From the NCBI RefSeq assembly GCF_002750855.1, contig NZ_NWUC01000007.1, positions 1-64,000 of the forward strand: a DNA stretch of 64,000 nt, written 5' to 3'. The notes below the pieces were generated by a model that saw nothing but the letters and a program-made list of their open reading frames with translations, made no database searches and was not told the origin of the DNA. The stretch's first letter is position 1; each line of letters begins with the position of its first letter. A program made the translations under genes and the position numbers. This DNA comes from Neopararhizobium haloflavum (lineage in GTDB: Bacteria; Pseudomonadota; Alphaproteobacteria; Rhizobiales; Rhizobiaceae). Positions 1-64,000 of the stretch are shown here, piece after piece.

Positions 1-249
1 GCGCTCCCGTATACCCGTCACATTTTTCATTGCCAGCCCTCAACCATCCCTGTGGATGGTAAATGGATGCTTCATTCAAAATATCAAGCATGGCGTCACC
101 ATTTCGCGCTCGAAGCTCAGCGACCACCTGAACGGCCCTTTTCCCAGTCCGCCGCCGATTCCCGCTTCCCACCCCACAATGGCCGAAGTAGCCTATCAGA
201 GCGCATGCCGTGAGCGGCCATCCGCGCTCAGTCGGATGGCCGTTCTACG

Positions 250-744
250 TCAGATTTGGGTCCGTTCGGCCAAAAGCAGTGCGCCCTCTACATCGACGCC
301 GAGGGACCGCACCGTGTTCTCGATCCTGGAGTGGGCAAGCAAGTTTTGGATGGCCCGGATGGTGCCCGTCGCCCTGTAGATCATTGATGCCTTGGTGCAA
401 CGGAGTGAGTGTGTTCCATACTCGTCCGAACGCAGACCAATCGCGGTCACCTATTCGTCGACTAGGCGCGCGAATTGCCTTGTGCTCATATGGCGGGAGT
501 GATCCACCCAGCGCGGAAACGCATAGTCTTCGACGGATCCTCCACGTCGTTCGAGCCAAGCTAGACGGCTGGCTCTGACGTCGGTTGTGATTTCGAACTG
601 GACTGGCCGCCCCGTCTTTAACTGAACAACGATCGCGCGAGTTCTGATCTCCGCCCCAACGACCACATCGCGGATCCTGATCCTGACTAGGGCACAGACA
701 CGAAGCTTGCTGTCGATTGATCGGCCGAGAGAGAAACACTCCGG
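250..744 (-). pseudogene. Tyrosine recombinase (phage-type integrase) remnant with in-frame amber stop
   Basis: The minus-strand frame reads as the C-terminal catalytic half of a tyrosine recombinase: a SIDSKLR..LVRIRIRD-like segment, KTGRPVQFE, STRQFARLVD, then GTHSLRCTKASMIY and the LLAHSRIENTVRSLG box that holds the catalytic His and Tyr region in this family. At 451-453 a TAG interrupts the frame between LVDE and VTAIGL. Family members known to me have Trp here, so a single TGG to TAG change is likely. The N-terminal DNA-binding part is missing: similarity fades near 744. It is therefore both truncated and nonsense-mutated, a relic of an earlier integration rather than the enzyme that moved this island. 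Confidence 0.75.
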
Positions 745-859
745 GACACTACCGCTTGGGGGCGAAACGGGACTGTCCAGTTTTGGATCACGATGAGCGA
801 ATAGCTGCCATCAAGCACGGGCCAGCCTCAACGACGCCATTGTCGTTCGGCAGCAACGC

Positions 860-1426
860 TCAAGCTCCAGTTGCCGGATAGACAACTGTACCATCCTCGC
901 GGAAGACGGCTCCCGGCGTTGGAGTGGCAAGCTCGGTCCGCCCCTTGCCCATGAGGTGAAACACGCCTTTGCCGCATGCCAGGAGATGATCCGCAAGGAG
1001 ACGTCGATGACATCGCCACCAGACGGCTTCGGAGCACATAATCGCGCAGGGTCGCTCCGCCCCCAGTTTGATCAGGCGATCGAAACCTTCCCGGAATTCC
1101 TCCGATAGTGCGTAGTCCGCATAATTTTGGAAGCTCTTGTTGCGCCAGACACCGTTCACTTCGGCCGGAATGGCCCCCACCTTGCCACGGCGACCGCCGA
1201 GCCGTGTCAGATGTTCATAGGCGATCTGCACTTCGTTAAGCGACAAGGCGAGGCTATCTCCGTTGAACTGCGGATAGTTCCGCGACCCCGGCAACCGCCG
1301 CACATCAGCAACGATGCCAACATTGGCATCGCGTAGGATCTGGATGAACTCTTCGATGCTGCGGTTCGAGTGACCAACCGTGAAGAAGGAAATTTCGCCT
1401 GTCCCGTTCATGTGCTGCAAAGTCAT
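860..1426 (-). CDS. DUF488 family protein
   Basis: The 188-residue protein opens with FFTVGHSNRSIEEF and later has the MCSEAVWWRCHR motif, the two hallmarks of the DUF488 family. That family's conserved Cys and His residues suggest an enzyme or nucleic-acid-associated role, but its function is not established. The length suits the long DUF488 subtype. The ATG at 1426 is used; a second ATG five codons in (1411) is possible because neither has a strong ribosome site. The gene stands alone on the minus strand between the recombinase remnant and a small lysine-rich protein, within accessory DNA. Confidence 0.8.
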   Translation of the reverse strand: MTLQHMNGTGEISFFTVGHSNRSIEEFIQILRDANVGIVADVRRLPGSRNYPQFNGDSLALSLNEVQIAYEHLTRLGGRRGKVGAIPAEVNGVWRNKSFQNYADYALSEEFREGFDRLIKLGAERPCAIMCSEAVWWRCHRRLLADHLLACGKGVFHLMGKGRTELATPTPGAVFREDGTVVYPATGA

Positions 1427-1722
1427 GTCCGGATTACGCCGCCGCTCCCCAGTTTGTTCCCACAGCCGGCCGTTCAGTTCTCTGGACTACAACAAGCGAC
1501 GCAGTTGAGAACCCGATCGCGGACCATGAGGTTTGGCCTTCCGCACCATTCGCAGGGTATGGGTCTCGACATCCGCTTGCCCTTAGTCGGGGATTCCGCA
1601 GGCCGGGCACTACGCAGAAAGCCGATTGGCCAGCGCAGAGGCAAGGCGTTCAAGCGTCGCCATCGGGGTCAGATTCCTATGGTTGCGCATTCGGTCTGGA
1701 ACAGACCCCGGCCGTCATTCGA

Positions 1723-1971
1723 TTGATCCCGCTGCGTGTCGAGCATGCCGCCTATGAGGCCGCACTGATCGAACGGCGCACGCCGGGGTTCTTCTCGAAG
1801 ACGTACACCGCCGCCGAGCGGAAGGTGCTGACTCAGGTGAAGGGCATCAAGTGGACCGTCGTTGGCGATGCCAAGGGCGAGACCGTCAATGTGCCGATGT
1901 CGACGACGATCTTCGGTATCCTGGCGCCGCTGCTCGTGCCGGATGACCTGCCGGCGATCATGGTGGTTTAG
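1723..1971 (+). CDS. Hypothetical protein or gene fragment
   Basis: An 82-codon plus-strand frame starts at TTG. It has a plausible composition, an N-terminal charged stretch (RVEHAAYEAALIERRTPGFF) and a hydrophobic C-terminus. The frame stays open some way upstream without a better start, so this may be the 3' fragment of a longer broken gene. I do not recognise the family and see no strong ribosome site. It lies between DUF488 and the small lysine-rich gene, in DNA with other decayed genes. It could be non-coding. Confidence 0.25.
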   Translation: MIPLRVEHAAYEAALIERRTPGFFSKTYTAAERKVLTQVKGIKWTVVGDAKGETVNVPMSTTIFGILAPLLVPDDLPAIMVV

Positions 1972-1988
1972 GCGCGGCTCACACCGCG

Positions 1989-2111
1989 CTACTTCTGCTT
2001 CTTGTGCTCGCCGAGAAGGTCCTTCTGAGACGGCGCCGCGGCTGTCGTCTTCGGCTTCTCCTTCTTCGGCTTTCGCGCTTCCTTGTTACCCTTTTGCTGA
2101 CCCTTGGCCAT
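1989..2111 (-). CDS. Small lysine-rich conserved protein (MAKGQQ family)
   Basis: A 40-residue very basic protein begins MAKGQQKGNKEARKPKKEKP and ends in HKKQK. Short proteins with this opening are widespread in rhizobia and relatives and are annotated only as hypothetical. The composition (about one third Lys/Arg, no hydrophobic core) suggests a disordered, nucleic-acid-binding or ribosome-associated peptide; this is inference. The start is set by homology memory at the ATG at 2111, although the frame is open further upstream. It looks like a genuine gene despite its size. Confidence 0.7.
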   Translation of the reverse strand: MAKGQQKGNKEARKPKKEKPKTTAAAPSQKDLLGEHKKQK

Positions 2112-2659
2112 GTTCGTTTTCCTGGTGGCGGCCGACACGAGAGCGCCGGCATCGGAAGCATGATCGCATGAGCTCGTGGTAGCGCCTACGGAAATCGGAA
2201 GACTGCAGAATGGAAGACTGGAACGCGACAGCCATAAATGTGGATGGCGCGCTGCGCGAGATCGGAGGTGTGAGCCAGCCCAATGGCTACCCGGTGATGT
2301 TGCGGAAAGTTGTGATTGTGGGAGGTCAGCCATCGTACCCGGCATCCGGCACAATGACCATCATCTGCCACGACCTCATCGGGTTCGAGACGGTGCAGGA
2401 GATGCGGGACATCAACGGGACGCTCAACCGCCAGACCAAGCGCACGATCACGACAACGCGACAGGCACAATGCCGCACGATGACGATATAATCGTGGCAG
2501 GGACCACCAAGGCGACGCCGAGGCAGGCGACGATACGGCTTGGCTCGCCATCATGGCAGTGCATCTGTTGGCGCGGGGGGGTGCTCTATGAGATTGAACG
2601 GACCAACTAGCTGTCGATTCGAGCAACAAACCAGCCGGCCATCAAGCCAAATCGGGTCG
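2112..2659. other. Intergenic stretch without a supported gene
   Basis: Several frames of 80 to 150 codons are open here on both strands, including 2210-2491 on the plus strand. None shows a family motif, a good ribosome site or an advantage over the overlapping alternatives. The segment may hold decayed coding DNA. It separates the small lysine-rich gene from the end of the diguanylate cyclase gene. Confidence 0.5.
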
Positions 2660-3610
2660 CTATTCAGCCGGCTCTTCGGACACGATGCATCGGCGGCCCG
2701 ATGCCTTTGCCTGATACAGCAAACGGTCTGCCGTGCTAAGGGTATGATCCAGTGTCCTGTCCGGCCGCCTGTCCGGCCGCACGGAGCAGATCCCGGTTGA
2801 AAAACTGCACGAGTAGTCGGGGGCTTGGGCGAACCGAATGCTTCCAATGTCTTTTAATATAGCCTGCAGGCGTAAAGTGGCATCGGCAACCGAGCAATTG
2901 GGCAAAAACAGAAGGAACTCTTCGCCGCCCATTCTTCCGAAAAGGTCCTGGAGCCGAATGCCGCTAACGAAACGCCGACAGAATTCGATAAGGACGACGT
3001 CGCCAAAATCGTGGCCATACCGGTCGTTCACATCTTTGAAGCGATCAATGTCGATGAGAGCAATGGCATGCTCACCAAAAGTTTCCTCTTGAAGCCTTTG
3101 AGATAGCCAGTCTCTCAAAGTTTTCATGACGTAACGCCTATTGGCGACGTCCGTCAGTTCATCTGTCCAGGATGCGCGGCGTGCTTCATCGCGCTCCACG
3201 CGGATGTTGCGTCCCGGCGCCTTCAGAGCAGTGATCTCACTGGCGACTAAAACCAGGAAGCCCTTGAGATCCAATGTCTCAGTGATCCAGAAGATCCGTC
3301 CATCCACCATTTCTGCTTCAAAAGCGCGGTGGGGAACTGTGCCACGGCGAGCATCAGCAGCGGTAAGCCAGGCCTCTATATCGTCTGTCTCGATCAGCGG
3401 GCCGCGGCGATGAATGAAGTTCTGGCGCATGAACTCGTGCCAGTACGGTCTCTGCGCAGGATCACAGAAGTAAACCTCTCGAAATGAGGCGTTCGCGAGA
3501 ATGAGGCGGTCGCTAGCATCGAACACGGCTATCAGGTTCGGATTGGACCCTAGCAGGAGATCCAGGTTATACGTTGATATCGAAACAGGGGGAGAAATGT
3601 GCATTTGCAT
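2660..3610 (-). CDS. PAS-like/GGDEF diguanylate cyclase
   Basis: This is predicted to make cyclic di-GMP from two GTP. Residues about 15-130 form a PAS-like sensor (LLGSNPNLIAVFDASDRLILAN). The GGDEF domain begins near 148 (DELTDVANRRY), contains DIDRFKDVND near 187, and carries the active-site variant GGEEF at 228-232. RLQD at 219-222, five residues before it, matches the product-inhibition I-site, so an active, feedback-controlled enzyme is expected. The ATG at 3610 is chosen because GGAGAGG sits six bases before it; an upstream ATG at 3685 would overlap the preceding EAL gene. No membrane segment is seen, so it is probably cytosolic. It follows the EAL gene by 46 bases in the same direction, indicating co-transcription. 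Confidence 0.9.
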   Translation of the reverse strand: MQMHISPPVSISTYNLDLLLGSNPNLIAVFDASDRLILANASFREVYFCDPAQRPYWHEFMRQNFIHRRGPLIETDDIEAWLTAADARRGTVPHRAFEAEMVDGRIFWITETLDLKGFLVLVASEITALKAPGRNIRVERDEARRASWTDELTDVANRRYVMKTLRDWLSQRLQEETFGEHAIALIDIDRFKDVNDRYGHDFGDVVLIEFCRRFVSGIRLQDLFGRMGGEEFLLFLPNCSVADATLRLQAILKDIGSIRFAQAPDYSCSFSTGICSVRPDRRPDRTLDHTLSTADRLLYQAKASGRRCIVSEEPAE

Positions 3611-3656
3611 CAGAACCTCTCCAGAATTTTCGAGACAGCCGGCCGCATCCACTAGG

Positions 3657-4427
3657 TCAGTAAGTTGACGCACGGGCAGAGCCACGGATGTGGACAGGCG
3701 TGGCTAAACTTTCGAATGCCGGTTTTGCCAGAAGATAGCCCTGCACGAGGGAAACGCCGAAATCGCGCAAAACCTCAAGCTCTGCAAACGTCTCTACGCC
3801 CTCGCAAAGCGGTGTGATGCCCAAGTCGCGCAGAAGATTGAGCGTATGCTTGACCACAGCGCGTTTGACCGGGTCCGTATCGATGCCTCGGACGAGACCC
3901 ATGTCCAGTTTCACAATGTCCGGCTGAAACTGTGTAAGCAACGCCAGGCCGGCGTGGCCCGCCCCGAAATCGTCAATCGCGGTACTAAATCCCATGGCAC
4001 GATAGGTGCGCAGAATGTGAAGGACGTGTTTGGTGTCGAGCTGTTCGTTCTCGGTGAACTCGAATATGATCCGATCGAGTGGGAAGCCGACTTTCATGGC
4101 AGTTTCAAGTGTAAGTCGGATGCACGCGCGTGGCTCATAAACGGCATTGGGCATAAAATTGATCGAAAGCTTGGTCGGGCTGTCACGGTGATAGAGCCTT
4201 GCTGCCAGTTGAATAGCCTTCACTCGACACTGCTGATCAAAGGCATATCTGTTATTCTGATCAACTTGGCATAGAACGGTCGCTGCGCCTTGGCCTTGCG
4301 GTCCACGGACGAGAGCTTCATGGGCGAAGACGATGCCGTTATCGAGGTCTACGATCGGCTGGAACGCCATCGAAAAAGACAGATCGATCTCATGTCCGTC
4401 GCGGCAGCCTTCACACAGCCTCGCCAT
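3657..4427 (-). CDS. EAL-domain cyclic di-GMP phosphodiesterase
   Basis: A stand-alone EAL protein of 256 residues predicted to hydrolyse c-di-GMP to pGpG. The metal and catalytic residues appear intact: EAL at 37-39, Asn90 (SIN), Glu123 (EFTE), Asp152-Asp153 (DDFGAGH), Lys173 (KLD), Glu209 (EGVE) and Gln229 (VQGY). The N-terminus has CEGC at residues 5-8, a possible metal or redox site seen in some single-domain EAL proteins. It has no membrane segment. It is the first gene of a two-gene unit with the diguanylate cyclase downstream, so synthesis and breakdown of the same messenger are encoded together inside an island. Confidence 0.9.
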   Translation of the reverse strand: MARLCEGCRDGHEIDLSFSMAFQPIVDLDNGIVFAHEALVRGPQGQGAATVLCQVDQNNRYAFDQQCRVKAIQLAARLYHRDSPTKLSINFMPNAVYEPRACIRLTLETAMKVGFPLDRIIFEFTENEQLDTKHVLHILRTYRAMGFSTAIDDFGAGHAGLALLTQFQPDIVKLDMGLVRGIDTDPVKRAVVKHTLNLLRDLGITPLCEGVETFAELEVLRDFGVSLVQGYLLAKPAFESLATPVHIRGSARASTY

Positions 4428-4924
4428 TCGACAATGTCCCTTGTCCCTGTAAAGATCGAGATCCTAGTCGTTGATTGTTAAGAAACTGATGCTGTTGGCG
4501 CGATCGATAGGCTGGAATTGGCGCGCTAAGCTGCCTCAACGCAAACTAGAACGGCTGCAGCACCGAGCGGAGATCGATTTCCGCTTTGCACTCAGTGTTC
4601 AAGCAAGGTTGACGTTCGCTTGCGCCCGAAGGGTTAGGCGAAGGCAAACGCTCTTCTCTCGATCGGGGCAACAGCGATCGCGTTTGCTCAAAAGGGGTGC
4701 AGCAGATGTGTCGATGGCAGCGCTCCCTCCGCGACTGGCTCCACCTTCAGATGCGCTCGGATTTATCAATTCTCCCGAGGATATGGGGGAAGTCTCCCAA
4801 CGTAGATACTGTGGCGCCGTCTCACCCCCTAACCTCGATTGTGATTTAGAGGACGCGCTGCGTTCGCAAAGTCTGGAAGTCTTCGACCTCGGCGGCCTGC
4901 TCCCGATTCACGCAGCGAGATCCG
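4428..4924. other. Intergenic stretch, promoter region of the EAL gene
   Basis: About 500 bases lie between the end of the methyltransferase gene and the start of the EAL gene. A plus-strand frame at 4471-4986 is open but overlaps the methyltransferase gene antisense and shows no family motif. I see no RNA gene or clear operator. It presumably holds the promoter of the EAL-GGDEF pair. Confidence 0.5.
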
Positions 4925-5512
4925 CTAGCCGTGTCTTACTGCGACAAGGACCGAAACCGAATATCGCGCTGTACGAGTTGATCTAACCAGCAACAATCTC
5001 TTTCCGAGTAACCTTACGAAATCGCAATGCGCTTGTTCGGGACGTACCGTGGCATCGGTAAAATTGACATGATGGTGCAGAACCACAACTCGTCCGCCAA
5101 GGGCTAGGCGCTTTAAGAGTTCTCTTGCCAGAAAAGTGTAGGCGCTGCGGTGAAGATAGTAGACGATCTCTGAAACGACGATCAGATCAAACTGCTGCTT
5201 TGGCATGCCGTAAGGTAACTCTCCGTGTATCAGCCGCAAACGATCTGCATCGGTCAAACGCGCCCTTGCCTGTGCGATCGCGGTCGTCGAGCTATCCAGC
5301 GCGGTCAGGCGCAACGCGCATCTCAACAGAGCCTGCGTTGTAACGCCGTTTGCACAGGCAAGCTCAAGCACCCGGCCTCTGCATCTCAAACCTATATGAT
5401 TTAGCAAGATCTTACGCTTGTGCGCTTCGAACGGCGACGATTCATATTCCCAAGGGTCAGGATTGCTTCGGAACAGATCTTCGAAGCCGTCGATGTCTAT
5501 GCGACCGGCCAT
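4925..5512 (-). CDS. NodS-like SAM-dependent methyltransferase
   Basis: A class I SAM methyltransferase of 195 residues. The N-terminal FRSNPDPWEYESSPFEAHKR resembles the start of NodS-type methyltransferases. Motif I is VLELACANG at 48-56, an acidic residue follows in LTALDSST near 74, and FDLIVVSEIVYYL is near 108-120. NodS N-methylates the deacetylated glucosamine of nodulation factors; here the substrate is unknown. The start overlaps the end of the PIG-L deacetylase gene by 16 bases, so translation is probably coupled. It is the last gene of a four-gene minus-strand operon. In similar clusters deacetylase and methyltransferase can be fused, which would agree with consecutive steps; that is recollection, not shown here. 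Confidence 0.85.
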   Translation of the reverse strand: MAGRIDIDGFEDLFRSNPDPWEYESSPFEAHKRKILLNHIGLRCRGRVLELACANGVTTQALLRCALRLTALDSSTTAIAQARARLTDADRLRLIHGELPYGMPKQQFDLIVVSEIVYYLHRSAYTFLARELLKRLALGGRVVVLHHHVNFTDATVRPEQAHCDFVRLLGKRLLLVRSTRTARYSVSVLVAVRHG

Positions 5513-6213
5513 CGGCTCACCCAGTAGCTTTCGGTATCAACAACCAAGCGTGCAATTGTCTTTGAAGACAGAACGAAACCGCTCGGGTCGTCATCGACCA
5601 CCATACCCATCTGGGACCGATGCGCTGCAAGCGCGTGAAGCTTGATATCGACCACTTCGGAGATATCGAGCGTTGCATCGTCCACTTCTGCTTCTCCCGG
5701 CCAATCTTCCGGCCGCCCGCTTTCTTCGAGCCAGATCTGATATTCGAGGAAGGTGGTTTGCCTCCCGCTACGCCGCACAGCATCGGTTGCAATTTGCCAA
5801 CAGATGCGATGATCCGTGTGCGGATCCCGTCGCCATGGCACGATAACGGTCTTGAATTTCGACACTGAGACGAGATCAGAGACGAAATCTACCACATCAG
5901 CATATTCGTTTTGGCCTGGGACAGGCATCCGGCCATCTCGCAGTTTGAGAAAAGAGCTTGGCTGATTTTTCGCGCCGAGACGCCGCAACGCCTCCTGAGC
6001 CTCTGCCGCTCTGATGTCAGCCATGAGGTCGGGAGTATACTTCTTGGATGCGGGATGCGAGGCGCTGCCATCGGTAACGAACAACGTGTGCACCTTGATT
6101 CCGACCTTCATGGCCAGCGCGATTAAGCCGCCACATCCAAGCGTTTCATCGTCGGGATGAGGCGCAACGACGAGGATCGGTTCGCCGAGGTCGGTCACGA
6201 CAAATCGGCTCAT
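5497..6213 (-). CDS. PIG-L family (LmbE-like) deacetylase
   Basis: A 238-residue zinc-dependent N-deacetylase. PHPDDE at residues 18-23 gives the metal-binding His19 and Asp22 with the catalytic Asp21, and HTDH at 132-135 gives the second His motif. Family members such as MshB and PIG-L remove acetyl from GlcNAc-containing molecules. The ATG at 6213 is chosen because it overlaps the TGA of the preceding acyl-CoA dehydrogenase-like gene (ATGA), the typical coupling signature, although the frame is open ten codons further up. There is no signal peptide, so it is cytosolic. The neighbours suggest that it deacetylates the product of the glycosyltransferase before methylation. Confidence 0.88.
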   Translation of the reverse strand: MSRFVVTDLGEPILVVAPHPDDETLGCGGLIALAMKVGIKVHTLFVTDGSASHPASKKYTPDLMADIRAAEAQEALRRLGAKNQPSSFLKLRDGRMPVPGQNEYADVVDFVSDLVSVSKFKTVIVPWRRDPHTDHRICWQIATDAVRRSGRQTTFLEYQIWLEESGRPEDWPGEAEVDDATLDISEVVDIKLHALAAHRSQMGMVVDDDPSGFVLSSKTIARLVVDTESYWVSRWPVA

Positions 6214-7265
6214 GGCGTGGCGCGTCCAAGCCCCGGGGCCCACTCAAGGTCAGCGACCGACTTCCCGAGGACGTCCGCCGCCCCATCGGGGTTAGGCTGC
6301 CTCAAATAGGTGCGCAGGTCGCGAACCAGCCTCTCCAGCGGATGGGGCGCGATCATACCGGCGGCGCCCACGGACTTTTCGGCCAGATCGAGGACGAGCA
6401 TGGCTGCGTTTTCGACCACGCCGCGTGCAGCCGCCGTCGATGGGATCACTGTCTTCGCAAGCTTCGGCTGCCGCCACTCTCTTCCTACCCGATCAAGCCA
6501 CAGATATCCGGTCTCGACGGCGATCGCCATTTTCGCCAGTCGCTGTTGCTGAAGACGATCTTCACATCTGGACAAGCGTCTCAAATGGTCGAGCGTGACA
6601 TCCAGGATCGCATGCATGCCACCCACCTGAACTGCGACGAAGCGGATCGCTCCAGCGGATATCAAGGGCTCGCTCGTATAATCCCCTGGAAATCCGATGG
6701 CCCAATCGTCCTCTAGAACCACACCGCTGAAATCGACGACGTGGCTACCGGAAGATCGCATGCCCATGGGCTTCCACCATGAACGGTCGATCGAGAGGTT
6801 CTCGATTGGAACGAGCCACATCATGCGTTCCGCCATGCTTCCGGTAGTAACGATCGCATGGCTCAACCGATCGACGCCGGACGCGAAATTCTTTTTGCCG
6901 GACAGCACTCCATTCTCGATTACCAACGGCTCCTGAGGGGCGTCTGTGTTCCAAACACCAAACGTACCACCTGCCGCTAGCAGCCGCTCCGCTCTTTCCA
7001 ACGCAGCACCGCGCGAAAATTGGCGAGCGAGGATGACCGCGTTGACGTGTCCTTCGTAAAGACGGCCTGTGCTCATATCTCCGCGGCCGACTGCGGCAAG
7101 AAGCCTAAGCAGTTCAGGCGTTGCCTCCGTCTTCACCGGCGGCTGCGCGATAAGACCAGCGGCCTCCAGTGCCTCAAATGCAGCCTCTGGAAAGCTGCCC
7201 TGAGCATCGCATACAGCAGACTCCACGTTGATTGCCTTGGTCAAGCTCGCCAAATCATACGACAC
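6210..7265 (-). CDS. Acyl-CoA dehydrogenase family protein
   Basis: A 351-residue protein with an acyl-CoA dehydrogenase fold: an N-terminal helical part (FEALEAAGLIAQPP), a middle region with RQFSRGAALERAERLLAAGGTFGVWNT and GKKNFASGVDRLSHAIVT, and a C-terminal helical domain. It is shorter than typical enzymes (about 380) and I cannot point to the catalytic Glu with certainty, so a flavin-dependent oxidation of an acyl or amine group is only a family-level prediction. The GTG at 7265 is preferred: GGAGA lies nine bases upstream and the start overlaps the glycosyltransferase stop by 11 bases. Longer starts would run deep into that gene. Confidence 0.75.
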   Translation of the reverse strand: MSYDLASLTKAINVESAVCDAQGSFPEAAFEALEAAGLIAQPPVKTEATPELLRLLAAVGRGDMSTGRLYEGHVNAVILARQFSRGAALERAERLLAAGGTFGVWNTDAPQEPLVIENGVLSGKKNFASGVDRLSHAIVTTGSMAERMMWLVPIENLSIDRSWWKPMGMRSSGSHVVDFSGVVLEDDWAIGFPGDYTSEPLISAGAIRFVAVQVGGMHAILDVTLDHLRRLSRCEDRLQQQRLAKMAIAVETGYLWLDRVGREWRQPKLAKTVIPSTAAARGVVENAAMLVLDLAEKSVGAAGMIAPHPLERLVRDLRTYLRQPNPDGAADVLGKSVADLEWAPGLGRATP

Positions 7266-8475
7266 TTGCGAGTTCTCCGCTCGTATCCTTGTCGACGTAC
7301 CGGAACATCGCGCGTTGAAACTGCGAAACTGCGAACTCCACGGGAACTTCGCATGCATCTGGATTGTCCTTTGCCAGAACCTCGATGGCAGCTGCTCTTT
7401 CAGCGTGTTCACAGGACGGCGATCTCAGCCGTTTGATTCCTTCCGCCTGGAGCCGCGCCCGCAGCTTCAGCAAGTCGGCGGTACGCAGGTCCTTGCGAAG
7501 CAGGAATCGCGCGATGGTCTTATCAGGATCCTCCACGAGCAGCGGCTCGCCACGCTCCGCTTCGACTTTCCACCGTGCCAGGCTCTGGGACATACCTTGA
7601 GGCGCACGGCCGCATGTACGTGCAGAAACAGAAACCACCGCCTCCACGCTATGACGCACCAAGTAGCCAGATGCTCGCACCTTCGAGACGAAGGCAAGGT
7701 CTTCGCGATATGCGAGCGGATCAAGCCCACCCACTGCGGCGTAGACATCACTCCGAACGGCAATGCTCCCTGCCATCTCGAAAAGGTGGCGCGGCCAGGG
7801 GTCATGGTCGACGGGGTCGATGATTGATTCCAAGAGACTGCGGGCTTGGCAATAGGCACCGAAGGCGCGGCTTCGGTTGATCAGGGCGCCCCCCAGCGAC
7901 GCCTCTTCCGATGGGTCTGCCAAGATCATGCCAGTGACGAGATCCGCGCCTGTATGCGCAGCTCTCAGATTTGCGGCAACCCAGTCGTGATGCGGTTCGG
8001 CATCGGCGTCCGTCGTCATCAGCAGCACGGGTGAGGCCGACGGTGCCAACGTCAGTGCACGATGCATAGCTGTCTTACGCGCCATCCCGACGGTTGCGAT
8101 CTGAGGCGCAAAGTTCACTGTGTGCACTGTCAGGTCGACGTGGTTCGATCGACTCGCCAACTCTTTTGCCAACGCAGCCGACCCATCCGTCGAATTGTTG
8201 ATCAGGAGGAGGACCGAAAGCTTGTCTCCCGACGGCAGAGATTGCTGCTCTAAAGCCGCAAGAAGCCGTGGTAGGCGGGCCACTTCATTTCGCGCGGGGA
8301 TAGCCACGATGGGCTTCAGCGCCTGTGCGGATGGGTCGAACCAATTGCACGGTCTGCTAACAGGCCTCCCGTGACCGCAGCGACAGATGAGGCATGGCTC
8401 GACAGCTTTCATTCCATCGCTAATGCGATGAGCAGCCGCGCATGGTTTGACTGGGGAAACCGGCGTTGACATCAA
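7255..8475 (-). CDS. Family 2 glycosyltransferase
   Basis: First gene of the four-gene operon. The GT-A fold starts at about residue 54 with PIVAIPARNEVARL; INNSTDGS is near 92 and the nucleotide-sugar and metal-binding DADAE is at 156-160 (DxD). Further down are YREDLAFVSKVRASG and a basic acceptor region (SLARWKVEAERG). No membrane helices are obvious, unlike NodC-type synthases. The N-terminal 50 residues hold four cysteines (28, 31, 33, 43) in a CxxCxC arrangement that could bind metal, if translation starts at 8475; ATG codons at 8472 and 8412 (Met22) are alternatives. Donor and acceptor are unknown. Confidence 0.82.
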   Translation of the reverse strand: MMSTPVSPVKPCAAAHRISDGMKAVEPCLICRCGHGRPVSRPCNWFDPSAQALKPIVAIPARNEVARLPRLLAALEQQSLPSGDKLSVLLLINNSTDGSAALAKELASRSNHVDLTVHTVNFAPQIATVGMARKTAMHRALTLAPSASPVLLMTTDADAEPHHDWVAANLRAAHTGADLVTGMILADPSEEASLGGALINRSRAFGAYCQARSLLESIIDPVDHDPWPRHLFEMAGSIAVRSDVYAAVGGLDPLAYREDLAFVSKVRASGYLVRHSVEAVVSVSARTCGRAPQGMSQSLARWKVEAERGEPLLVEDPDKTIARFLLRKDLRTADLLKLRARLQAEGIKRLRSPSCEHAERAAAIEVLAKDNPDACEVPVEFAVSQFQRAMFRYVDKDTSGELASVV

Positions 8476-9058
8476 ACACCAAACTCAGCCGCGGAACGCG
8501 AGACCGAAATCATCGACGTCACCAATGCGGCGCTGGCCTCGTCCTGCCATCCGATGTGCGAGCCAACGCAAAGCCATCGGTCTGGTAGCGTAGAAGCGTG
8601 CAACTTCGCACTAAGGCATGAATCTGAATGATACACCGGTGATTGAGAGCCTCGTTGGGGACAGCCTGTCTAACTGGCCTCACTCCGGCATGTTCCTCCT
8701 CACCACAGAGAAGTCGCCTAGCGCGGCGCATTAATGTCTGTCCGGGCCCGCACTCCCAACGGATGATAATCTGGCGCATCAGTCCGACGCGCGGCACCGG
8801 CAAAGCGATTTCATCGGTTACCTGCCCAACAATAGGTCAGGAGCTGTGGTTCTCCCAGGAGCGCGACATTGTCACGGGATGCCCAAACCACCGCTTTCGA
8901 AAAGTCGCAGGTCATCCTACATGGTTGGAAACAGGGTTTATTCATGCGGTCTGGGCACGTTCTCGCCGTTCATTGACAGAGTCCAAACGGTCAGTATCGG
9001 GGCGCTAATCGTCCATTTGTAGGTTGCAGCAAACAAAGTGAAACGCTTTACGCCCGGC
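8476..9058. other. Intergenic stretch without a supported gene
   Basis: About 580 bases between the glycosyltransferase and the recombinase. Short open frames exist on both strands (for example 8519-8803 minus and 8643-9008 plus) but have no recognisable motif. It must include the promoter of the minus-strand glycosyltransferase operon, of which I see no clear elements, and may contain decayed island DNA. Confidence 0.5.
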
Positions 9059-10273
9059 CTAGACGAGATCGCTGTTGTCGCGACGCAGCGCTGTGAGCCT
9101 GAGCTGATCGCAGATGTCTGCCCATTGCTGTGCCATGGCGACGCGTTCATCCCAATAGTCATAACGGTTGTATGTGCGCCTCACCCTGTTCGGATCGAGG
9201 TGAGCCAATGAGGCCTCGATTACATCCGATGGAAACCGACGCGCGTTCAGAATAGTGCTGGCACTGGATCGGAAGCCATGGGAGGTGTGCTCTGTTTTGG
9301 CATAGCCCATCCTCCTCAGCGCTGAATTCATCGCGTTTTCCGAGAGCGGCCGATCGGGATTGCGCACTGAGGGAAACACGAGACCACGACGACCTGAGAA
9401 AGCCGCCACGGATCTGGCGATGTCAATGGCCTGTGGGCTAAGCGGTATCACAAACTCACGGCGCAGTTTGGAATGTTCGGCAGGTATCGTCCACTCCGCC
9501 CGCTTCAAATCAAAATGTTCCCAGCACGCTTTGCGCAGTTCGACTGGGCGGGGATAGCAGAGGGCCATCATCTTCAAGGCCGCCCTCAATGTGGGCCATC
9601 CATCGTAGTCTTCGATGTTGGCGAGCAAAGCTCCGAACCGACGTTCATCGGTGATGGCCGCCTGAGGCGTGGATTTGTTGGGGAGCAAGGCGCCACGGAG
9701 TGCATAAGTCGGATCGCTGTCGGCACGCAGCGTGGCAACAGCCAGACGGAAAACAGCACTGATCGCCGCCCTCGTGCGATGGGCCGTATCAATTCTTCCG
9801 CTCGCTTCCACTGCCTTGATGACACGCAGCACATCGGCCGGGGTGATCTGACGGATCGGCATCGGCCTCAGTTCTGCTGCCAGACGATTGAGGCACCAGT
9901 CATTCTTGACGATTGTCTTCCGGGTGCGGCCTTGCTGAACCAGTCGCTCCAGATACTCGTCGGCAATTCCCCCAAAAGTGTTGGCAGCTTCTGCCTTTAG
10001 TGCTGCCGCCTCCCGCCGCCGCTCCATCGCGGGGTCCTTGTTCGATTTCAGTAGATCAAACGCCGTCGAATGGAGGCGGCGCGCGTCCTTGAGGGACACT
10101 TCGGGATACGCGCCGAGGGTCAGTGTATTTCTCCGCCCGTTCAGCGAGTAGTCATACCGCCAGACCTTTTTCCCGCTGGGCCGGACGTAGAGATAGAGAT
10201 TGTTTGCGTCGCTGATGCGATAGGGCCGATCAGCCGGCTTGGCCTGTCGCGCCCTTACATCTGTCAAAGCCAT
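9059..10273 (-). CDS. P4-type tyrosine recombinase (island integrase), intact
   Basis: A 404-residue site-specific recombinase. The N-terminal DUF4102-type arm-binding domain (MALTDVRARQAKPADRPYRI, with SGKKVWRYDY and LTLGAYPEVSLKDAR) is followed by a core-binding region and the catalytic domain. Catalytic residues are visible as RPVELRK, HTSHGFRSSAST, LAHLD and TYNRYDYW, providing R, H-x-x-R, H and Y. The ATG at 10273 is chosen because related proteins begin at MALTD; the frame is open to 10387. It sits 200 bases from the 3' end of tRNA-Gly(CCC), the likely attachment site. It is clearly related to the disrupted recombinase at 37575-38789 and has the same length. Confidence 0.93.
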   Translation of the reverse strand: MALTDVRARQAKPADRPYRISDANNLYLYVRPSGKKVWRYDYSLNGRRNTLTLGAYPEVSLKDARRLHSTAFDLLKSNKDPAMERRREAAALKAEAANTFGGIADEYLERLVQQGRTRKTIVKNDWCLNRLAAELRPMPIRQITPADVLRVIKAVEASGRIDTAHRTRAAISAVFRLAVATLRADSDPTYALRGALLPNKSTPQAAITDERRFGALLANIEDYDGWPTLRAALKMMALCYPRPVELRKACWEHFDLKRAEWTIPAEHSKLRREFVIPLSPQAIDIARSVAAFSGRRGLVFPSVRNPDRPLSENAMNSALRRMGYAKTEHTSHGFRSSASTILNARRFPSDVIEASLAHLDPNRVRRTYNRYDYWDERVAMAQQWADICDQLRLTALRRDNSDLV

Positions 10274-10473
10274 GTGTTTTCCCATCGAATACAGTACGGT
10301 CTGATCGGTGCGACGGTACGCATGTCGAATCGTACTGTAAATCGCGTGAGATGGCGCGGGATGGAATGGGACGACGCGGTACGACACGTCAGCAGGCTTC
10401 CGTATTTTCCATTAATTATCAGATAGATATGGAAACAGAACGAAACACCATGAAACCATCTGGTGTGGTCGAT

Positions 10474-10548
10474 TGGAGCGGGCGATGGGGATCGAACCCA
10501 CGACATCAAGCTTGGGAAGCTTGCGTTCTACCACTGAACTACGCCCGC
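10474..10548 (-). tRNA. tRNA-Gly(CCC)
   Basis: The minus strand folds into a full cloverleaf. The acceptor stem pairs GCGGGCG with CGCCCGC, the D arm is GTTC-AGTGGTA-GAAC, the anticodon stem is CAAGC/GCTTG with loop TTCCCAA (anticodon CCC), and the T arm is GTGGG-TTCGATC-CCCAT. The discriminator T and CCA are encoded. Its 3' end faces the recombinase gene, making it the probable integration target of the left island. Confidence 0.95.
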
Positions 10549-10605
10549 CGAGGGACAAAGCATTCGCCGTGTGGTGCGCGGCTGTCAAGCTCTTGACTTC
10601 GATTT

Positions 10606-11475
10606 GTGATGCCCGCACTTACCGCGCCGACAGGAAACGCGGATGACTTCATGGCTTCGCTCAAATCGATCATCGAATCCCGGCGCTTCGAATGGCTGGT
10701 CACCGTGCTCGTCATCGTCAATGCCGTCACGCTTGGACTGGAGACGATGCCTGAGGTGATGGAGCGGTTCGGTACGCCGATCCTGATCTTCGACCGCCTG
10801 ATCCTGGCTGTTTTCGTCGTTGAGCTTCTTGCCCGGTTCGCGGTCTACCGCCTTTCCTTCTTCAAGGATCCCTGGCGCATCTTCGACCTCATCGTGGTCG
10901 GCATCGCGCTGTTGCCGGCGACCGGCAATCTTTCCGTGCTGCGCGCGCTGCGCATCCTGCGGGTCCTGCGCCTGATCAGCATCGTGCCGTCCCTGCGCCG
11001 CGTCGTCGGCGGGCTGATCGCTGCGCTGCCTGGAATGGGGTCGATCGTCCTCCTGCTCGGTCTCGTCTTCTACGTCTTCTCCGTGATGGCGACCAAGCTC
11101 TATGGCGCGGCGTTTCCCGAATGGTTCGGCTCGATCGCCGCTTCGGCCTATTCGCTGTTCCAGATCATGACGCTGGAAAGCTGGTCGATGGGTATCGTGC
11201 GCCCGGTCATGGACGCCTATCCGCACGCATGGCTCTTCTTCATTCCCTTCATCATCGCCACCTCGTTCACCGTTCTCAACCTCTTCATCGGCATCATCGT
11301 CTCGGCCATGCAGGAAGAGCACGAGGCGGCAGCCGCGACGGAGCGGGAATCGTTGCAGGACAACCAGGCCAACATCCTCAGCGAAGTGCGGGCATTGCGC
11401 GCGGAAGTGGCCGCCCTTTCGGCCGGCGGAAATGCCGTGCTCAGCGAAGCGGGCGAAAGTGCTTCGAAAGCTTGA
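10606..11475 (+). CDS. Voltage-gated sodium channel-type ion transporter (NaChBac/NavAb-like)
   Basis: A six-segment membrane channel subunit expected to form homotetramers. S1 starts near residue 28. S4 near 109-132 has Arg at 113, 116, 119 and 122, one every third residue, the voltage-sensor pattern. The selectivity filter TLESWSM (189-195) has the same form as the well-studied bacterial sodium channels, so Na+ selectivity is predicted. After S6 a charged, heptad-like tail (about 235-280) fits the C-terminal coiled coil that assembles the tetramer. Its 3' end overlaps the convergent dcd gene by 35 bases. It is the first core gene after tRNA-Gly and is transcribed away from the island. Confidence 0.92.
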   Translation: MMPALTAPTGNADDFMASLKSIIESRRFEWLVTVLVIVNAVTLGLETMPEVMERFGTPILIFDRLILAVFVVELLARFAVYRLSFFKDPWRIFDLIVVGIALLPATGNLSVLRALRILRVLRLISIVPSLRRVVGGLIAALPGMGSIVLLLGLVFYVFSVMATKLYGAAFPEWFGSIAASAYSLFQIMTLESWSMGIVRPVMDAYPHAWLFFIPFIIATSFTVLNLFIGIIVSAMQEEHEAAAATERESLQDNQANILSEVRALRAEVAALSAGGNAVLSEAGESASKA

Positions 11476-12532
11476 GGCCCTGCGCCTGATAGTTTGATTT
11501 GAGGTCTGTCCCGTAGAGCGCCGAAGGACGCTCGGCCATGCGCTCGTAGATCAGCCGGCCGACGATCTGCCCGTGCTCCATGATGAACGGCACGTCATGG
11601 CTGCGCACCTCCAGCACGGCGCGGCTGCCGTTACCGCCGGCCGCCGAATGGCCGAAGCCGGGGTCGAAGAATCCGGCATAGTGAACGCGGAATTCGCCGA
11701 CCAGCGGATCGAACGGTGTCATCTCCGCGGCAAAGAGCGGCGGAACGTGGACCGCCTCGCGCGATACCAGGATATAGAACTCGTCCGGATCGAGGATGAG
11801 TTCCCCCGCACCGCGGTTATGGATCGGCTCCCAGAAATCGAGCACGTCGTGCGCCGCCTTCCGGTCGACATCGATCACCGATGTATGCCGTTTGCCGCGA
11901 AAGCCCACCAGTCCGTCTTCACCGCCCTCAAGGTCTATCGACAGCGCGATCCCGCCGCCCGATACGTTCGCCGTCTCGTCCGTCACGAGACGCTCGCTCT
12001 CGTGCAGCGCGGTGAGGTCCTCACCGGAGAGCTGCGTTGACCCGGCGCGAAAGCGGATCTGTGACAATCGCGATCCCGCACGCACCACGATGGGAAAGGT
12101 GCGCGGGCTGATTTCGAGATAGAGCGGGCCGCAATAGCCGGCCGGCACCTTGTCGAATTCCTGGGTCCCGTCGGTCAGGACACGCGTGAAAATGTCGAGA
12201 CGGCCCGTCGAACTCTTGGGATTGGTGGACGCGGAGATACCGTCGGGCAGCCTCAAGGTCTCGAGCAGCGGGACCATGTAGACGCAGCCGGTCTCGAGCA
12301 CCGCTCCATCAGTGAGGTCGAACTCGTGCAGCTTGAACCGTTCGAGCTTGTCGCTCACCGACCGCTCGCGCCCCGGCAAAAAACTGGCGCGCACGCGGTA
12401 GGCCTTGCGCCCAAGACGCAGATCGAGACTGGCCGGCTGGATCTGGTCGGCATCGAGCGGCCGCTCCGACATGAGTGCCCCGGCGTCGAACAGCGCCGCG
12501 ATCCCCTTGTCTGCCAGAATGCCTGCCTGCAC
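11441..12532 (-). CDS. dcd: 2'-deoxycytidine 5'-triphosphate deaminase, long two-domain form
   Basis: It converts dCTP to dUTP for thymidylate synthesis. At 363 residues it is about twice the length of the E. coli enzyme and matches the long form found in alphaproteobacteria, with two dUTPase-like folds. The N-terminal part has QIQPASLDLRLG and STNPKSSTGRLDIFTRVLTDG; the second half has PLVGEFRVHYAGFFDPGFGH and VLEVRSHDVPFIMEHGQIVGRL, which repeat the same fold's motifs. It is cytosolic. The gene is divergent from metZ and overlaps the channel gene tail-to-tail. Confidence 0.92.
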   Translation of the reverse strand: MQAGILADKGIAALFDAGALMSERPLDADQIQPASLDLRLGRKAYRVRASFLPGRERSVSDKLERFKLHEFDLTDGAVLETGCVYMVPLLETLRLPDGISASTNPKSSTGRLDIFTRVLTDGTQEFDKVPAGYCGPLYLEISPRTFPIVVRAGSRLSQIRFRAGSTQLSGEDLTALHESERLVTDETANVSGGGIALSIDLEGGEDGLVGFRGKRHTSVIDVDRKAAHDVLDFWEPIHNRGAGELILDPDEFYILVSREAVHVPPLFAAEMTPFDPLVGEFRVHYAGFFDPGFGHSAAGGNGSRAVLEVRSHDVPFIMEHGQIVGRLIYERMAERPSALYGTDLKSNYQAQGLKLSKHFRPLR

Positions 12533-12579
12533 CGCCCTCTCCCTTCAGCCGATCCGGGATCATTCGCAGCCACCGAGAA

Positions 12580-12608
12580 TTGACGCAAGCGCTCACGCGC
12601 AGTATAGT
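12580..12608 (+). promoter_or_regulatory. Sigma-70-type promoter for the metZ riboswitch leader
   Basis: TTGACG at 12580-12585 and TATAGT at 12603-12608 are separated by exactly 17 bases. The start point would fall at about 12615, at the first base of the SAM-II aptamer. Confidence 0.75.
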
Positions 12609-12615
12609 GCTCTTA

Positions 12616-12668
12616 TCCCGTGGTGATTTGGCCGGCCGGCTTGCAGCCACGTTAAAGAAGTCGCTAAA
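12616..12668 (+). promoter_or_regulatory. SAM-II riboswitch
   Basis: The leader contains GTGGTGATTTGGCCGG, GGCTTGCAGCCACGTTAAA and AAGTCGCTAAA in order, which is the conserved core of the SAM-II (metA-motif) pseudoknot aptamer of alphaproteobacteria. It lies directly before an intrinsic terminator and metZ, so binding of S-adenosylmethionine should reduce metZ expression. Recognition is by consensus; no folding was run. Confidence 0.93.
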
Positions 12669-12683
12669 GAGGTCGGGGTGATG

Positions 12684-12714
12684 AACCGGCCAGCGATTTG
12701 CGGCCGGTTTTTTT
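12684..12714 (+). terminator. Intrinsic terminator controlled by the SAM-II riboswitch
   Basis: An 8-bp perfect stem, AACCGGCC (12684-12691) with GGCCGGTT (12702-12709), is followed by a run of seven T. It sits 16 bases after the aptamer and before the metZ start, the expected position for transcription attenuation. Confidence 0.85.
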
Positions 12715-12750
12715 GTGTCCGCCTACGGACATCTGGTGATGGAAAGAACG

Positions 12751-13932
12751 ATGACCAAGACGACATGGCGTCCCGCAACCGCCCTCGTGCATGGCGGCAC
12801 AACCCGTTCCCAGCACGGCGAGACGGCCGAGGCGATGTATCTGACGCAGGGCTATGTCTATGACACCGCCGAGGCGGCAGAGGCACGGTTCAAGGGCGAG
12901 GACGAAGGCTTCATCTATTCGCGCTACGCCAACCCGACCGTCGACATGTTCGAAAAGCGCATGTGCGCGCTTGAAGGGGCGGAAGATGCCCGCGCCACGG
13001 CCACTGGCATGGCTGCCGTCAGTGCCGCGCTGATGTGCCAGGTCAAGGCAGGCGATCATGTCGTCGCGGCCCGCGCGCTTTTCGGCTCCTGTCGCTGGGT
13101 CGTCGAGAAGCTGATGCCGCAATACGGGATCGAGACAACGCTGATCGACGGCACGGACCTTGCCAATTGGGAAAAGGCGATCCGACCGGAGACCAAGGTG
13201 CTTTTCCTGGAAAGCCCGACCAACCCGACTCTGGAAGTCATCGACATCGCCGGTGTCGCGGCACTGGCAAACTCGATCGGTGCGCGCGTCGTGGTCGACA
13301 ATGTCTTCGCCACGCCGATGTTTCAAAAGCCGCTCGAACTCGGCGCCCACATCGTCGTCTATTCAGCAACCAAGCATATCGACGGTCAGGGACGCTGCCT
13401 CGGCGGTGTCGTCCTGTCGGACAAGAAATGGATCGACGAGCATCTGCACGACTATTTTCGCCACACCGGCCCCTCCATGTCACCCTTCAACGCCTGGACG
13501 ATGCTGAAGGGACTGGAAACCTTGCCGCTGAGGGTTCGCCAGCAGACCGAGAGCGCCTCGCGTCTTGCCGATCACCTCGCCGGCAAGAAGGCCGTGAGCC
13601 GTGTGCTTTATCCCGGACGTCCCGATCACCCGCAGGCCGATATCATCGCCAAGCAGATGACGGGTGGCTCGACGCTGATCTGTTTTGAACTGGATGGCGG
13701 CAAGGCGGCGGCGTTCAAGCTGCAGAACACGCTGGAGACCATCAAGATTTCCAACAATCTCGGCGATGCCAAGAGCCTCATCACCCATCCGGCCACGACC
13801 ACCCACAAGAACCTGGCGGAGGAAGCCCGTCAGGAACTGGGCATCTCGGGCGGCACCGTGCGCCTCTCCGTGGGACTTGAGGATGTCGAGGATCTGATCG
13901 ACGACCTCGATCGCGCACTTTCCGGCCTATGA
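12751..13932 (+). CDS. metZ: O-succinylhomoserine sulfhydrylase
   Basis: A PLP-dependent Cys/Met-metabolism enzyme of 393 residues that makes homocysteine from O-succinylhomoserine and sulfide in methionine synthesis. The PLP lysine is in the YSATKHIDGQGR motif; other family marks are YSRYANPTVDMFEKRM, GMAAVSAAL and the C-terminal SLITHPATTTH, with the GISGGTVRLSVGLED ending. The ATG at 12751 (MTKTTWRP) has GGAAAG just upstream; in-frame ATG codons at 12739 and 12715 are less likely because they lie close to the terminator. The SAM-II leader supports the methionine assignment. Confidence 0.93.
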   Translation: MTKTTWRPATALVHGGTTRSQHGETAEAMYLTQGYVYDTAEAAEARFKGEDEGFIYSRYANPTVDMFEKRMCALEGAEDARATATGMAAVSAALMCQVKAGDHVVAARALFGSCRWVVEKLMPQYGIETTLIDGTDLANWEKAIRPETKVLFLESPTNPTLEVIDIAGVAALANSIGARVVVDNVFATPMFQKPLELGAHIVVYSATKHIDGQGRCLGGVVLSDKKWIDEHLHDYFRHTGPSMSPFNAWTMLKGLETLPLRVRQQTESASRLADHLAGKKAVSRVLYPGRPDHPQADIIAKQMTGGSTLICFELDGGKAAAFKLQNTLETIKISNNLGDAKSLITHPATTTHKNLAEEARQELGISGGTVRLSVGLEDVEDLIDDLDRALSGL

Positions 13933-14550
13933 ACCGCCGGTGCCATCGCCGAACTGCAGCCAGGCAAGGATGATGCGCGAGAGGGCGGTATAAAGGCAGA
14001 TCAGCGCGAAGAATGTCGCGATGGCGGTGAACCATGATGGAAAGAGGCAGAAGGCGATGAAGACGATCAGTGTCTCCGTCGCCTCGGCCAGTCCGGTCGT
14101 GAAATAAAGCGATTTCCGGCCGCGGGCCTCGCTGGTCAGTCCTCGCTTTTCGGCAAGCACCGCGTAGGCGAGAAAGCTTGCACCGTTGATGTAGAAGGCC
14201 AGGAGCAAGAATGCGCCTGCCGCGCCATTGGCGGCTGGATCATGGAGAACGAACGCAAGCGGTATGGTGCCGTAAAAGGCAAAATCCAGAACGATGTCCA
14301 GGAATCCGCCCCGGTCGGTCGGCCGGCTCGCCCGCGCCACCGCCCCATCCAGCCCGTCGAGCAGCCGACTGGCAAGAATGAGGCCGAGCGCGGCAAGCAG
14401 CCAACCGGCGTAGATCGCGATCCCCGCAGCCACGCCGAGAGCGAAGCCGGCAATCGTGACGCTGTCCGCACCGATGCCACGCCGGGCCAAACTCTGGCCG
14501 GCACTGTCCAGAAGTGGGTTCAATGACCGCTTTGCAACACCGTCAAGCAT
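13927..14550 (-). CDS. CDP-alcohol phosphatidyltransferase family membrane enzyme
   Basis: An integral membrane protein of 207 residues with the family signature DGLDGAVARASRPTDRGGF plus LDIVLD, i.e. DGxxAR-x8-GxxxDxxxD, the metal and CMP-binding site. Such enzymes join a CDP-activated lipid or alcohol to an acceptor alcohol in phospholipid synthesis; which lipid is made is not evident. Five or six hydrophobic segments follow. The ATG at 14550 (MLDGVAKRS) has GGAAGG eight bases upstream and is preferred to 14646. It is convergent with metZ, overlapping its last six bases. Confidence 0.85.
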   Translation of the reverse strand: MLDGVAKRSLNPLLDSAGQSLARRGIGADSVTIAGFALGVAAGIAIYAGWLLAALGLILASRLLDGLDGAVARASRPTDRGGFLDIVLDFAFYGTIPLAFVLHDPAANGAAGAFLLLAFYINGASFLAYAVLAEKRGLTSEARGRKSLYFTTGLAEATETLIVFIAFCLFPSWFTAIATFFALICLYTALSRIILAWLQFGDGTGGS

Positions 14551-14769
14551 GGTCGAGACCTTCCGACACCAAGTGCATCCTCCGCCGGTTGATAGGGTAT
14601 GGAACCTTGGGAGGCCAGCCTCCTCCTTTTTACGAGTAAGCATCAATCACTTGCCGCGCGGCCATTCGCGTTAAGTTTATCGAAACGATGATTCTTGACG
14701 GATCGGGACTGCTGTAGAATACCAGACCGCAGGAGCCGCCGCTTCGCGTCCGCCCGCTGAAGGAACGCC

Positions 14770-15162
14770 ATGTATCGTGCATTGACACGCGACATCGAGG
14801 TCACGGTCGAACCATTCTATCTCGAGGACCAGTCCGATCCTGACGACAATCGCTATGTCTGGGGCTACAGGATCGTGATCGTCAACCACTCCGATGCGGT
14901 GGTGCAACTGCGCGGTCGCTATTGGCACATCACCGACGAGAACGGCCGGGTCGATGAAGTCAGCGGCCCGGGAGTGGTCGGCGAACAGCCCGTCCTTCGC
15001 CCCGGCGACAGCTACGAATATCAGTCCGGCTGCCCGCTCGATACACCATCCGGCGTCATGCGGGGGCGATACCAGATGCAGAGCGAGGATGGCGACCGCT
15101 TCGAGATCGACATTCCGGCCTTTTCTCTCGATCGGCCAGGTGTCGCGAGAACATTGAATTGA
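14770..15162 (+). CDS. apaG: ApaG domain protein (Co2+/Mg2+ efflux-associated)
   Basis: A 130-residue ApaG protein: [23 protein letters not shown], then [33 protein letters not shown] and [20 protein letters not shown] are the conserved blocks of this fibronectin-III-like fold. Its biochemical role is not settled; in enterobacteria it is linked to divalent cation tolerance. The length is normal. The stop overlaps the TTG start of the TrkH gene, so the two are probably translated together. Confidence 0.95.
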
Positions 15163-16616
15163 CCGACGTCCTCGATTTCAGGCCGGTGCTGCTCGTCACG
15201 GGTACGCTATTGGCCGCGCTCGGGCTGTCGATGCTGCTGCCCGCCCTGGTCGGCGCAGCCAACCGCGACCCGGACTGGTCGATCTTCCTCGTCTCTTCGA
15301 TCATCACGACGCTCGTCGGCACCTCGCTTTTCGCAGCAACCCGAGGCGTCCCTCGCGGGCTTTCCACGCGCCAGGCTATGCTGATGACCGTGGTTTCATG
15401 GCTGGCACTGGTGTTCTTCGCCTCCCTGCCGTTCGTGTGGGCCGGTGCCGTGGAAACCTACACCGATGCCTTTTTCGAGGCGATGTCGGGACTGACGACA
15501 ACCGGCGCCACCGTCATGGTCGGGCTCGATACAACGTCCATGAGCGTGCTTTTCTGGCGCGGTATCCTTCAATGGCTCGGCGGCTTGGGCATCATTGTCA
15601 TGGCGATCGCCGTTCTACCGATGCTGCAGATCGGCGGCATGCAGCTCTTCAAGGCGGAAGCATTCGACACGGCAGAAAAGATCCTGCCGCGGGCCAAGCA
15701 GATCTCTTCCTCGATCACATTCGTGTTCATCGCGATCACCGCCGCCTGCGCCATGCTTTACGCGGCGGCGGGCATGGGGCTGAACGATGCGGTCATCCAC
15801 GCGATGACGACGGTCGCCACCGGTGGCTTTTCCACCAAGGATGGGTCGATCGGCTTCTTCCAGAATGCGACGATCGAGTGGATCGCCGTCGCCTTCATGA
15901 TCGCCGGTTCGATCCCGTTCCTGCTTTACGTGCAGCTGCTGCAGGGCAAGGCCCGGTCGCTCTTCGACGACGCGCAGGTCCGCGCATTCTTGAGCTTCGT
16001 TTTCGTTGCGTCGCTGATCGCCTGGCTGATGGCCGACAACAGCGGCTACCACCAGGGACACGATGCCCTGCGACACGCCGCCTTCAACGTCATATCCGTC
16101 GTGACCGGAACAGGCTACGCATCGACCGACTACGGGCTCTGGGGCTCCCATGCGGTGGCGTTCTTCTTCGTCATCATGTTCGCGGGCGGCTGCGCCGGCT
16201 CGACGTCGTGCGGCATCAAGATCTTCCGGTTTCTGGTTCTGTTCGAAGCGATCCGCGAGCACATCTACAAGGTCATGTACCCGAACGGCATCTTCAGGCC
16301 GAAGTTCAACGGACGCCCCATCGACCCGCTGATCATCACCTCCGTGATGAGCTTCTTCTTTCTGTTCATCGTTTCGTTCGCCGTGCTCTCGCTTGCGTTG
16401 ATCGCGGTCGGCCTCGACACGACGACGGCGCTGTCCGGGGCCGGCTCCGCGCTTTCCAATGTGGGGCCCGGGCTCGGCACGATCATCGGCCCGGCCGGCA
16501 ACTACGCCTCGCTCAGCGACGCGGCCAAATGGATCCTGGCGGCCGGAATGTTCCTCGGGCGGCTTGAGCTCTTCACCATCCTCGTGCTCTTCATGCCGCG
16601 GTTCTGGCGCACCTGA
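15159..16616 (+). CDS. trkH: TrkH family potassium uptake protein
   Basis: A 485-residue polytopic membrane protein of the TrkH/KtrB superfamily. Selectivity-filter loops are recognisable as [31 protein letters not shown] and SNVGPGLG, the four pore repeats. [15 protein letters not shown] precedes a late transmembrane pair, as in TrkH. It should import K+ with a TrkA-type regulatory subunit encoded elsewhere. The TTG at 15159 overlaps the apaG stop; no good ATG exists near the N-terminus, so the start is moderately sure. It ends seven bases from the convergent RND gene. Confidence 0.9.
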
Positions 16617-16623
16617 ACCGCCG

Positions 16624-19600
16624 TCACTGCGCGGCGATCGCCTCGGGCTTGGTGCTTCGGCCGTAAACGGCGACGAAGCTTCTGCGGATATCGTCGCCGA
16701 TTCCGACCAGGGCGGGCACGAGAAACAGAACGAGCGCGGTCGAGAAAGCAAGACCGAACACGATCGTCACCGCCATGGGGACGAGGAACTGAGCCTGCAC
16801 GCTCGTCTCGTAGATCAGCGGGCCAAGGCCACCCATCGTCGTCAGCGACGTCAACAGCACAGCCCGGAACCGGTCGCGGCTTGCACCGATCGCCGCTTCG
16901 GCGATGGTGTCGCCTGTTTGCTGGCGCTCTTCCATGCGGCTGACGAGAATGATGGAATCGTTGACGAGGATGCCGCCAAGCCCGAGCAGACCGATCATCG
17001 ACATGATGGTAAGCGGGAACCCCAGCAACCAATGTCCGAAGACGGCTCCGACGAGACCGAACGGAATGATCATCATGACCGCGATCGGCCGCCAGTAGCT
17101 GGCGAAGACCCACGCCAGCACGATGTAGATCACGCTGAGCGCGGCGATCGTCGCAATCGTCAGGTCTGAAAAGGCTTCGGCCTGTTCCTCGGCGCGGCCA
17201 CCGAACGTGTAGGTCACGCCGTGGCGCGCAGCGATCAGGTCGAGTTGCCCGGAAGCCGTGGCTTGATCGATCACGCCGTCCGGTGTCGTGGCCGAAAGGT
17301 CGACGTCCCCTGTCACTGAAAGCGTGGATTGCCCGTCACGGCGCCGGATCGAGGAAAAGCCCTGCCGTTCGGAAAGCTCCACGACTTCCGACAAGGGCAC
17401 GTAGGTCCCCTCCTCGTTCCTCAGCTCGAAATTGCGGATGGCGCCCGACCCTTCGTCGCGCATCGTCTGCGAGATGCGCACCGTCACCTCGTCGTCGCCC
17501 CGCGCGAAGCGGAACGGCACGGCACCCTGGAAGGCATTGCGGATCTGGCGGCCCACCTCCTCGACGCTGAAGCCGAGAGCGACGCCGCGCTCCGTCAGTT
17601 CCATGACAAGCTCCGGCTTGCCGTAAGGCAGGTCGTCTTCAACGCCGCTGACCCCCGGCAGTGTGTCGAGTAACGCTATCACGTCCTGCGACGCTGCCTT
17701 CAAGGCGCCGATCCGATCGCCCTGGAGACGGATCTCGATATCGCGGCCCTGGGGACCGCCACGCATCTGGAAGACGGCGAAACGGCGGATCCCGGCGATG
17801 TCGGGCACGGCATCTTCCCACGTCTCGACGATCTCCGGCGTTCGCACCTGCCTGGTCTCCGACGTCGTCAGTTGGACGTCGATACGCGCGGTCGTATTGC
17901 CGCTGCGCCCCGAGGCGCCAAGTGTCGTGAAAGTCGCGTCAATGAGATCGCCTTTACTGGCCAGAGACTCCTCGGCCCGGCGCAAAGCGTCCTCGACCCG
18001 CGCGATCGCCGCCACGGCCTCGTCCTCGGGCAACCCGGCGTTGAAGACGATGCTGCCGGTAATGCTTTCCGCTTCGGGGGACTCGAAGAAGACGAAATCG
18101 ACGTGCTGGCCACGCAGCAGACCGACCGCAAAAATCATTCCCATGCCTACCGCGAGGGAAACGGTGACGTACCGCCAGCGATAGGCAAGGCGCACGGCGC
18201 GATCGAACGGGCCGTTGCGAAACCGGTCGAATGTCTGGTCGAACACCCGCCGGAACCGGCTCTTGTGACGTTGCCCCCGTCCGGCCGCCTCCCCGCGATG
18301 ATGGCTGGACTTGCCAAGGCGCAGGAGCGCGTATTCGATGATCGTGGCAATGGCCAGCCCGGCGCCGGCGACCATCAGCGCGCCGGCAAATGGCGGCATT
18401 CCGGCGAGCACATGCGCCACCGAAGCGAGCAGCGAACCGCCGTCTCCTTCGATATCGCCGGGCCGGCCGATCACGACAGCCACCAGAAGCGAAACAGTCA
18501 GCGCGATGAAGAATTGGCGCCAGTACGACCATCGCGGTCCCCGCGCCCGCCCCAGGGAATGGGCAAGGTGTCCCGGCAGGACGAAGAAGCATTCAACGAG
18601 GCTGGCGATCAGGACCGCGATGACGACGAGCGGCAGCGCGCCCATCATCTGGCCGATCGAGCCGCCGAGGATCATGATCGGTGCGAACGCGGCAAGCGTC
18701 GTGATCATGGCAGCCAGGATCGGCGTCGTCATCATTCCAACGCCGTTCTCCGCCGCCGTGAGCGGATCGTCGCCCATTTCCAGGCGGGTGTTGGTGTGCT
18801 CGCCGACGACGATCGCATCGTCAACGATCACGCCGAGCATCATGATCAGCGCGAAGATCGTGATCATGTTGATCGACTGGCCCGACACATACATCAGTCC
18901 GACCGTCGCCAGGATGGCGACAGGGATGCCCATTGCGACCCACAGCGCGACACGGGCGTCGAGAAAGAGGAAAAGCACGAGCAGCACGACGGCCAGGCCA
19001 CCAATGCCGTTTTCTATCAGAAGCCAGATCCGTTCCTCCAGCGCGTCCGAGGCAACGTCGTAGGTTTCCAGCTCGATGGTGGGCGGCAATTGCTGACGGA
19101 TCTCAGCGAGGTACTCTTTCAGGATTGCGGCGGTTTCCAGGGTATCGGCTGTCGCCGCACGCTGGATTTCCAGTTCGATCGCCGTCGTGCCGGCCGAAAA
19201 ACCCCGATCGGCGTCGCTGTCGTAACCGCCGGAAATGGCGGCGATGTCATCGAGCGTAATGCGCTCGCCGCTGGCGAATGTACGAACCCCGAGCGCACCC
19301 AATGAATCCGGCGTCTCGCGCTCGGCAAGCAGGCGCACCTGGTGTTCGACGCTGCCCTCGATATTGCCCGACGGCACATCGCGGCTATTGGCGGCGACCG
19401 TTTGCGACACTTCGTCGATCGTCATGCCGAGACGTCGCAGCGAGCGCTCCGGGATGTCGACTGCGATCTCAGGTGCCCGCAAGCCGGTGAAATCGATCTT
19501 GTCGATTCCCCGATCGACGAGATCGTCACGGATGCGCTTGGCCCAGTCGCGCTTCAAGCTCTCAGATGCCGTTCCGCCCACGGAAATCTTGGCGACACCC

Positions 19601-20058
19601 TCGAAGAACTGGGCGCGTGTGATGCGTGGCGTCTCCACTTCCGAGGGCAGATTCGAAACACCGCGAACGGCTGTCTCGACCTCCGCCAGAGCGCGCTGCA
19701 TGTCGGCTCCCTCGGAGAACTCGAGGCGGATCGAGCCGGACCCTTCGCTTGCCGTCGAAGTCATCTCGTCGACGCCGTCGATGTATCGCACCGCAGGCTC
19801 CACCACGGCGAGCACATTCGTCTCGACGTCCTCCGCACTGGCGCCCGGCCAGCTCAGCGAAACATTGATGTTGGGTTGCTCCACCGACGGGAAGAACTGC
19901 GTGTTGATCTGTCCGAGGCTGAAAATCCCGAAAAGGATCATCAGCATCATCAGCATGTTGGCGGCATTGGGGTGGCGCACGAACGTGCCGAGCAAGCCGC
20001 CGCGGCGCACCGCCTCGACACGTTTCGCCATGGATTGACGCAAGGGGAGACGGGCCAT
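16624..20058 (-). CDS. RND family efflux permease (HAE1-type)
   Basis: A 1144-residue inner-membrane proton-driven exporter. The N-terminus has MLMMLMILFGIFSLGQINTQ followed by the porter domain (FPSVEQPNINVSLSWPGASAEDVE). TM4 carries the acidic relay residues (MLGVIVDDAIVVGE), and the C-terminal half repeats this (GLGGILVNDSIILVSRMEERQ). Between the first TM block and the second porter domain is an insertion of about 90 residues with two extra hydrophobic segments, which makes it about 100 residues longer than AcrB. The ATG at 20058 follows the membrane fusion protein gene by four bases. No outer-membrane channel gene is adjacent, so it probably recruits a shared TolC. Confidence 0.92.
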   Translation of the reverse strand: MARLPLRQSMAKRVEAVRRGGLLGTFVRHPNAANMLMMLMILFGIFSLGQINTQFFPSVEQPNINVSLSWPGASAEDVETNVLAVVEPAVRYIDGVDEMTSTASEGSGSIRLEFSEGADMQRALAEVETAVRGVSNLPSEVETPRITRAQFFEGVAKISVGGTASESLKRDWAKRIRDDLVDRGIDKIDFTGLRAPEIAVDIPERSLRRLGMTIDEVSQTVAANSRDVPSGNIEGSVEHQVRLLAERETPDSLGALGVRTFASGERITLDDIAAISGGYDSDADRGFSAGTTAIELEIQRAATADTLETAAILKEYLAEIRQQLPPTIELETYDVASDALEERIWLLIENGIGGLAVVLLVLFLFLDARVALWVAMGIPVAILATVGLMYVSGQSINMITIFALIMMLGVIVDDAIVVGEHTNTRLEMGDDPLTAAENGVGMMTTPILAAMITTLAAFAPIMILGGSIGQMMGALPLVVIAVLIASLVECFFVLPGHLAHSLGRARGPRWSYWRQFFIALTVSLLVAVVIGRPGDIEGDGGSLLASVAHVLAGMPPFAGALMVAGAGLAIATIIEYALLRLGKSSHHRGEAAGRGQRHKSRFRRVFDQTFDRFRNGPFDRAVRLAYRWRYVTVSLAVGMGMIFAVGLLRGQHVDFVFFESPEAESITGSIVFNAGLPEDEAVAAIARVEDALRRAEESLASKGDLIDATFTTLGASGRSGNTTARIDVQLTTSETRQVRTPEIVETWEDAVPDIAGIRRFAVFQMRGGPQGRDIEIRLQGDRIGALKAASQDVIALLDTLPGVSGVEDDLPYGKPELVMELTERGVALGFSVEEVGRQIRNAFQGAVPFRFARGDDEVTVRISQTMRDEGSGAIRNFELRNEEGTYVPLSEVVELSERQGFSSIRRRDGQSTLSVTGDVDLSATTPDGVIDQATASGQLDLIAARHGVTYTFGGRAEEQAEAFSDLTIATIAALSVIYIVLAWVFASYWRPIAVMMIIPFGLVGAVFGHWLLGFPLTIMSMIGLLGLGGILVNDSIILVSRMEERQQTGDTIAEAAIGASRDRFRAVLLTSLTTMGGLGPLIYETSVQAQFLVPMAVTIVFGLAFSTALVLFLVPALVGIGDDIRRSFVAVYGRSTKPEAIAAQ

Positions 20059-20062
20059 CGGA

Positions 20063-21505
20063 TCAGCCTCCGAATGCGCGCATCGACGCCCGTCGGCCTG
20101 GTCCTGGCGACCCGCGATCGCCGGCATCGCCGTGCGCCTTGTCCTCGCGCGCTGCCGCCGTGGGTGACGTATCCCCAGCGATGCGCACCGGCAGACCATC
20201 ATCAGCCTCTGTCAGGCGCGTGGTCAGGACCTGCTCGCCGTCTTCGACCGCGCCGGCCACCAGCACCTGGTCGCCGTCATGGGCCTTCACCTCGACTTCG
20301 CGCCGTGAAAGTGCGCCGTCGACGATCACGAAGACATGGTCGCCATCATAAAGGGCACTCTCCGGCAGCCGCAGCGTGTCGGTGTAGAGCCGATCTGGCA
20401 ACGAGATTCCGAGAAAGGCTCCCGGGCGCAAGGCGACGGCGTCCGCGCCGGGCTGCAGGCTAGCGAAGATCTCGATCCCGCCACGGTCGGAGGCGACGGT
20501 CGCGCCGAGACGATCGATCGTGCCACCATAGCGATACGTGCTGCTGCCGACGTTCCATTCGGCCTCGATGGGTCGCCCGATCAAAGGCTCATCCTCGGCG
20601 ACGATGCGGCCGTACTGCGCATCGGTGAGCGTAAAGCGCGCCTCAAGCGCCTGATCGTCGTAAATGGATGCGAGGATGTCGCCGCTTCCCGCCGTGCGGC
20701 CCGCTTCCGCCGAAGCGGCACTGACCACGCCGGAAATCGGGGCGGTGATCCTCGTGCTGGCAAGGTCCCGCTCGGCCTGGCGCACGAGCCATTCCAGACG
20801 CTCTATGTTCGCTTCCTGCTGCGCACGCTGGGCTTCCTCGACGACGAGAGCGTTGCGGCTCTGACTGACGGCCTGCTGGCGCTGGGAAACAACAAGGCGC
20901 CGCTCGTCGATCGTCTGCTGTGTCGCCGCGCCTCGCTCGCTGAGCGACCGGGCGCGCGTCAGATCGCTCTCCGCGATTTCGAGCTGGAGCTCTGCGGCCT
21001 GGAGCTGATCGTTTTCGGCCGCGATCCGTGCCTCGATCTCACGCAGCGCCGCCTCGGCCTGAGCGAGGTTGGCGCGCGCTTCCGTCAGCGCACCCTCATA
21101 GGCGAAGGGATCGATAGCGAGAATGAAATCGCCGGCCTCGATCCGCTCACCCACCTTCAGCTGCGGATTGACGTCGACGATCTCACCGGTCACCTGCGGA
21201 CGCAGGTCGACGGCACGGCCCGCCACGACATCACCGTAGAGCGAGATTTGCGGCCGATGATCTGCGCGCTCGGCGCTGACCGCTTCGACCGCATAGACTG
21301 TCGGCTCGAACACGCGCGGCTGCCGTTCGGGCCGAGCCGCGATGACTTCGTTCATTACGGCATAAGAGCCTGCCAGGACGACCAGCATCAACATCGCCTG
21401 CAGGCCGATGCGCGCTGCTTTCACGCCGTAGGCACGAGACTCCTGCCGATGGCGGGCGTCTTCCACAGTGACGAGTTCGGAATCCTGTCGGGGAGACATG
21501 TTCAT
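20063..21505 (-). CDS. RND efflux periplasmic adaptor (membrane fusion protein)
   Basis: A 480-residue adaptor with one N-terminal membrane anchor (about 31-52), a lipoyl/barrel domain (VTGEIVDVNPQLKVGERIEAGDFILAIDP), a long alpha-helical hairpin rich in Ala, Glu and Gln (about 145-235), then the second lipoyl half (ITAPISGVVSAASAEAGRT) and beta-barrel. It links the RND permease to an outer-membrane channel. It is the first gene of a two-gene operon with the permease. The C-terminal 40 residues are charged and probably disordered. No local repressor gene is visible. Confidence 0.9.
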   Translation of the reverse strand: MNMSPRQDSELVTVEDARHRQESRAYGVKAARIGLQAMLMLVVLAGSYAVMNEVIAARPERQPRVFEPTVYAVEAVSAERADHRPQISLYGDVVAGRAVDLRPQVTGEIVDVNPQLKVGERIEAGDFILAIDPFAYEGALTEARANLAQAEAALREIEARIAAENDQLQAAELQLEIAESDLTRARSLSERGAATQQTIDERRLVVSQRQQAVSQSRNALVVEEAQRAQQEANIERLEWLVRQAERDLASTRITAPISGVVSAASAEAGRTAGSGDILASIYDDQALEARFTLTDAQYGRIVAEDEPLIGRPIEAEWNVGSSTYRYGGTIDRLGATVASDRGGIEIFASLQPGADAVALRPGAFLGISLPDRLYTDTLRLPESALYDGDHVFVIVDGALSRREVEVKAHDGDQVLVAGAVEDGEQVLTTRLTEADDGLPVRIAGDTSPTAAAREDKAHGDAGDRGSPGPGRRASMRAFGG

Positions 21506-21706
21506 GCGCGGGGCACCTCAAAAGGTCATCGTCTGGGATAGACGCAAGGCCCGCTGTTTTTTCGCGTTGTCCTTGCGAACACCGCCATCCGACCGACGTC
21601 CCCGGCGCACGGCTGCAACATTCACCTATCGAGATGCCGCATGCCGACCTCGAAGGCAAATTAAAGTTTTGTCATGTCGCGGCCAGGGGCCGATGGATGA
21701 CGCAGA

Positions 21707-22747
21707 TCAGTGCGACTGTGCGCCGTTGGGCTGCGCAGCAGTGCCAGCCTGCTTTTCTCCGACCTCATCCGGGGAGAACGTATATTCCGTGGAGCAGAAC
21801 TCGCAGGTGACCGCGATCCGACCATCTTCGACACTTGCATCCACCTCTTCCTCGGTGAAATTGTCGAGAACAGCCTTGATCTTCTCGCGCGAGCACGAGC
21901 AGCGGTCGAAAACCGGTGCCGGTTCGAAAACGCGCACGCCGCGTTCGTGGAAGAGCCGGAACAACAGGCGTTCCGGTCCAACCTGCGGGTCCGTCAACTC
22001 GTCGGCGTCGACACTGGAGACCATCGTCGACGCTTCGACCCATGCGTCGTCGTCCTCGAATTCCATCTCCTCGAAGTCTTCGGGAACATCGCCGCCCGGC
22101 AGATCGCCTTGCCGCATGCGCTCCGGCGCGTCGGGCAGGAACTGCACGATCACACCGCCCGCCCGCCAGTGATGCTGGGTCTCGCCCTGGCTGTCACGCT
22201 CGTAGAGTTGGGCAACGGAGAGACGGACCTTCGTCGGAATCTGCTCCGACTGCCGGAAATAGGCGCCGGCAATCTCTTCCAGCGTCGCGCCATCCATTTC
22301 CACGATGCCCTGATAGCGCTGCATATAGGCGCCCTGGTCGATCGTGAAGGCGAGCACGCCCTTGCCAAGGAGCTCATGCGGCTCCAGCCGGTTCTTCGCC
22401 ACCGCTTCTGCCAATGCCTGGTCATCATAACGCGCATAAGCCCTGACCGCGTCGGGCGACGTGAAATCGGCGACAAGCAGGTCCACCGGGCCATCGCCCT
22501 GCGTCTGGACGATGAACTTTCCATCGAATTTGAGCGAGGTGCCAAGCAGCACCGTCAGCGTCACGGCTTCGGCCAGAAGCCGCGCCACCGGTTCGGGGTA
22601 GTCGTGGCGGGCCATGATGGTATCGAGCATCGGCCCGAGCTGCACGGCACGACCCCTGGCGTCGAGGGTCTCGACATGGAACGGCAGGACATGATCGTCG
22701 CCGGCATAGTCGAATTCACCCAGTCTGGGGCTATCGTCATTCATCAC
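21707..22747 (-). CDS. hslO: Hsp33 redox-activated holdase chaperone
   Basis: A cytosolic chaperone that protects proteins during oxidative stress. The four zinc-binding cysteines sit in the C-terminal redox switch: CxC at 283 and 285 (DRCSCSRE) and CxxC at 315 and 318 (CEFCSTEY). The 346-residue length is somewhat longer than E. coli Hsp33 (about 290) because of an acidic insertion near 210-245 (MEFEDDDAWVEAS), usual in alphaproteobacteria. It lies downstream of argF in the same direction, the rhizobial argD-argF-hslO order. Confidence 0.95.
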   Translation of the reverse strand: MMNDDSPRLGEFDYAGDDHVLPFHVETLDARGRAVQLGPMLDTIMARHDYPEPVARLLAEAVTLTVLLGTSLKFDGKFIVQTQGDGPVDLLVADFTSPDAVRAYARYDDQALAEAVAKNRLEPHELLGKGVLAFTIDQGAYMQRYQGIVEMDGATLEEIAGAYFRQSEQIPTKVRLSVAQLYERDSQGETQHHWRAGGVIVQFLPDAPERMRQGDLPGGDVPEDFEEMEFEDDDAWVEASTMVSSVDADELTDPQVGPERLLFRLFHERGVRVFEPAPVFDRCSCSREKIKAVLDNFTEEEVDASVEDGRIAVTCEFCSTEYTFSPDEVGEKQAGTAAQPNGAQSH

Positions 22748-22828
22748 AAATGGCTCCGGGAGATTGGGACGCGATCAGGCGCGCCCCGAGACTTCTTGCC
22801 CCGTATCTAGGATCGCATCCCTTGGTAA

Positions 22829-23752
22829 TCAAACGCCCATGCACCAGGCGAGAATGGCCTTTTGCGCATGCAGCCGGTTTTCGGCCTCGTCGAAAACGAC
22901 CGATTGGGCACCGTCGATGACGCCGTCCGTCACCTCTTCGCCGCGATGGGCCGGCAAACAGTGCATGAAGAGCGCATCGGGGTTGGCCTTGGCCATCAAC
23001 GCCTCGTTCACCTGGAAGGGTTGAAAGACATTGTGCCCGCGCGCCCGATGCTCCTGCCCCATGGAATACCAGGTGTCCGTCACGACGCAGTCCGCACCGG
23101 ACACGGCTTCTTCCGGGTCGTTCGTCACGAGCACCGTTCCACCATTGGCCCTGGCCCACTCGATGTATTTGCCGGCCGGCTCAGATCCTTCCGGAACGGC
23201 GATATTCATCCGGTATCCGAACCGCGCCGACCCTTCCACAAGCGAGTGGAGCACGTTGTTGCCATCGCCGGACCAGGCGATCGTCTTGCCCGCAATCGGC
23301 CCGCGATGCTCTTCGAACGTCATGATGTCCGCCATGATCTGACATGGATGCGTGTCGTCGGTAAGCGCATTGATCACGGGAACGGTCGCATGGTCGGCAA
23401 GTTCGATGAGCCGGCTGTGCTCCGTGGTACGGATCATGATGATGTCGACATAGCGTGAGAGGACCTTGGCCGTGTCGGCGATCGTCTCGGCGCGCCCGAG
23501 CTGCATTTCCGTGCCGGACAGAAACAGCGTCTCGCCGCCGAGTTGGCGCATGCCGACATCGAACGAAACGCGCGTGCGCGTCGACGGCTTCTCGAAGATC
23601 ATGGCGAGCATCTTCCCGGCAAGCGGCTTGTCGGCCGTGCCCTCGCGCAGCGCGCTCTTGGTTCGATGCGCCCCGTCCATGATCGTTCGCAGCGTATCCG
23701 CCGGCATCGTGGAGAGATCGATGAAATGGCGTGGCTTGCCGTTGACGCTCAT
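22829..23752 (-). CDS. argF: Ornithine carbamoyltransferase
   Basis: It catalyses carbamoyl phosphate plus ornithine to citrulline in arginine synthesis. [13 protein letters not shown] carries the carbamoyl-phosphate-binding STRTR motif, [10 protein letters not shown] the HPCQ motif, and [12 protein letters not shown] the catalytic Cys region. Length is 307 residues, normal. The ATG at 23752 has GAGGAAA seven bases upstream; an ATG five codons earlier is less likely. It follows argD by 29 bases and is presumably co-transcribed with it. Confidence 0.97.
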
Positions 23753-23781
23753 TGAACTTTTCCTCAAACCCTGCAGCCGCC

Positions 23782-24978
23782 TCAGGCGGATATCGCTTTC
23801 TTCGACGAGGAGAGCCGCGCCGCGGCCGCCTCGATACGCGCCAGCCCCTCGCGCGCTTCTTCGACGCTCGTTGTCAGCGGCGGCAAAAGCCGCACCACAT
23901 TGTCGCCCGCCGGAACACTCAGCATGTGTTCCGCGCGCATTGCGCCGACAAGCTCGGTGTTGGGCATGACCGTTCGGATACCGATCATCAGTCCCCGGCC
24001 CCTTATCTCATCGATAACATCCGGATAACGGTCCTGGATTGCGGCCAGGCCCTGCTTCATCACCAGCGCCACGTCCCTCACATGATCGAGAAAACCATCC
24101 TCGAGGATGACATCGAGCACCGCGTTGCCGACAGCCATGGCCAGCGGATTGCCCCCATAGGTAGAGCCATGCGTGCCGGCGACCATGCCGGACGCGGCCT
24201 CTTCGGTCGCGAGGCAGACGCCAAGCGGAAAACCACCGCCGATCCCCTTGGCGACAGCCATGATGTCGGGTGTGATGCCCGCCCACTCATGGGCGAAGAG
24301 CTTGCCGGTGCGCCCGACGCCCGACTGCACTTCATCCAGGACAAGCAATATGCCCGCATCGTCGCAGAGCTGTCGGATGGCACGCAGACGCTCGTCTGGA
24401 ATCGGCCGGATGCCGCCCTCGCCCTGGAGCGGTTCGATCAGGAGCGCCGCCGTCTCTTCGGTGATCGCCGCTTTCAGCGCCGCATCGTCGTCGTACGGCA
24501 CCTGATCGAATCCCTCGACCTTCGGTCCGAAGCCTTCCAGATATTTCGCCTGGCCGCCGGCAGCGATGGTTGCAAGCGTGCGGCCGTGAAACGCCCCTTC
24601 GAATGTGATGATGCGAAACCGTCCCGTATCGCCGCGGCTGTGGTGATAGCGCCGCGCCGTCTTGATGGCGCATTCCAACGCTTCGGCGCCCGAATTGGTA
24701 AAGAACGCACGATCGGCGAAGGTTGCCTCGGTCAGCCGCCTGGCCAGTTCCTCCTGGCCGGGGATGTCGTAGAGGTTTGAGAGATGCCAGAGCTTGTCGG
24801 CCTGCGTCTTCAGGGCCTCAACGAGATGCGGGTGAGCATGCCCGAGCGAATTGACAGCGATACCGGCAGCGAAATCGAGATAGCGCGTGCCATCTTCCGT
24901 GGTCAGCCAGACCCCTTCGCCGCGTTCGAAGCGGATCGGTGCGCGAACGTAGGTTTCATAAAGCGACACCGAACTCAT
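23782..24978 (-). CDS. argD: Acetylornithine aminotransferase
   Basis: A class III PLP aminotransferase of 398 residues converting N-acetylglutamate semialdehyde to N-acetylornithine. Conserved parts are [43 protein letters not shown] and [12 protein letters not shown], where the Lys binds PLP. The ATG at 24978 ([10 protein letters not shown]) matches the start of rhizobial homologues. First gene of argD-argF-hslO. A minus-strand terminator-like hairpin sits about 85-110 bases upstream of the start. Confidence 0.95.
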
Positions 24979-25061
24979 GACAGCGATACTCCCCTTGAAC
25001 GGCCGGCCTCCCGACAGACGACCTTTGGCGATCGAGGGCCCGCGCGGCATTCGTGATGGCC

Positions 25062-25090
25062 GAAAAATGAAAAGCCGCCCACGGGGCGGC
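25062..25090 (-). terminator. Terminator-like hairpin in the argD leader region
   Basis: On the minus strand GCCGCCC (25090-25084) pairs with GGGCGGC (25080-25074) over a three-base loop and is followed by TTTT-CA-TTTTT. Genes on this strand begin only at 24978, so it either ends a small untranslated transcript from the argD-gcrA gap or attenuates argD transcription. Confidence 0.6.
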
Positions 25091-25200
25091 TCGCGCGCAC
25101 TATTCCTCGATTATCGCTTGACTGTCAAGAAATCGACGCGGACGAAGGCACGCGTCCGACCAGCGGCGAAACCGGCAAGTTGGGGAAAACTCCAAAAAGC

Positions 25201-25349
25201 GATTCGGCTGATTCCAGGGACTCTTGTCACGGAGTCAGCCGCCCATTAAGTTGAATAACAGCACTAGACTGCATGCGGCGGACCTAGTCACCCAATAGTA
25301 TTGATGCGCTGCGGCGCGGGGATTACTCCGCGTCAGCGCGAACGGATTC
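25201..25349. promoter_or_regulatory. Cluster of GANTC (CcrM) methylation sites upstream of gcrA
   Basis: GANTC occurs at 25201-25205, 25210-25214, 25219-25223 and 25232-25236, four sites in 36 bases, and again at 25345-25349, 35 bases before the gcrA start. The second and third sites begin nine bases after the one before. GcrA acts at CcrM-methylated promoters in Caulobacter, so methylation-dependent control of this promoter region is plausible. Confidence 0.6.
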
Positions 25350-25383
25350 TGCTGCGCCTGTCGTCAATCTTGGAGTTTCGGAC

Positions 25384-25896
25384 ATGAATTGGACAGACGA
25401 ACGCGTGGAAAAGCTTACGAAACTCTGGGCGGACGGCCTGAGTGCGAGCCAGATCGCGGCACAACTTGGTGGTGTCACGCGCAATGCTGTGATCGGCAAG
25501 GTGCACCGTCTCAACCTGCCCGGCCGGGCAAAGTCCGGCGGCACGGCGGCCCCCCGCGCCAAACGGCCGGCACCCGCTGCGCGGCCAGCCTCAAACTTCA
25601 ACGCACGGCCTGCGGCCCCGCGTCCTTCTCGCGGCGGTGCAGCGCCCGCACTGCGCGAGGACGTTGCCTACGAGCCTGTTCAGCATGCAAACCTGAACAG
25701 CGACGTGGTCGTGCCCATTTCCCGCAAGCTGGCGTTGACGGAATTGACGGAGCGCACCTGCAAATGGCCGGTGGGCGATCCGATGCAGGAAGATTTCCAC
25801 TTCTGCGGCAACGACTCCGGCGAGCACACACCGTATTGCCAGTACCACGCCCGGCTGGCCTTCCAGCCTTCGGCGGAACGGCGCCGGGCGCGCTGA
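25384..25896 (+). CDS. gcrA: GcrA cell-cycle regulator
   Basis: An alphaproteobacterial regulator that binds sigma-70 RNA polymerase and activates promoters carrying methylated GANTC sites. The N-terminus MNWTDERVEKLTKLWADGLS starts the helix-turn-helix, continuing SQIAAQLGGVTRNAVIGKVHRLNLPGR. An Ala/Pro/Arg-rich linker (about 45-90) leads to the sigma-binding C-terminal domain with TERTCKWPVGDP and CQYHARLAFQPS. Length 170 is normal. It is convergent with phoB (15-base gap) and divergent from argD. Confidence 0.97.
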   Translation: MNWTDERVEKLTKLWADGLSASQIAAQLGGVTRNAVIGKVHRLNLPGRAKSGGTAAPRAKRPAPAARPASNFNARPAAPRPSRGGAAPALREDVAYEPVQHANLNSDVVVPISRKLALTELTERTCKWPVGDPMQEDFHFCGNDSGEHTPYCQYHARLAFQPSAERRRAR

Positions 25897-25911
25897 TGCG
25901 CCCGAAGCGGT

Positions 25912-26601
25912 TCAGGTTTCCAAAGCGTAGCCGGCACCGCGCACCGTACGGATGACATCGCGCATGTTGGCGACGTTGAGCGCCTTCCGCAGACGTCCGA
26001 CATGCACGTCGACCGTCCGCTCGTCGACATAGATATCGTGGCCCCAGACGCCGTCGAGCAATTGCGAGCGCGAATAGACCCGGCCCGGCGAGGTCATCAG
26101 GAATTCCAGCAGCTTGAACTCGGTTGGTCCCAGCCGGATCTCGCGGCCCTTGCGGTGAACGCGGTGCGTCTCGCGATCAAGTGATATGTCGCCGTTTTGC
26201 AGCAGGGAGGAAATCACCTCGGGCTTGGCCCGGCGCAACATCGCGCGCACCCGCGCCATGAGCTCCGGTGTCGAGAACGGCTTCACGACATAATCGTCGG
26301 CGCCCGTCGCGAGGCCTCGCACACGCTCGCTCTCTTCCGAGCGCGCTGTCAACATGATGATCGGTAGCCGCTCGGTCTCCGGCCGTGTGCGCAATCGGCG
26401 GCAGAGCTCGATGCCCGAAACGCCGGGCAGCATCCAGTCGAGGATCAGGAGATCCGGCACGCGCTCGCGCAGATGAACCTCCGCCTCGTCGCCGCGCAGC
26501 AGGGCATCCACTGCGTAACCTTCGGCTTCGAGATTGTATTTGAGGAGGATGCTCAGCGCTTCCTCGTCCTCGACAACGGCAATGCGGGGAACCATCGCCA
26601 T
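25912..26601 (-). CDS. phoB: Phosphate regulon response regulator PhoB
   Basis: An OmpR-type response regulator. The receiver domain has the acidic pocket VEDEEA, the phosphoacceptor Asp in LLILDWMLPG, and VVKPFS. The C-terminal winged helix runs from about 130 with LGPTEFKLLEFLMTSPGRVYSR and DERTVDVHVGRLRKAL. When phosphorylated by PhoR it binds Pho boxes such as that before pstS. It is the last gene of the pstSCAB-phoU-phoB series, two bases after phoU. An ATG two codons in (MVPRIA) is an alternative start. Confidence 0.95.
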   Translation of the reverse strand: MAMVPRIAVVEDEEALSILLKYNLEAEGYAVDALLRGDEAEVHLRERVPDLLILDWMLPGVSGIELCRRLRTRPETERLPIIMLTARSEESERVRGLATGADDYVVKPFSTPELMARVRAMLRRAKPEVISSLLQNGDISLDRETHRVHRKGREIRLGPTEFKLLEFLMTSPGRVYSRSQLLDGVWGHDIYVDERTVDVHVGRLRKALNVANMRDVIRTVRGAGYALET

Positions 26602-26603
26602 GG

Positions 26604-27317
26604 CTATTTCCCGGCAGCCGTGACCGACGGGGTCTCGTCGACCTTGGGTCGTTCGCCGAGAAGCTGCGCGCCGGTCGCCATATAGTAGACCGTCTCCGCA
26701 ATGTTCGTCGCGTGATCCCCGATCCGTTCGATGTTCTTGGCGCAGAACAGGAGGTGGGTGCAGGCCGAGATGTTGCGCGGGTCTTCCATCATGTAGGTCA
26801 GGAGTTCGCGGAAGAGCGAGGTGTACATCGCATCGATCTCTTCGTCGCGCTGACGCACCGAGCTCGCCATGGCGGTGGAGCGCGTCGAATAGGCGTCAAG
26901 CACCTCCTTGAGCTGCGTCAACGCCAGTTCGGCCAGGTGCTCAAGCCCGCGAACGAGCTTCTTGGGCTGACCCGACCCCTCCACAGCGACGACGCGCTTG
27001 GCGATATTCTTGGCCAGATCGCCGACGCGTTCGAGATCGGCCGCTATGCGGATGGATCCCATGATCTCGCGCAGATCGTGTGCCATCGGCTGGCGCTTGG
27101 CGATGACGAGGATCGATCGCTCGTTGATGTCGCGCTCGGCTTCGTCCAGCACGATATCCTCCGAGATCACGCGCTGCGCCATCCCGGCATCGGAATTGAC
27201 GAGCGCAGCGATCGCGTCGCCGCCCATCCGCTCCGCGATGCCGCCCATCTCCGAGACGCGGCGGATCAGATATTTCAGTTCGTCGTCGAAGGAAGAGACG
27301 ATATGGGGGTCGGACAT
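26604..27317 (-). CDS. phoU: Phosphate signalling complex protein PhoU
   Basis: A 237-residue all-helical protein with two PhoU three-helix repeats (residues about 10-110 and 115-215). It has the metal-binding type motifs AADLERVGDLAKNIAKR and CAKNIERIGDHATNIAE. It links the Pst transporter to PhoR and represses the Pho response when phosphate is plentiful. The ATG at 27317 (MSDPHIVSSFD) matches rhizobial PhoU; the frame is open further up only as an overlap with pstB. Follows pstB by 29 bases. Confidence 0.96.
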   Translation of the reverse strand: MSDPHIVSSFDDELKYLIRRVSEMGGIAERMGGDAIAALVNSDAGMAQRVISEDIVLDEAERDINERSILVIAKRQPMAHDLREIMGSIRIAADLERVGDLAKNIAKRVVAVEGSGQPKKLVRGLEHLAELALTQLKEVLDAYSTRSTAMASSVRQRDEEIDAMYTSLFRELLTYMMEDPRNISACTHLLFCAKNIERIGDHATNIAETVYYMATGAQLLGERPKVDETPSVTAAGK

Positions 27318-27346
27318 GTCGAATACCTCGATGCGTCGAAAACCGG

Positions 27347-28195
<849 letters not shown>

Positions 28196-28202
28196 GGTCG
28201 GT

Positions 28203-29492
28203 TCACCACCGTGTTTCGAGGCGTTTGCGAAGGTATATCGCAATGCCGTTCATTATGATCATAAAGCCGAGCAGAACCATGATGGCTGCGGACGTGCGCG
28301 CGGTGAAACCCCGCTCCGGACTGTCCGCCCATATATAGATTTGCGTCGGCAGGGCGGTCGAAGGTGACATCATGCTGTCGGGCGCGGCAGTGATAAACGC
28401 GTTCATCCCGATCAGGAGGAGTGGAGCAGTCTCCCCAAGCGCCTGCGCCATGCCGATGATCGTGCCTGTCATGATCCCTGGCAAGGCAAGCGGCAGCACG
28501 TGGTGAAGAACGGTTTGAAGCTTGGATGCGCCGACCCCAAGCGCTGCCTCACGCACCGAGGGCGGAACCGCCTTCAATGCAGCGCGCGTTGAGATAATGA
28601 TGGTCGGCAGCGTCATCAGAGCCAGCACCATCCCACCTACCAAAGGGATCGAACGCGGGAACCCAAGAAAACCGATGAAGACGGCAAGGCCGAGCAGGCC
28701 GAACACGATTGAGGGCACCGCAGCCAGATTGTTGATGTTGACTTCGATGAGGTCCGTCCAACGGTTCTTGGGAGCAAACTCTTCCAGATAGATCGCAGCT
28801 GCAATCCCGATCGGAAAGGACAGGACGAAGCAGACCAGCAGGGCGAAGAAGGAGCCTATGAGTGCGCCCTTCAGACCGGCAAGTTCGGGAAAGCGGCTGT
28901 CGGCTTCCGTAAAGAGGGCCGTGTTGAAAGGCGTGGAAACGCGCCCGTCCTGCTTGAGCTCGTAGAAGATCTCGATCTGTCGGTCGTTCACGATCCGGTA
29001 CTCTTCAGGCGTCGCGCGCGATACGAACCCCTTTTCCACTTGGTCGAGATCGTCAGCCGCCGGCACTTCCATCTGGATTGTCTGGCCGATCAGCGATGGA
29101 TCGTCGATGACAAGGTTGCGCAATTGCAGCTCGGCGCCGCGCGACAACATGGACAGCAAGTCGCCTTCATTCTCCTCCGTCACGTTGTCGAATGACGATA
29201 GCCATGCCCGCTGCATGATATCGCGATAGTTCGCATCGCCGGGGCTCTGCGCGTCGATTTCCTCGGGTGACAGGGTCACCTCGACTGACAAATGTGTTTG
29301 AACGAAAGCAGAATAGCCGGTCGAGACCATCGTCCACAAAAGCGTACCGAGCATCAAGATCGCGAGGGCGATGGCGCCAATACCGAAACCTTGCAGTCGC
29401 CGGCTCCTGGCGTGACGCCGCTTGAGGCCGATATTGCTACGATTTGCCTCGTCGGCCCAGCCTGACGCCGGTGGTCGGGTCGTGTCAGTCAT
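28203..29492 (-). CDS. pstA: Phosphate ABC transporter permease PstA
   Basis: A 429-residue inner-membrane permease. One TM segment near 37-60 is followed by a large periplasmic region (about 65-200), longer than in E. coli but typical of alphaproteobacteria. The core permease domain with five TM segments has the coupling motif [26 protein letters not shown] that contacts PstB. The start overlaps the end of pstC by eight bases, suggesting translational coupling. Confidence 0.94.
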
Positions 29493-30864
29493 AGCGTTCT
29501 CTGTATTTCTTGACGATGTTCAGTGCGAAGACGTTCAGACCAAGCGTAGAGATGAAAAGCACTAGCCCCAGTCCGAAAGCGGCCAGCGTCTTGGGGTTGT
29601 CGAAGGATGAATCACCGATAAGCAGGGTCACGATCTGCACCGTGACAGTGGTTACCCCTTCGAATGGATTCAGTGTCAAACGAGCGATCAGGCCGGCGGC
29701 CATGACGACGATCATCGTTTCACCGATTGCCCGGCTCACTGCCAGCAGCACGCCACCGACGATTCCGGGAAGCGCTGCAGGCAAGAGGACACGCGAAACC
29801 GTCTCTGCCCGGGTCGCCCCCATGGCAAGCGAAGCATCGCGCAGCGAGCGCGGCACGGCGGTAATCGCATCGTCGGAAAGCGAGGAGATAAAGGGAATAA
29901 TCATGATGCCCATGACCCCGCCTGCAGCCAGCGCCGAATTGGCGGCCACGTCGAGACCAACCATCTCTCCATAACGTCGCAACGCAGGGGCAACCGTGAG
30001 CACGGCAAAGAAGCCGTAGACGATCGTCGGAATACCGGCGAGGATTTCAAGAACCGGCTTTACGATGGTTCGCACACGCGGCGAGGCAAATTCGGCAAGA
30101 TAGATCGCCGAGAACAGTCCGATAGGCAGGGCCACCATCATCGAGATCAACGCGATGAAGATCGTTCCCCAGAAAACGGGGACGGCGCCAAAGGCTCCAG
30201 CGCCCGCGATCTGATCTTCCCGGATGGGAATCTGCGGTTCCCAGTTCAGCCCAAAAAGGAACTCGTTGACCGGCACCAGAGTGAAGAATGCCCAACTTTC
30301 GAAGACCAACGCACCGATGATACCGACAGTCGTGAGGATCGCTATGCACGAGGCAAGGACCAACAGGCCACTGACGATTGCTTCGACCTTGTTTCTCGCC
30401 CGAAATTCAGGAGCAATACGACTGAAGCCCCAACCAGCGCATAGGGCGCCCAGTGCAAGGCAACTGACATACATCAGCGTGCGCGACCATCCCTGAGCCT
30501 CGACATAGTAGGCCGCCGCATCCCGCATATATGGCTCAGGCTCGCCGAACGTTCGGCCCGAGATGACTTGAAAGACTTCTCGAATGAGAGCCCCTGCCTG
30601 ACGGCGGTCAATCCCCTCCGTGACGTCGGACGGCAGCGATGCAATGGTCAACGAGCGGATGATACCTTCATCGATCGCAACCCAGGCCAGCATCAGGCAG
30701 ACGGCGGGCAGCGCGAACAGGAATGCCACGAAAGCGCCCGAATATTGCGGCCTCGAATGAAGAACGCTTCCGGCTTGAAGTGCCGACCGGGATCGCGCAA
30801 CACCCATTGCATAGCCTAGCAACGCGATGACAAGAATCAGACCGGTGAGGGTCAGGACGGTCAT
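29485..30864 (-). CDS. pstC: Phosphate ABC transporter permease PstC
   Basis: A 459-residue permease, the partner of PstA. It begins with a TM segment, has a second at about 47-68, a periplasmic domain, and the permease core with the coupling loop RDASLAMGATRAETVSRVLLPAALPG. Like PstA it is the longer alphaproteobacterial form. It lies after pstS with an intrinsic terminator in the 103-base gap, so it is expected to be transcribed less than pstS. Confidence 0.94.
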   Translation of the reverse strand: MTVLTLTGLILVIALLGYAMGVARSRSALQAGSVLHSRPQYSGAFVAFLFALPAVCLMLAWVAIDEGIIRSLTIASLPSDVTEGIDRRQAGALIREVFQVISGRTFGEPEPYMRDAAAYYVEAQGWSRTLMYVSCLALGALCAGWGFSRIAPEFRARNKVEAIVSGLLVLASCIAILTTVGIIGALVFESWAFFTLVPVNEFLFGLNWEPQIPIREDQIAGAGAFGAVPVFWGTIFIALISMMVALPIGLFSAIYLAEFASPRVRTIVKPVLEILAGIPTIVYGFFAVLTVAPALRRYGEMVGLDVAANSALAAGGVMGIMIIPFISSLSDDAITAVPRSLRDASLAMGATRAETVSRVLLPAALPGIVGGVLLAVSRAIGETMIVVMAAGLIARLTLNPFEGVTTVTVQIVTLLIGDSSFDNPKTLAAFGLGLVLFISTLGLNVFALNIVKKYRERYD

Positions 30865-30907
30865 GGCTGGGAAACTCCCGAAAGCATTCTGGACGATCAG
30901 GTCGGTC

Positions 30908-30946
30908 TAAAAAATCTGGCCTGGCGACACATCGTCACCAGGCCAG
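30908..30946 (-). terminator. Intrinsic terminator between pstS and pstC
   Basis: On the minus strand CTGGCCTGG and CCAGGCCAG form a perfect 9-bp stem, extended by a GAC/GTC pair, and are followed by ATTTTTTAG. It lies after the pstS stop and within the pst operon, consistent with partial termination giving excess binding protein over permease. Confidence 0.85.
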
Positions 30947-30967
30947 GTCCAATCAAGTGTTGAGCGT

Positions 30968-32005
30968 TTAGTCCGCGTAGCGGGTGAACTCGCCGCCCTC
31001 GGTAGCAGCCGTTCGCACTTCCTCGCGGCGTGCTTCATCGGCCGGCACCAGGCCACGTTCTACGAGATATCCATTCTCGCCCATCGATTCTTCCGACACA
31101 TACTCTTCAACGAATTCCTGAAGACCAGGAATGGCGTTGCGGTGAGCGTTTTTGACGTAGAAGAAGAGCGGACGAGCAACGCCGTAGGATCCGTCTCCGA
31201 TCGTCTCGGCGGATGGCTCCACGCCTTCAATGGACACCGGCTGAAGCGTGTCCATGTTCTCATAAAGAAAGGAATAGCCGAAGATGCCAACAGCTTCTGG
31301 GTTCTGCTGAAGACGCTGGACGATCAGGTTGTCATTTTCACCCGCTTCGACGAACGGACCGTCCTGGCGCATGCGCGAGCAGGTCTCTTCCATTTCCTCT
31401 TCGCCCAAGGCAGCGATTGCCTCGAACTCGCTGCAGCCTTCCATCATGACCAGCTCAACGAAAGCGTCGCGCGTGCCGGAGGTCGGCGGAGGGCCGAAGG
31501 CTTCGATCTCAGCATCAGGCAGCGTATCGTCGATTTCCGACCAGTTTGTGTAGGGGTTGTCGACGATCTCGCCGTCGACTTCGACCTGCGCTGCGAGAGC
31601 CTGGAACAGCTGCGCCTTGGTGACGTCGAAGGTCTCACCATCGCGGCTAACGGCAATGGACAAACCGTCCGAACCGATCTGGACTTCCGTGATGTCTTCG
31701 ACACCGTTCTCCACGCAAAGCTCATATTCACCCTCGGTCATCGCGCGCGACGCACCGGTAATGTCGGGGAATTCTTCACCGACGCCTTCGCAGAAAATCT
31801 GCATACCACCGCCAGTACCAGTCGATTCCAGCACGGGCGCAGCAAAATCGGTCGTGTTGGAGAACTGCTCGACGACGGCCTGCGTATAGGGAAATACTGT
31901 CGAAGATCCGACGATCTGGATCTGTTCACGCGTCTGCGCGGCGGCGTAGCCGACGAAGGCAGTCGACGCGACGAGTGCGGCAACCGAAAGTTTAAGAGCG
32001 TTCAT
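30968..32005 (-). CDS. pstS: Phosphate ABC transporter substrate-binding protein PstS
   Basis: A periplasmic phosphate-binding protein of 345 residues. The signal peptide covers residues 1-24 (LKLSVAALVASTAFVGYAAA, cleavage before QTREQ). The mature part has IVGSSTVFPYTQAVVEQF and ESTGTGGGMQIFCEGVGEEFPDITGASRAM, typical of the PstS-like family in alphaproteobacteria. The ATG at 32005 is fixed by the signal peptide. Two Pho-box repeats lie about 90-130 bases upstream, directly after the phoR stop, so it has its own PhoB-dependent promoter. Confidence 0.96.
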   Translation of the reverse strand: MNALKLSVAALVASTAFVGYAAAQTREQIQIVGSSTVFPYTQAVVEQFSNTTDFAAPVLESTGTGGGMQIFCEGVGEEFPDITGASRAMTEGEYELCVENGVEDITEVQIGSDGLSIAVSRDGETFDVTKAQLFQALAAQVEVDGEIVDNPYTNWSEIDDTLPDAEIEAFGPPPTSGTRDAFVELVMMEGCSEFEAIAALGEEEMEETCSRMRQDGPFVEAGENDNLIVQRLQQNPEAVGIFGYSFLYENMDTLQPVSIEGVEPSAETIGDGSYGVARPLFFYVKNAHRNAIPGLQEFVEEYVSEESMGENGYLVERGLVPADEARREEVRTAATEGGEFTRYAD

Positions 32006-32092
32006 GGAAGTCTCCCTGGTGGGCTTGATTGGGGCGCCTGGTGGCAACCGCTTGGTGCCGACCTTTGTGCGGCGAGGCCCTTCTAGCACTCC

Positions 32093-32136
32093 CGACGCTT
32101 AGGTTTTATGACAGTTCGGTTACGGTTGTATGACAG
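32093..32136 (-). promoter_or_regulatory. Pho box (PhoB-binding direct repeats) for pstS
   Basis: On the minus strand CTGTCATACAA, CCGTAACCGAA and CTGTCATAAAA run as consecutive 11-base units; CTGTCAT recurs exactly 22 bases apart (32136-32130 and 32114-32108). This matches the PhoB-box pattern of 11-bp direct repeats. The repeats begin two bases after the phoR stop and precede pstS. Confidence 0.85.
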
Positions 32137-32137
32137 C

Positions 32138-33544
32138 TCAAATATCTGTTTTTAAAATGTTTTCTTCAGATTTCCCGGAATCGGGATATCGAGCCACACG
32201 GGCCAATCTGACAATGAAGGATGCGCCCTGCCCCTTCTGAGACCGGACAATCAGCCGGCTGCGGTGACGTGTCAGGATGTGCTTGACGATGGCAAGGCCG
32301 AGCCCGGTCCCCTTCTTGGAACGGCTGGACTCGATATCGACGCGATAGAACCGCTCCGTCAGCCGCGGAACATGCTCCGCAGCGATACCCGGCCCATAAT
32401 CGCGCACGGTCACTTCGACCATGTCCTCGCCGGTTTCCGTCTCGTTCCCTGCCATCGCACGCAGCGACAGATCGACCCGCCCGCCCGACTGGCCGTACTT
32501 GCAGGCATTTTCAACAAGGTTCTGGAAGACCTGGATCAGTTCGTCCTCGTCGCCGCGCACATGGAGCCTGGTTTCCGGCGGCGTGAACGCAAGCGCGACA
32601 CCGAGTTCGTCTGCCAGCGGGCGAAGCGCTCCGCACACATGTTCCAGCACGCGCGCGATATCGACCGCTGCGGTCGGGGCGACATGGGCCTTGAGTTCGA
32701 GGCGCGACAGCGACATCAAATCGTCGACGAGCCGCGTCATGCGCGTGGCCTGGTCGTACATGATATCGAGGAACTGCGCCTGCGCCTTCGCGTCGGACCG
32801 CGCCGGTCCGCGGATCGTTTCGATGAAGCCGGTGAGCGACGCCAGCGGAGTGCGCAGTTCGTGGCTCGCGTTAGCAACGAAATCCGTGCGCATGCGGTCC
32901 ATGCGCCGCGCCTCGCTCATGTCCCTGAACGTCAAGAGATAAAGGCGCGCGGTCGGCTCTTGCGAGGGCGTTCCCGAAAGCGGCGCGCAGCGGGCGGTCA
33001 GCCATCGCTCGGCCGGCACGCGCTCGTTGTGTTCGACCGTTGCCGGATCCCCGTCCCGGATAACCTTCTCGACGATGGCAAGGATGGCGGGCGAGCGAAT
33101 GCGCCGTGAAAGATGGGCGTCCGGTTCCACGACACCGAACATGGCGATCGCCGCGTCGTTCTGGAATTTCACGGTTCCGTCGGCCCGCAGGATGTATGCG
33201 GCCTCGTCCATTGCGTTCAGCGGCAACTCGATGGCCCGATGCCACGACAGCTCAGACTGCCGTTGCCGCCGCTGCGCAAGCCGCATGGTTCGCGACCGGC
33301 GAGGCAGCGCCGCCCCGATCGCAACGGCGGCCATGACGGCAAACCCTGCAAGCGGGGCCAACCGTCCCGCAATGACCAGCAAGGCAAGCACGACAAAAGC
33401 AAGCGCGAGGATGTGGCGCGCATCGCTGAGCCGCGCTGACAGAAGGCGCAACGCGCCATTTTCGTCCGTCGCGCCGACCCGTTCGTCTGATGGCAAATCG
33501 GAGATCGTCAAACCTCTCTTTCGTCCTTTGCGCCCATTAGGCAT
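32138..33544 (-). CDS. phoR: Phosphate regulon sensor histidine kinase PhoR
   Basis: A membrane-bound sensor kinase of 468 residues. Two close TM segments (about 45-80), a PAS-like domain (about 105-205, EAAYILRADGTVKFQNDAA), the H-box NASHELRTPLASLTGF with the phosphorylated His, and ATPase boxes NLVENACKYG, DYGPGIA and GTGLGLAIVKHI. It senses Pst/PhoU status and phosphorylates PhoB. It lies upstream of pstS in the same direction, as in rhizobia, and is divergent from ppk2. Confidence 0.92.
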   Translation of the reverse strand: MPNGRKGRKRGLTISDLPSDERVGATDENGALRLLSARLSDARHILALAFVVLALLVIAGRLAPLAGFAVMAAVAIGAALPRRSRTMRLAQRRQRQSELSWHRAIELPLNAMDEAAYILRADGTVKFQNDAAIAMFGVVEPDAHLSRRIRSPAILAIVEKVIRDGDPATVEHNERVPAERWLTARCAPLSGTPSQEPTARLYLLTFRDMSEARRMDRMRTDFVANASHELRTPLASLTGFIETIRGPARSDAKAQAQFLDIMYDQATRMTRLVDDLMSLSRLELKAHVAPTAAVDIARVLEHVCGALRPLADELGVALAFTPPETRLHVRGDEDELIQVFQNLVENACKYGQSGGRVDLSLRAMAGNETETGEDMVEVTVRDYGPGIAAEHVPRLTERFYRVDIESSRSKKGTGLGLAIVKHILTRHRSRLIVRSQKGQGASFIVRLARVARYPDSGKSEENILKTDI

Positions 33545-33629
33545 TCGTGCTTGCCGAACGCAAGATGCCTTGCAATCCGGCTGATGCTGTGGGCGGAATC
33601 AGCGCCGACAACATGACCGGAAGCGGACA

Positions 33630-34541
33630 ATGAGCCCCTCAAGCAAGAAGAATATGACACAACCGGAAACGATGGACGCCGTCGAACTTCTGCTTGAAGG
33701 CACGGTCCGCCGCTTCGACATCGATGTCTCCAGTCTGCCTGACTGGGTCGACGATCGCCACCTTGCCGCCGGCGGCTATCCCTATGACGAAAAACTGGAC
33801 AAGTCGCGATACGCGGCGGACCTGGAACGGCTGCAGATCGAACTGGTCAAGGTGCAGGCGTGGCTGGCACATTCAGGGCACCGCGTCATCGCCCTGTTCG
33901 AGGGACGCGACGCGGCCGGCAAGGGCGGCGCGATCAGCGCCGTCCGCGAATACATGAATCCCCGCAGCGCCCGCATCGTCGCCTTGCCAAAGCCGACCGA
34001 ACGCGAACAGGGCCAGTGGTACTATCAGCGCTATGTCGACCACTTTCCGACCTCGGGCGAGTTCGTTCTGTTCGATCGATCATGGTACAATCGCGCGGGC
34101 GTCGAGCCGGTGATGGGGTTTTGCACACCTGAACAGCACGTCCATTTTCTGGACGAGACACCGCATTTCGAGCGGATGCTCGTCGCCAACGGCATTTACC
34201 TGTTCAAGTTCTGGCTGAATATCGGGCGCGAGACGCAGATCAAGCGCTTCCACGACCGTCGCCACACCCCGCTCAAGGCGTGGAAACTGTCGCCGATGGA
34301 CATTGCGAGCCTGACGCGATGGGACGACTACACGCGTATGCGCGATCTGATGTTCGAGCATACCGATACGACCCATGCGCCGTGGACGGTCGTGCGCGCC
34401 AACGACAAGCGGCGAGCGCGGCTCAACCTCATTCGCCACATGCTGACGCGACTGCCCTATGATGGCAGGGATGTGGCCGCCATCGGCGCGTTGGACGAGA
34501 AGGTCATCGGGCCGCCCTCGATCCTCGAACCGAAGTCATGA
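33630..34541 (+). CDS. ppk2: Polyphosphate kinase 2
   Basis: A P-loop kinase of 303 residues that transfers phosphate between polyphosphate and nucleotides. Walker A is [10 protein letters not shown] at about 91-100 and the Walker B/lid region [18 protein letters not shown] follows; [20 protein letters not shown] is a family mark. Single-domain PPK2 of this type usually makes GTP or ATP from polyphosphate. It is divergent from phoR, so phosphate sensing and polyphosphate use are adjacent. I saw no Pho box in the 85-base gap. An ATG eight codons in (MTQPE) is an alternative start. Confidence 0.94.
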
Positions 34542-35789
34542 GGCCGGCTGGGCGCGCACGCTGAAAAGGTCGATGCGCTTGCCTTCGCCGGCCACGTCGC
34601 TGTTGACGATCAGCGCCGGCTCGGGCGACACGCCGGCCGCAAGATCGACGTCGATAACGAGGTCGCTCGGCGTTTGGTTGACGTCGAAACGGCGGCGCCC
34701 GCAATCCTCACCGGTTCCGAGGCTGCAACGGACATAGATCTGGGTGGCCTCGTCGCCTGCCGCGCGCACGGTCAGCGCGACCAACGCCGCCCCTCCCGCC
34801 AGCTGGCCCAGAACCTCGGGATCGAGCGGAATGCGCACTTCGCCGGGCGCTCCGGCATCGATCGACGCGATGCGCAGGGCCGGCGCTTCCCCCTCCTCGA
34901 CCGTCTCGACGGTCGCCGCGCCGCCCGCGACGGCACTTTCGAAAGCATCCGCATCGAAAACCGTTTGCCAGGTCCCGGAAAACTGGCCCGCGCCGACGCG
35001 CTGTGCCGGCGCATCCACGGCCGCATCGCCGCCATCCTCACTCAGCATGCCGACGCCGGAATCGGCCAGGCGGCGCCCGACCTGTTCCACGCCGCCATTG
35101 GCGGAAATCCACCAAAGGCCGAGCGCGATGAAGACGAAAAGAAATGCCAGCTGAGCGATCAGCGAGAGAACGCTGGATCCGCGCCGCCGCTTCCGCGTCT
35201 TCGCCGTGGCCGGCTCCTTCACGGGTTTGGCGCGGCCCGAGCGCGAAAAGAACCGGCGGCGCGGTCTGGGCTCACCGTGAGACGGCCCTGTGGATCTGGC
35301 CCGCCCCACCACCTCCGGTCCGAGCCGGTCATCAACCCCGCCATGCGCGACCTCGCCGCCGGCACGGGACACTGCGTCAACCGCGAGTGCTTCGGCTGTC
35401 GCCGGCGACTGCCGCGAAACGGGATCGAGCGCGACCGGCGGCGCCTCGCGCTCCGGCGCGACGTCTTCGCTGAACACAGGATCGGCGGCTCCGGGCGCAT
35501 CGCTCCGCTCAGCCCGGACCTCTGTCAATGCCGGTTCATCCGTGGATATTGTCGTATCCGGGCCAACCTGAGCCGGCGCAGGCTTGTCTGCGTAGCTGCT
35601 CTCGATCGCAGTGATCACGCCTTCGACGCGCTGGCGCTGCGCGGCCAGCGTCTGTGCATCCGCGCTCTGCTTCTGCAATGATTTTTCCAGTGCAGCGCGC
35701 GCCGACTCATAGATTCGGGCGCGGGCCGTTGCATCCGGGTTGCCGGCCCGGGCGAGCGCGTTCCTGATGGCTGTTTCCAAACCGTCCAA
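34536..35789 (-). CDS. Conserved single-TM protein of unknown function
   Basis: A 417-residue protein I recognise only as a rhizobial hypothetical. Residues 1-70 are helical ([35 protein letters not shown]), followed by a long Ala/Pro/Glu-rich and Arg-rich region (about 70-210), a TM segment near 213-235 ([19 protein letters not shown]), and a C-terminal domain (about 270-417) with beta-rich character and paired Cys ([18 protein letters not shown]). The topology suggests a cytoplasmic N-terminus and a periplasmic sensor or carbohydrate-binding-like C-terminus; this is inference. It overlaps the convergent ppk2 by six bases. Confidence 0.75.
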
Positions 35790-36052
35790 CGGTCGTGCCT
35801 TTCGAACCGGCGGGACGAGAGGCTTGACGATCCGATGGTTGCGGGATCGTCATTCCCGTTCGTCCTGGCTGCCGCCGCGTCAATGCCTGACGCCGCGCTT
35901 GGTTAAAATGTCGTTGCCGTTCGGTACCTTGTGCCAAGCTGCCGCGCAAGCCGTTCGATGCGGGCCAGCACATACCGGTCGCAAGGCATCCGCGGCGACG
36001 GCCTCGAAACACGACCAAGGCTTCTCTCCTCCGTTCGAATTTGCTAAGCATT

Positions 36053-36074
36053 TTGACGTTTTCGTAAACGTCAA
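36053..36074. promoter_or_regulatory. 22-bp inverted-repeat operator upstream of the nitronate monooxygenase gene
   Basis: TTGACGTTT (36053-36061) and AAACGTCAA (36066-36074) form a perfect 9-bp inverted repeat around TCGT. It lies 20 to 42 bases before the start codon. The sequence resembles, from memory, MerR-type operators of branched-chain/fatty-acid catabolism (LiuR-like). Confidence 0.65.
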
Positions 36075-36094
36075 TTCTCTGGAGGAAAGTGCGC

Positions 36095-37054
36095 ATGGCT
36101 CTGCCGGATATTCTCAAGCTCGGATTGCGCCTGCCGGCCGTCGCCGCGCCATTGTTCATCGTCTCGCATCCGCCGCTGGTCAAGGCCCAGTGCAAGGCTG
36201 GCGTCATCGGCTCCTTTCCTGCGCTCAATGCGCGGCCGGAAGCACAGCTCGACGAATGGCTGGCCGAGATCACCGAGGAACTGGCGGATTACGACGCAAA
36301 GCACCCAGGCAGGCCCTCGGCCCCCTTTGCGGTGAACCAGATCGTCCACCGCTCCAATCAGCGCCTCGAACACGACCTTCAAATGTGCGTGAAATACAAG
36401 GTGCCGGTGGTGATCTCTTCTCTCGGCGCCGTTCCGGAGGTCAATGATGCGATCCATTCCTATGGCGGCATCGTTCTCCACGATATCATTAACAACAGGC
36501 ACGCCCATTCGGCCATCAACAAGGGCGCCGATGGGCTCATCGCGGTCGCTGCCGGGGCCGGCGGCCACGCCGGGCCGCTATCGCCCTTCGCGCTGATCCA
36601 GGAAATCCGTGAGTGGTTCGACGGTCCGCTGCTTCTTTCCGGTGCCATTGCGACGGGCGGTGCGATCCTCGCCGCCGAAGCCATGGGCGCCGACATGGCC
36701 TATATCGGCTCGCCCTTCATCGCGACGCCAGAAGCCCGCGCGATCAACGAGTACAAGCAGATGATCGTCGAGGGCACCGCCAAGGATATCGTCTACTCGA
36801 ACTATTTCACCGGCATACCGGGCAACTACCTCAAACCCTCCATCGCCCGCGCCGGGATGGACCCGGACGCGCTGCCGCAAGCCGATCCGTCGAAAATGAA
36901 CTTCAACGGCTCCGATTCCAGGGCCAAGGCATGGAAGGACATCTGGGGCTCCGGCCAGGGCATCGGCGCAGTCAAGGACGTCGCGCCCGTTGCCGACCTC
37001 GTCGACAGGCTGGAGCGTGAATACCGCGCGGCGCGCGATCGCCTTTGCATGTGA
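36095..37054 (+). CDS. Nitronate monooxygenase family flavoprotein
   Basis: A 319-residue FMN-dependent TIM-barrel enzyme that oxidises nitronates such as propionate 3-nitronate. Visible marks: the N-terminal APLFIVSHPPLVKAQCKAGVIGSFP, GAGGHAGPLSPFALIQEI, and the phosphate-binding LLLSGAIATGGAILAAEAMGADMAYIGSPFIAT. The ATG at 36095 has a strong GGAGGAAA seven bases upstream; two further codons upstream there is another ATG (36089). It has its own promoter region with a perfect inverted repeat and is the last core gene before tRNA-Thr. Confidence 0.92.
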   Translation: MALPDILKLGLRLPAVAAPLFIVSHPPLVKAQCKAGVIGSFPALNARPEAQLDEWLAEITEELADYDAKHPGRPSAPFAVNQIVHRSNQRLEHDLQMCVKYKVPVVISSLGAVPEVNDAIHSYGGIVLHDIINNRHAHSAINKGADGLIAVAAGAGGHAGPLSPFALIQEIREWFDGPLLLSGAIATGGAILAAEAMGADMAYIGSPFIATPEARAINEYKQMIVEGTAKDIVYSNYFTGIPGNYLKPSIARAGMDPDALPQADPSKMNFNGSDSRAKAWKDIWGSGQGIGAVKDVAPVADLVDRLEREYRAARDRLCM

Positions 37055-37163
37055 GGCTGCGCGAACCGGGACGGCAACTTTGCGTTTGCCGTCTTGAAAT
37101 GCCCGTTCATTCGCGCTATCAGCCCGCACATTCGGCGCGCGCCAGACAGTTGCCCGCGCCCGG

Positions 37164-37202
37164 GCCGCTTTTGCTCAGTCGGTAGAGCACATCATTCGTA
37201 AT
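37164..37202 (+). pseudogene. 5' half of a tRNA-Thr(CGT) gene (remnant)
   Basis: Thirty-nine bases match the first 39 bases of the intact tRNA-Thr at 37299 at 36 positions, from GCCGC through the anticodon CGT and AAT. After that the similarity stops: the anticodon stem cannot close and no matching T arm or acceptor strand follows. It is therefore a tRNA fragment left by an earlier recombination or duplication. Confidence 0.8.
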
Positions 37203-37298
37203 TAGCGGGTCCGCTAGAGAATGAGGTTCGAAGCCAAAGGGTTGGCAGTGAAACGAAGAAAATAGTAGGGCGATAGTAGGTCGCCCTGCGCTTGGTGA

Positions 37299-37374
37299 GC
37301 CGCCTTAGCTCAGTTGGTAGAGCACATCATTCGTAATGATGGGGTCACGTGTTCGAGTCACGTAGGCGGCACCA
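37299..37374 (+). tRNA. tRNA-Thr(CGT)
   Basis: A complete cloverleaf. Acceptor strands are GCCGCCT and AGGCGGC, the D arm GCTC-AGTTGGTA-GAGC, the anticodon stem CATCA/TGATG with loop TTCGTAA (anticodon CGT), and the T arm CACGT-GTTCGAG-TCACGTA region. A and CCA are encoded at the end. A recombinase pseudogene starts 200 bases after its 3' end, so it is the likely attachment site of the right-hand accessory region. Confidence 0.95.
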
Positions 37375-37574
37375 CTTTCGCTATTTCAGGAAGCCCCATA
37401 GCTGTTCATATGTGAGCATAAACGGCTGATTATAAAATCTTTTTTCTCGATTTTTGCAATTTCGCGATCCCAGCTCGTTGCATCCCACCCCAGCCAATCC
37501 CGCTTGATTTGCAGTAACTTTTTGCCAAAGTTACTGCAGGTCCGATCGGGCTACTGCATAGGGAGCATGAGTGA

Positions 37575-38789
37575 ATGGCGATGAGCGAGTTAGCAATCCG
37601 CAAAGCGAAAGGACGCGACAGGCCTTACCGGATGTTCGATGAACGGGGTCTTTATGCGATAGTTCGCCCCAACGGGGCGGTTTGGTGGCGTTTTGACTAC
37701 GGTCTCGGTGGCAAGAGAAAGACACTGTCACTAGGGACCTACCCCGCCGTAAAACTGCGCGAGGCACGCGACGCTCGTGACGCGGCGGCTGAGCTAGTAA
37801 AATGCGGTGTTGACCCTTCTGATGTCCGCAAGCAGGAAGCAGCCAGAAATGAGGTCCTTCAAAAGGAAACGTTCGGCAACTTGGCCGACGAATATATCGA
37901 TCGACTGCGTCGGGAGGGTCGGGCCGATGTCACCGTCGAGAAGAACGAATGGCTATTGAAGACGCTCGCGTCCCCCTTAGCCGAAAAACCGATCCGGGAC
38001 ATCACAGCCGCCGAGATACTCGCGTTGATTCAGAAGATCGAGGCAAGCGGACGCATCCATAGTGCCCATAGGGTCCGATCTGCGATTAGTGCCGTCTACC
38101 GACTAGCTGTGGCGACACTGAGAGCAGAAACGGATCCTACTTTTGCATTGAAGGGCGCGCTGCGAGCTCAGAACTGATCACCGCAAGCCGCTATCGTAGA
38201 GGAGCGTTCATTTGGCGGACTTCTACGAGCAGTTGATGGATACAGTGGATGGATCACGCTGCGTGCTGCATTGCAGATTATGGCCCTCTGCTATCCGCGA
38301 CCAATTGAACTTAGGAAAGCAGAATGGTCGAATATCGACCTTGAGAAGCGAGAATGGTTCATTCCGGCCGATCATACAAAGATGCGTCGGGATTTTATCG
38401 TCCCGCTTTCTCGGCAAGCAGTGACCGTATTCAAAGAAGTGCGGGGGGTCTCAAAGCACGTTCGCCTCGTGTTTCCCTCCATCCGCAATCTTGAGCGACC
38501 GCTGTCTGAGAATGCGATGAATTCAGCCCTGCGACGCATGGGTTTCGCCAAGGACGAGCACACATCGCACGGCTTCCGTGCCAGTGCGAGTACGATTCTC
38601 AACGGCCGCCGCTATCCCAGCGATGTCATCGAGGCATCGCTGGCGCATTTAGACCCGAACGTCGTGAGACGAACCTACAACCGTTATTCGTATTGGGATG
38701 AGCGGGTCCAGATGGCCCAAGATTGGGCCGACATTTGCGACGAACTGAAAACCAAGACGCCCCGTCGAGGCCACGACGATCTCGTGTGA
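37575..38789 (+). pseudogene. P4-type tyrosine recombinase inactivated by one in-frame TGA
   Basis: The frame encodes a 404-codon recombinase of the same length and layout as the intact one at 9059-10273: DUF4102-type start (MAMSELAIRKAKGRDRPYRM), FGNLADEYIDRLRREGR, then the catalytic RPIELRK, HTSHGFRASAST, LAHLD and TYNRYSYW. A TGA at 38175-38177 splits it after residue 200 (ALRAQN). Translation resumes in the same frame with SPQAAIVEERSFGGLL, aligning without gap to the intact protein, which has Ser at the stop. A TCA to TGA change explains it. All catalytic residues lie after the stop, so only readthrough could give activity. It would have driven integration at tRNA-Thr(CGT). Confidence 0.9.
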
Positions 38790-39150
38790 TGCGTAAATGG
38801 TTTGTGGTGCTGAAAAATCGGTAGATTACAATCTAGAGACTACGTGTGATGGCCGAAAAGTGGCTTGGGGCAGAATTCTGGCCCAGGCTGATCCCATTTT
38901 AGCTTAGGACCATGCTACGCGCGAAAGGCATCAGCGCTTCCACAACTTGAGGCGCCAAATGCACCGATCCGGATTGTTTTCTTTCGTTCGGCACGGTTGT
39001 CGGCGTCGATGTGCGATGCTCGCGCGTGGTTGGCCTGCCGGGGGATCGCCGTCTCATGCCTCCGTAACCGACTGAAACTAGACGGTAATGGCAGCACCAA
39101 ATGGGCCATCATTTCTACAGGATTACGTGATAGCAAATGGCCTCGGTCAA
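38790..39150. other. Intergenic stretch without a supported gene
   Basis: About 360 bases between the recombinase pseudogene and the end of the LysR gene. The short open frames show no family features, and base composition is lower in GC than the core block. I see no repeat, RNA gene or attachment-site copy here. Confidence 0.5.
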
Positions 39151-40116
39151 TTATCGCGCAACGCCTTTATCCAGCTCAGATGGCAGTTCGGATATTGGGT
39201 GGTGGAATGCCGGAAGCAGTTGGACTAGATCACCAAGCTGCGTTGCGAAGCTGCCCAATTCCCTTTGTATTAGGTCGAGCAGATCACCGTCTCTCACAAG
39301 CGGCCCGCGCCGGGTGCTGTGAAGAAGATATAGTCGTCGCAACGGTACGGGTTCGATGATGCGTCGGATGTGGAGAACGCCTGCTTCGAACTCGTCGGAG
39401 ACCGATGCAAAGGGCATGACCGTCGCCACTCCGCCATCAGCGACCAGGCGCTTCAGCATGGCGATCGACGACACTTCATAACCGATGCGCATCGGCAGCC
39501 TCATCTGGTCAGCGATGGTCTGCATGCGGTTTCGGATGACGTCGCGTTCATTCGGTAGAACGAGGGGCAGATCAAGTATGCTGGTAAACGAAATCGGTCG
39601 ACTATCGCGGTCCTCCTTGGCGGCGCGGACATAGACGATCTCCTCGTCTAATAGCGGTATGCGACGATAGGTGGGGCGATCCGGTGCGTCGTAGGCCAGC
39701 GCCACATCCACCTCACCGCGATCGATCGCATCAATCAGAACGCTGGACATTTCCTCTACAAGACTTACGTGAAGCCGCGGGAGTTCAGACTGCGCATCAA
39801 TCAGAACCTGGTGGCCTAGTATCTTAGTGACGCCATTAGTTAGGCCCAGAACGACTGGCTCACGCTCGTTCGCGTCAATATTGCATACCTCGGCGCGCGC
39901 CTGATCCACGAGGTCCAAAATCTCGTTTGCGCGCAGATAGAGCTGACGACCTGCCGTGGTCGGAGACACCCCCCGTGCATGGCGAATGAACAGCTTGACG
40001 TCCAAGTCGTTTTCGAGTTGACGGATCTGGAGCCCCAAGGCTGGCTGGGCGATGTGCAGATCTTCTGCGGCCTTGGAAAAACTGCCAGTCTCGTACGTCT
40101 TGGCGAAATAGCGCAA
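39151..40116 (-). CDS. LysR family transcriptional regulator
   Basis: A LysR regulator with an N-terminal winged helix-turn-helix (LRYFAKTYETGSFSKAAEDLHIAQPALGLQIRQLENDLDVKLF) and a periplasmic-binding-type effector domain from about 90. The only conventional start is TTG at 40116, which gives a protein lacking the first residues of the usual MNLRQLRYF opening. The codons before it read INLRQ, with ATC where ATG is expected (40131-40129), so either a rare start or a decayed one is used. It is downstream of, and in the same direction as, the hydroxyacid/TctABC cluster and probably regulates it. Confidence 0.85.
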   Translation of the reverse strand: MRYFAKTYETGSFSKAAEDLHIAQPALGLQIRQLENDLDVKLFIRHARGVSPTTAGRQLYLRANEILDLVDQARAEVCNIDANEREPVVLGLTNGVTKILGHQVLIDAQSELPRLHVSLVEEMSSVLIDAIDRGEVDVALAYDAPDRPTYRRIPLLDEEIVYVRAAKEDRDSRPISFTSILDLPLVLPNERDVIRNRMQTIADQMRLPMRIGYEVSSIAMLKRLVADGGVATVMPFASVSDEFEAGVLHIRRIIEPVPLRRLYLLHSTRRGPLVRDGDLLDLIQRELGSFATQLGDLVQLLPAFHHPISELPSELDKGVAR

Positions 40117-40153
40117 TTGACGGAGATTGATTGTGCGGCTCCCGAACAGCTAT

Positions 40154-40174
40154 GCCACCTGCCCGGCAGGTGGC
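40154..40174. repeat. Perfect 10-bp inverted repeat
   Basis: GCCACCTGCC (40154-40163) and GGCAGGTGGC (40165-40174) are separated by one base. It lies between the LysR gene and the last gene of the TctABC cluster, about 40 bases upstream of the LysR start. There is no T run on either strand, so an operator (possibly for LysR autoregulation) is more likely than a terminator. Confidence 0.6.
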
Positions 40175-40258
40175 GGCAGCGCTGCGGAAGATAGGGAGTA
40201 TCGCGCGGGGACGCAAGGCGAAGGCCATTACGCCCCGGCGAGCTTCCGTTGGGCCGGT

Positions 40259-40921
40259 TCAGGCAGGAAGGTTCATCACCTGGTATTCGAGGCTGTAAAT
40301 CGCCGATATCGGCTCAGTCGCCCCCACCGCCGCATCAACCTTGCCCGCAAGGTCCTCCTTCAACACATCCAGTTCGGCCACCGTTGACGCCTCGACGAGT
40401 ACCACGCGGTCGGGAAGTGAGATCGTGCGACCCCGCTGAAGCGACTGGTTGCCCGAACTCAGTTCCCGGTCGCAAATCACGAAATGCGCCCCGGTGATGC
40501 GCGGCCGCTCCACGAGACTTCCAACCAGTTCCGACAGCGCCGCATCGCCTTTACCAGCCTCGTCGGCATAGCGAATGGTCAACAGACTGCCGCCATCACC
40601 ATAACCCGCCGTGCCCGCGATGCGGCAGACCCCGCGCAGGTTGTTGCGGAAGTTCGGAAGCACCTTGAGTGACCATTCCGTGGGATTGGCAAGACGCTGC
40701 CGGTAAACCTCGCTTACTAGCAATTCCGGTTCGGACGCCTCATAGAGCGTGAAAAACTCCTCGCCGCCGCCGGTCGAGATATAACGTCGGCCGCGGAGGA
40801 AACCGGGCACGCCCATTCGCTCCTGCATATGCTCGCGAGGGTGCCATTCGAAGAACTCGTCGCGCATTTCGGGTAGAATGTCGTTCCAGATCGCGACGAT
40901 ACCTTTGCCGATCAGGGGCAT
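40259..40921 (-). CDS. Conserved hypothetical protein, tandem dimeric alpha-beta-barrel-like
   Basis: A 220-residue cytosolic protein. The N-terminal half (KGIVAIWNDILPEMRDEFFEWHPREHMQERMGVPGFLRGRRY) has the look of the EthD/antibiotic-monooxygenase ferredoxin-like fold, with His and Trp positioned as in that group, and the C-terminal half may repeat it. The function is unknown. Its place at the end of the hydroxyacid operon, 29 bases after the 2-hydroxyacid dehydrogenase, suggests a step in the same pathway, such as a lyase or isomerase. Confidence 0.65.
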   Translation of the reverse strand: MPLIGKGIVAIWNDILPEMRDEFFEWHPREHMQERMGVPGFLRGRRYISTGGGEEFFTLYEASEPELLVSEVYRQRLANPTEWSLKVLPNFRNNLRGVCRIAGTAGYGDGGSLLTIRYADEAGKGDAALSELVGSLVERPRITGAHFVICDRELSSGNQSLQRGRTISLPDRVVLVEASTVAELDVLKEDLAGKVDAAVGATEPISAIYSLEYQVMNLPA

Positions 40922-40950
40922 GGAGAACCTTTCCGGTTTTTGAAGGACAG

Positions 40951-41946
40951 TTATGTCTTGCGTTTGAGGAGCCGTGTCGCCGCGTCAGCGTTGAGAGCAC
41001 CGAACGGCATTTCACCGGCGAGAACCTGTGCGCATTGAGCCACGGTGTCGGCGGGATGTCGCGCCGCCGCCTCGACGGTCAGGTTGCCGATGTGCGGTGT
41101 CGCAGTTACACGTGGGTGAGCCCCGAGCAAGGACGAGGGTGTCTGGTCGGGCCCCATTCCGACATCCAATCCCACACCGGCGATCTGACCGACGTCCAAA
41201 GCGTCGAGCAAGGCTTTCTCATCTATCACGTCGCCGCGCGAGGCGTTGATCAGGAAAGCGCCTTTCCTAATTTTGGCGAAAGCTTTCGCGTCGATGAGAT
41301 TGCGCGTTTGGGGCGTCGCCGAAAGAGTCGGCACGATGAAATCGGACCCGGCGAGAAGATCGTCCAATGAAGCCGCCGTTGCCGGTGCGGCAGGCGTCGC
41401 AAACGGATCGTAGGCGAGCACCCGCATCCCAATGACGTCGAGAATCCGGGCCAGATGTTTGGCGATGCGCCCAAAGCCGATGAGCCCGGCCGTCGCGCCG
41501 GACAGTTCCCGGCCGTGACTCGGCGCCCGTTGGCTGCCGGCCCGATAGGCCGCGACATGGTCGGGAATGTCACGCGCGACGTTGAGCATGTGGGCGAGGA
41601 TCAGTTCAGCTGTCGAGGCCACATAACCGGGATTTGTCCGCGTCACGACGATCCCGTGCCGGCTGGCTGCCTCGACATCCACGTGCCGGGTCTCGACCCC
41701 GCTACGAAGGATCGCGACCAAGTCCGGCAGAGCTGCCATTTCGGGATCGCCTACCGTCGTCGCGCGGTCGAGAACGATCACCTGGCACCCCCCGGCAGCG
41801 GCGACCAGCGCATCACCCGCCAGTTCCGTGTCCGTCTCGTTGAGATAAAGCGTGCCTTGCGCGCGAAGGCCATCCATCGCGGCATCACCGTACCACCAAG
41901 GGCGGGACCCGGCCGGATGAGTGAGCAGTATTTTCTTGCGGTTCAC
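40951..41946 (-). CDS. D-isomer specific 2-hydroxyacid dehydrogenase
   Basis: A 331-residue NAD(P)-dependent oxidoreductase interconverting 2-keto and D-2-hydroxy acids. The Rossmann motif is GLIGFGRIAKHLARIL near 155; the catalytic Arg is in LINASRGDVIDEKAL, a Glu lies in the following segment, and the catalytic His in TPHIGNLT. It starts four bases inside the end of the tctA gene, so it is translated with the transporter. The substrate is probably the acid imported by TctABC or its product. Confidence 0.9.
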   Translation of the reverse strand: MNRKKILLTHPAGSRPWWYGDAAMDGLRAQGTLYLNETDTELAGDALVAAAGGCQVIVLDRATTVGDPEMAALPDLVAILRSGVETRHVDVEAASRHGIVVTRTNPGYVASTAELILAHMLNVARDIPDHVAAYRAGSQRAPSHGRELSGATAGLIGFGRIAKHLARILDVIGMRVLAYDPFATPAAPATAASLDDLLAGSDFIVPTLSATPQTRNLIDAKAFAKIRKGAFLINASRGDVIDEKALLDALDVGQIAGVGLDVGMGPDQTPSSLLGAHPRVTATPHIGNLTVEAAARHPADTVAQCAQVLAGEMPFGALNADAATRLLKRKT

Positions 41947-43454
41947 TTGCCGATCTCCATCAATGGCTCAGCGTTGCGCCGCCGCACCACGCCCCAAAGC
42001 GTCAGCACAAGGACGAGCAGCGCAGCGGCAAGCAGCGTGGCGCTGATCGGGCGCTGGACGAAGACCGCCGGATCGCCGCCCGAAATCAGCATTGCCCGCT
42101 TGAGATACTGTTCCATCAACGGCCCGAGAATAAATCCGAGCAGCAACGGCGCGGCCTCGAACCGGAAGGTCGACATGAAATAACCAACGATGCCGAAAAG
42201 GATCATGATCCAGACGTCGAAGGCGTTGTTGTTGACGCTGTAGACGCCAATCGCCATGAACATCAGGATCGCCGGCATGAGCACGCGGCGCGGGATGGTG
42301 AGAATTCGCACCCAGATGCCGATTAGCGGCAGGTTCAGAATCACCAGCATGATGTTGCCGATCCAGAAGCTGGCGACGAGGCCCCAGAACAGCACAGGTT
42401 GGCTTTCGATCAGTCGCGGACCGGGCTGGATGCCGTGGATGATCAACATGCCGAGCAGCAGCGCCATGACGGCGTCGCCCGGAATGCCGAGCGTCAGGGT
42501 GGGCACGAAGGACGTCTGCGCCGCGGCATTGTTGGAAGCTTCCGGCGCCGTCACACCTTCGATCGCGCCCGTGCCGAACTTTTCAGGCGTCTTCGATACG
42601 CGCTTTTCGACCACGTAGGACATGAAGGAAGCGATGTTCGTGCCAGTACCGGGCAGTGCACCGACCACCGAACCCAACGCCGTTCCCCGGATGATGGGGC
42701 CGACGGATCGGCGAACGTCGTCGAAGGTGGGCAGGAGCGCACGCAGATTGACGCGCTGCACCACCCCACTCCTCTCCTTGCCGGCGATCGTGGCGATCAC
42801 TTCGGCGACGCCGAACAACCCCATCGAAAGCGCCACGAGATTGACCCCGTCGCTGAGCCCGAGCATACCGAACGTGTAGCGCAGTTCGCCCGTCTGCACG
42901 TCGCTGCCAACCGAACCCAGCGCGATGCCGACAAGCACCATGGCGATGCCCTTGATCGGCGAGCCCGCCGCAAGCGTCGATGACGCGACGAGGCCGAGCA
43001 GCATCAGCGAGAAATAATCCGCGGCGGCGAAGGACATGCCGAAACCGGCTAGACTCTGGGCAAAGAGCGTTAGTACGAGGATGCCGACGGTGGCGCCTGC
43101 GAACGACGCGATGGTGGTCATGGCGAGCGCCACGCCCGCCCGACCCTGCTGCGACATCGGATAGCCATCGAGACAGGCCACCGCCGAAGACGGCGTGCCG
43201 GGAAGGTTGAGCAGAATCGCGGCGGTCGATCCGCCATATTGCGTCCCGTAATAGATGCCCGCGAGCATGATCAGGGCCGTATCGGGCGGCACGTAGAAGG
43301 TAAGCGGCATCAGCATCGATATGGCGGCTAGCGAGCCGATGCCTGGAAGGACACCGACGAACGTGCCTAGGAACACGCCGATGAAGCAATACAAAAGGTT
43401 CATGGGCGAAAGTGCCGCCCCGAACCCGATGCTGAGATTGGCGAGGATATCTGA
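41943..43454 (-). CDS. Tripartite tricarboxylate transporter large permease (TctA family)
   Basis: A 503-residue membrane protein with about 12 hydrophobic segments and two copies of the family motif: GVLPGIGSLAAISMLMPLTF near the start and GALPGTGTNIASFMSYVVEKR in the middle, with GIPGDAVMALLLGMLIIHGIQPGP. It forms the transport channel for an organic acid delivered by the TctC-type binding protein. The ATG at 43454 is two bases after the small permease stop. Part of a contiguous minus-strand operon. Confidence 0.93.
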   Translation of the reverse strand, partial: SDILANLSIGFGAALSPMNLLYCFIGVFLGTFVGVLPGIGSLAAISMLMPLTFYVPPDTALIMLAGIYYGTQYGGSTAAILLNLPGTPSSAVACLDGYPMSQQGRAGVALAMTTIASFAGATVGILVLTLFAQSLAGFGMSFAAADYFSLMLLGLVASSTLAAGSPIKGIAMVLVGIALGSVGSDVQTGELRYTFGMLGLSDGVNLVALSMGLFGVAEVIATIAGKERSGVVQRVNLRALLPTFDDVRRSVGPIIRGTALGSVVGALPGTGTNIASFMSYVVEKRVSKTPEKFGTGAIEGVTAPEASNNAAAQTSFVPTLTLGIPGDAVMALLLGMLIIHGIQPGPRLIESQPVLFWGLVASFWIGNIMLVILNLPLIGIWVRILTIPRRVLMPAILMFMAIGVYSVNNNAFDVWIMILFGIVGYFMSTFRFEAAPLLLGFILGPLMEQYLKRAMLISGGDPAVFVQRPISATLLAAALLVLVLTLWGVVRRRNAEPLMEIGK

Positions 43455-43456
43455 CA

Positions 43457-43927
43457 TCACAACCCCCACCGGACGGCGGGAATATTGAGACCAAGACCCT
43501 TCGCGAAAATGAGCCAGGCGAGGACGGCCAGCACGATCGCCGTCAGCACGGAGACGACCGGGCGTCGCTCGCGCTCCGTCAGGCCAACTAACAACACCAG
43601 CGCCATAATGGCAGGAAACATGCCGAAGCTGCGGATCAGGAGGCCGAAGACCAGCAAGGATGAGCTGACCAGACCGAGAACCCGCATTCGACGCTTGAAC
43701 ACCGCAGCATCGAACGGCTCGGGATCCTCATTTCCTCCGACGACGCCGAGGAGCAGCACCACGGCACCCATGAACGTTATTGCGAGACCGACAATCAGCG
43801 GGAACATGCCCGGTCCCATCTCGAGGAAATCGCCGATCCGATACCGGAACGCGCCGATGGCGAAGGCGAGACCGAAGGCGATGAGGATGCCGCCGCCGCC
43901 GGCCTCGATCAACCGTGCGCGGGTCAT
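43457..43927 (-). CDS. Tripartite tricarboxylate transporter small permease (TctB family)
   Basis: A 156-residue protein with four hydrophobic segments, the normal TctB topology. FLEMGPGMFPLIVGLAITFMG is the recognisable conserved part (gPg.fP). The ATG at 43927 overlaps the TGA of the Gfo/Idh/MocA gene (ATGA), so the ORF extension upstream is not used. It partners the TctA permease immediately downstream. Confidence 0.9.
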   Translation of the reverse strand: MTRARLIEAGGGGILIAFGLAFAIGAFRYRIGDFLEMGPGMFPLIVGLAITFMGAVVLLLGVVGGNEDPEPFDAAVFKRRMRVLGLVSSSLLVFGLLIRSFGMFPAIMALVLLVGLTERERRPVVSVLTAIVLAVLAWLIFAKGLGLNIPAVRWGL

Positions 43928-44973
43928 GAGCTGACGCCTTCGCCCTGATTGGCCGGCGCACCATGCGGTCGTCGCAACGGTCCTGCCGCCCCATAGACAT
44001 CTTCCAGCAGACGCAGCGTGTTGAGCTGATCGCGTGCCGACGTCAGGAAAGGCTCTCCTGTGCGAAGACATGCAGCGAAATGCGCGATTGCGCCGTTGAA
44101 ACAGCCCTGCCGGACCTCATTCTCGTCATAGGCGATGGTCTCGTCCTCGTCCGGACCGTGCAGTCGCAACTGCCCACCGTCCAGCGTGACGCTGGCCCGC
44201 GTGCCTGCGATTTCGAGGCGGTTCGGTGCACGAAACGCATGGCCCGCCGACGTCATAACTCCTTCGACCACAACCGCATGACCGGTGTCGGTCTCAAGAA
44301 GGATGGCGGCCGCGTCTTCGCCAATGATGCGGTCGCTATATCGACCGAGCCTTGCGGCGACCACCCGCATTTCGCCAAAGAGCGAACGCATGGTGTCCAG
44401 TTCGTGGATCAGCGACTCGGCGACGAGCAGGCGCTCTTCCCGGGCCACGAAAGGCTGGCGGCTGAGGGCGGGAACCATGCCGTCGGACCTCGGAAGCATG
44501 TTGGAGCGCCAGAGGGCGATGCGGGCCTGGGTGATGGTTCCCAGCCTTCCTTCGGCGATCCAACTATGGATCTGACAGAAGTACCGGCGATAACGCCAAT
44601 TCTCGTTTACCATCATCCGGATGCGCTCACCAACTTCGTCGACGAGTTCTTTCGCCTCCTGGAGTGTCGGGCAAAGCGGCTTCTCGCACAGCGCGTGGAG
44701 ACCGTGCTCTGCCGCGAGCCGGATCATTCCGGCATGTGTCTGACGCGGCGTCACGATATCGACGGCGTGGAGACCCGCCTCGGCCATCATCGCAGCGGGA
44801 TCGGTATAGACGGAGGCGATGTCGAACGCTTCTGCCTGGGCGCTCGCACGATCTCTCACCGGATCGCAGACCGCCACGACGTCGGCGCCGGGGCAATCGG
44901 CCCATGCGATGAGATGGTCGCGGCTGATATGACCGCAACCGAGAAGGCCTACGCGGAGATTTTTATCGTTCAT
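43924..44973 (-). CDS. Gfo/Idh/MocA family oxidoreductase
   Basis: A 349-residue NAD(P)-dependent dehydrogenase. The Rossmann motif GLLGCGHISRDHLIAW is at the N-terminus, the family motif with the Lys-Pro pair is HALCEKPLCPTLQEAKELVDE, and the C-terminal alpha/beta domain follows (RLEIAGTRASVTLDGGQ). Such enzymes act on sugars, inositols or sugar acids. Placement between a TIM-barrel epimerase and the transporter genes supports a sugar-acid-like substrate. Confidence 0.88.
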   Translation of the reverse strand: MNDKNLRVGLLGCGHISRDHLIAWADCPGADVVAVCDPVRDRASAQAEAFDIASVYTDPAAMMAEAGLHAVDIVTPRQTHAGMIRLAAEHGLHALCEKPLCPTLQEAKELVDEVGERIRMMVNENWRYRRYFCQIHSWIAEGRLGTITQARIALWRSNMLPRSDGMVPALSRQPFVAREERLLVAESLIHELDTMRSLFGEMRVVAARLGRYSDRIIGEDAAAILLETDTGHAVVVEGVMTSAGHAFRAPNRLEIAGTRASVTLDGGQLRLHGPDEDETIAYDENEVRQGCFNGAIAHFAACLRTGEPFLTSARDQLNTLRLLEDVYGAAGPLRRPHGAPANQGEGVSS

Positions 44974-45034
44974 GGACAGTCAAGCCCGAAGGCCCCTCCA
45001 GTTTGTCGCCACCGCGCCCCAAGTGGCCGCATTT

Positions 45035-45853
45035 TCAGTTCGCTCTTTTCGCCGTTGCGAGAAACCGATCCAGATCGGCCATAGCCGCCTTCGCCCGATC
45101 CGCCGCCGGCAGATGGCGAATGGCGGCGTCGGCAACCTCGTACTCGATCTCCAGATCGTCAGGCAGGACCGCCATAAGTTCGCCAAGCGGCAATTCGCCC
45201 TCTCCCAGCCGCAATCTTGCGGTACGGGCTTCCTGCATCAGGTCCTCATTGCCCGGGCGCTGGCCACGCAGGCGCATAGCATCGCAAATCTGCCAAAACG
45301 CGAGTTCCTTGCGCGGCAGCGCCGCCAACGCATCGAGGCTGTCCCCTGCACGGTCGAGATGCAGCGCATCGATCAGCAACCGCGCTGTCGTCGCCTTGCT
45401 CTCGGCGATAAAGGTACGGGCATCCGCCAGGTCGGTGATGGTGCTATAAGGAAGATATTCGAGCGCAATGCTCGCACCCGCCTTTTCCGCCATGCTGTCA
45501 TAGGCGGCGAAAAGGTCCAGCGCCTCGCCGCGATCGGGCATGAAGCAATTCACCACCAATGTATTGGAACCCAATTCCACGACCGTGTCGACGACGCGCC
45601 GCAAATGGTCGGTCGTCAGGCCGGGATAGAACTGGAAAGCCGAAACGTTTGAAATGACGATGCCCGCGTCACGCGCCAGACGTGCAAGCCGCGCGGTCTC
45701 CGCCTCGTCCCCGATGATGTCGAGGAAGCTGTTGTCGCCGACATAGCGCCCGCAAATGCGGATACCGACACCTCCGAACCCCGCAGCGGCGGCCGCCTCG
45801 ATGTTTTCCGCCGGCGTCGCGCCGAGGGTGAGGTGGGCAAGCGATTTGCGCAT
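45035..45853 (-). CDS. Sugar phosphate isomerase/epimerase family TIM-barrel protein
   Basis: A 272-residue xylose-isomerase-like TIM barrel. Conserved segments are LGATPAENIEAAAAAGFGGVGIRICG, VSAFQFYPG, LEYLPYSTITDLADA, LLIDALHLDRAGDS and FWQICDA, carrying the Glu, Asp, His and Asp metal ligands. Members include epimerases and dehydratases of sugars and inositols. The ATG at 45853 (MRKSLAHLTLG) has an AAAGG upstream; an ATG at 45883 directly after the preceding stop is an alternative. It precedes the oxidoreductase by 61 bases in the same operon. Confidence 0.85.
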   Translation of the reverse strand: MRKSLAHLTLGATPAENIEAAAAAGFGGVGIRICGRYVGDNSFLDIIGDEAETARLARLARDAGIVISNVSAFQFYPGLTTDHLRRVVDTVVELGSNTLVVNCFMPDRGEALDLFAAYDSMAEKAGASIALEYLPYSTITDLADARTFIAESKATTARLLIDALHLDRAGDSLDALAALPRKELAFWQICDAMRLRGQRPGNEDLMQEARTARLRLGEGELPLGELMAVLPDDLEIEYEVADAAIRHLPAADRAKAAMADLDRFLATAKRAN

Positions 45854-45883
45854 GTTGGCGAAGCCTTTCGTGGTCACAAGCAT

Positions 45884-46954
45884 TCAATTCGCCATTACGG
45901 TCGGCATCTCTACATCAAAACGCATCGAGAGTTCCTCGAGGTCGGCTGCCACTTCCCGCGGGAGCGCCACGCCATCGGCCCGCGCGGCTTTCTCGCGCGC
46001 GGCCGCTCCCTCGCCGGGCAGCACGATCGCCTCGATCCCCGGCCGTCGCGGCGTCTGACGGATCGTCTCGCGCAGGTGATCCATACGCGCGTTGAAATCG
46101 TCGCGCCCGATGAAGCGGTCCGGATCGATGGCCAAATGAAAATGGCCATTGCCGGTCGGCCGGTCGGTGGCGGTGAACCATTGGGACACCCCGCCGAGCA
46201 TGGCCGCGCCAGCGAGCGCGCCGCCCAGGATTTCCCCGATCACGGCGAGCCCGTAGCCCTTGTGGCCCATAGCCAGCAGCGCGCCGCCCTCGGGAAAGTC
46301 TTCCGGCCGTGTCGTGTCGTTGCCGGCGGCATCGACGACCCAGCCCTCGGGGATGGCCTTACCGGTCTTGGATGCATGCCGTACCTTGCCGCCGGCGACG
46401 ACGCTCATGGCGATGTCGAGAACCACTGGCGCGCCCGAGCCTCCGGGGATCGCCCATGCCAGCGGATTGTTGCCGAGGGCGTTGGCTCGCCCGCCCCAGG
46501 GCGCCATGCCTGGATGGCCGTTCGTCCAGGTCATGCCGAGATGGCCCGCTTCAAGCGCGATCATGGCGGAATGCGCGCATGTGCCGATGAAGTCGCTATT
46601 GCGCACAGTGACGGCCCCGATGCCCGCGTCGGTCGCCTTGGCGCTTGCAAGCCGCATGGCGTATTCCGCCGCGACAGGACCAAGTGCCGCATCGGCATCG
46701 ACGACGGCGGTGGCCGGCGCCTCGCCTACGACGCGGAAAACCGGGCGCGGATTTGCGCCGCCATCGACGAGCCGCTTGACCAGAAACGGCAGCCTGATCA
46801 GGCCATGCGAGGCCGCGCCCCGGCAATCAGCCTGGATGAGTGCATCCGCGACGCTTCCGGAACCCGCCGGCTCCATCCCCGCCGAAACGAGGATGGACCG
46901 GGCGAAGCCGTGAAGCGCGGTGGCGCCATAGCGTTGCCGGCCGGCCGTGTCCAT
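45884..46954 (-). CDS. Malate/L-lactate dehydrogenase (Ldh2) family oxidoreductase
   Basis: A 356-residue NAD(P)-dependent dehydrogenase of the Ldh2/MDH2 family. CRGAASHGLIRLPFLVKRL, VRNSDFIGTCAHSAMIALEAGHLGM and GHKGYGLAVIGEILGGALAGA are family blocks; the His in SHG is the usual catalytic position. It oxidises a 2-hydroxy acid such as malate, lactate, ureidoglycolate or sulfolactate. Second gene of the operon, 26 bases after the TctC-type gene. Confidence 0.9.
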   Translation of the reverse strand: MDTAGRQRYGATALHGFARSILVSAGMEPAGSGSVADALIQADCRGAASHGLIRLPFLVKRLVDGGANPRPVFRVVGEAPATAVVDADAALGPVAAEYAMRLASAKATDAGIGAVTVRNSDFIGTCAHSAMIALEAGHLGMTWTNGHPGMAPWGGRANALGNNPLAWAIPGGSGAPVVLDIAMSVVAGGKVRHASKTGKAIPEGWVVDAAGNDTTRPEDFPEGGALLAMGHKGYGLAVIGEILGGALAGAAMLGGVSQWFTATDRPTGNGHFHLAIDPDRFIGRDDFNARMDHLRETIRQTPRRPGIEAIVLPGEGAAAREKAARADGVALPREVAADLEELSMRFDVEMPTVMAN

Positions 46955-46980
46955 CGAGCGTTACCGTCTTTTAGCGGGCG

Positions 46981-47967
46981 TCAGCCCTCCGCCATTCCCG
47001 AAGCTTCGGCGATCTCGCCGAAGAGCGCGTAGTCGGATTGAATCCGCTCGGCGAATTCCTCCGGCGTGCTGCCGACGGGCCGCAGACCGCCGGTTTCGAT
47101 GCGCGCGGCCATTTCGGGACCGTCGAGGCTGGCACGCGTGGCTTCCGCCAGCATCGCGATGACGTCGGAGGGGGTGCCCGCGGGCGCGTGAAGGCCGAAC
47201 CAGTCCATGCAGGCAGCGAGTAGATCCAGCCCGACCTCGGGTCCGGTCGGAACATCGGGAAGCGCCGCGTTGCCCTCCTTGCCGACGATCAACAGCGGCT
47301 TCAGCTGGCCTTCTTCGATATAGGGCGCACTCAGATTGAACGAGTTGAGCGCGAACTGGACCTGATTGTTCAGAAGATCGGGCATCAGCGCCGAACCGCC
47401 CTGGTAATGCACACCGCGCGACTCGATGCCGGCGGCATGCAGGAACGCTTCGGTGAAAAGGTGAAGATTGCCGCCCGCACCGGACGTTCCATATAGCACG
47501 GTGCCGGACTTGGCGCCCTCGATGAGCTCGTCGATCGTATTGAAGCCCGACCCGACGCTGGCGTTGAGCACGAAGTCGCCTTCGGCGAGCAGCGCGATAT
47601 GGGCGAGGTCGTTGACCGGGTCGATCGTCAGGCTCTTCGACACATGCGGCACGACCGTTATCTGGCCCACAGCGGAAAAGAGCAGTGTCTGGCCGTCCGG
47701 CGCAGCATCGGCAACTGCCGTCATGCCTATTGCGCCAGCCGCGCCCGTGCGGTTTTCGACGATGACCGGCTGACCGAAGCGCTCACTGAGGCTGCTCGCC
47801 AGAAGGCGTGCGAGCGTATCGGTCGTGCCGCCGGGCGAGAACCCGCACACGATGGTCACAGGCCCTGAAGGCCAGCTTTGCGCACGCAGCGTTGCAGGTG
47901 CTGCCAACCCTGCAGCAAGAGCAGAAGCTCCCAGCATGAACCGGCGGCGGTCGAGTTCGAAAGCCAT
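46981..47967 (-). CDS. TctC-type (Bug) periplasmic substrate-binding protein
   Basis: A 328-residue tripartite tricarboxylate transporter receptor. The N-terminus has a twin-arginine-like motif (DRRRFMLGAS) and a hydrophobic stretch ending near residue 30, so it may be exported folded by Tat. The mature protein shows WPSGPVTIVCGFSPGGTTDTLARLL and VIVENRTGAAGAIG, characteristic of the Bug family, which bind dicarboxylates or other carboxylates. First gene of the minus-strand operon running to the hypothetical gene at 40259. The ATG at 47967 is preferred to one two codons upstream. Confidence 0.92.
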   Translation of the reverse strand: MAFELDRRRFMLGASALAAGLAAPATLRAQSWPSGPVTIVCGFSPGGTTDTLARLLASSLSERFGQPVIVENRTGAAGAIGMTAVADAAPDGQTLLFSAVGQITVVPHVSKSLTIDPVNDLAHIALLAEGDFVLNASVGSGFNTIDELIEGAKSGTVLYGTSGAGGNLHLFTEAFLHAAGIESRGVHYQGGSALMPDLLNNQVQFALNSFNLSAPYIEEGQLKPLLIVGKEGNAALPDVPTGPEVGLDLLAACMDWFGLHAPAGTPSDVIAMLAEATRASLDGPEMAARIETGGLRPVGSTPEEFAERIQSDYALFGEIAEASGMAEG

Positions 47968-48227
47968 TGACATCCTCCCTTGGCAAAAATTCTCGTTTCT
48001 AGCCCGCCGAAGCTTCTAGAATGCTGCCGACCGACGGCACAACAACCGAATCGTTTTAGGAGGTAGGTCTTATCTGTCTGGCTCTTGACGAAAGCCGGGT
48101 AATGTCGAGTTGGTGCCACTCACTGTCGACTTACCAGCCAAGCTATTGGCTGCTGGACTTGCAATGTTTAAGCGGCAAGTGAAGGAGGTTGGCGCGGCAT
48201 CGAACTCAACACCGCATCCCGACCGTA

Positions 48228-48866
48228 TCAGCCGCCATTCAAAGTTGCCACTACCTCGTCCACCTTCTGCACCCGACAATAACCCCCGAAGGCTTGGAGC
48301 GCATTTTCGTGTCGCTGATTGGTGTAGGCTGCGCACGCATCTTCGGCACAAACGATATAATAGCCGCGATCTGCGCCGTCACGGACTGCCATATCGACGC
48401 ACTGATCGGTCACGAATCCGCAGACAATGATGTTTTGGACCCCGAGATTGCGGAGCACATAATCGATCGACGTGGAGTTGAAAACACCAGATGAGGTCTT
48501 CGGAAGAACCATCTCATCCTCCAATGGAGCGACACGATCGATCACGCCAGCCAGTTTTGATCCGCGAGGCACAAGGATGTTCGACAGCTTGTGATCGAGC
48601 GATCGGTCGCGCCCATCCTTGGTCAATGCTTCGATCACTGTATAGACGATCTCCACGTTCCGAACTCGCGCCTGTTTGAGCAACCGCTCCATGGCCGGCA
48701 AGGCACGCTGCTCAAGTGCATCGGCAAACTCCGGGTGCCTCATCAGAATCTCCGGCTGCAGTTCCGCGTTCTGGGCATCGACAACCAATACCACGGTTTG
48801 GGCAGGATTGAGCATACGGTCACGACCTTCATGTCGCGCCAGCGTGCCCTGGGCGTTCTTAGACAT
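48228..48866 (-). CDS. Isochorismatase-like cysteine hydrolase (copy 1)
   Basis: A 212-residue cytosolic hydrolase. The catalytic triad is visible: Asp30 (VVDAQN), Lys123 (LPKTSS) and Cys156 (TDQCVD). Family members hydrolyse amides, nicotinamide, N-carbamoyl compounds or ureides and release ammonia. It is 75 bases downstream of the substrate-binding protein gene on the same strand. It is close in sequence to copy 2 at 52503-53150 (TKDGRDRSLD.KLSN, LPKTSS/IPKTSS, GGYCRV), so the two probably act on related substrates or form a mixed oligomer. Confidence 0.9.
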   Translation of the reverse strand: MSKNAQGTLARHEGRDRMLNPAQTVVLVVDAQNAELQPEILMRHPEFADALEQRALPAMERLLKQARVRNVEIVYTVIEALTKDGRDRSLDHKLSNILVPRGSKLAGVIDRVAPLEDEMVLPKTSSGVFNSTSIDYVLRNLGVQNIIVCGFVTDQCVDMAVRDGADRGYYIVCAEDACAAYTNQRHENALQAFGGYCRVQKVDEVVATLNGG

Positions 48867-48941
48867 TAACTTGCGCTCTCTGCAGATGATAATCTGGGGT
48901 CTGCCAGCGGCTTGCCGCCGCCGGCAGTGTGTAACCTACCT

Positions 48942-50087
48942 CTATTCGGCAGTATCCGGTGTCCAGATTTCCTCGACTTCAAATTCACCGTTTTGAACCG
49001 AGATGATCGAGACCGGCTTCGGCGGAACCATCGAATCACGCGTATAGCTAATTTCGCCTGTCACCGCCTTGAAACCGTTAGTTTCTGCCAAGGCATCGCG
49101 GATTGCAGCTGGTTCCACCGACCCCGCTCGTTCAATGGCGTCGGCAACCAGCATCATCGCATCGTATCCCAAGGGGGCGAAGGCATTCTCTGGTTCGATG
49201 CCGTATTCCTCCTGATAATCGGCAATGAAAGTCTGCACTTCCTCGCGATCGTCCGCCCGGTAGGTGTGCGTTGAGAAGTAGACGTCATCTGCCATCTCCG
49301 GCCCGGGTACGGTCGCAACCAGGTCGGTATCAAAACCATCGCCGGAGATGATGGGCATCGTGATGCCTTGTTCGCGAATCTGTTTCACTGAAAGGCCGGC
49401 CTCGGATGGAATTGCCGAAACGAAGACGGCATCAGGCGCCGGATCAATGGCTGCCAGACGCGCGATCTGTGCGGAGAAATCGGTATCGCCCATCATGAAC
49501 TGATCCGTGCCGACGATCTCGCCGCCTCGCTCCTCAAACCTTTCCGTGAAAAAGGAAGACAGCGCCTTCGTGAAATCCATCGAATTGTCTGTCCAGACCG
49601 CAACTTCTCGGATACCGAGTTCGTCGTAAGCATAGTCGGCGATCGCATAGGATTGATCGTCATCGCCAAAGGGCGTCATAAACATGTAGTCGCCGACCCA
49701 AGCGGGCAGTTCCGGGTGGGTCGCCCCGGATGTGACGAAGGGTATACCTTCTTCCTGGAACAGGGGTGCGGCGGCCATCACGAAGGTCGTGTCGGATTGG
49801 CCGATACCGGCAACGACGCCTTCCGAGAGAACACGCTGCGCCGCGATGGCGGTTTCTTGCTGATCTGTCTGTCCGTCAGGTGCGATCAGTTCAATCTGCA
49901 TACCGAGCAGCCCGCCATTGCTATTCAACTGCTTCACTGCGAGTTGAGCGCCTTTTAGCGAAGGCCCATCGAGCGACGACATGCCGCCAGTTACATTGTA
50001 GAGAGCCCCGATCTTGATCGATTCCTGCGCGCCGGCGGCGCCCAGCAACGCGATTGAGGCCACCGATGCAGCGAATAGAAGCTTCAT
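48942..50087 (-). CDS. Branched-chain amino acid-type ABC substrate-binding protein
   Basis: A 381-residue periplasmic protein of the LivJ/AmiC class. The signal peptide covers about residues 1-20 (MKLLFAASVASIALLGAAGA). The mature part has IKIGALYNVTGGMSSLDGPSLKGAQLAVKQLN and LIAPDGQTDQQETAIAAQRVL, family hallmarks. AmiC relatives bind amides and ureas, which agrees with the amidohydrolases nearby. It diverges from rpiR across a 206-base region that contains TTTGATA-type motifs. The ATPases and permeases are encoded separately at 53147-56600. Confidence 0.92.
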   Translation of the reverse strand: MKLLFAASVASIALLGAAGAQESIKIGALYNVTGGMSSLDGPSLKGAQLAVKQLNSNGGLLGMQIELIAPDGQTDQQETAIAAQRVLSEGVVAGIGQSDTTFVMAAAPLFQEEGIPFVTSGATHPELPAWVGDYMFMTPFGDDDQSYAIADYAYDELGIREVAVWTDNSMDFTKALSSFFTERFEERGGEIVGTDQFMMGDTDFSAQIARLAAIDPAPDAVFVSAIPSEAGLSVKQIREQGITMPIISGDGFDTDLVATVPGPEMADDVYFSTHTYRADDREEVQTFIADYQEEYGIEPENAFAPLGYDAMMLVADAIERAGSVEPAAIRDALAETNGFKAVTGEISYTRDSMVPPKPVSIISVQNGEFEVEEIWTPDTAE

Positions 50088-50207
50088 GTCCGTCTCCCGG
50101 TCTTGTTAGATGTTCACCCTTTGACGCGGACTATTTCGGTATGTGTCCGCGCTTATCATCAACATGACTCTCGAGGGGGATCACGTCAATTGAATGGTAC
50201 ATTTTTC

Positions 50208-50240
50208 TTTGATATGTCGAATTTGTCTGATTTGATACAT
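50208..50240. promoter_or_regulatory. Candidate RpiR operator in the substrate-binding protein/rpiR divergent region
   Basis: TTTGATATGT (50208-50217) and TTTGATACAT (50231-50240) recur 23 bases apart in the intergenic region. The second is identical to a 10-mer at 56697-56706 in the other divergent promoter of this gene set. It lies 50 to 90 bases before the rpiR start. Confidence 0.55.
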
Positions 50241-50293
50241 CTGGAATGGTCGGTAGATGCTTCACACTCTTTTCTTCTGAGGACTGCGATCGG

Positions 50294-51193
50294 ATGAACG
50301 TGCTCGAAACATTGCGGAAAACGCTGCCCGACCTCAGCGCGCGCGAGGCACGAGCAGCGAGACACCTTATGGCAAATTATCCAATGGCGGGATTGACCAC
50401 GGTGGCCGAGTTCGCCGGGAAGAGCAATGTGTCAACGGCTACAGTACTGCGGCTGGTGCGCCGGCTCGGATTTCCCTTGTACGCGGAGTTCCAAGAGGCC
50501 TTGCGAGCGCACATTGAAGAAACGCTGCAATCGCCGCTGCTGAGACTCGGCGAGCGCAAGGAGAAAGGCGAGCCATCTGGGACCTCGTTTCTCTCTCGCA
50601 CGATTATGCGGATCAAGGATCATCTGGATTCGCTTGCCGATCATATTTCTGACGAGGAGTTCAACAGCGCCGTGGCGCTTCTCGCTGATCCAAAGCGCGA
50701 TATTCATCTGATTGGCGGACGATATTCTACCAACGTGGCTCGCTACACGGGAGACCTCTTGACAGCAGTCCGAGGCAAGGTGGAAACGATCTCCGGGCAG
50801 ACTGAGACGTGGCCCCAGCATCTCTTGGATATGGGCCGGTCGAGCGTTCTTGTGGTGTTCGACGTGCGCCGCTACCAATCAGACGTAGTCGCATTCACCG
50901 AAGCTGCCGCACGACGCGGTGCGACCATCATTCTGTTGACCGATGTGTGGCAGTCACCTGCGGCGCGGGTATCCAAAGTCGTTCTACCCTTCGCGGTTGA
51001 TTCCCCATCTATTTTCGACATGCTCACGCTCGGCATGGGACTCGCAGAAGCTCTGGTCGGCGCTGTGGCAGAACGGGCTGATGAGGCCGGCATGAAGCGT
51101 ATCGAACAATTGGAAACGCTTCGATCCGACCTTGCTTCCGGTTTCAACGGCACAGGCCGGTCAAAGCACAGATCAAAGAAGGGGGCGACATGA
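50294..51193 (+). CDS. RpiR family transcriptional regulator
   Basis: A 299-residue regulator with an N-terminal RpiR helix-turn-helix (LSAREARAARHLMANYPMAGLTTVAEFAGKSNVSTATVLRLVRRLGF) and a SIS domain from about 120 (LIGGRYSTNVARYTGDLL, VVFDVRRYQSDVVAFTEAAARRGA). SIS domains usually bind phosphosugars, but RpiR proteins also control amino acid and amine catabolism. The ATG at 50294 is chosen (MNVLETLRKTL) with GAGGA upstream. Its stop overlaps the ATG of the glutamine-synthetase-like gene, so regulator and enzyme are co-translated. Confidence 0.92.
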   Translation: MNVLETLRKTLPDLSAREARAARHLMANYPMAGLTTVAEFAGKSNVSTATVLRLVRRLGFPLYAEFQEALRAHIEETLQSPLLRLGERKEKGEPSGTSFLSRTIMRIKDHLDSLADHISDEEFNSAVALLADPKRDIHLIGGRYSTNVARYTGDLLTAVRGKVETISGQTETWPQHLLDMGRSSVLVVFDVRRYQSDVVAFTEAAARRGATIILLTDVWQSPAARVSKVVLPFAVDSPSIFDMLTLGMGLAEALVGAVAERADEAGMKRIEQLETLRSDLASGFNGTGRSKHRSKKGAT

Positions 51194-52506
51194 AGCGCGA
51201 AGAGATCATCATGCTGTGTACGGCTGACTTGGCTGGTCAGGTCAGGGGAAAAGGATTTCCGGCAGCCGACCTAGCCTCCCGCCTTAGAAAGGGCATCGGC
51301 TGGACCCCCACAAACAGCATGATCACCGCCAACGGACCCATCGCACCCACCCCCTGGGGTCCTTTCGGGGATACTGTTCTCATCCCGGATGGGTCATCGC
51401 GCGTGCGAGTGGATTTTGGTCCCGATTCGGCTGCGACCCATTTCGTGATGGGCGATATTCGCACTTTGGACGGCGAAAGATGGCCCGTTTGCCCGCGCGG
51501 ACTTTGCAAGGCATTGTTGGACGCATTGGAGCAGCGCCATGGACTTAAGGTCAAGGCTGCCTTCGAGCATGAATTTATCCTGGAATCGGTCGAGGAACGA
51601 CCCAACGCCAGTTATGCGCTCGATTCATTCCGGCGACAGGGGATATTTGCTGAAACCTACCTGGCCGCATTGAAGACTGCCGGCCTCGAGTTGGACACGT
51701 TCATGCCTGAGTACGGGCCTAAACAATACGAGGTCACCGTCGGGCCAGCAGAAGGAATAGCGGCTGCTGATCAGGCGATCGCCGTGCGCGAGATCGCACG
51801 CGCCGTGGCCCATCATCTGGGCACCCGTGCATCTTTCACGCCAATCCTTCGACCCGACGCTGTGGGCAATGGCGTTCATGTTCATTTTAGTCTTTTTGAC
51901 GCGGCTACCGGGCAGCCGTCGAATTACGATCCCCAGAGGCCAAATGGCGTAGCGGATACTGCCGGCCGGTTCCTGGCAGGTGTCTTGGCGCTCATGCCGG
52001 CAATCACAGCCATGACGGCGGCCTCACCCATCTCATATTTACGCTTGACCCCGAACCGCTGGAGCGCGGCATACAACAATCTTGGTGAGCGCGATCGCGA
52101 GGCTGGGCTGCGAATTTGTCCGGTCTTTCCAGGTTCGGGCGCTGATATATCACGGCAGTTTCATTTCGAGTTCAGGGCCGCCGATGCCGCCGCCAGCCCC
52201 TATCTTGTCATGGCCGCCTTGATCGCCGCCGGTCTTTATGGACTCGATGAGCCTCTGCCAACGCCACACGTGTGCCATGGAGCTCCGCAGAACATGAGCG
52301 ATTCAGAGCGCAGGGAACTGTCGATCGAACGGCTACCTCAGTCGCTGTCGGAAGCGTTGGATCGGTTTGAAGCGGAAGAGAAACTCATTTCTTTCCTAGG
52401 TGAGGAATTCATCGCCGCCTATCTTGCGCACAAGCGTTTCGAGGCTAGCGCAATGAGCGATCTCTCAATCGAAGAGCAATGTGAGCGGTACCGTCTCGCC
52501 TACTAG
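51190..52506 (+). CDS. Glutamine synthetase family protein (probable gamma-glutamylamide ligase)
   Basis: A 438-residue ATP-dependent ligase of the glutamine synthetase superfamily. Catalytic-domain marks are FEHEFIL (the ExE metal site), YGPKQYEVTVGPAEGI, GNGVHVHFSLFD, YLRLTPNRWSAAYNN, then RICPVF and FEFRAADAAASPYLVMAALIAAG, matching GS ATP, glutamate and metal-binding segments. The N-terminal domain is reduced compared with GlnA, and the ammonia-site sequence differs, as in PuuA, IpuC or GmaS, which attach glutamate to amines. Assimilatory GlnA is therefore unlikely. AAGGGGG precedes the ATG. Its end overlaps the convergent isochorismatase copy 2 by four bases. Confidence 0.9.
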   Translation: MKREEIIMLCTADLAGQVRGKGFPAADLASRLRKGIGWTPTNSMITANGPIAPTPWGPFGDTVLIPDGSSRVRVDFGPDSAATHFVMGDIRTLDGERWPVCPRGLCKALLDALEQRHGLKVKAAFEHEFILESVEERPNASYALDSFRRQGIFAETYLAALKTAGLELDTFMPEYGPKQYEVTVGPAEGIAAADQAIAVREIARAVAHHLGTRASFTPILRPDAVGNGVHVHFSLFDAATGQPSNYDPQRPNGVADTAGRFLAGVLALMPAITAMTAASPISYLRLTPNRWSAAYNNLGERDREAGLRICPVFPGSGADISRQFHFEFRAADAAASPYLVMAALIAAGLYGLDEPLPTPHVCHGAPQNMSDSERRELSIERLPQSLSEALDRFEAEEKLISFLGEEFIAAYLAHKRFEASAMSDLSIEEQCERYRLAY

Positions 52507-53150
52507 GATCTTGATGCTGCGGATCCGCTGATGACCTGGAGCAAGGCCTCGCTAGACAGAACTCGGCAGTAACCTCCGAAAGCGCGCAGTGCCGCCTCAT
52601 GCCGCTCGCGCGTGTCCGTTGCACAGGCGTCGCTCGCACAGATCATGTGAAAGCCACGATCGGCACCGTCACGGATCGTGTGATCCACACATTGGTCGGT
52701 CAAGAAACCGCTGACAATGACGGTGTCGATGCCGATGTTGCGAATTAGGTATTCAAAGTTTGTTGAATTGAACAAGCTGGACGATGTTTTCGGGATGACC
52801 AGTTCGTCATCTCCCGCTGCCAGCTCTTCAATTACCGTCGAGTCCCAGGAACCTCGCTCAATGAAGAAATTGGACAACTTGTAGTCGAGGCTTCGGTCAC
52901 GGCCGTCCTTGGTTGCGTTTTCCATCACGGTATAGATGACTTCGAGGCCGGCCGATCGACCCGCAGCGATCAAGCGCGCGATGTTGGGGATGACCCAGGC
53001 TTTGGCATCAGCGTAGAATTCGGGACGAGGTGGACGCGCTACTTCGTCCATAACCCAATTCTGGGCGTCGATGACGAGCAGGCACGTCGTATGTGGGTCC
53101 ATTTGTCTTTCGCGCGAGGAAACGACATCCTTTGCCCTCGGACCGGTCAT
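52503..53150 (-). CDS. Isochorismatase-like cysteine hydrolase (copy 2)
   Basis: A 215-residue hydrolase with triad residues Asp28 (VIDAQN), Lys121 (IPKTSS) and Cys154 (TDQCVD). It is a paralogue of the copy at 48228-48866, sharing KDGRDRSLDYKLSN and AFGGYCRV-type segments. Its ATG overlaps the TGA of the LivM-type permease gene, so it is the last gene of the ABC transporter operon. Likely roles are hydrolysis of an amide, carbamoyl or ureido group in the imported compound. Confidence 0.9.
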   Translation of the reverse strand: MTGPRAKDVVSSRERQMDPHTTCLLVIDAQNWVMDEVARPPRPEFYADAKAWVIPNIARLIAAGRSAGLEVIYTVMENATKDGRDRSLDYKLSNFFIERGSWDSTVIEELAAGDDELVIPKTSSSLFNSTNFEYLIRNIGIDTVIVSGFLTDQCVDHTIRDGADRGFHMICASDACATDTRERHEAALRAFGGYCRVLSSEALLQVISGSAASRS

Positions 53151-54199
53151 GCTTGGCCCCGCCCACCAAATATGCGCTTAACGATTGAAGGCTCTCCGCT
53201 GCCGAAGAGACCGGAAGGTCGCATGTAGAGTACCGCGATCAGGCAAACGGCAACGACGACCTGACTGAGGCCGTAAAGGTTGGCGGCCTCCTCGACTGGC
53301 CGCAGGCTTTCAGACAGAAGCGTTATCCCAGCGGCGGCAAGAACGGCGCCCGTGATGCTGCCTGCGCCGCCAATGACCACCATCACAACAAGGTTGAAGG
53401 CCAGCACGATCGAAAATGTGCCCGGCGTGATCACGCTAATGAGATGCGCTGTCAGTGCACCGCCGACACCTGCGAGCACCGCCCCGACGCTGAACGCCAG
53501 TATTTTCAGCCGCGCCGAGTTGATACCGCTGCACTCGGCCGCGAGTTCGTTCTCACGAACCGCCATTATGGCGCGGCCCAGAGACGAATACTTTATTCGC
53601 CAAGCAAGTGCGACGACAATGACCAAATAACCATAAGCCCACCAGATATCAACATGACGCGGCAGGCCGCTCAGGCCGGAACCACCTCGTGTGAGTCCGT
53701 CCCAGTTCCGAACAAGACCCTGTACTACAATGATTAGACCAAGTGTCGCCACGGCCAGATAGTGGCCCTTGAGCCTCAATACGGCATATCCGACGACTAG
53801 TGATACCAATCCCGCGACGCCGCCGCCGAGGAGCACCGCCGGCAGCATTGGCGCTTCGATCGCAGCGAGCCATTCAGGTAAATCGGGAAGCATTGTCCCT
53901 TTGCGCGTGGCAGGGAACGTAAGGATCGCCGCGACATAAGCACCGATGGTCATGAATGCCGGATGACCGAGGGAGAAGAGGCCAGAAAGTCCGTTCGAGA
54001 CGGTGAGTGATACAGCGAGCGCTGCGTTTATGAGCAGCAATGCGCACAATGTGACCGCATATCGATCAAGCCATTGGGTCATCGTGAAAACGACCACTGC
54101 ACCAAGACACACAATTACTAGGCTGGCAATGAAGCTCCATTGCGGTGCACGGGGCCTTGACCACGCTTCGACACTCGTACTCGAGGCATCAGGAATCAT
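53147..54199 (-). CDS. Branched-chain amino acid-type ABC permease (LivM family)
   Basis: A 350-residue inner-membrane permease with about nine or ten hydrophobic segments. NGLSGLFSLGHPAFMTIGAYVAAIL is the typical LivM opening, GGSGLSGLPRH follows the middle, and SVGAVLAGVGGALTAHLISVITPGTF with VVMVVIGGAGSITGAVLAAAGITLL is the conserved C-terminal part. It pairs with the LivH-type permease one base upstream. Substrate specificity is set by the binding protein at 48942-50087. Confidence 0.93.
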   Translation of the reverse strand: MIPDASSTSVEAWSRPRAPQWSFIASLVIVCLGAVVVFTMTQWLDRYAVTLCALLLINAALAVSLTVSNGLSGLFSLGHPAFMTIGAYVAAILTFPATRKGTMLPDLPEWLAAIEAPMLPAVLLGGGVAGLVSLVVGYAVLRLKGHYLAVATLGLIIVVQGLVRNWDGLTRGGSGLSGLPRHVDIWWAYGYLVIVVALAWRIKYSSLGRAIMAVRENELAAECSGINSARLKILAFSVGAVLAGVGGALTAHLISVITPGTFSIVLAFNLVVMVVIGGAGSITGAVLAAAGITLLSESLRPVEEAANLYGLSQVVVAVCLIAVLYMRPSGLFGSGEPSIVKRIFGGRGQA

Positions 54200-54200
54200 C

Positions 54201-55091
54201 TCAGGCCCGCTCCTCGGTTTGACGGATAAAAAGTCCTGAGGGGCGCACGAGCAAGATTACGATAAGGAGGAGGAACACGAACGTGTCGCGGTAGCCCGAA
54301 TATTCTTGGGGCAGAAGGCCCACAAACAGGATCTCGGCCAATCCGAGAATGTAGCCGCCGAGCATGGCGCCGCCTATAGAGCCGACACCCCCGATAACGC
54401 AGGCCACGAACGCCTTCAAGCCTGGCTCGAAGCCCATCAACGGGTCGATCTGCCCGAATTTGCCGCCCCAGAAGAGCCCTGCGACCGCGGCAAGCGCGCT
54501 GCCGATGGCGAACGCCGTCATGATCGTCCGATTGACCGCCACGCCCATCAGCCTGGCCGCAGTCAGGTTTTCAGCTGTCGCGCGCATCGCTTGGCCCATT
54601 TTGGTCCGGTAGACGATCAGGAACAGACCACCGATCAGCAAAAGAGTTAATCCGATGATCGTTAGATCCGTCAGAGATGCACTCGACCCTGCAATGTCGA
54701 TCCGCTGTCGCATGAAGGCAGGGAAAGAGAAGTTTCGCGGCTGGCCAGATAGAGCCATCAACGTGCTGTTCTGAATGGCGATGGAAACGGCAAGTGTCGC
54801 GATGAAGCCTGTGACCTGATCGGCGCCGCGCATCGGCCGGAAAACGACCGTCTCGATCGCAATGCCCGCCATGGCTCCCACACAAAGGACGAACACCAAG
54901 ATCACCGGCCAGGGAACACCGGCGGACACGAGGGCAAGCGTTGCAAAGCCCCCGATCATCACAAGATCGCCATGGGCGAAATTGATGAGCCGGACGATGC
55001 CGTAGATCATCGAGAATCCGATGGCGAGCAGTGCGTAGAGGCTACCCAGCGCCAGACCGTTGATGACCTGCTGAAAGACGTACTGCGTCAT
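54201..55091 (-). CDS. Branched-chain amino acid-type ABC permease (LivH family)
   Basis: A 296-residue permease. QQVINGLALGSLYALLAIGFSMIYGIVRLINFAHGDLVMIGGFA is the family N-terminus, and AFVACVIGGVGSIGGAMLGGYILGLAE is the conserved coupling region. About eight hydrophobic segments. Its ATG overlaps the end of the downstream-type ATPase gene (55088), so the four transporter genes are tightly packed in the order LivG, LivF, LivH, LivM. Confidence 0.94.
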   Translation of the reverse strand: MTQYVFQQVINGLALGSLYALLAIGFSMIYGIVRLINFAHGDLVMIGGFATLALVSAGVPWPVILVFVLCVGAMAGIAIETVVFRPMRGADQVTGFIATLAVSIAIQNSTLMALSGQPRNFSFPAFMRQRIDIAGSSASLTDLTIIGLTLLLIGGLFLIVYRTKMGQAMRATAENLTAARLMGVAVNRTIMTAFAIGSALAAVAGLFWGGKFGQIDPLMGFEPGLKAFVACVIGGVGSIGGAMLGGYILGLAEILFVGLLPQEYSGYRDTFVFLLLIVILLVRPSGLFIRQTEERA

Positions 55092-55810
55092 GCCGCTCCC
55101 CCCAGATAGGATTGGCGCACCTTGTCATTCAGCGCCAGATCCGCGCCGCTGCCGGACAGCACAATCGAGCCGGTTTCCATGACGAAGGCGGTATCGGCGA
55201 GATCAAGTGCCATGGCTGCGTTCTGTTCAATCAGCAGAATAGTAACGCCTCGCCGCCTGAGTTCAGCGATCACGTCGAAAATACGTTCGATCACCAGAGG
55301 CGCAAGACCCAGCGACGGTTCGTCAAGCAGCAAAAGCTTCGGCTGAGCGAGCAGCGCGCGCCCGAGCGCGAGCATCATCTGCTCCCCTCCCGAAAGCGAC
55401 CCCGCCATACCGCCAGACCGTTCGGCCAGAATTGGGAAAAGCTCCAGCACCTCCGCGGTCGTCTTTGATACAAGTTTCTGGTCGAGTTGGGCATAGGCGC
55501 CCATCTCGAGGTTTTCGCGCACCGTCATCGAATGGAAGATCTGCCGTCCCTCCGGGCAGTGGATCAGACCAGCTCGAACGATCTTTTCTGAAGGCGCAGA
55601 TGTCAGGTCCACTTCTTGCGCGTCGGGTCGGAAGACTGCCGTTCCGCTTCTTGGTCTCAAAAGTCCGGACAGCGTCAGCAAAGTTGTTGATTTTCCTGCG
55701 CCATTTGCACCGATGAGCGCTGCAATCTGCCCCTCTTCCACATTGAATGACACGTTCTTGATCACATGGGTCGCGCCGCGGAACACGTTGAGCTCTCGAA
55801 CCTCAAGCAT
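55088..55810 (-). CDS. Branched-chain amino acid-type ABC ATPase (LivF family)
   Basis: A 240-residue ATPase. Walker A is GANGAGKST, the signature LSGGEQMMLALGRALL, Walker B LLLLDEPSLGLAP, and the switch His is replaced by Q in LLIEQNA, normal for LivF. The ATG at 55810 (MLEVRELNVFRG) overlaps the LivG-type gene by eight bases; longer starts would run further into that gene. Confidence 0.94.
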   Translation of the reverse strand: MLEVRELNVFRGATHVIKNVSFNVEEGQIAALIGANGAGKSTTLLTLSGLLRPRSGTAVFRPDAQEVDLTSAPSEKIVRAGLIHCPEGRQIFHSMTVRENLEMGAYAQLDQKLVSKTTAEVLELFPILAERSGGMAGSLSGGEQMMLALGRALLAQPKLLLLDEPSLGLAPLVIERIFDVIAELRRRGVTILLIEQNAAMALDLADTAFVMETGSIVLSGSGADLALNDKVRQSYLGGAA

Positions 55811-56600
55811 TGGCCTTCGCCCTGCGCCTAGTGCCGAGGTAAGCCTCGATGACAGCTTCGTTCGTTTGCGCCTGCTGAGGCGCGCCTTCAAAAATGAGCG
55901 CCCCGCGATTGAGTACTTGCAGACGTTGGCAAAGGCCCATGATCAGGCTCATGTCGTGCTCGACCACCAGAATGGCGATGCCAAGGGTCTCGTTCACCTT
56001 GCGAATAAACGCCATGAGTTCAGACGTTTCCGAGGGATTGAGGCCGGCAGCCGGCTCGTCGAGCAACAGAACATCCGGTTGGGTCGCCAAGGCCCGGCCG
56101 ATTTCCACACGGCGCTGATCGCCATAGGAAAGATCGCCGGCCCGGCGAGCGGCAAGCGCTCCCAAGTCCAAGCTTTCGATCAGCCGATAGGCCTCGTTGC
56201 GCAGCGTTTGCTCCGCTCGCCAGAAACTTGGGAGTTGGAGCAGCGTCGAAACGGTTCCCGCAGCATGCCGGGCATGTCCGCCGCACATGATGTTTTCCGC
56301 CACCGTCAGATCGGCGAAAAGACGGATGTTCTGGAAGGTCCGAGCGAGTCCCGCTTTCGCGATGACGTGAGGCCGCGCGCCGGTAAGGTCGCGTCCGGCA
56401 ATCCGAATCCGGCCGGCCGTTGGTCGAAGGATCCCAGTTGCAAGATTGAACGCTGTCGTCTTGCCGGCGCCATTCGGTCCGATCAGCCCGACAAGATCAG
56501 CCTGCCGAAGAACCAGGTTGTAGCGATCCACGGCCAGCAAACCACCGAAGCGCTTGCTGAGGTCGTTGATCTCCAACTTGGGTGCGGCGTCTGCCTGCAA
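55803..56600 (-). CDS. Branched-chain amino acid-type ABC ATPase (LivG family)
   Basis: A 265-residue ATPase with Walker A GPNGAGKTT, the LivG-specific GLARTFQNIRLF segment, signature LSYGDQRRVEIGRAL, Walker B LLLLDEPAAGLNP and VVEHDMSLIM. The TTG at 56600 is chosen because AGGAG lies seven bases upstream and the ABC domain starts eight residues later; a TTG at 56654 has no ribosome site. First gene of the operon livG-F-H-M-isochorismatase. Its promoter region holds TTTGATACAT-type motifs shared with rpiR. Confidence 0.92.
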   Translation of the reverse strand: MQADAAPKLEINDLSKRFGGLLAVDRYNLVLRQADLVGLIGPNGAGKTTAFNLATGILRPTAGRIRIAGRDLTGARPHVIAKAGLARTFQNIRLFADLTVAENIMCGGHARHAAGTVSTLLQLPSFWRAEQTLRNEAYRLIESLDLGALAARRAGDLSYGDQRRVEIGRALATQPDVLLLDEPAAGLNPSETSELMAFIRKVNETLGIAILVVEHDMSLIMGLCQRLQVLNRGALIFEGAPQQAQTNEAVIEAYLGTRRRAKANA

Positions 56601-56656
56601 TGCGAAACTCCTATCGTGCCGAAGAAGATAGGCGGCTGGTCGTTTCGACGTCAACC

Positions 56657-56706
56657 AAAAGATACATATTGTAAATGAATTGGTTCATTTGTACGGTTTG
56701 ATACAT
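56657..56706. promoter_or_regulatory. Candidate RpiR operator in the LivG/amidohydrolase divergent region
   Basis: AAAGATACAT ends at 56666 and TTTGATACAT covers 56697-56706, the latter identical to the copy before rpiR. Between them AATGAA (56675-56680) and TTCATT (56685-56690) form an inverted repeat around TTGG. The block sits between the divergent LivG-type and formylglutamate-amidohydrolase-type genes, suitable for control of both. Confidence 0.55.
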
Positions 56707-56724
56707 TTATTGAGGAGGCGCGAT

Positions 56725-57513
56725 GTGTCGCAGGACAGAGCCATTGGCACCCTTTTGCAAGAAGGCGATCCGGATCCAACTGAAATCCTGTACCGTGAGG
56801 CGCAGTCTGACTTCTTTTTGATTTGCGAGCACGCGGGGCGGATGATTCCCGGTGCGCTCGGCGATATGGGACTGGGTGAAGATGACCGGCGGCGCCATAT
56901 CGCGTGGGACATCGGCGCACGCCAACTGGCGGTCGCACTGTCCCAACGACTGGGTTGCCCACTTTACATGCAGCGGTATTCCCGCCTCGTCTGCGACTGC
57001 AACCGGCGGCCGGATGTGCCGTCCTTCACGCCTGAGCGCAGTGAGGATACGATCGTGCCCGCCAATGTCGATCTTACAGCCGCACAGCGCCAAAAGAGGG
57101 CCGACGAGATATTCTGGCCATTTCATAACGCTGTTTCACAGGCATTGGGGCGACGAAAATCTGCGGGTCGGAAAACCAATCTCGTGACAATACATACCTT
57201 CACACCGGTATTCCAGGGTCGTACTCGACCGTGGGAGATCGGAGTCCTCTTCAATCGCGATCGCCGGTTCGCGCCTGCCATCGCCGAATGGCTGAAAGCG
57301 AACTCCGACCATATCATAGGCATCAACGAGCCCTATGCGGTCAGCGACGAAAGCGACTACGCCATTCCCGTCCACGGGGAAAATAACGGCCTTCCCTGCG
57401 TTGAGTTCGAGATTCGCAATGACCTCCTTTCGTCTGACGGATCGGTGGCCTATTGGTCCGAACTGTTGGAAAGAGCGCTTCGTGAAACGCGTCTTTCCTC
57501 TATTCGGTCGTAA
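56725..57513 (+). CDS. N-formylglutamate amidohydrolase family protein
   Basis: A 262-residue hydrolase of the HutG/FGase family. ICEHAGRMIPGALGDMGL, HIAWDIGARQLAVAL, YSRLVCDCNR, VTIHTFTPVFQGRTRPWEIGVLFNRD and CVEFEIRNDLL are the conserved zinc-enzyme segments. Classic members cleave N-formylglutamate to glutamate and formate. There is no histidine-degradation gene nearby, so here it may cleave another N-acyl or gamma-glutamyl compound. The GTG at 56725 is chosen: AGGAGG (56713-56718) lies six bases upstream. Upstream codons would run through the operator motif. Confidence 0.88.
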   Translation: MSQDRAIGTLLQEGDPDPTEILYREAQSDFFLICEHAGRMIPGALGDMGLGEDDRRRHIAWDIGARQLAVALSQRLGCPLYMQRYSRLVCDCNRRPDVPSFTPERSEDTIVPANVDLTAAQRQKRADEIFWPFHNAVSQALGRRKSAGRKTNLVTIHTFTPVFQGRTRPWEIGVLFNRDRRFAPAIAEWLKANSDHIIGINEPYAVSDESDYAIPVHGENNGLPCVEFEIRNDLLSSDGSVAYWSELLERALRETRLSSIRS

Positions 57514-57734
57514 CGAGAACGCACGCAGATATTTCATTGACCTAGACCCGTCCAAGAGAACAAGTCCGGTATGCCGCCATGGTTCGGATCAGCAGGGTGT
57601 GATGGAAAGGAAGGGGTGCGGCTTCGATAGCGAAAGGCCAATTTCGCTCCAGAAACCGCAATTCGCAGATCACCCGCCTATCCAGCGAACGGTGAAGTAC
57701 GCCCCTAATCGACGTCTCGCCGCGCCGGAAAGAG

Positions 57735-58337
57735 CTACCCACCCGACCTCGTCCCTTGAAGAAAAATCCTTACAGCCTGCTCGACCTGCCGTTCGATCTC
57801 GTCGTCATCGACGCTATCAAGGCAGCCGAAGAGCAGTTTGAGGCGCAGGGGTGATAGGACCATGCCCGAAAATTGTTCAGCCGCCAGTTTCGGATCATCG
57901 ATTTTCAGAACGCCGCGCTCCCGCAAACGGGCGAAGTAGATGGCCAGCCCCTCATGCGCCACTTCCGGACCTGCCGCGAAATAGCGTCGGCCCAGTTCGG
58001 GAAACCGGCGCGCCTCGGCGGTGAAGAGACGGTGCATCGCGACGATGTCCGGTTGCAGGACGGCTCGCGCATAGGCGCGCGCATGATCGATCAGGGTTTC
58101 ATAGACGTCACCGTCCCGACCGGGACCTGCGAGCGGCGCCAGAAGCCGGTCGCAGACGTCTTTAAGTAGGAAGACGAAAAGCTCTTCCTTCCCGCCGAAG
58201 TGACTGTAGATGGTCGGCTTGGAAACGTTCGCCGCGCGCGCGATCTCGTCCACCGATACGCCGGCGTAACCGTGATTGACGAAGAGATGGATGGCGGCCT
58301 CCCGGATCCGGCTCCGGGCCGCCCTTGGTGCCTTCAT
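57735..58337 (-). CDS. TetR family transcriptional regulator
   Basis: A 200-residue repressor. The helix-turn-helix is at about 10-56 (RIREAAIHLFVNHGYAGVSVDEIARAANVSKPTIYSHFGGKEELF), and the C-terminal TetR_C-type ligand domain follows. The ATG at 58337 has GAGGG eight bases upstream; a GTG at 58355 overlaps the alpha/beta hydrolase stop. It is the last gene of the ABC-transporter/hydrolase operon and is the obvious candidate to bind the perfect palindrome at 62537-62563 in that operon's promoter. Confidence 0.92.
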   Translation of the reverse strand: MKAPRAARSRIREAAIHLFVNHGYAGVSVDEIARAANVSKPTIYSHFGGKEELFVFLLKDVCDRLLAPLAGPGRDGDVYETLIDHARAYARAVLQPDIVAMHRLFTAEARRFPELGRRYFAAGPEVAHEGLAIYFARLRERGVLKIDDPKLAAEQFSGMVLSPLRLKLLFGCLDSVDDDEIERQVEQAVRIFLQGTRSGG

Positions 58338-58347
58338 GGCAGTACCC

Positions 58348-59187
58348 TCAGCCACTTCGAACGCCGTCGCTGAGGGTCTTAAAGCGGCGCGGCTTCAGAA
58401 AGGACAACATGGCCGCATTGAATGCTTCGGGCTGCTCGATGTTCACCAGGTGTCCCGCATTGGGGATGATGGTGAGTTCGGCTCCGGTGATGCGGTCCGC
58501 GATATGCCTGCCAATATCGGGCGGCGTCAGCCGGTCGTCTTCGCCGACGATCACATGTGTGGGAACGCGGATATCCTCAAGCCTTTCATGATTGGGTGAG
58601 CGAACGGTGGCCTCGATCGACTTTATGTAACTCTCCTTGTGGAGAGCGGTCATGCTTTCGACAAGACGTTGATAGGCGGCTTCGGACGCCTTTGGGCCGA
58701 TAAGCGTTTTGGCCACCGGTCCGGCGATATCTTTGGGTTCCATCCCGTTCATGAGCGGTTCTTTGCGAAGCCGTATAAACTCCGCCTTCTTTTCTTCCGA
58801 GAGATGGCCAAACCCTGGATGCGTGTCGATTAGCGTCAGCGACAGAATACGATCGGGGTATTTCTCTGCCAGATCCATTGCGATCCGCCCACCCATCGAG
58901 AGGCCCGCGATATGGGCCTTTGCCGCGCCGAAATGATCGAGAACCCGAATGACGTCGTGGGTGTAGTCCGAAAACTCCAGTGGCCCGTCATAATCGTCCG
59001 ATCCTCCGTAACCGCGCGCATCCCAGGCGACGACATGGAAATGACGGGCCAGTTGAGAGATCTGCTCGGCCCAGTTGGTGCGGTTGCCTCCGATGCCGTG
59101 CATCAAAAGCAGCAATTCTCCAGAGCCGGCGTGATCGACACAGATCCTTGGCGCCGACCCGATCAAATCGGTCTTGATGTCGCTCAT
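58348..59187 (-). CDS. Alpha/beta hydrolase (lactonase/esterase type)
   Basis: A 279-residue cytosolic hydrolase. The nucleophile is Ser97 in GLSMGG, the acid is an Asp in IVGEDDRLTPP near 228, and the base is the His in NAGHLVN near 256; the oxyanion region is LMHGIGGNRTNW. Sequence style is closest to enol-lactonases and carboxylesterases (PcaD-like). GGGAGAG precedes the ATG at 59187. The operon position, right after the two permeases, suggests that it cleaves an imported ester, lactone or C-C bond. Confidence 0.9.
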   Translation of the reverse strand: MSDIKTDLIGSAPRICVDHAGSGELLLLMHGIGGNRTNWAEQISQLARHFHVVAWDARGYGGSDDYDGPLEFSDYTHDVIRVLDHFGAAKAHIAGLSMGGRIAMDLAEKYPDRILSLTLIDTHPGFGHLSEEKKAEFIRLRKEPLMNGMEPKDIAGPVAKTLIGPKASEAAYQRLVESMTALHKESYIKSIEATVRSPNHERLEDIRVPTHVIVGEDDRLTPPDIGRHIADRITGAELTIIPNAGHLVNIEQPEAFNAAMLSFLKPRRFKTLSDGVRSG

Positions 59188-59189
59188 GG

Positions 59190-59969
59190 TCACTCTCCCT
59201 TGTTGAACGAATATTGGCGCGCCAGCGGCCGCAGTAACAGCGCATCGACCGTGCCGAAAATCAGGACGATCGCTAGGCAGCAGGCAAAGACGAGCGCGGC
59301 ATCGGCCCGGATCTGGCCCTGCATCAACAGATATCCGAGTCCAGACGACGCCCCGAACAGTTCGGACACCAGCGCCACCTTCCAGGCAATTCCGTAGGCG
59401 ATCCGCAAGGACGCGATGAAGAAGGGCATCATCAGCGGCAGCGTCACTTTCATGAACATGAGCCGCCGCGAACGCGTGAAACTCCGACCCATTTCCGTGA
59501 GCTCCACATCCGCCTGCTTGAGGCCGGACAGGATGCCGATCAGACAGAACGGCAGCACGATCGCCACCTGGATGAAGATGACGGTCAGGTTGGAGATACC
59601 GAACCAGATGACCGCGAGGATCGCCCAACCCACTGAGGGAAAGCTATTGAGAAACGTCAGAAGCCGCCGTTCTACGGTCTCGTCGAGGATGGGGAACGCC
59701 CTTGTCAGAAGCGCCAGGGCCATGGCGATCGTCATGGCGATCGTGACGGCGGCACCGATCCGCAAGAAACTGATGACGACATGGTCGAAAAGTCGCGGGT
59801 CGCTGACGAAAGCGACGAGCTTCCAAAAGACGGCATCGGGCGTCGGCATCACAAATGCCGGCAGGCCCTGGGCGAAGAACCACCAAGCGACGATCATGAA
59901 GATCACCGAGACGTCGGCGACGCCCCATCCGATCAAGCTCTGGTAGCGGCTCAGCGGCTGTTCAGTCAC
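59190..59969 (-). CDS. ABC transporter permease (SsuC/TauC family)
   Basis: A 259-residue permease with six predicted TM segments. The coupling motif is FTRSRRLMFMKVTLPLMMPFFIASLRIAYGIAWKVALVSELFGASSGLGY, matching the nitrate/sulfonate/taurine class. It overlaps the other permease gene by eight bases. Having two different SsuC-type permeases in one operon implies a heterodimeric channel, as in some pyrimidine/thiamine-precursor importers. Confidence 0.92.
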   Translation of the reverse strand: MTEQPLSRYQSLIGWGVADVSVIFMIVAWWFFAQGLPAFVMPTPDAVFWKLVAFVSDPRLFDHVVISFLRIGAAVTIAMTIAMALALLTRAFPILDETVERRLLTFLNSFPSVGWAILAVIWFGISNLTVIFIQVAIVLPFCLIGILSGLKQADVELTEMGRSFTRSRRLMFMKVTLPLMMPFFIASLRIAYGIAWKVALVSELFGASSGLGYLLMQGQIRADAALVFACCLAIVLIFGTVDALLLRPLARQYSFNKGE

Positions 59970-60753
59970 GCGAGAACCTCCGAGCGATCCGGCGCTGCAT
60001 CGGAGCGAACACGGTGACTTCCACGAGATAGACGAAGGCGATGATGAAGGCGATAATCGCGAAGATTATCTCGGTGTCGAACTCCTGCCTGGCGACGTTC
60101 AACTGGTAGCCAATGCCCGCGTTGCCGCCGAACAATTCGGCCGTCAGAACAACCTTCCACGCCACACCGAACGATGTCCTCAGTGTGGCGAAGAAGTAAG
60201 GTGCCAACATCGGCAGCGTGAGCAAGCGAAAGTGCATCCAGCGATTGCGTGTGAGACTTCTGCCCAGTTCCCTGATCTCGCCGTCCAGTTCTATCAGGCC
60301 GGTGCGAATGTTGATGACCGAAAACGGAATGAGGATCATCGTGACGGCGAAGATCACAGTCGTTGAATTCACACCAAACCAGAGTATCGACAGGAACAGC
60401 CAACCAATGCCCGAGAACGCATTGAGGAATGGTGTGATCCGCCCGTCGATCAGGCGTCGCAACGGCCACAGGGACTGCGCAGCCATGGCAAGTGCAAGGC
60501 CGATCACGAAAGCCAACCCGATCGACGATACGACATGAAAGAACGACATCATCAACTGGCGGCGTAGCGTGGCGGTTGTCACAATCTCCCACATGCCAGC
60601 GGCGACCAGCCCCGGTCCCGGAAGCTGGTAGGCGGGAACGGTCTGACTGTAGAGCCACCAGAGGCCGAGAGCCGCGAGACTGAAGCCATGCGCGACCCAC
60701 TTGCCCCGCCGCCGCGTTCGGGCGACGGGCATCTGACTGGTGGAGATTGCCAC
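59962..60753 (-). CDS. ABC transporter permease (SsuC/TauC family)
   Basis: A 263-residue permease related to its neighbour. TM segments start near residue 22; the coupling motif is LTRNRWMHFRLLTLPMLAPYFFATLRTSFGVAWKVVLTAELFGGNAGIGY. The GTG at 60753 lies two bases after the binding-protein stop and is preferred; an ATG seven codons later (60732) is possible. The N-terminal tail is Arg-rich (ARTRRRGK). Works with the permease at 59190 and the ATPase at 61765. Confidence 0.9.
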   Translation of the reverse strand: MAISTSQMPVARTRRRGKWVAHGFSLAALGLWWLYSQTVPAYQLPGPGLVAAGMWEIVTTATLRRQLMMSFFHVVSSIGLAFVIGLALAMAAQSLWPLRRLIDGRITPFLNAFSGIGWLFLSILWFGVNSTTVIFAVTMILIPFSVINIRTGLIELDGEIRELGRSLTRNRWMHFRLLTLPMLAPYFFATLRTSFGVAWKVVLTAELFGGNAGIGYQLNVARQEFDTEIIFAIIAFIIAFVYLVEVTVFAPMQRRIARRFSRD

Positions 60754-60755
60754 CG

Positions 60756-61739
60756 CTATTCCGTTTCGCGCACTGTGTCTGCCCAGACGGCGTCTTCTGC
60801 CGGTTCGACCTCTTCTTCGAGGACGCCGAGTTCTTTTGCTTCGCGCCATAGAATGTCGATGGCTTCGATGTCCTGATCAGAAACAAGAACAGGAATGCTC
60901 GAAAAGGATGAGAACCAGGTTTCGAAGAACTGAGGGTCAATCCCTTCCTGCTCGCCGACGGCTGCGAAGACCTCGTCAGGGTTTTCGAGCGCATAGTCGA
61001 CGGAGGCCCTGACAAGGCGCAGGAACTCCTGATAGACTTCCGGGTCCGCCGCCAACTTGTCGGAATAGCCCGCAAGCACGGCGGACACCATGCGTACGCC
61101 GAATTCTTCCGTCAGGGCCTCGCCGGCCTTGGCGATGGAGCGGAAATCACCGGTCTGCATCGCCTCATAGGCTTGGGCGTGAATGAGCGTTGCTGCATCG
61201 ACATTGCCGGAGGCAAGCGCCGCCGGCATCGCAGGAGCAGGCATCTCAACGAACTCGACGCTGCCTCCCGTCGTCGCGACATCGAAGTCCCAGGCGTTGG
61301 CCATGGCGATACGGATGAGCGTGATGCCCGCAGAACCTATCGAGTAAACCGCAAGGCGGCGTCCTTCCAGGTCCTCGATGCTTTCGATGTCGCTGTCGGC
61401 GTCGACCCAGATGTCGGCGCCCTGACCGGATTCGTGGTAGCGCAGACCAACGCCAATGATTTCCAGTTCGAGGCCGCGCGCATTGCCGCGAGGAATGGCC
61501 ATCGCGGCCGTTTCAATGACGTCATAGGTCCGTGCCGCCGTCGCCTGGATCAACGCAGGAATGTCGAGAGGCTGCGCCTCCACCTCGATCGTGTCGGATG
61601 TCACCAGACCTTCGCGCATTGCGTAGAGCGCCGCCTCGTGGCTCGGATCGGCAAGATAGCCGAATGTAACGGTACGCTCCTGCGCGTGTGCCGGGCTCAA
61701 CACGAAGGCCGCCAGAAATGCCAGTGCAGTTCGTTTCAT
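60756..61739 (-). CDS. ABC transporter substrate-binding protein (SsuA/TauA/NMT1 type)
   Basis: A 327-residue periplasmic protein with a signal peptide at about 1-19 (MKRTALAFLAAFVLSPAHA). The mature part begins QERTVTFGYLADPSHEAALYAM and shows RRLAVYSIGSAGITLIRIAMA and ALASGNVDAATLIHAQAYEAM, as in NMT1-like proteins. These bind sulfonates, nitrate, aromatic acids or pyrimidine precursors; the ligand here is unknown. The ATG at 61739 has AAGGGG upstream. The C-terminus is acidic. Confidence 0.9.
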   Translation of the reverse strand: MKRTALAFLAAFVLSPAHAQERTVTFGYLADPSHEAALYAMREGLVTSDTIEVEAQPLDIPALIQATAARTYDVIETAAMAIPRGNARGLELEIIGVGLRYHESGQGADIWVDADSDIESIEDLEGRRLAVYSIGSAGITLIRIAMANAWDFDVATTGGSVEFVEMPAPAMPAALASGNVDAATLIHAQAYEAMQTGDFRSIAKAGEALTEEFGVRMVSAVLAGYSDKLAADPEVYQEFLRLVRASVDYALENPDEVFAAVGEQEGIDPQFFETWFSSFSSIPVLVSDQDIEAIDILWREAKELGVLEEEVEPAEDAVWADTVRETE

Positions 61740-61764
61740 GGTTCCGTTCCCCTTTATGTGTGTT

Positions 61765-62526
61765 TCAGATCTTGGCTTCACCGAGTTCATCGAACAGGGC
61801 GATCAGTTCGTTGCGTCTTGCAAGGAGTGCCCGGTCGACCAGGACCTCACGCGGACGTGGATGATCGACACCAAGGACTGCCTGGATACGGCCCGGCTTG
61901 TTAGAGAACACAACGATGCGGTCCGCCAAATAGAGCGCCTCGTCCATGTCGTGCGTGACGAAGACGACGGTCTTGCCCGATCCCGTCCACAGCTCAAGAA
62001 TCTGGTCACGCAACCGGACGCGAGTGTTCGGGTCGAGGGCCGAAAACGGTTCATCCATCAGGATGATATCGGGATCGAGCGCAAGAGCGCGAGCGATGGA
62101 AACGCGTTGCTTTTCGCCGCCTGACAGCATCACTGGCATCTTGTGAAGGTCCCGCCCGAGACCGACCCTTTCCATCTGGCGTCGCGCCCGGTCCTCCCGT
62201 TCATTTTTGGGCATGCTGGGATGCCGCAGCTCAAGGCCGAACGCGGCGTTCGACAGCGCGTCCCGCCAAGGCAGCAGCCGCGGTTGTTGGAAGATGAATG
62301 CGATCTGGTCCCAACTGCGCTCTGGCGGTAGCCCGGATATCTCGATCGTGCCGCGCTGCAGGGGCAAAAGGTCCCCCATCAAGCGAAGCGCCGTCGACTT
62401 GCCGCATCCTGACGGACCGAGAAGGCAAACGAACTCACCTTTCTCCACCGCGAACGAAATGTCGTCGTAGATGGCCACGCCGCCGAGATCGAGACCGATC
62501 CGGTCAAATCGGATAGCTGGCTGCAC
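61765..62526 (-). CDS. ABC transporter ATPase (SsuB/TauB family)
   Basis: A 253-residue ATPase. Walker A is [10 protein letters not shown]-loop FIFQQPRLLPWRDALSNAAFGLEL, signature LSGGEKQRVSIARA, Walker B IILMDEPFSALDP and switch THDMDEAL, typical of the nitrate/taurine/sulfonate group. The GTG at 62526 is chosen because GGAGG lies five bases upstream; an upstream TTG at 62583 would place the operator inside the coding region and coincides with the -35 element. First gene of the operon ATPase-binding protein-permease-permease-hydrolase-TetR. Confidence 0.93.
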   Translation of the reverse strand: MQPAIRFDRIGLDLGGVAIYDDISFAVEKGEFVCLLGPSGCGKSTALRLMGDLLPLQRGTIEISGLPPERSWDQIAFIFQQPRLLPWRDALSNAAFGLELRHPSMPKNEREDRARRQMERVGLGRDLHKMPVMLSGGEKQRVSIARALALDPDIILMDEPFSALDPNTRVRLRDQILELWTGSGKTVVFVTHDMDEALYLADRIVVFSNKPGRIQAVLGVDHPRPREVLVDRALLARRNELIALFDELGEAKI

Positions 62527-62536
62527 TTCACCCTCC

Positions 62537-62583
62537 GACTTTACTACTCGGTTTAGTAAAGTCGCCGCTTGAGCGCTTGTCAA
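62537..62583 (-). promoter_or_regulatory. Promoter and TetR-type operator of the ABC transporter operon
   Basis: GACTTTACTA (62537-62546) and TAGTAAAGTC (62554-62563) form a perfect 10-bp inverted repeat around seven bases. On the minus strand TTGACA (62583-62578) is followed after 17 bases by TTTACT (62560-62555), so the repeat overlaps the -10 element. This is the classic layout for repression by the TetR protein encoded at the end of the operon. Confidence 0.85.
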
Positions 62584-62797
62584 TCAATAACGACGGGCTT
62601 CAAGCGTTGGCTGCAGCTTGGCCAGTTTAGCACGCTTGATCGTGGGTGGGATGGCGCTCCAATGCGTGACGCGTCTACTGGCCGATGATCGAAACCCATG
62701 ACACGCGGTATTTACAGAAGATACCTTGGCAAAGACTGCCTGTTTGAGAACGGCTCCTGTCTTCAGCTCACCAGTTAACAAGTCATCGACAGGTGCA

Positions 62798-63211
62798 TCA
62801 ACCGCTGCGTAGGATGGTAACCTCTCCAACCGATGGATCGACGATCAATCGGTCGCCAGTCCTGATGAGGTCGGTCACATCGCCGTCGTCGAAACGATCG
62901 CACATGGATAAGTTTGCTAATGCTGCGCCCTGCGCAAGAATGGTGTTGGCGCGATTGAACAGGATCGCCGCCGGAAACAGCCCGCGCTCCTTCATTTCGT
63001 GCAGCATCCAGGCGGACGCGACCCCACCCTTCGCGGTGTCGAAGACCAAAACCTTTCCATGGTAGCTTTCACCGGCGAGTGCGTGGTCTGGCCTGGAAAA
63101 CACGCCCTTGATCCTGTCGAGATCGTATCGCGCAGAGAAATTGTCCTTCGCGACCAACGCGTCTGCCTCAACCTTCTCGCCCATTCCAACATGGCATTTG
63201 AGCGTCTTCAT
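62798..63211 (-). CDS. Aconitase X swivel-domain small subunit (DUF126)
   Basis: A 137-residue swivel-domain protein of the DUF126 family. LDRIKGVFSRPDHALAGESYHGKVLVFDTAKGGVASAWMLHEMKERGLFPAAILFNRANTILAQGAALA follows the family pattern of phosphate-loop and substrate residues. In two-subunit aconitase X enzymes it pairs with the catalytic subunit encoded just upstream. The ATG at 63211 shares one base with the large-subunit stop (TGATG), showing translational coupling. Confidence 0.85.
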   Translation of the reverse strand: MKTLKCHVGMGEKVEADALVAKDNFSARYDLDRIKGVFSRPDHALAGESYHGKVLVFDTAKGGVASAWMLHEMKERGLFPAAILFNRANTILAQGAALANLSMCDRFDDGDVTDLIRTGDRLIVDPSVGEVTILRSG

Positions 63212-64000
63212 CAGGCGACCTCCCCCTTGATTGCAGCGGCAATACAATCTTCCATACTCGCCAGCGCCGGCTGGTAACCATAGCCGCCGAGAATGTTCAC
63301 GATCTTGGCAGAGTTACTCAGCAGACGGGTCCACCCATTGGCTTCGCCGATCTCCCGAGCGAAGCCGTTGTAGAAACACGTGCCGACAAGCACCTTGCCC
63401 CCTGCCGTCTCGATCTTTTCGACAAATCCCATCCGGATCGCGTCCGGATAGACCTGTGGCGCGGTGCAGATGAGCACTGGCACCGAGAAGCTTGCCCCCG
63501 CGCTGAGTTCGGCCAGCCGGCGCATTTCGACGAGGCTGAGCTGGGGAGCTGCGAAGACTACCACGTCGAGCTTGTCGCCCTTGCCGCCAAAGCGCGAACG
63601 CATGGCACCCATCATCTCATTTGTGAGTTTCTCCGGTGTCAGCCGGCCGCCGCCGCACGCTGCGATGGTAGGCGCCTCGGGAGTGATACCCACCAGATGA
63701 AAGAGCGGCGTCGAACCATAGCTCGCCATCGCCGCACCCAGATGCTTCATCTCGTCAGAGGTCGGCATCACCTCAAGGCCCTCGATTACCGGCACTTCCC
63801 AATAAGAACCCGCCGTCTTTCCGGCCACTGCGCCAAGGACGCCCCAGTCCGTCAGACCTCGAGGTTGCTCACTGACGACGAAACGCCGGGTCGCACGTCG
63901 ATTTTCATCGAGGTGCAGGCCATAGCGGGGCGTTCGGCCGGTCAGGCCCGCCGCAAGTGCGGAGGGGCCACCCTCAAAATTGGAGCGCGCGCCGCATGCG
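63211..64000 (-). CDS. Aconitase X catalytic large subunit, 5' end outside the window
   Basis: The frame is open from the right edge to the stop at 63211 (262 codons visible). The first visible residues, ACGARSNFEGGPSALAAGLTGRTPRYGLHLDENRRA (broken here: ACGARSNFEGG then PSALAAGLTGRTPRYG), are an AcnX hallmark with an iron-sulfur or metal Cys; then SEQPRGLTDWGVLGAVAGK, FHLVGITPEAPT and FSVPVLICTAPQVYPDA follow. Known two-subunit members dehydrate cis-3-hydroxy-L-proline; archaeal ones dehydrate mevalonate 5-phosphate. In a bacterium with many amino-acid-type transporters nearby, hydroxyproline dehydration is the best guess. The N-terminal part lies beyond 64000. Confidence 0.88.
   Translation of the reverse strand, partial: ACGARSNFEGGPSALAAGLTGRTPRYGLHLDENRRATRRFVVSEQPRGLTDWGVLGAVAGKTAGSYWEVPVIEGLEVMPTSDEMKHLGAAMASYGSTPLFHLVGITPEAPTIAACGGGRLTPEKLTNEMMGAMRSRFGGKGDKLDVVVFAAPQLSLVEMRRLAELSAGASFSVPVLICTAPQVYPDAIRMGFVEKIETAGGKVLVGTCFYNGFAREIGEANGWTRLLSNSAKIVNILGGYGYQPALASMEDCIAAAIKGEVA

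Follow-up and report, generated by a model that had tools for sequence, protein, structure and literature searches.

In the Nod factor pathway a single gene group (NodC, NodB, NodS and NodA) brings together glycosyl transfer, N-deacetylation and N-methylation, and its glycosyltransferase, NodC, is a membrane-embedded GT2 enzyme of the chitin-synthase type. Among flavoenzymes, the group D monooxygenases have the acyl-CoA dehydrogenase (ACAD) fold and count N-hydroxylases among their members (PMC5481743, PMC6165268). The window analysed here, a 64,000-nucleotide stretch from Neopararhizobium haloflavum, likewise groups predicted enzymes of glycosyl transfer, N-deacetylation and N-methylation, with a methyltransferase of the Pfam NodS family. 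The four genes lie on the minus strand, from 8475 to 4925, in the order GT2, ACAD-like, PIG-L and NodS-like methyltransferase:

8475-7255, minus strand: glycosyltransferase family 2 (GT-A type, TTDADAE metal motif); start TTG at 8475, in-frame ATG at 8412; Pfam PF00535 Glycos_transf_2, 1.3e-10, over the Pfam cut-off
7265-6210, minus strand: ACAD-fold flavoprotein; GTG start at 7265, stop at 6210; Pfam Acyl-CoA_dh_1, 3.4e-9, C-terminal part only, over the cut-off
6213-5497, minus strand: PIG-L/LmbE zinc deacetylase; ATG at 6213, stop at 5497; Pfam PF02585, 3.8e-25, over the cut-off
5512-4925, minus strand: NodS-family SAM methyltransferase; ATG at 5512, stop at 4925; Pfam PF05401, 3.2e-14, over the cut-off

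Overlaps of 11, 4 and 16 bases between successive genes, reported by a sequence-only reading of the window, were reproduced from the coordinates. The same reading placed the operon on an island with a tRNA and c-di-GMP genes as neighbours; an integrase and tRNA-Gly are found upstream, and EAL and GGDEF genes downstream. No duplicate of the tRNA end marks the far end of the island, the 2 further matches in the genome being on other contigs and carrying 2 mismatches. Low G+C is a weak island mark here, because equally low values occur elsewhere in the window.

The four genes form a conserved unit. Among the best 80 of 540 relatives, drawn from five phyla, a methyltransferase was found nearby in 79, PIG-L in 77, the glycosyltransferase in 68 and all four genes in 65. 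In genomes drawn by taxonomy, 43 ACAD-like loci (the window left out) were accompanied by the methyltransferase in 42/43 cases and by PIG-L in 37/43, while none of 16 weaker ACAD-like matches had any partner gene. The cassette is distributed patchily across Pseudomonadota, Cyanobacteriota, Bacteroidota, Deinococcota, Verrucomicrobiota and Thermomicrobiota. Over 79 loci, distances between the families correlate at 0.76-0.92, whereas label shuffles never exceeded 0.13, and a DNA comparison within one genus gave a match confined to the four genes, which stops at the operon edges and has differing flanks. With the integrase and tRNA-Gly adjoining the operon, it might be supposed that an island had gathered four unrelated genes; this is scarcely credible and already contradicted, as recurrence across phyla, correlated divergence, fusions, the genus-limited match and the partnerless weaker matches together rule out chance co-location. 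The sequence-only reading had named, as one refutation of its proposal, that the four genes should not be conserved together elsewhere; the proposal survived this test.

Two further arrangements bear on how the genes work together. PIG-L and the methyltransferase occupy a single open frame in 12 loci from two lineages, which suggests that they act in consecutive steps. Three genomes (G343, G485 and G351, the last being Methylobacterium J-068) were examined that contain PIG-L, but not beside the ACAD-methyltransferase pair; in all three, PIG-L and a glycosyltransferase of the operon's family stand at a second place, at most 3 kb apart. Three distinct Afifella-group genomes lack PIG-L, which counts against the pathway proposed below. 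A candidate GT-ACAD fusion in Deinococcus radiodurans (a 779-aa protein) was rejected, as its N-terminal part has no match in Pfam and none to the GT family.

The motifs DADAE and PHPDDE/HTDH cited in the sequence-only reading are present, and their key residues are invariant in aligned relatives: T155, D156 and D158, together with E258 and D259, in 25 glycosyltransferase rows, and the zinc-motif residues H19, D22 and H135 in 25 PIG-L rows. In the SAM motif I region of the methyltransferase, also cited there, E50 and G56 are invariant. Foldseek matched the glycosyltransferase with PcManGT, WrtF and other GT-A enzymes. Its residues 1-46 have a pLDDT below 50, and the true start may be the ATG at 8412 or a later one, the TTG at 8475 being uncertain. 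All 26 aligned methyltransferase rows match NodS at E<=0.001, and the best profile matches include PDB 4isc (1.8e-45) and NodS 3ofj (5.3e-31).

The best profile matches of the PIG-L protein are diacetylchitobiose deacetylases (1.3e-24). All 25 PIG-L rows also match the BshB1 and BshB2 models at E<=0.001, as would be expected of a route to a low-mass thiol-type cofactor resembling bacillithiol or mycothiol, in which a GlcNAc conjugate formed by the glycosyltransferase would be deacetylated by PIG-L before later steps that differ. We consider such a route very improbable: the window protein scores well below the curated BshB cut-offs (72.9 versus 182.5 bits for BshB1; 59.5 versus 195.25), and a non-exhaustive search saw no cysteine ligase in the annotated neighbourhoods.

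The ACAD-like protein is named an acyl-CoA dehydrogenase by annotation, despite the absence of the defining catalytic residue. Two catalytic Glu sites were examined, the YEGT/LEGT loop and helix G, the latter being the site used by isovaleryl-CoA dehydrogenase, with the register taken from a shared RDL motif. None of the 29 aligned relatives (29/29 rows) has a Glu at window residue 207 or at 315-328; the ordinary relative in the same genome has RDLRVHQILEGT there. The profile-profile comparison with dehydrogenases is usable for register only: other, unrelated reading frames of these loci were also present in its template alignment, and among its 10 dehydrogenase-like rows 2 (L016 and L028) themselves lack the LEGT loop. 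In a profile search the best match was DszC (1.1e-32, 116 bits), followed by 5gj7 (103 bits) and MsuC (97.5), with 5z8t also above the true dehydrogenases, the best of which scored 86; sugar N-oxygenases, at 70-74 bits, were level with dehydrogenases. The AlphaFold2 model (pLDDT 93.9) has the ACAD fold, and Foldseek ranked monooxygenases first. A second structural comparison did not support this preference, the structural Z being tied; comparison of the fold does not decide between monooxygenase and dehydrogenase. Because the catalytic Glu is missing and the sequence is nearest to DszC-type flavin monooxygenases, the protein is probably a reduced-flavin-dependent monooxygenase that inserts oxygen.

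Were it instead a true acyl-chain dehydrogenase, it would desaturate a fatty acyl group that is to be attached to the deacetylated amine, and the resulting glycolipid would resemble a Nod factor more closely. The fold, the Pfam domain and the tied structural Z agree with this, but the missing Glu and the sequence profile speak against it, and no acyltransferase occurs among the ten annotated recurring neighbour families, although one locus has a GNAT protein in its vicinity. We regard this dehydrogenase activity as improbable, on the sequence evidence and the Foldseek ranking rather than the second structural comparison. The sequence-only proposal, a small N-modified glycoconjugate made with an added oxidation step, is partly supported; the four genes form a conserved unit, and the dehydrogenase-like protein probably inserts oxygen.

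A fifth recurring gene was sought in the neighbourhoods, where 10 of 45 listed neighbour clusters were annotated, 3 of the 10 without a Pfam match. By number of loci, the annotated families are ABC transporter ATPases (17), SDR proteins (10), EAL/GGDEF proteins (10) and catalase (7); the remaining annotated clusters are restricted to Hymenobacter or Aurantimonadaceae. Several large clusters appear, by strand and offset, to be other-frame readings of the core genes. Catalase lies near the set in 7 loci, and ligD/Ku near one; a link of the gene set to stress is suggestive only.

These neighbourhoods also bear on whether the enzymes tailor a sugar within a larger surface glycan or exopolysaccharide, the glycosyltransferase adding one residue to a glycan carried on a lipid or polymer, with deacetylation, methylation and oxidation of this glycan to follow. 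At the second loci of G343, G485 and Methylobacterium J-068, PIG-L and its glycosyltransferase stand amid further GT2, GT4 and GT61 (one genome) glycosyltransferases, and the Novosphingobium P6W set has three glycosyltransferases upstream and one downstream. However, no second glycosyltransferase, polymerase or exporter recurs in the annotated neighbours (10 of 45 clusters), save the common ABC transporter ATPases, and we hold this surface-glycan role to be possible but rather unlikely.

We tentatively favour, at somewhat below an even chance, a self-contained four-enzyme pathway whose product is an amino-sugar conjugate that is both N-methylated and oxygenated. In this scheme the GT2 enzyme would link an acceptor to an N-acetylated amino sugar, GlcNAc being the likeliest; PIG-L would take the acetyl group off the sugar; the NodS-like enzyme would methylate the amine so freed; and the ACAD-fold flavoprotein would oxygenate either the amine or the acceptor, using reduced flavin from a reductase encoded elsewhere. 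Which sugar is used, how the first and last steps are ordered, the monooxygenation and the methylation on nitrogen are all inferred. It seems unlikely, though conceivable, that this conserved cassette makes a novel class of N-oxygenated, N-methylated amino-sugar conjugates (hydroxylamine, nitrone or nitroso sugars), possibly protectants in exposed, desiccating or oxidising habitats.

Recurrence across phyla, partial fusion, the split into two pairs and the unrelated flanks within one genus are strong evidence for one product. Because these genes keep reappearing together in widely differing bacteria, they probably encode a genuine route, as yet undescribed, to a modified compound of the amino-sugar kind; no paper describing the four-gene set was found in an open-access library, which lacks most subscription papers. 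A pathway of just four genes is small enough to be reconstructed in a laboratory strain, and the question is therefore directly testable.

None of the four proteins reaches a curated NCBIfam equivalog cut-off. Of the Nod enzymes, the set has a NodS-family methyltransferase (PF05401), even though this enzyme scores 64.6 of the 300 bits of the NCBIfam NodS equivalog cut-off; it has neither a NodB-family deacetylase nor a NodC-type glycosyltransferase, and the Nod parallel is one of analogy rather than membership. NodA (PF02474) has no match in the same genome, nor in any of 14 control genomes, so that a positive control is lacking. A true Nod operon is excluded by PIG-L in place of the NodB family and by the glycosyltransferase type. 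Unlike NodB, a CE4 enzyme, the window deacetylase matches only PF02585 PIG-L at E<=0.01; unlike NodC, the glycosyltransferase matches only PF00535 and shows nothing like a membrane segment, its 19-residue hydropathy peaking at 0.93 (a stretch above 1.6 occurs in 4 of 25 aligned rows); and the set adds a flavoprotein to the Nod scheme. The nearest solved relative of the methyltransferase is PDB 4isc, a structural genomics entry from Pseudomonas syringae, for which the PDB listing gives no function beyond methyltransferase. With MshB, BshB and diacetylchitobiose deacetylase the PIG-L protein has family and zinc motif in common, but it falls under the cut-off of every NCBIfam model matched, and its fused relatives carry a methyltransferase. 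With the group D flavin monooxygenases (DszC, TdsC and MsuC; the sugar N-oxygenases KijD3, DnmZ and nitrososynthase) the ACAD-like protein shares the fold and its best sequence-profile matches, but its family stands apart at 16-23% identity, with no recurring reductase seen nearby and with conserved motifs of its own, GRxxEGHxNA and YLRQPxPD.

The four genes that the sequence-only reading had described are present on the minus strand, and the overlaps it claimed (11, 4 and 16 bases) were reproduced from their start and stop codons.

8475-7255, minus strand, glycosyltransferase (GT)
7265-6210, minus strand, acyl-CoA-dehydrogenase-like (ACAD-like) protein
6213-5497, minus strand, PIG-L deacetylase
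5512-4925, minus strand, NodS-like methyltransferase
9059-10387, integrase, upstream of the operon
10474-10548, tRNA-Gly, upstream of the operon

Pfam assigned all four to the families proposed (GT2, acyl-CoA dehydrogenase C-terminal domain, PIG-L and NodS), each over the cut-off, and none of them reached an NCBIfam equivalog cut-off. The GT start given earlier, TTG at 8475, is probably too early, because residues 1-46 have a pLDDT below 50, the alignment of relatives begins only near residue 46 and DNA similarity within the genus stops at 8341. The tRNA-linked location near c-di-GMP genes was also borne out, with the integrase and tRNA-Gly upstream and EAL and GGDEF genes downstream. G+C in the first 10 kb of the window is 0.54-0.60, against mostly 0.61-0.65 over the following 16 kb, and later parts of the window are equally low. 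The EAL protein (3657-4427, minus strand), whose frame overlaps a PAS-GGDEF reading frame (2660-3685), comes near a RimA-type model (332 bits versus 430 needed); judging by the model name, such proteins regulate ribosomal protein S6 modification.

In three genomes of the same genus, the sole matching stretch was 4986-8341 (74-77% DNA identity), and the flanks of the operon had no match there (18-20 kb compared). It is therefore the operon, rather than the island, that has been conserved as a unit.

The four-gene neighbourhood recurs well beyond the genus. A genome collection described as covering 84,980 species was scanned with an alignment of the ACAD-like protein, and 540 of the 561 pattern matches were relatives. 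The top 80 of these 540, some of which also supplied sequences for the counting profiles, comprised 34 Pseudomonadota, 24 Cyanobacteriota, 19 Bacteroidota, 2 Verrucomicrobiota and 1 Thermomicrobiota. Near the ACAD-like gene, PIG-L was found in 77, the methyltransferase in 79, the GT in 68 and all four genes in 65; at the single locus missing the methyltransferase (L057), the contig stops just beyond PIG-L. In overlapping samples drawn by taxonomy (E ≤ 1e-40, best 5 or 6 candidates scored per genome), ACAD-like matches occurred in 5/289 genomes of the class, 21/398 of the phylum and 28/297 of the order, own genome counted. From these samples came 44 distinct loci, each taken with 1.5 kb flanks. 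Leaving out the window, 43 remain, of which at least two (L147, L151) share their genomes with L041 and L054 in the first set; of the 43, 42 have the methyltransferase, 37 PIG-L, 25 the GT and 21 all four. Two genomes scored as lacking the GT were inspected further and both carry a related GT beside the set, immediately after the methyltransferase (G390) or ∼0.6 kb from the end of PIG-L (G622). Among 61 close relatives, own genome included, 11 encode a family member (E ≤ 1e-37), all with PIG-L and methyltransferase and seven also with the GT within the flank; none of 16 weaker ACAD-like matches had any of the three partners. Matches were found in 71 plasmid records, and in nine of the ten inspected the ACAD-like, PIG-L and methyltransferase genes stand together, interrupted by a helicase gene in Deinococcus radiodurans; the GT is present in seven of the ten, and the Methylobacterium FF17 plasmid carries the ACAD-like gene without partners. 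From these three samples and the plasmid counts, the pathway is therefore widespread but patchy.

The D. radiodurans ACAD-like protein (L175, 4537-6873) has an N-terminal extension of ∼420 residues with no Pfam match. Several loci (L031 and L036, for example) have a large catalase gene close to the set, with seven such loci in the count of neighbour clusters, and ligD/Ku lie near it on a Bradyrhizobium plasmid (L034), neighbours hinting at a stress setting.

Across the 79 loci having all four genes, the window's among them, correlations between the distance matrices of the four families are 0.76-0.92. Shuffling the labels 500 times gave no value above 0.13, a control that leaves shared species history in. 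In a quick tree of 65 ACAD-like rows, the window protein sits beside that of Rhizobium albus (81% identical) and grouping is largely by phylum; old spread with patchy loss and recent transfer between phyla are therefore equally possible. Of the Pseudomonadota loci that have a GT, 31/32 carry it upstream and on the same strand; in 11/15 such loci of Cyanobacteriota and 16/18 of Bacteroidota it is downstream on the opposite strand, so its link to the set survives rearrangement. At 12 distinct loci, a single open reading frame encodes both PIG-L and methyltransferase: four from the window's own family (L008, L010, L011, L012; L136, from the L008 genome, is not counted twice) and eight from Bacteroidota (L074, L078, L079, L086, L095, L096, L098, L111). 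Methylobacterium J-068 (G351) and two similar genomes (G343 and G485, ACAD-like proteins 59% and 81% identical) have the ACAD-methyltransferase pair without adjoining PIG-L; PIG-L and a GT of the operon's family lie ≤3 kb apart at a second locus (L200, L201, L202), adjoined by further glycosyltransferases. In the Afifella group, GT, ACAD-like and methyltransferase genes adjoin without PIG-L beside them (L041, L054, L147, L148, L150, L151), and PIG-L was found in none of three distinct whole genomes at E ≤ 1e-10 (G349, identical to G788; G350; G718).

The zinc-motif residues of PIG-L are invariant in 25 aligned rows, and among solved structures it is closest to diacetylchitobiose deacetylases, followed by TT1542 and BshB1, with MshB weaker. 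The methyltransferase is nearest to 4isc (1.8e-45), then NodS (5.3e-31), followed by phosphoethanolamine-type N-methyltransferases. The GT is a GT-A enzyme, and the window protein has no membrane-like segment; its model (mean pLDDT 77.5) matches a variety of transferases, mannosyl- and fucosyltransferases among them, weakly and without specificity.

The ACAD-like model is confident (pLDDT 93.9). Eight of ten aligned dehydrogenase-like relatives, one from the own genome (loop RDLRVHQILEGT), have LEG after RDL/RDV in the loop; in the ACAD-like family this loop reads RDLxxYLRQPxPD, Glu is absent at residues 315-328 in 29/29 rows, and residue 207, preceding the invariant Arg of the helix-G segment, is I, V, M, A or W (29 rows). 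The profile matched DszC, 5gj7/5z8t and MsuC best among the best 60 of 82 matches. Foldseek ranked monooxygenases at the top, and VIA-align placed dehydrogenases ahead with monooxygenases within about one Z unit. Passages of two papers describe group D monooxygenases as sharing this fold, receiving reduced flavin from a reductase and catalysing aromatic hydroxylation and N-hydroxylation (PMC5481743, PMC6165268).

In the proposed mechanism, glycosyl transfer by the GT would be followed by PIG-L deacetylation, N-methylation by the NodS-like enzyme and flavin-dependent oxygenation by the ACAD-like protein. Deacetylation and methylation as consecutive steps are the best supported part; the sugar, the acceptor and the oxygenation site are what we infer. 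The main rival is that the four enzymes tailor a surface glycan.

The constituent parts are known families; in the open-access literature searched, we found no description of the four-gene combination, its breadth or its probable product. The sugar N-oxygenases KijD3, DnmZ and nitrososynthase match the ACAD-like profile, no closer than dehydrogenases do (best 60 of 82 matches). The Nod-factor-like logic suggested earlier holds as an analogy to the lipochitooligosaccharide chemistry of NodC, NodB and NodS, not as Nod membership.
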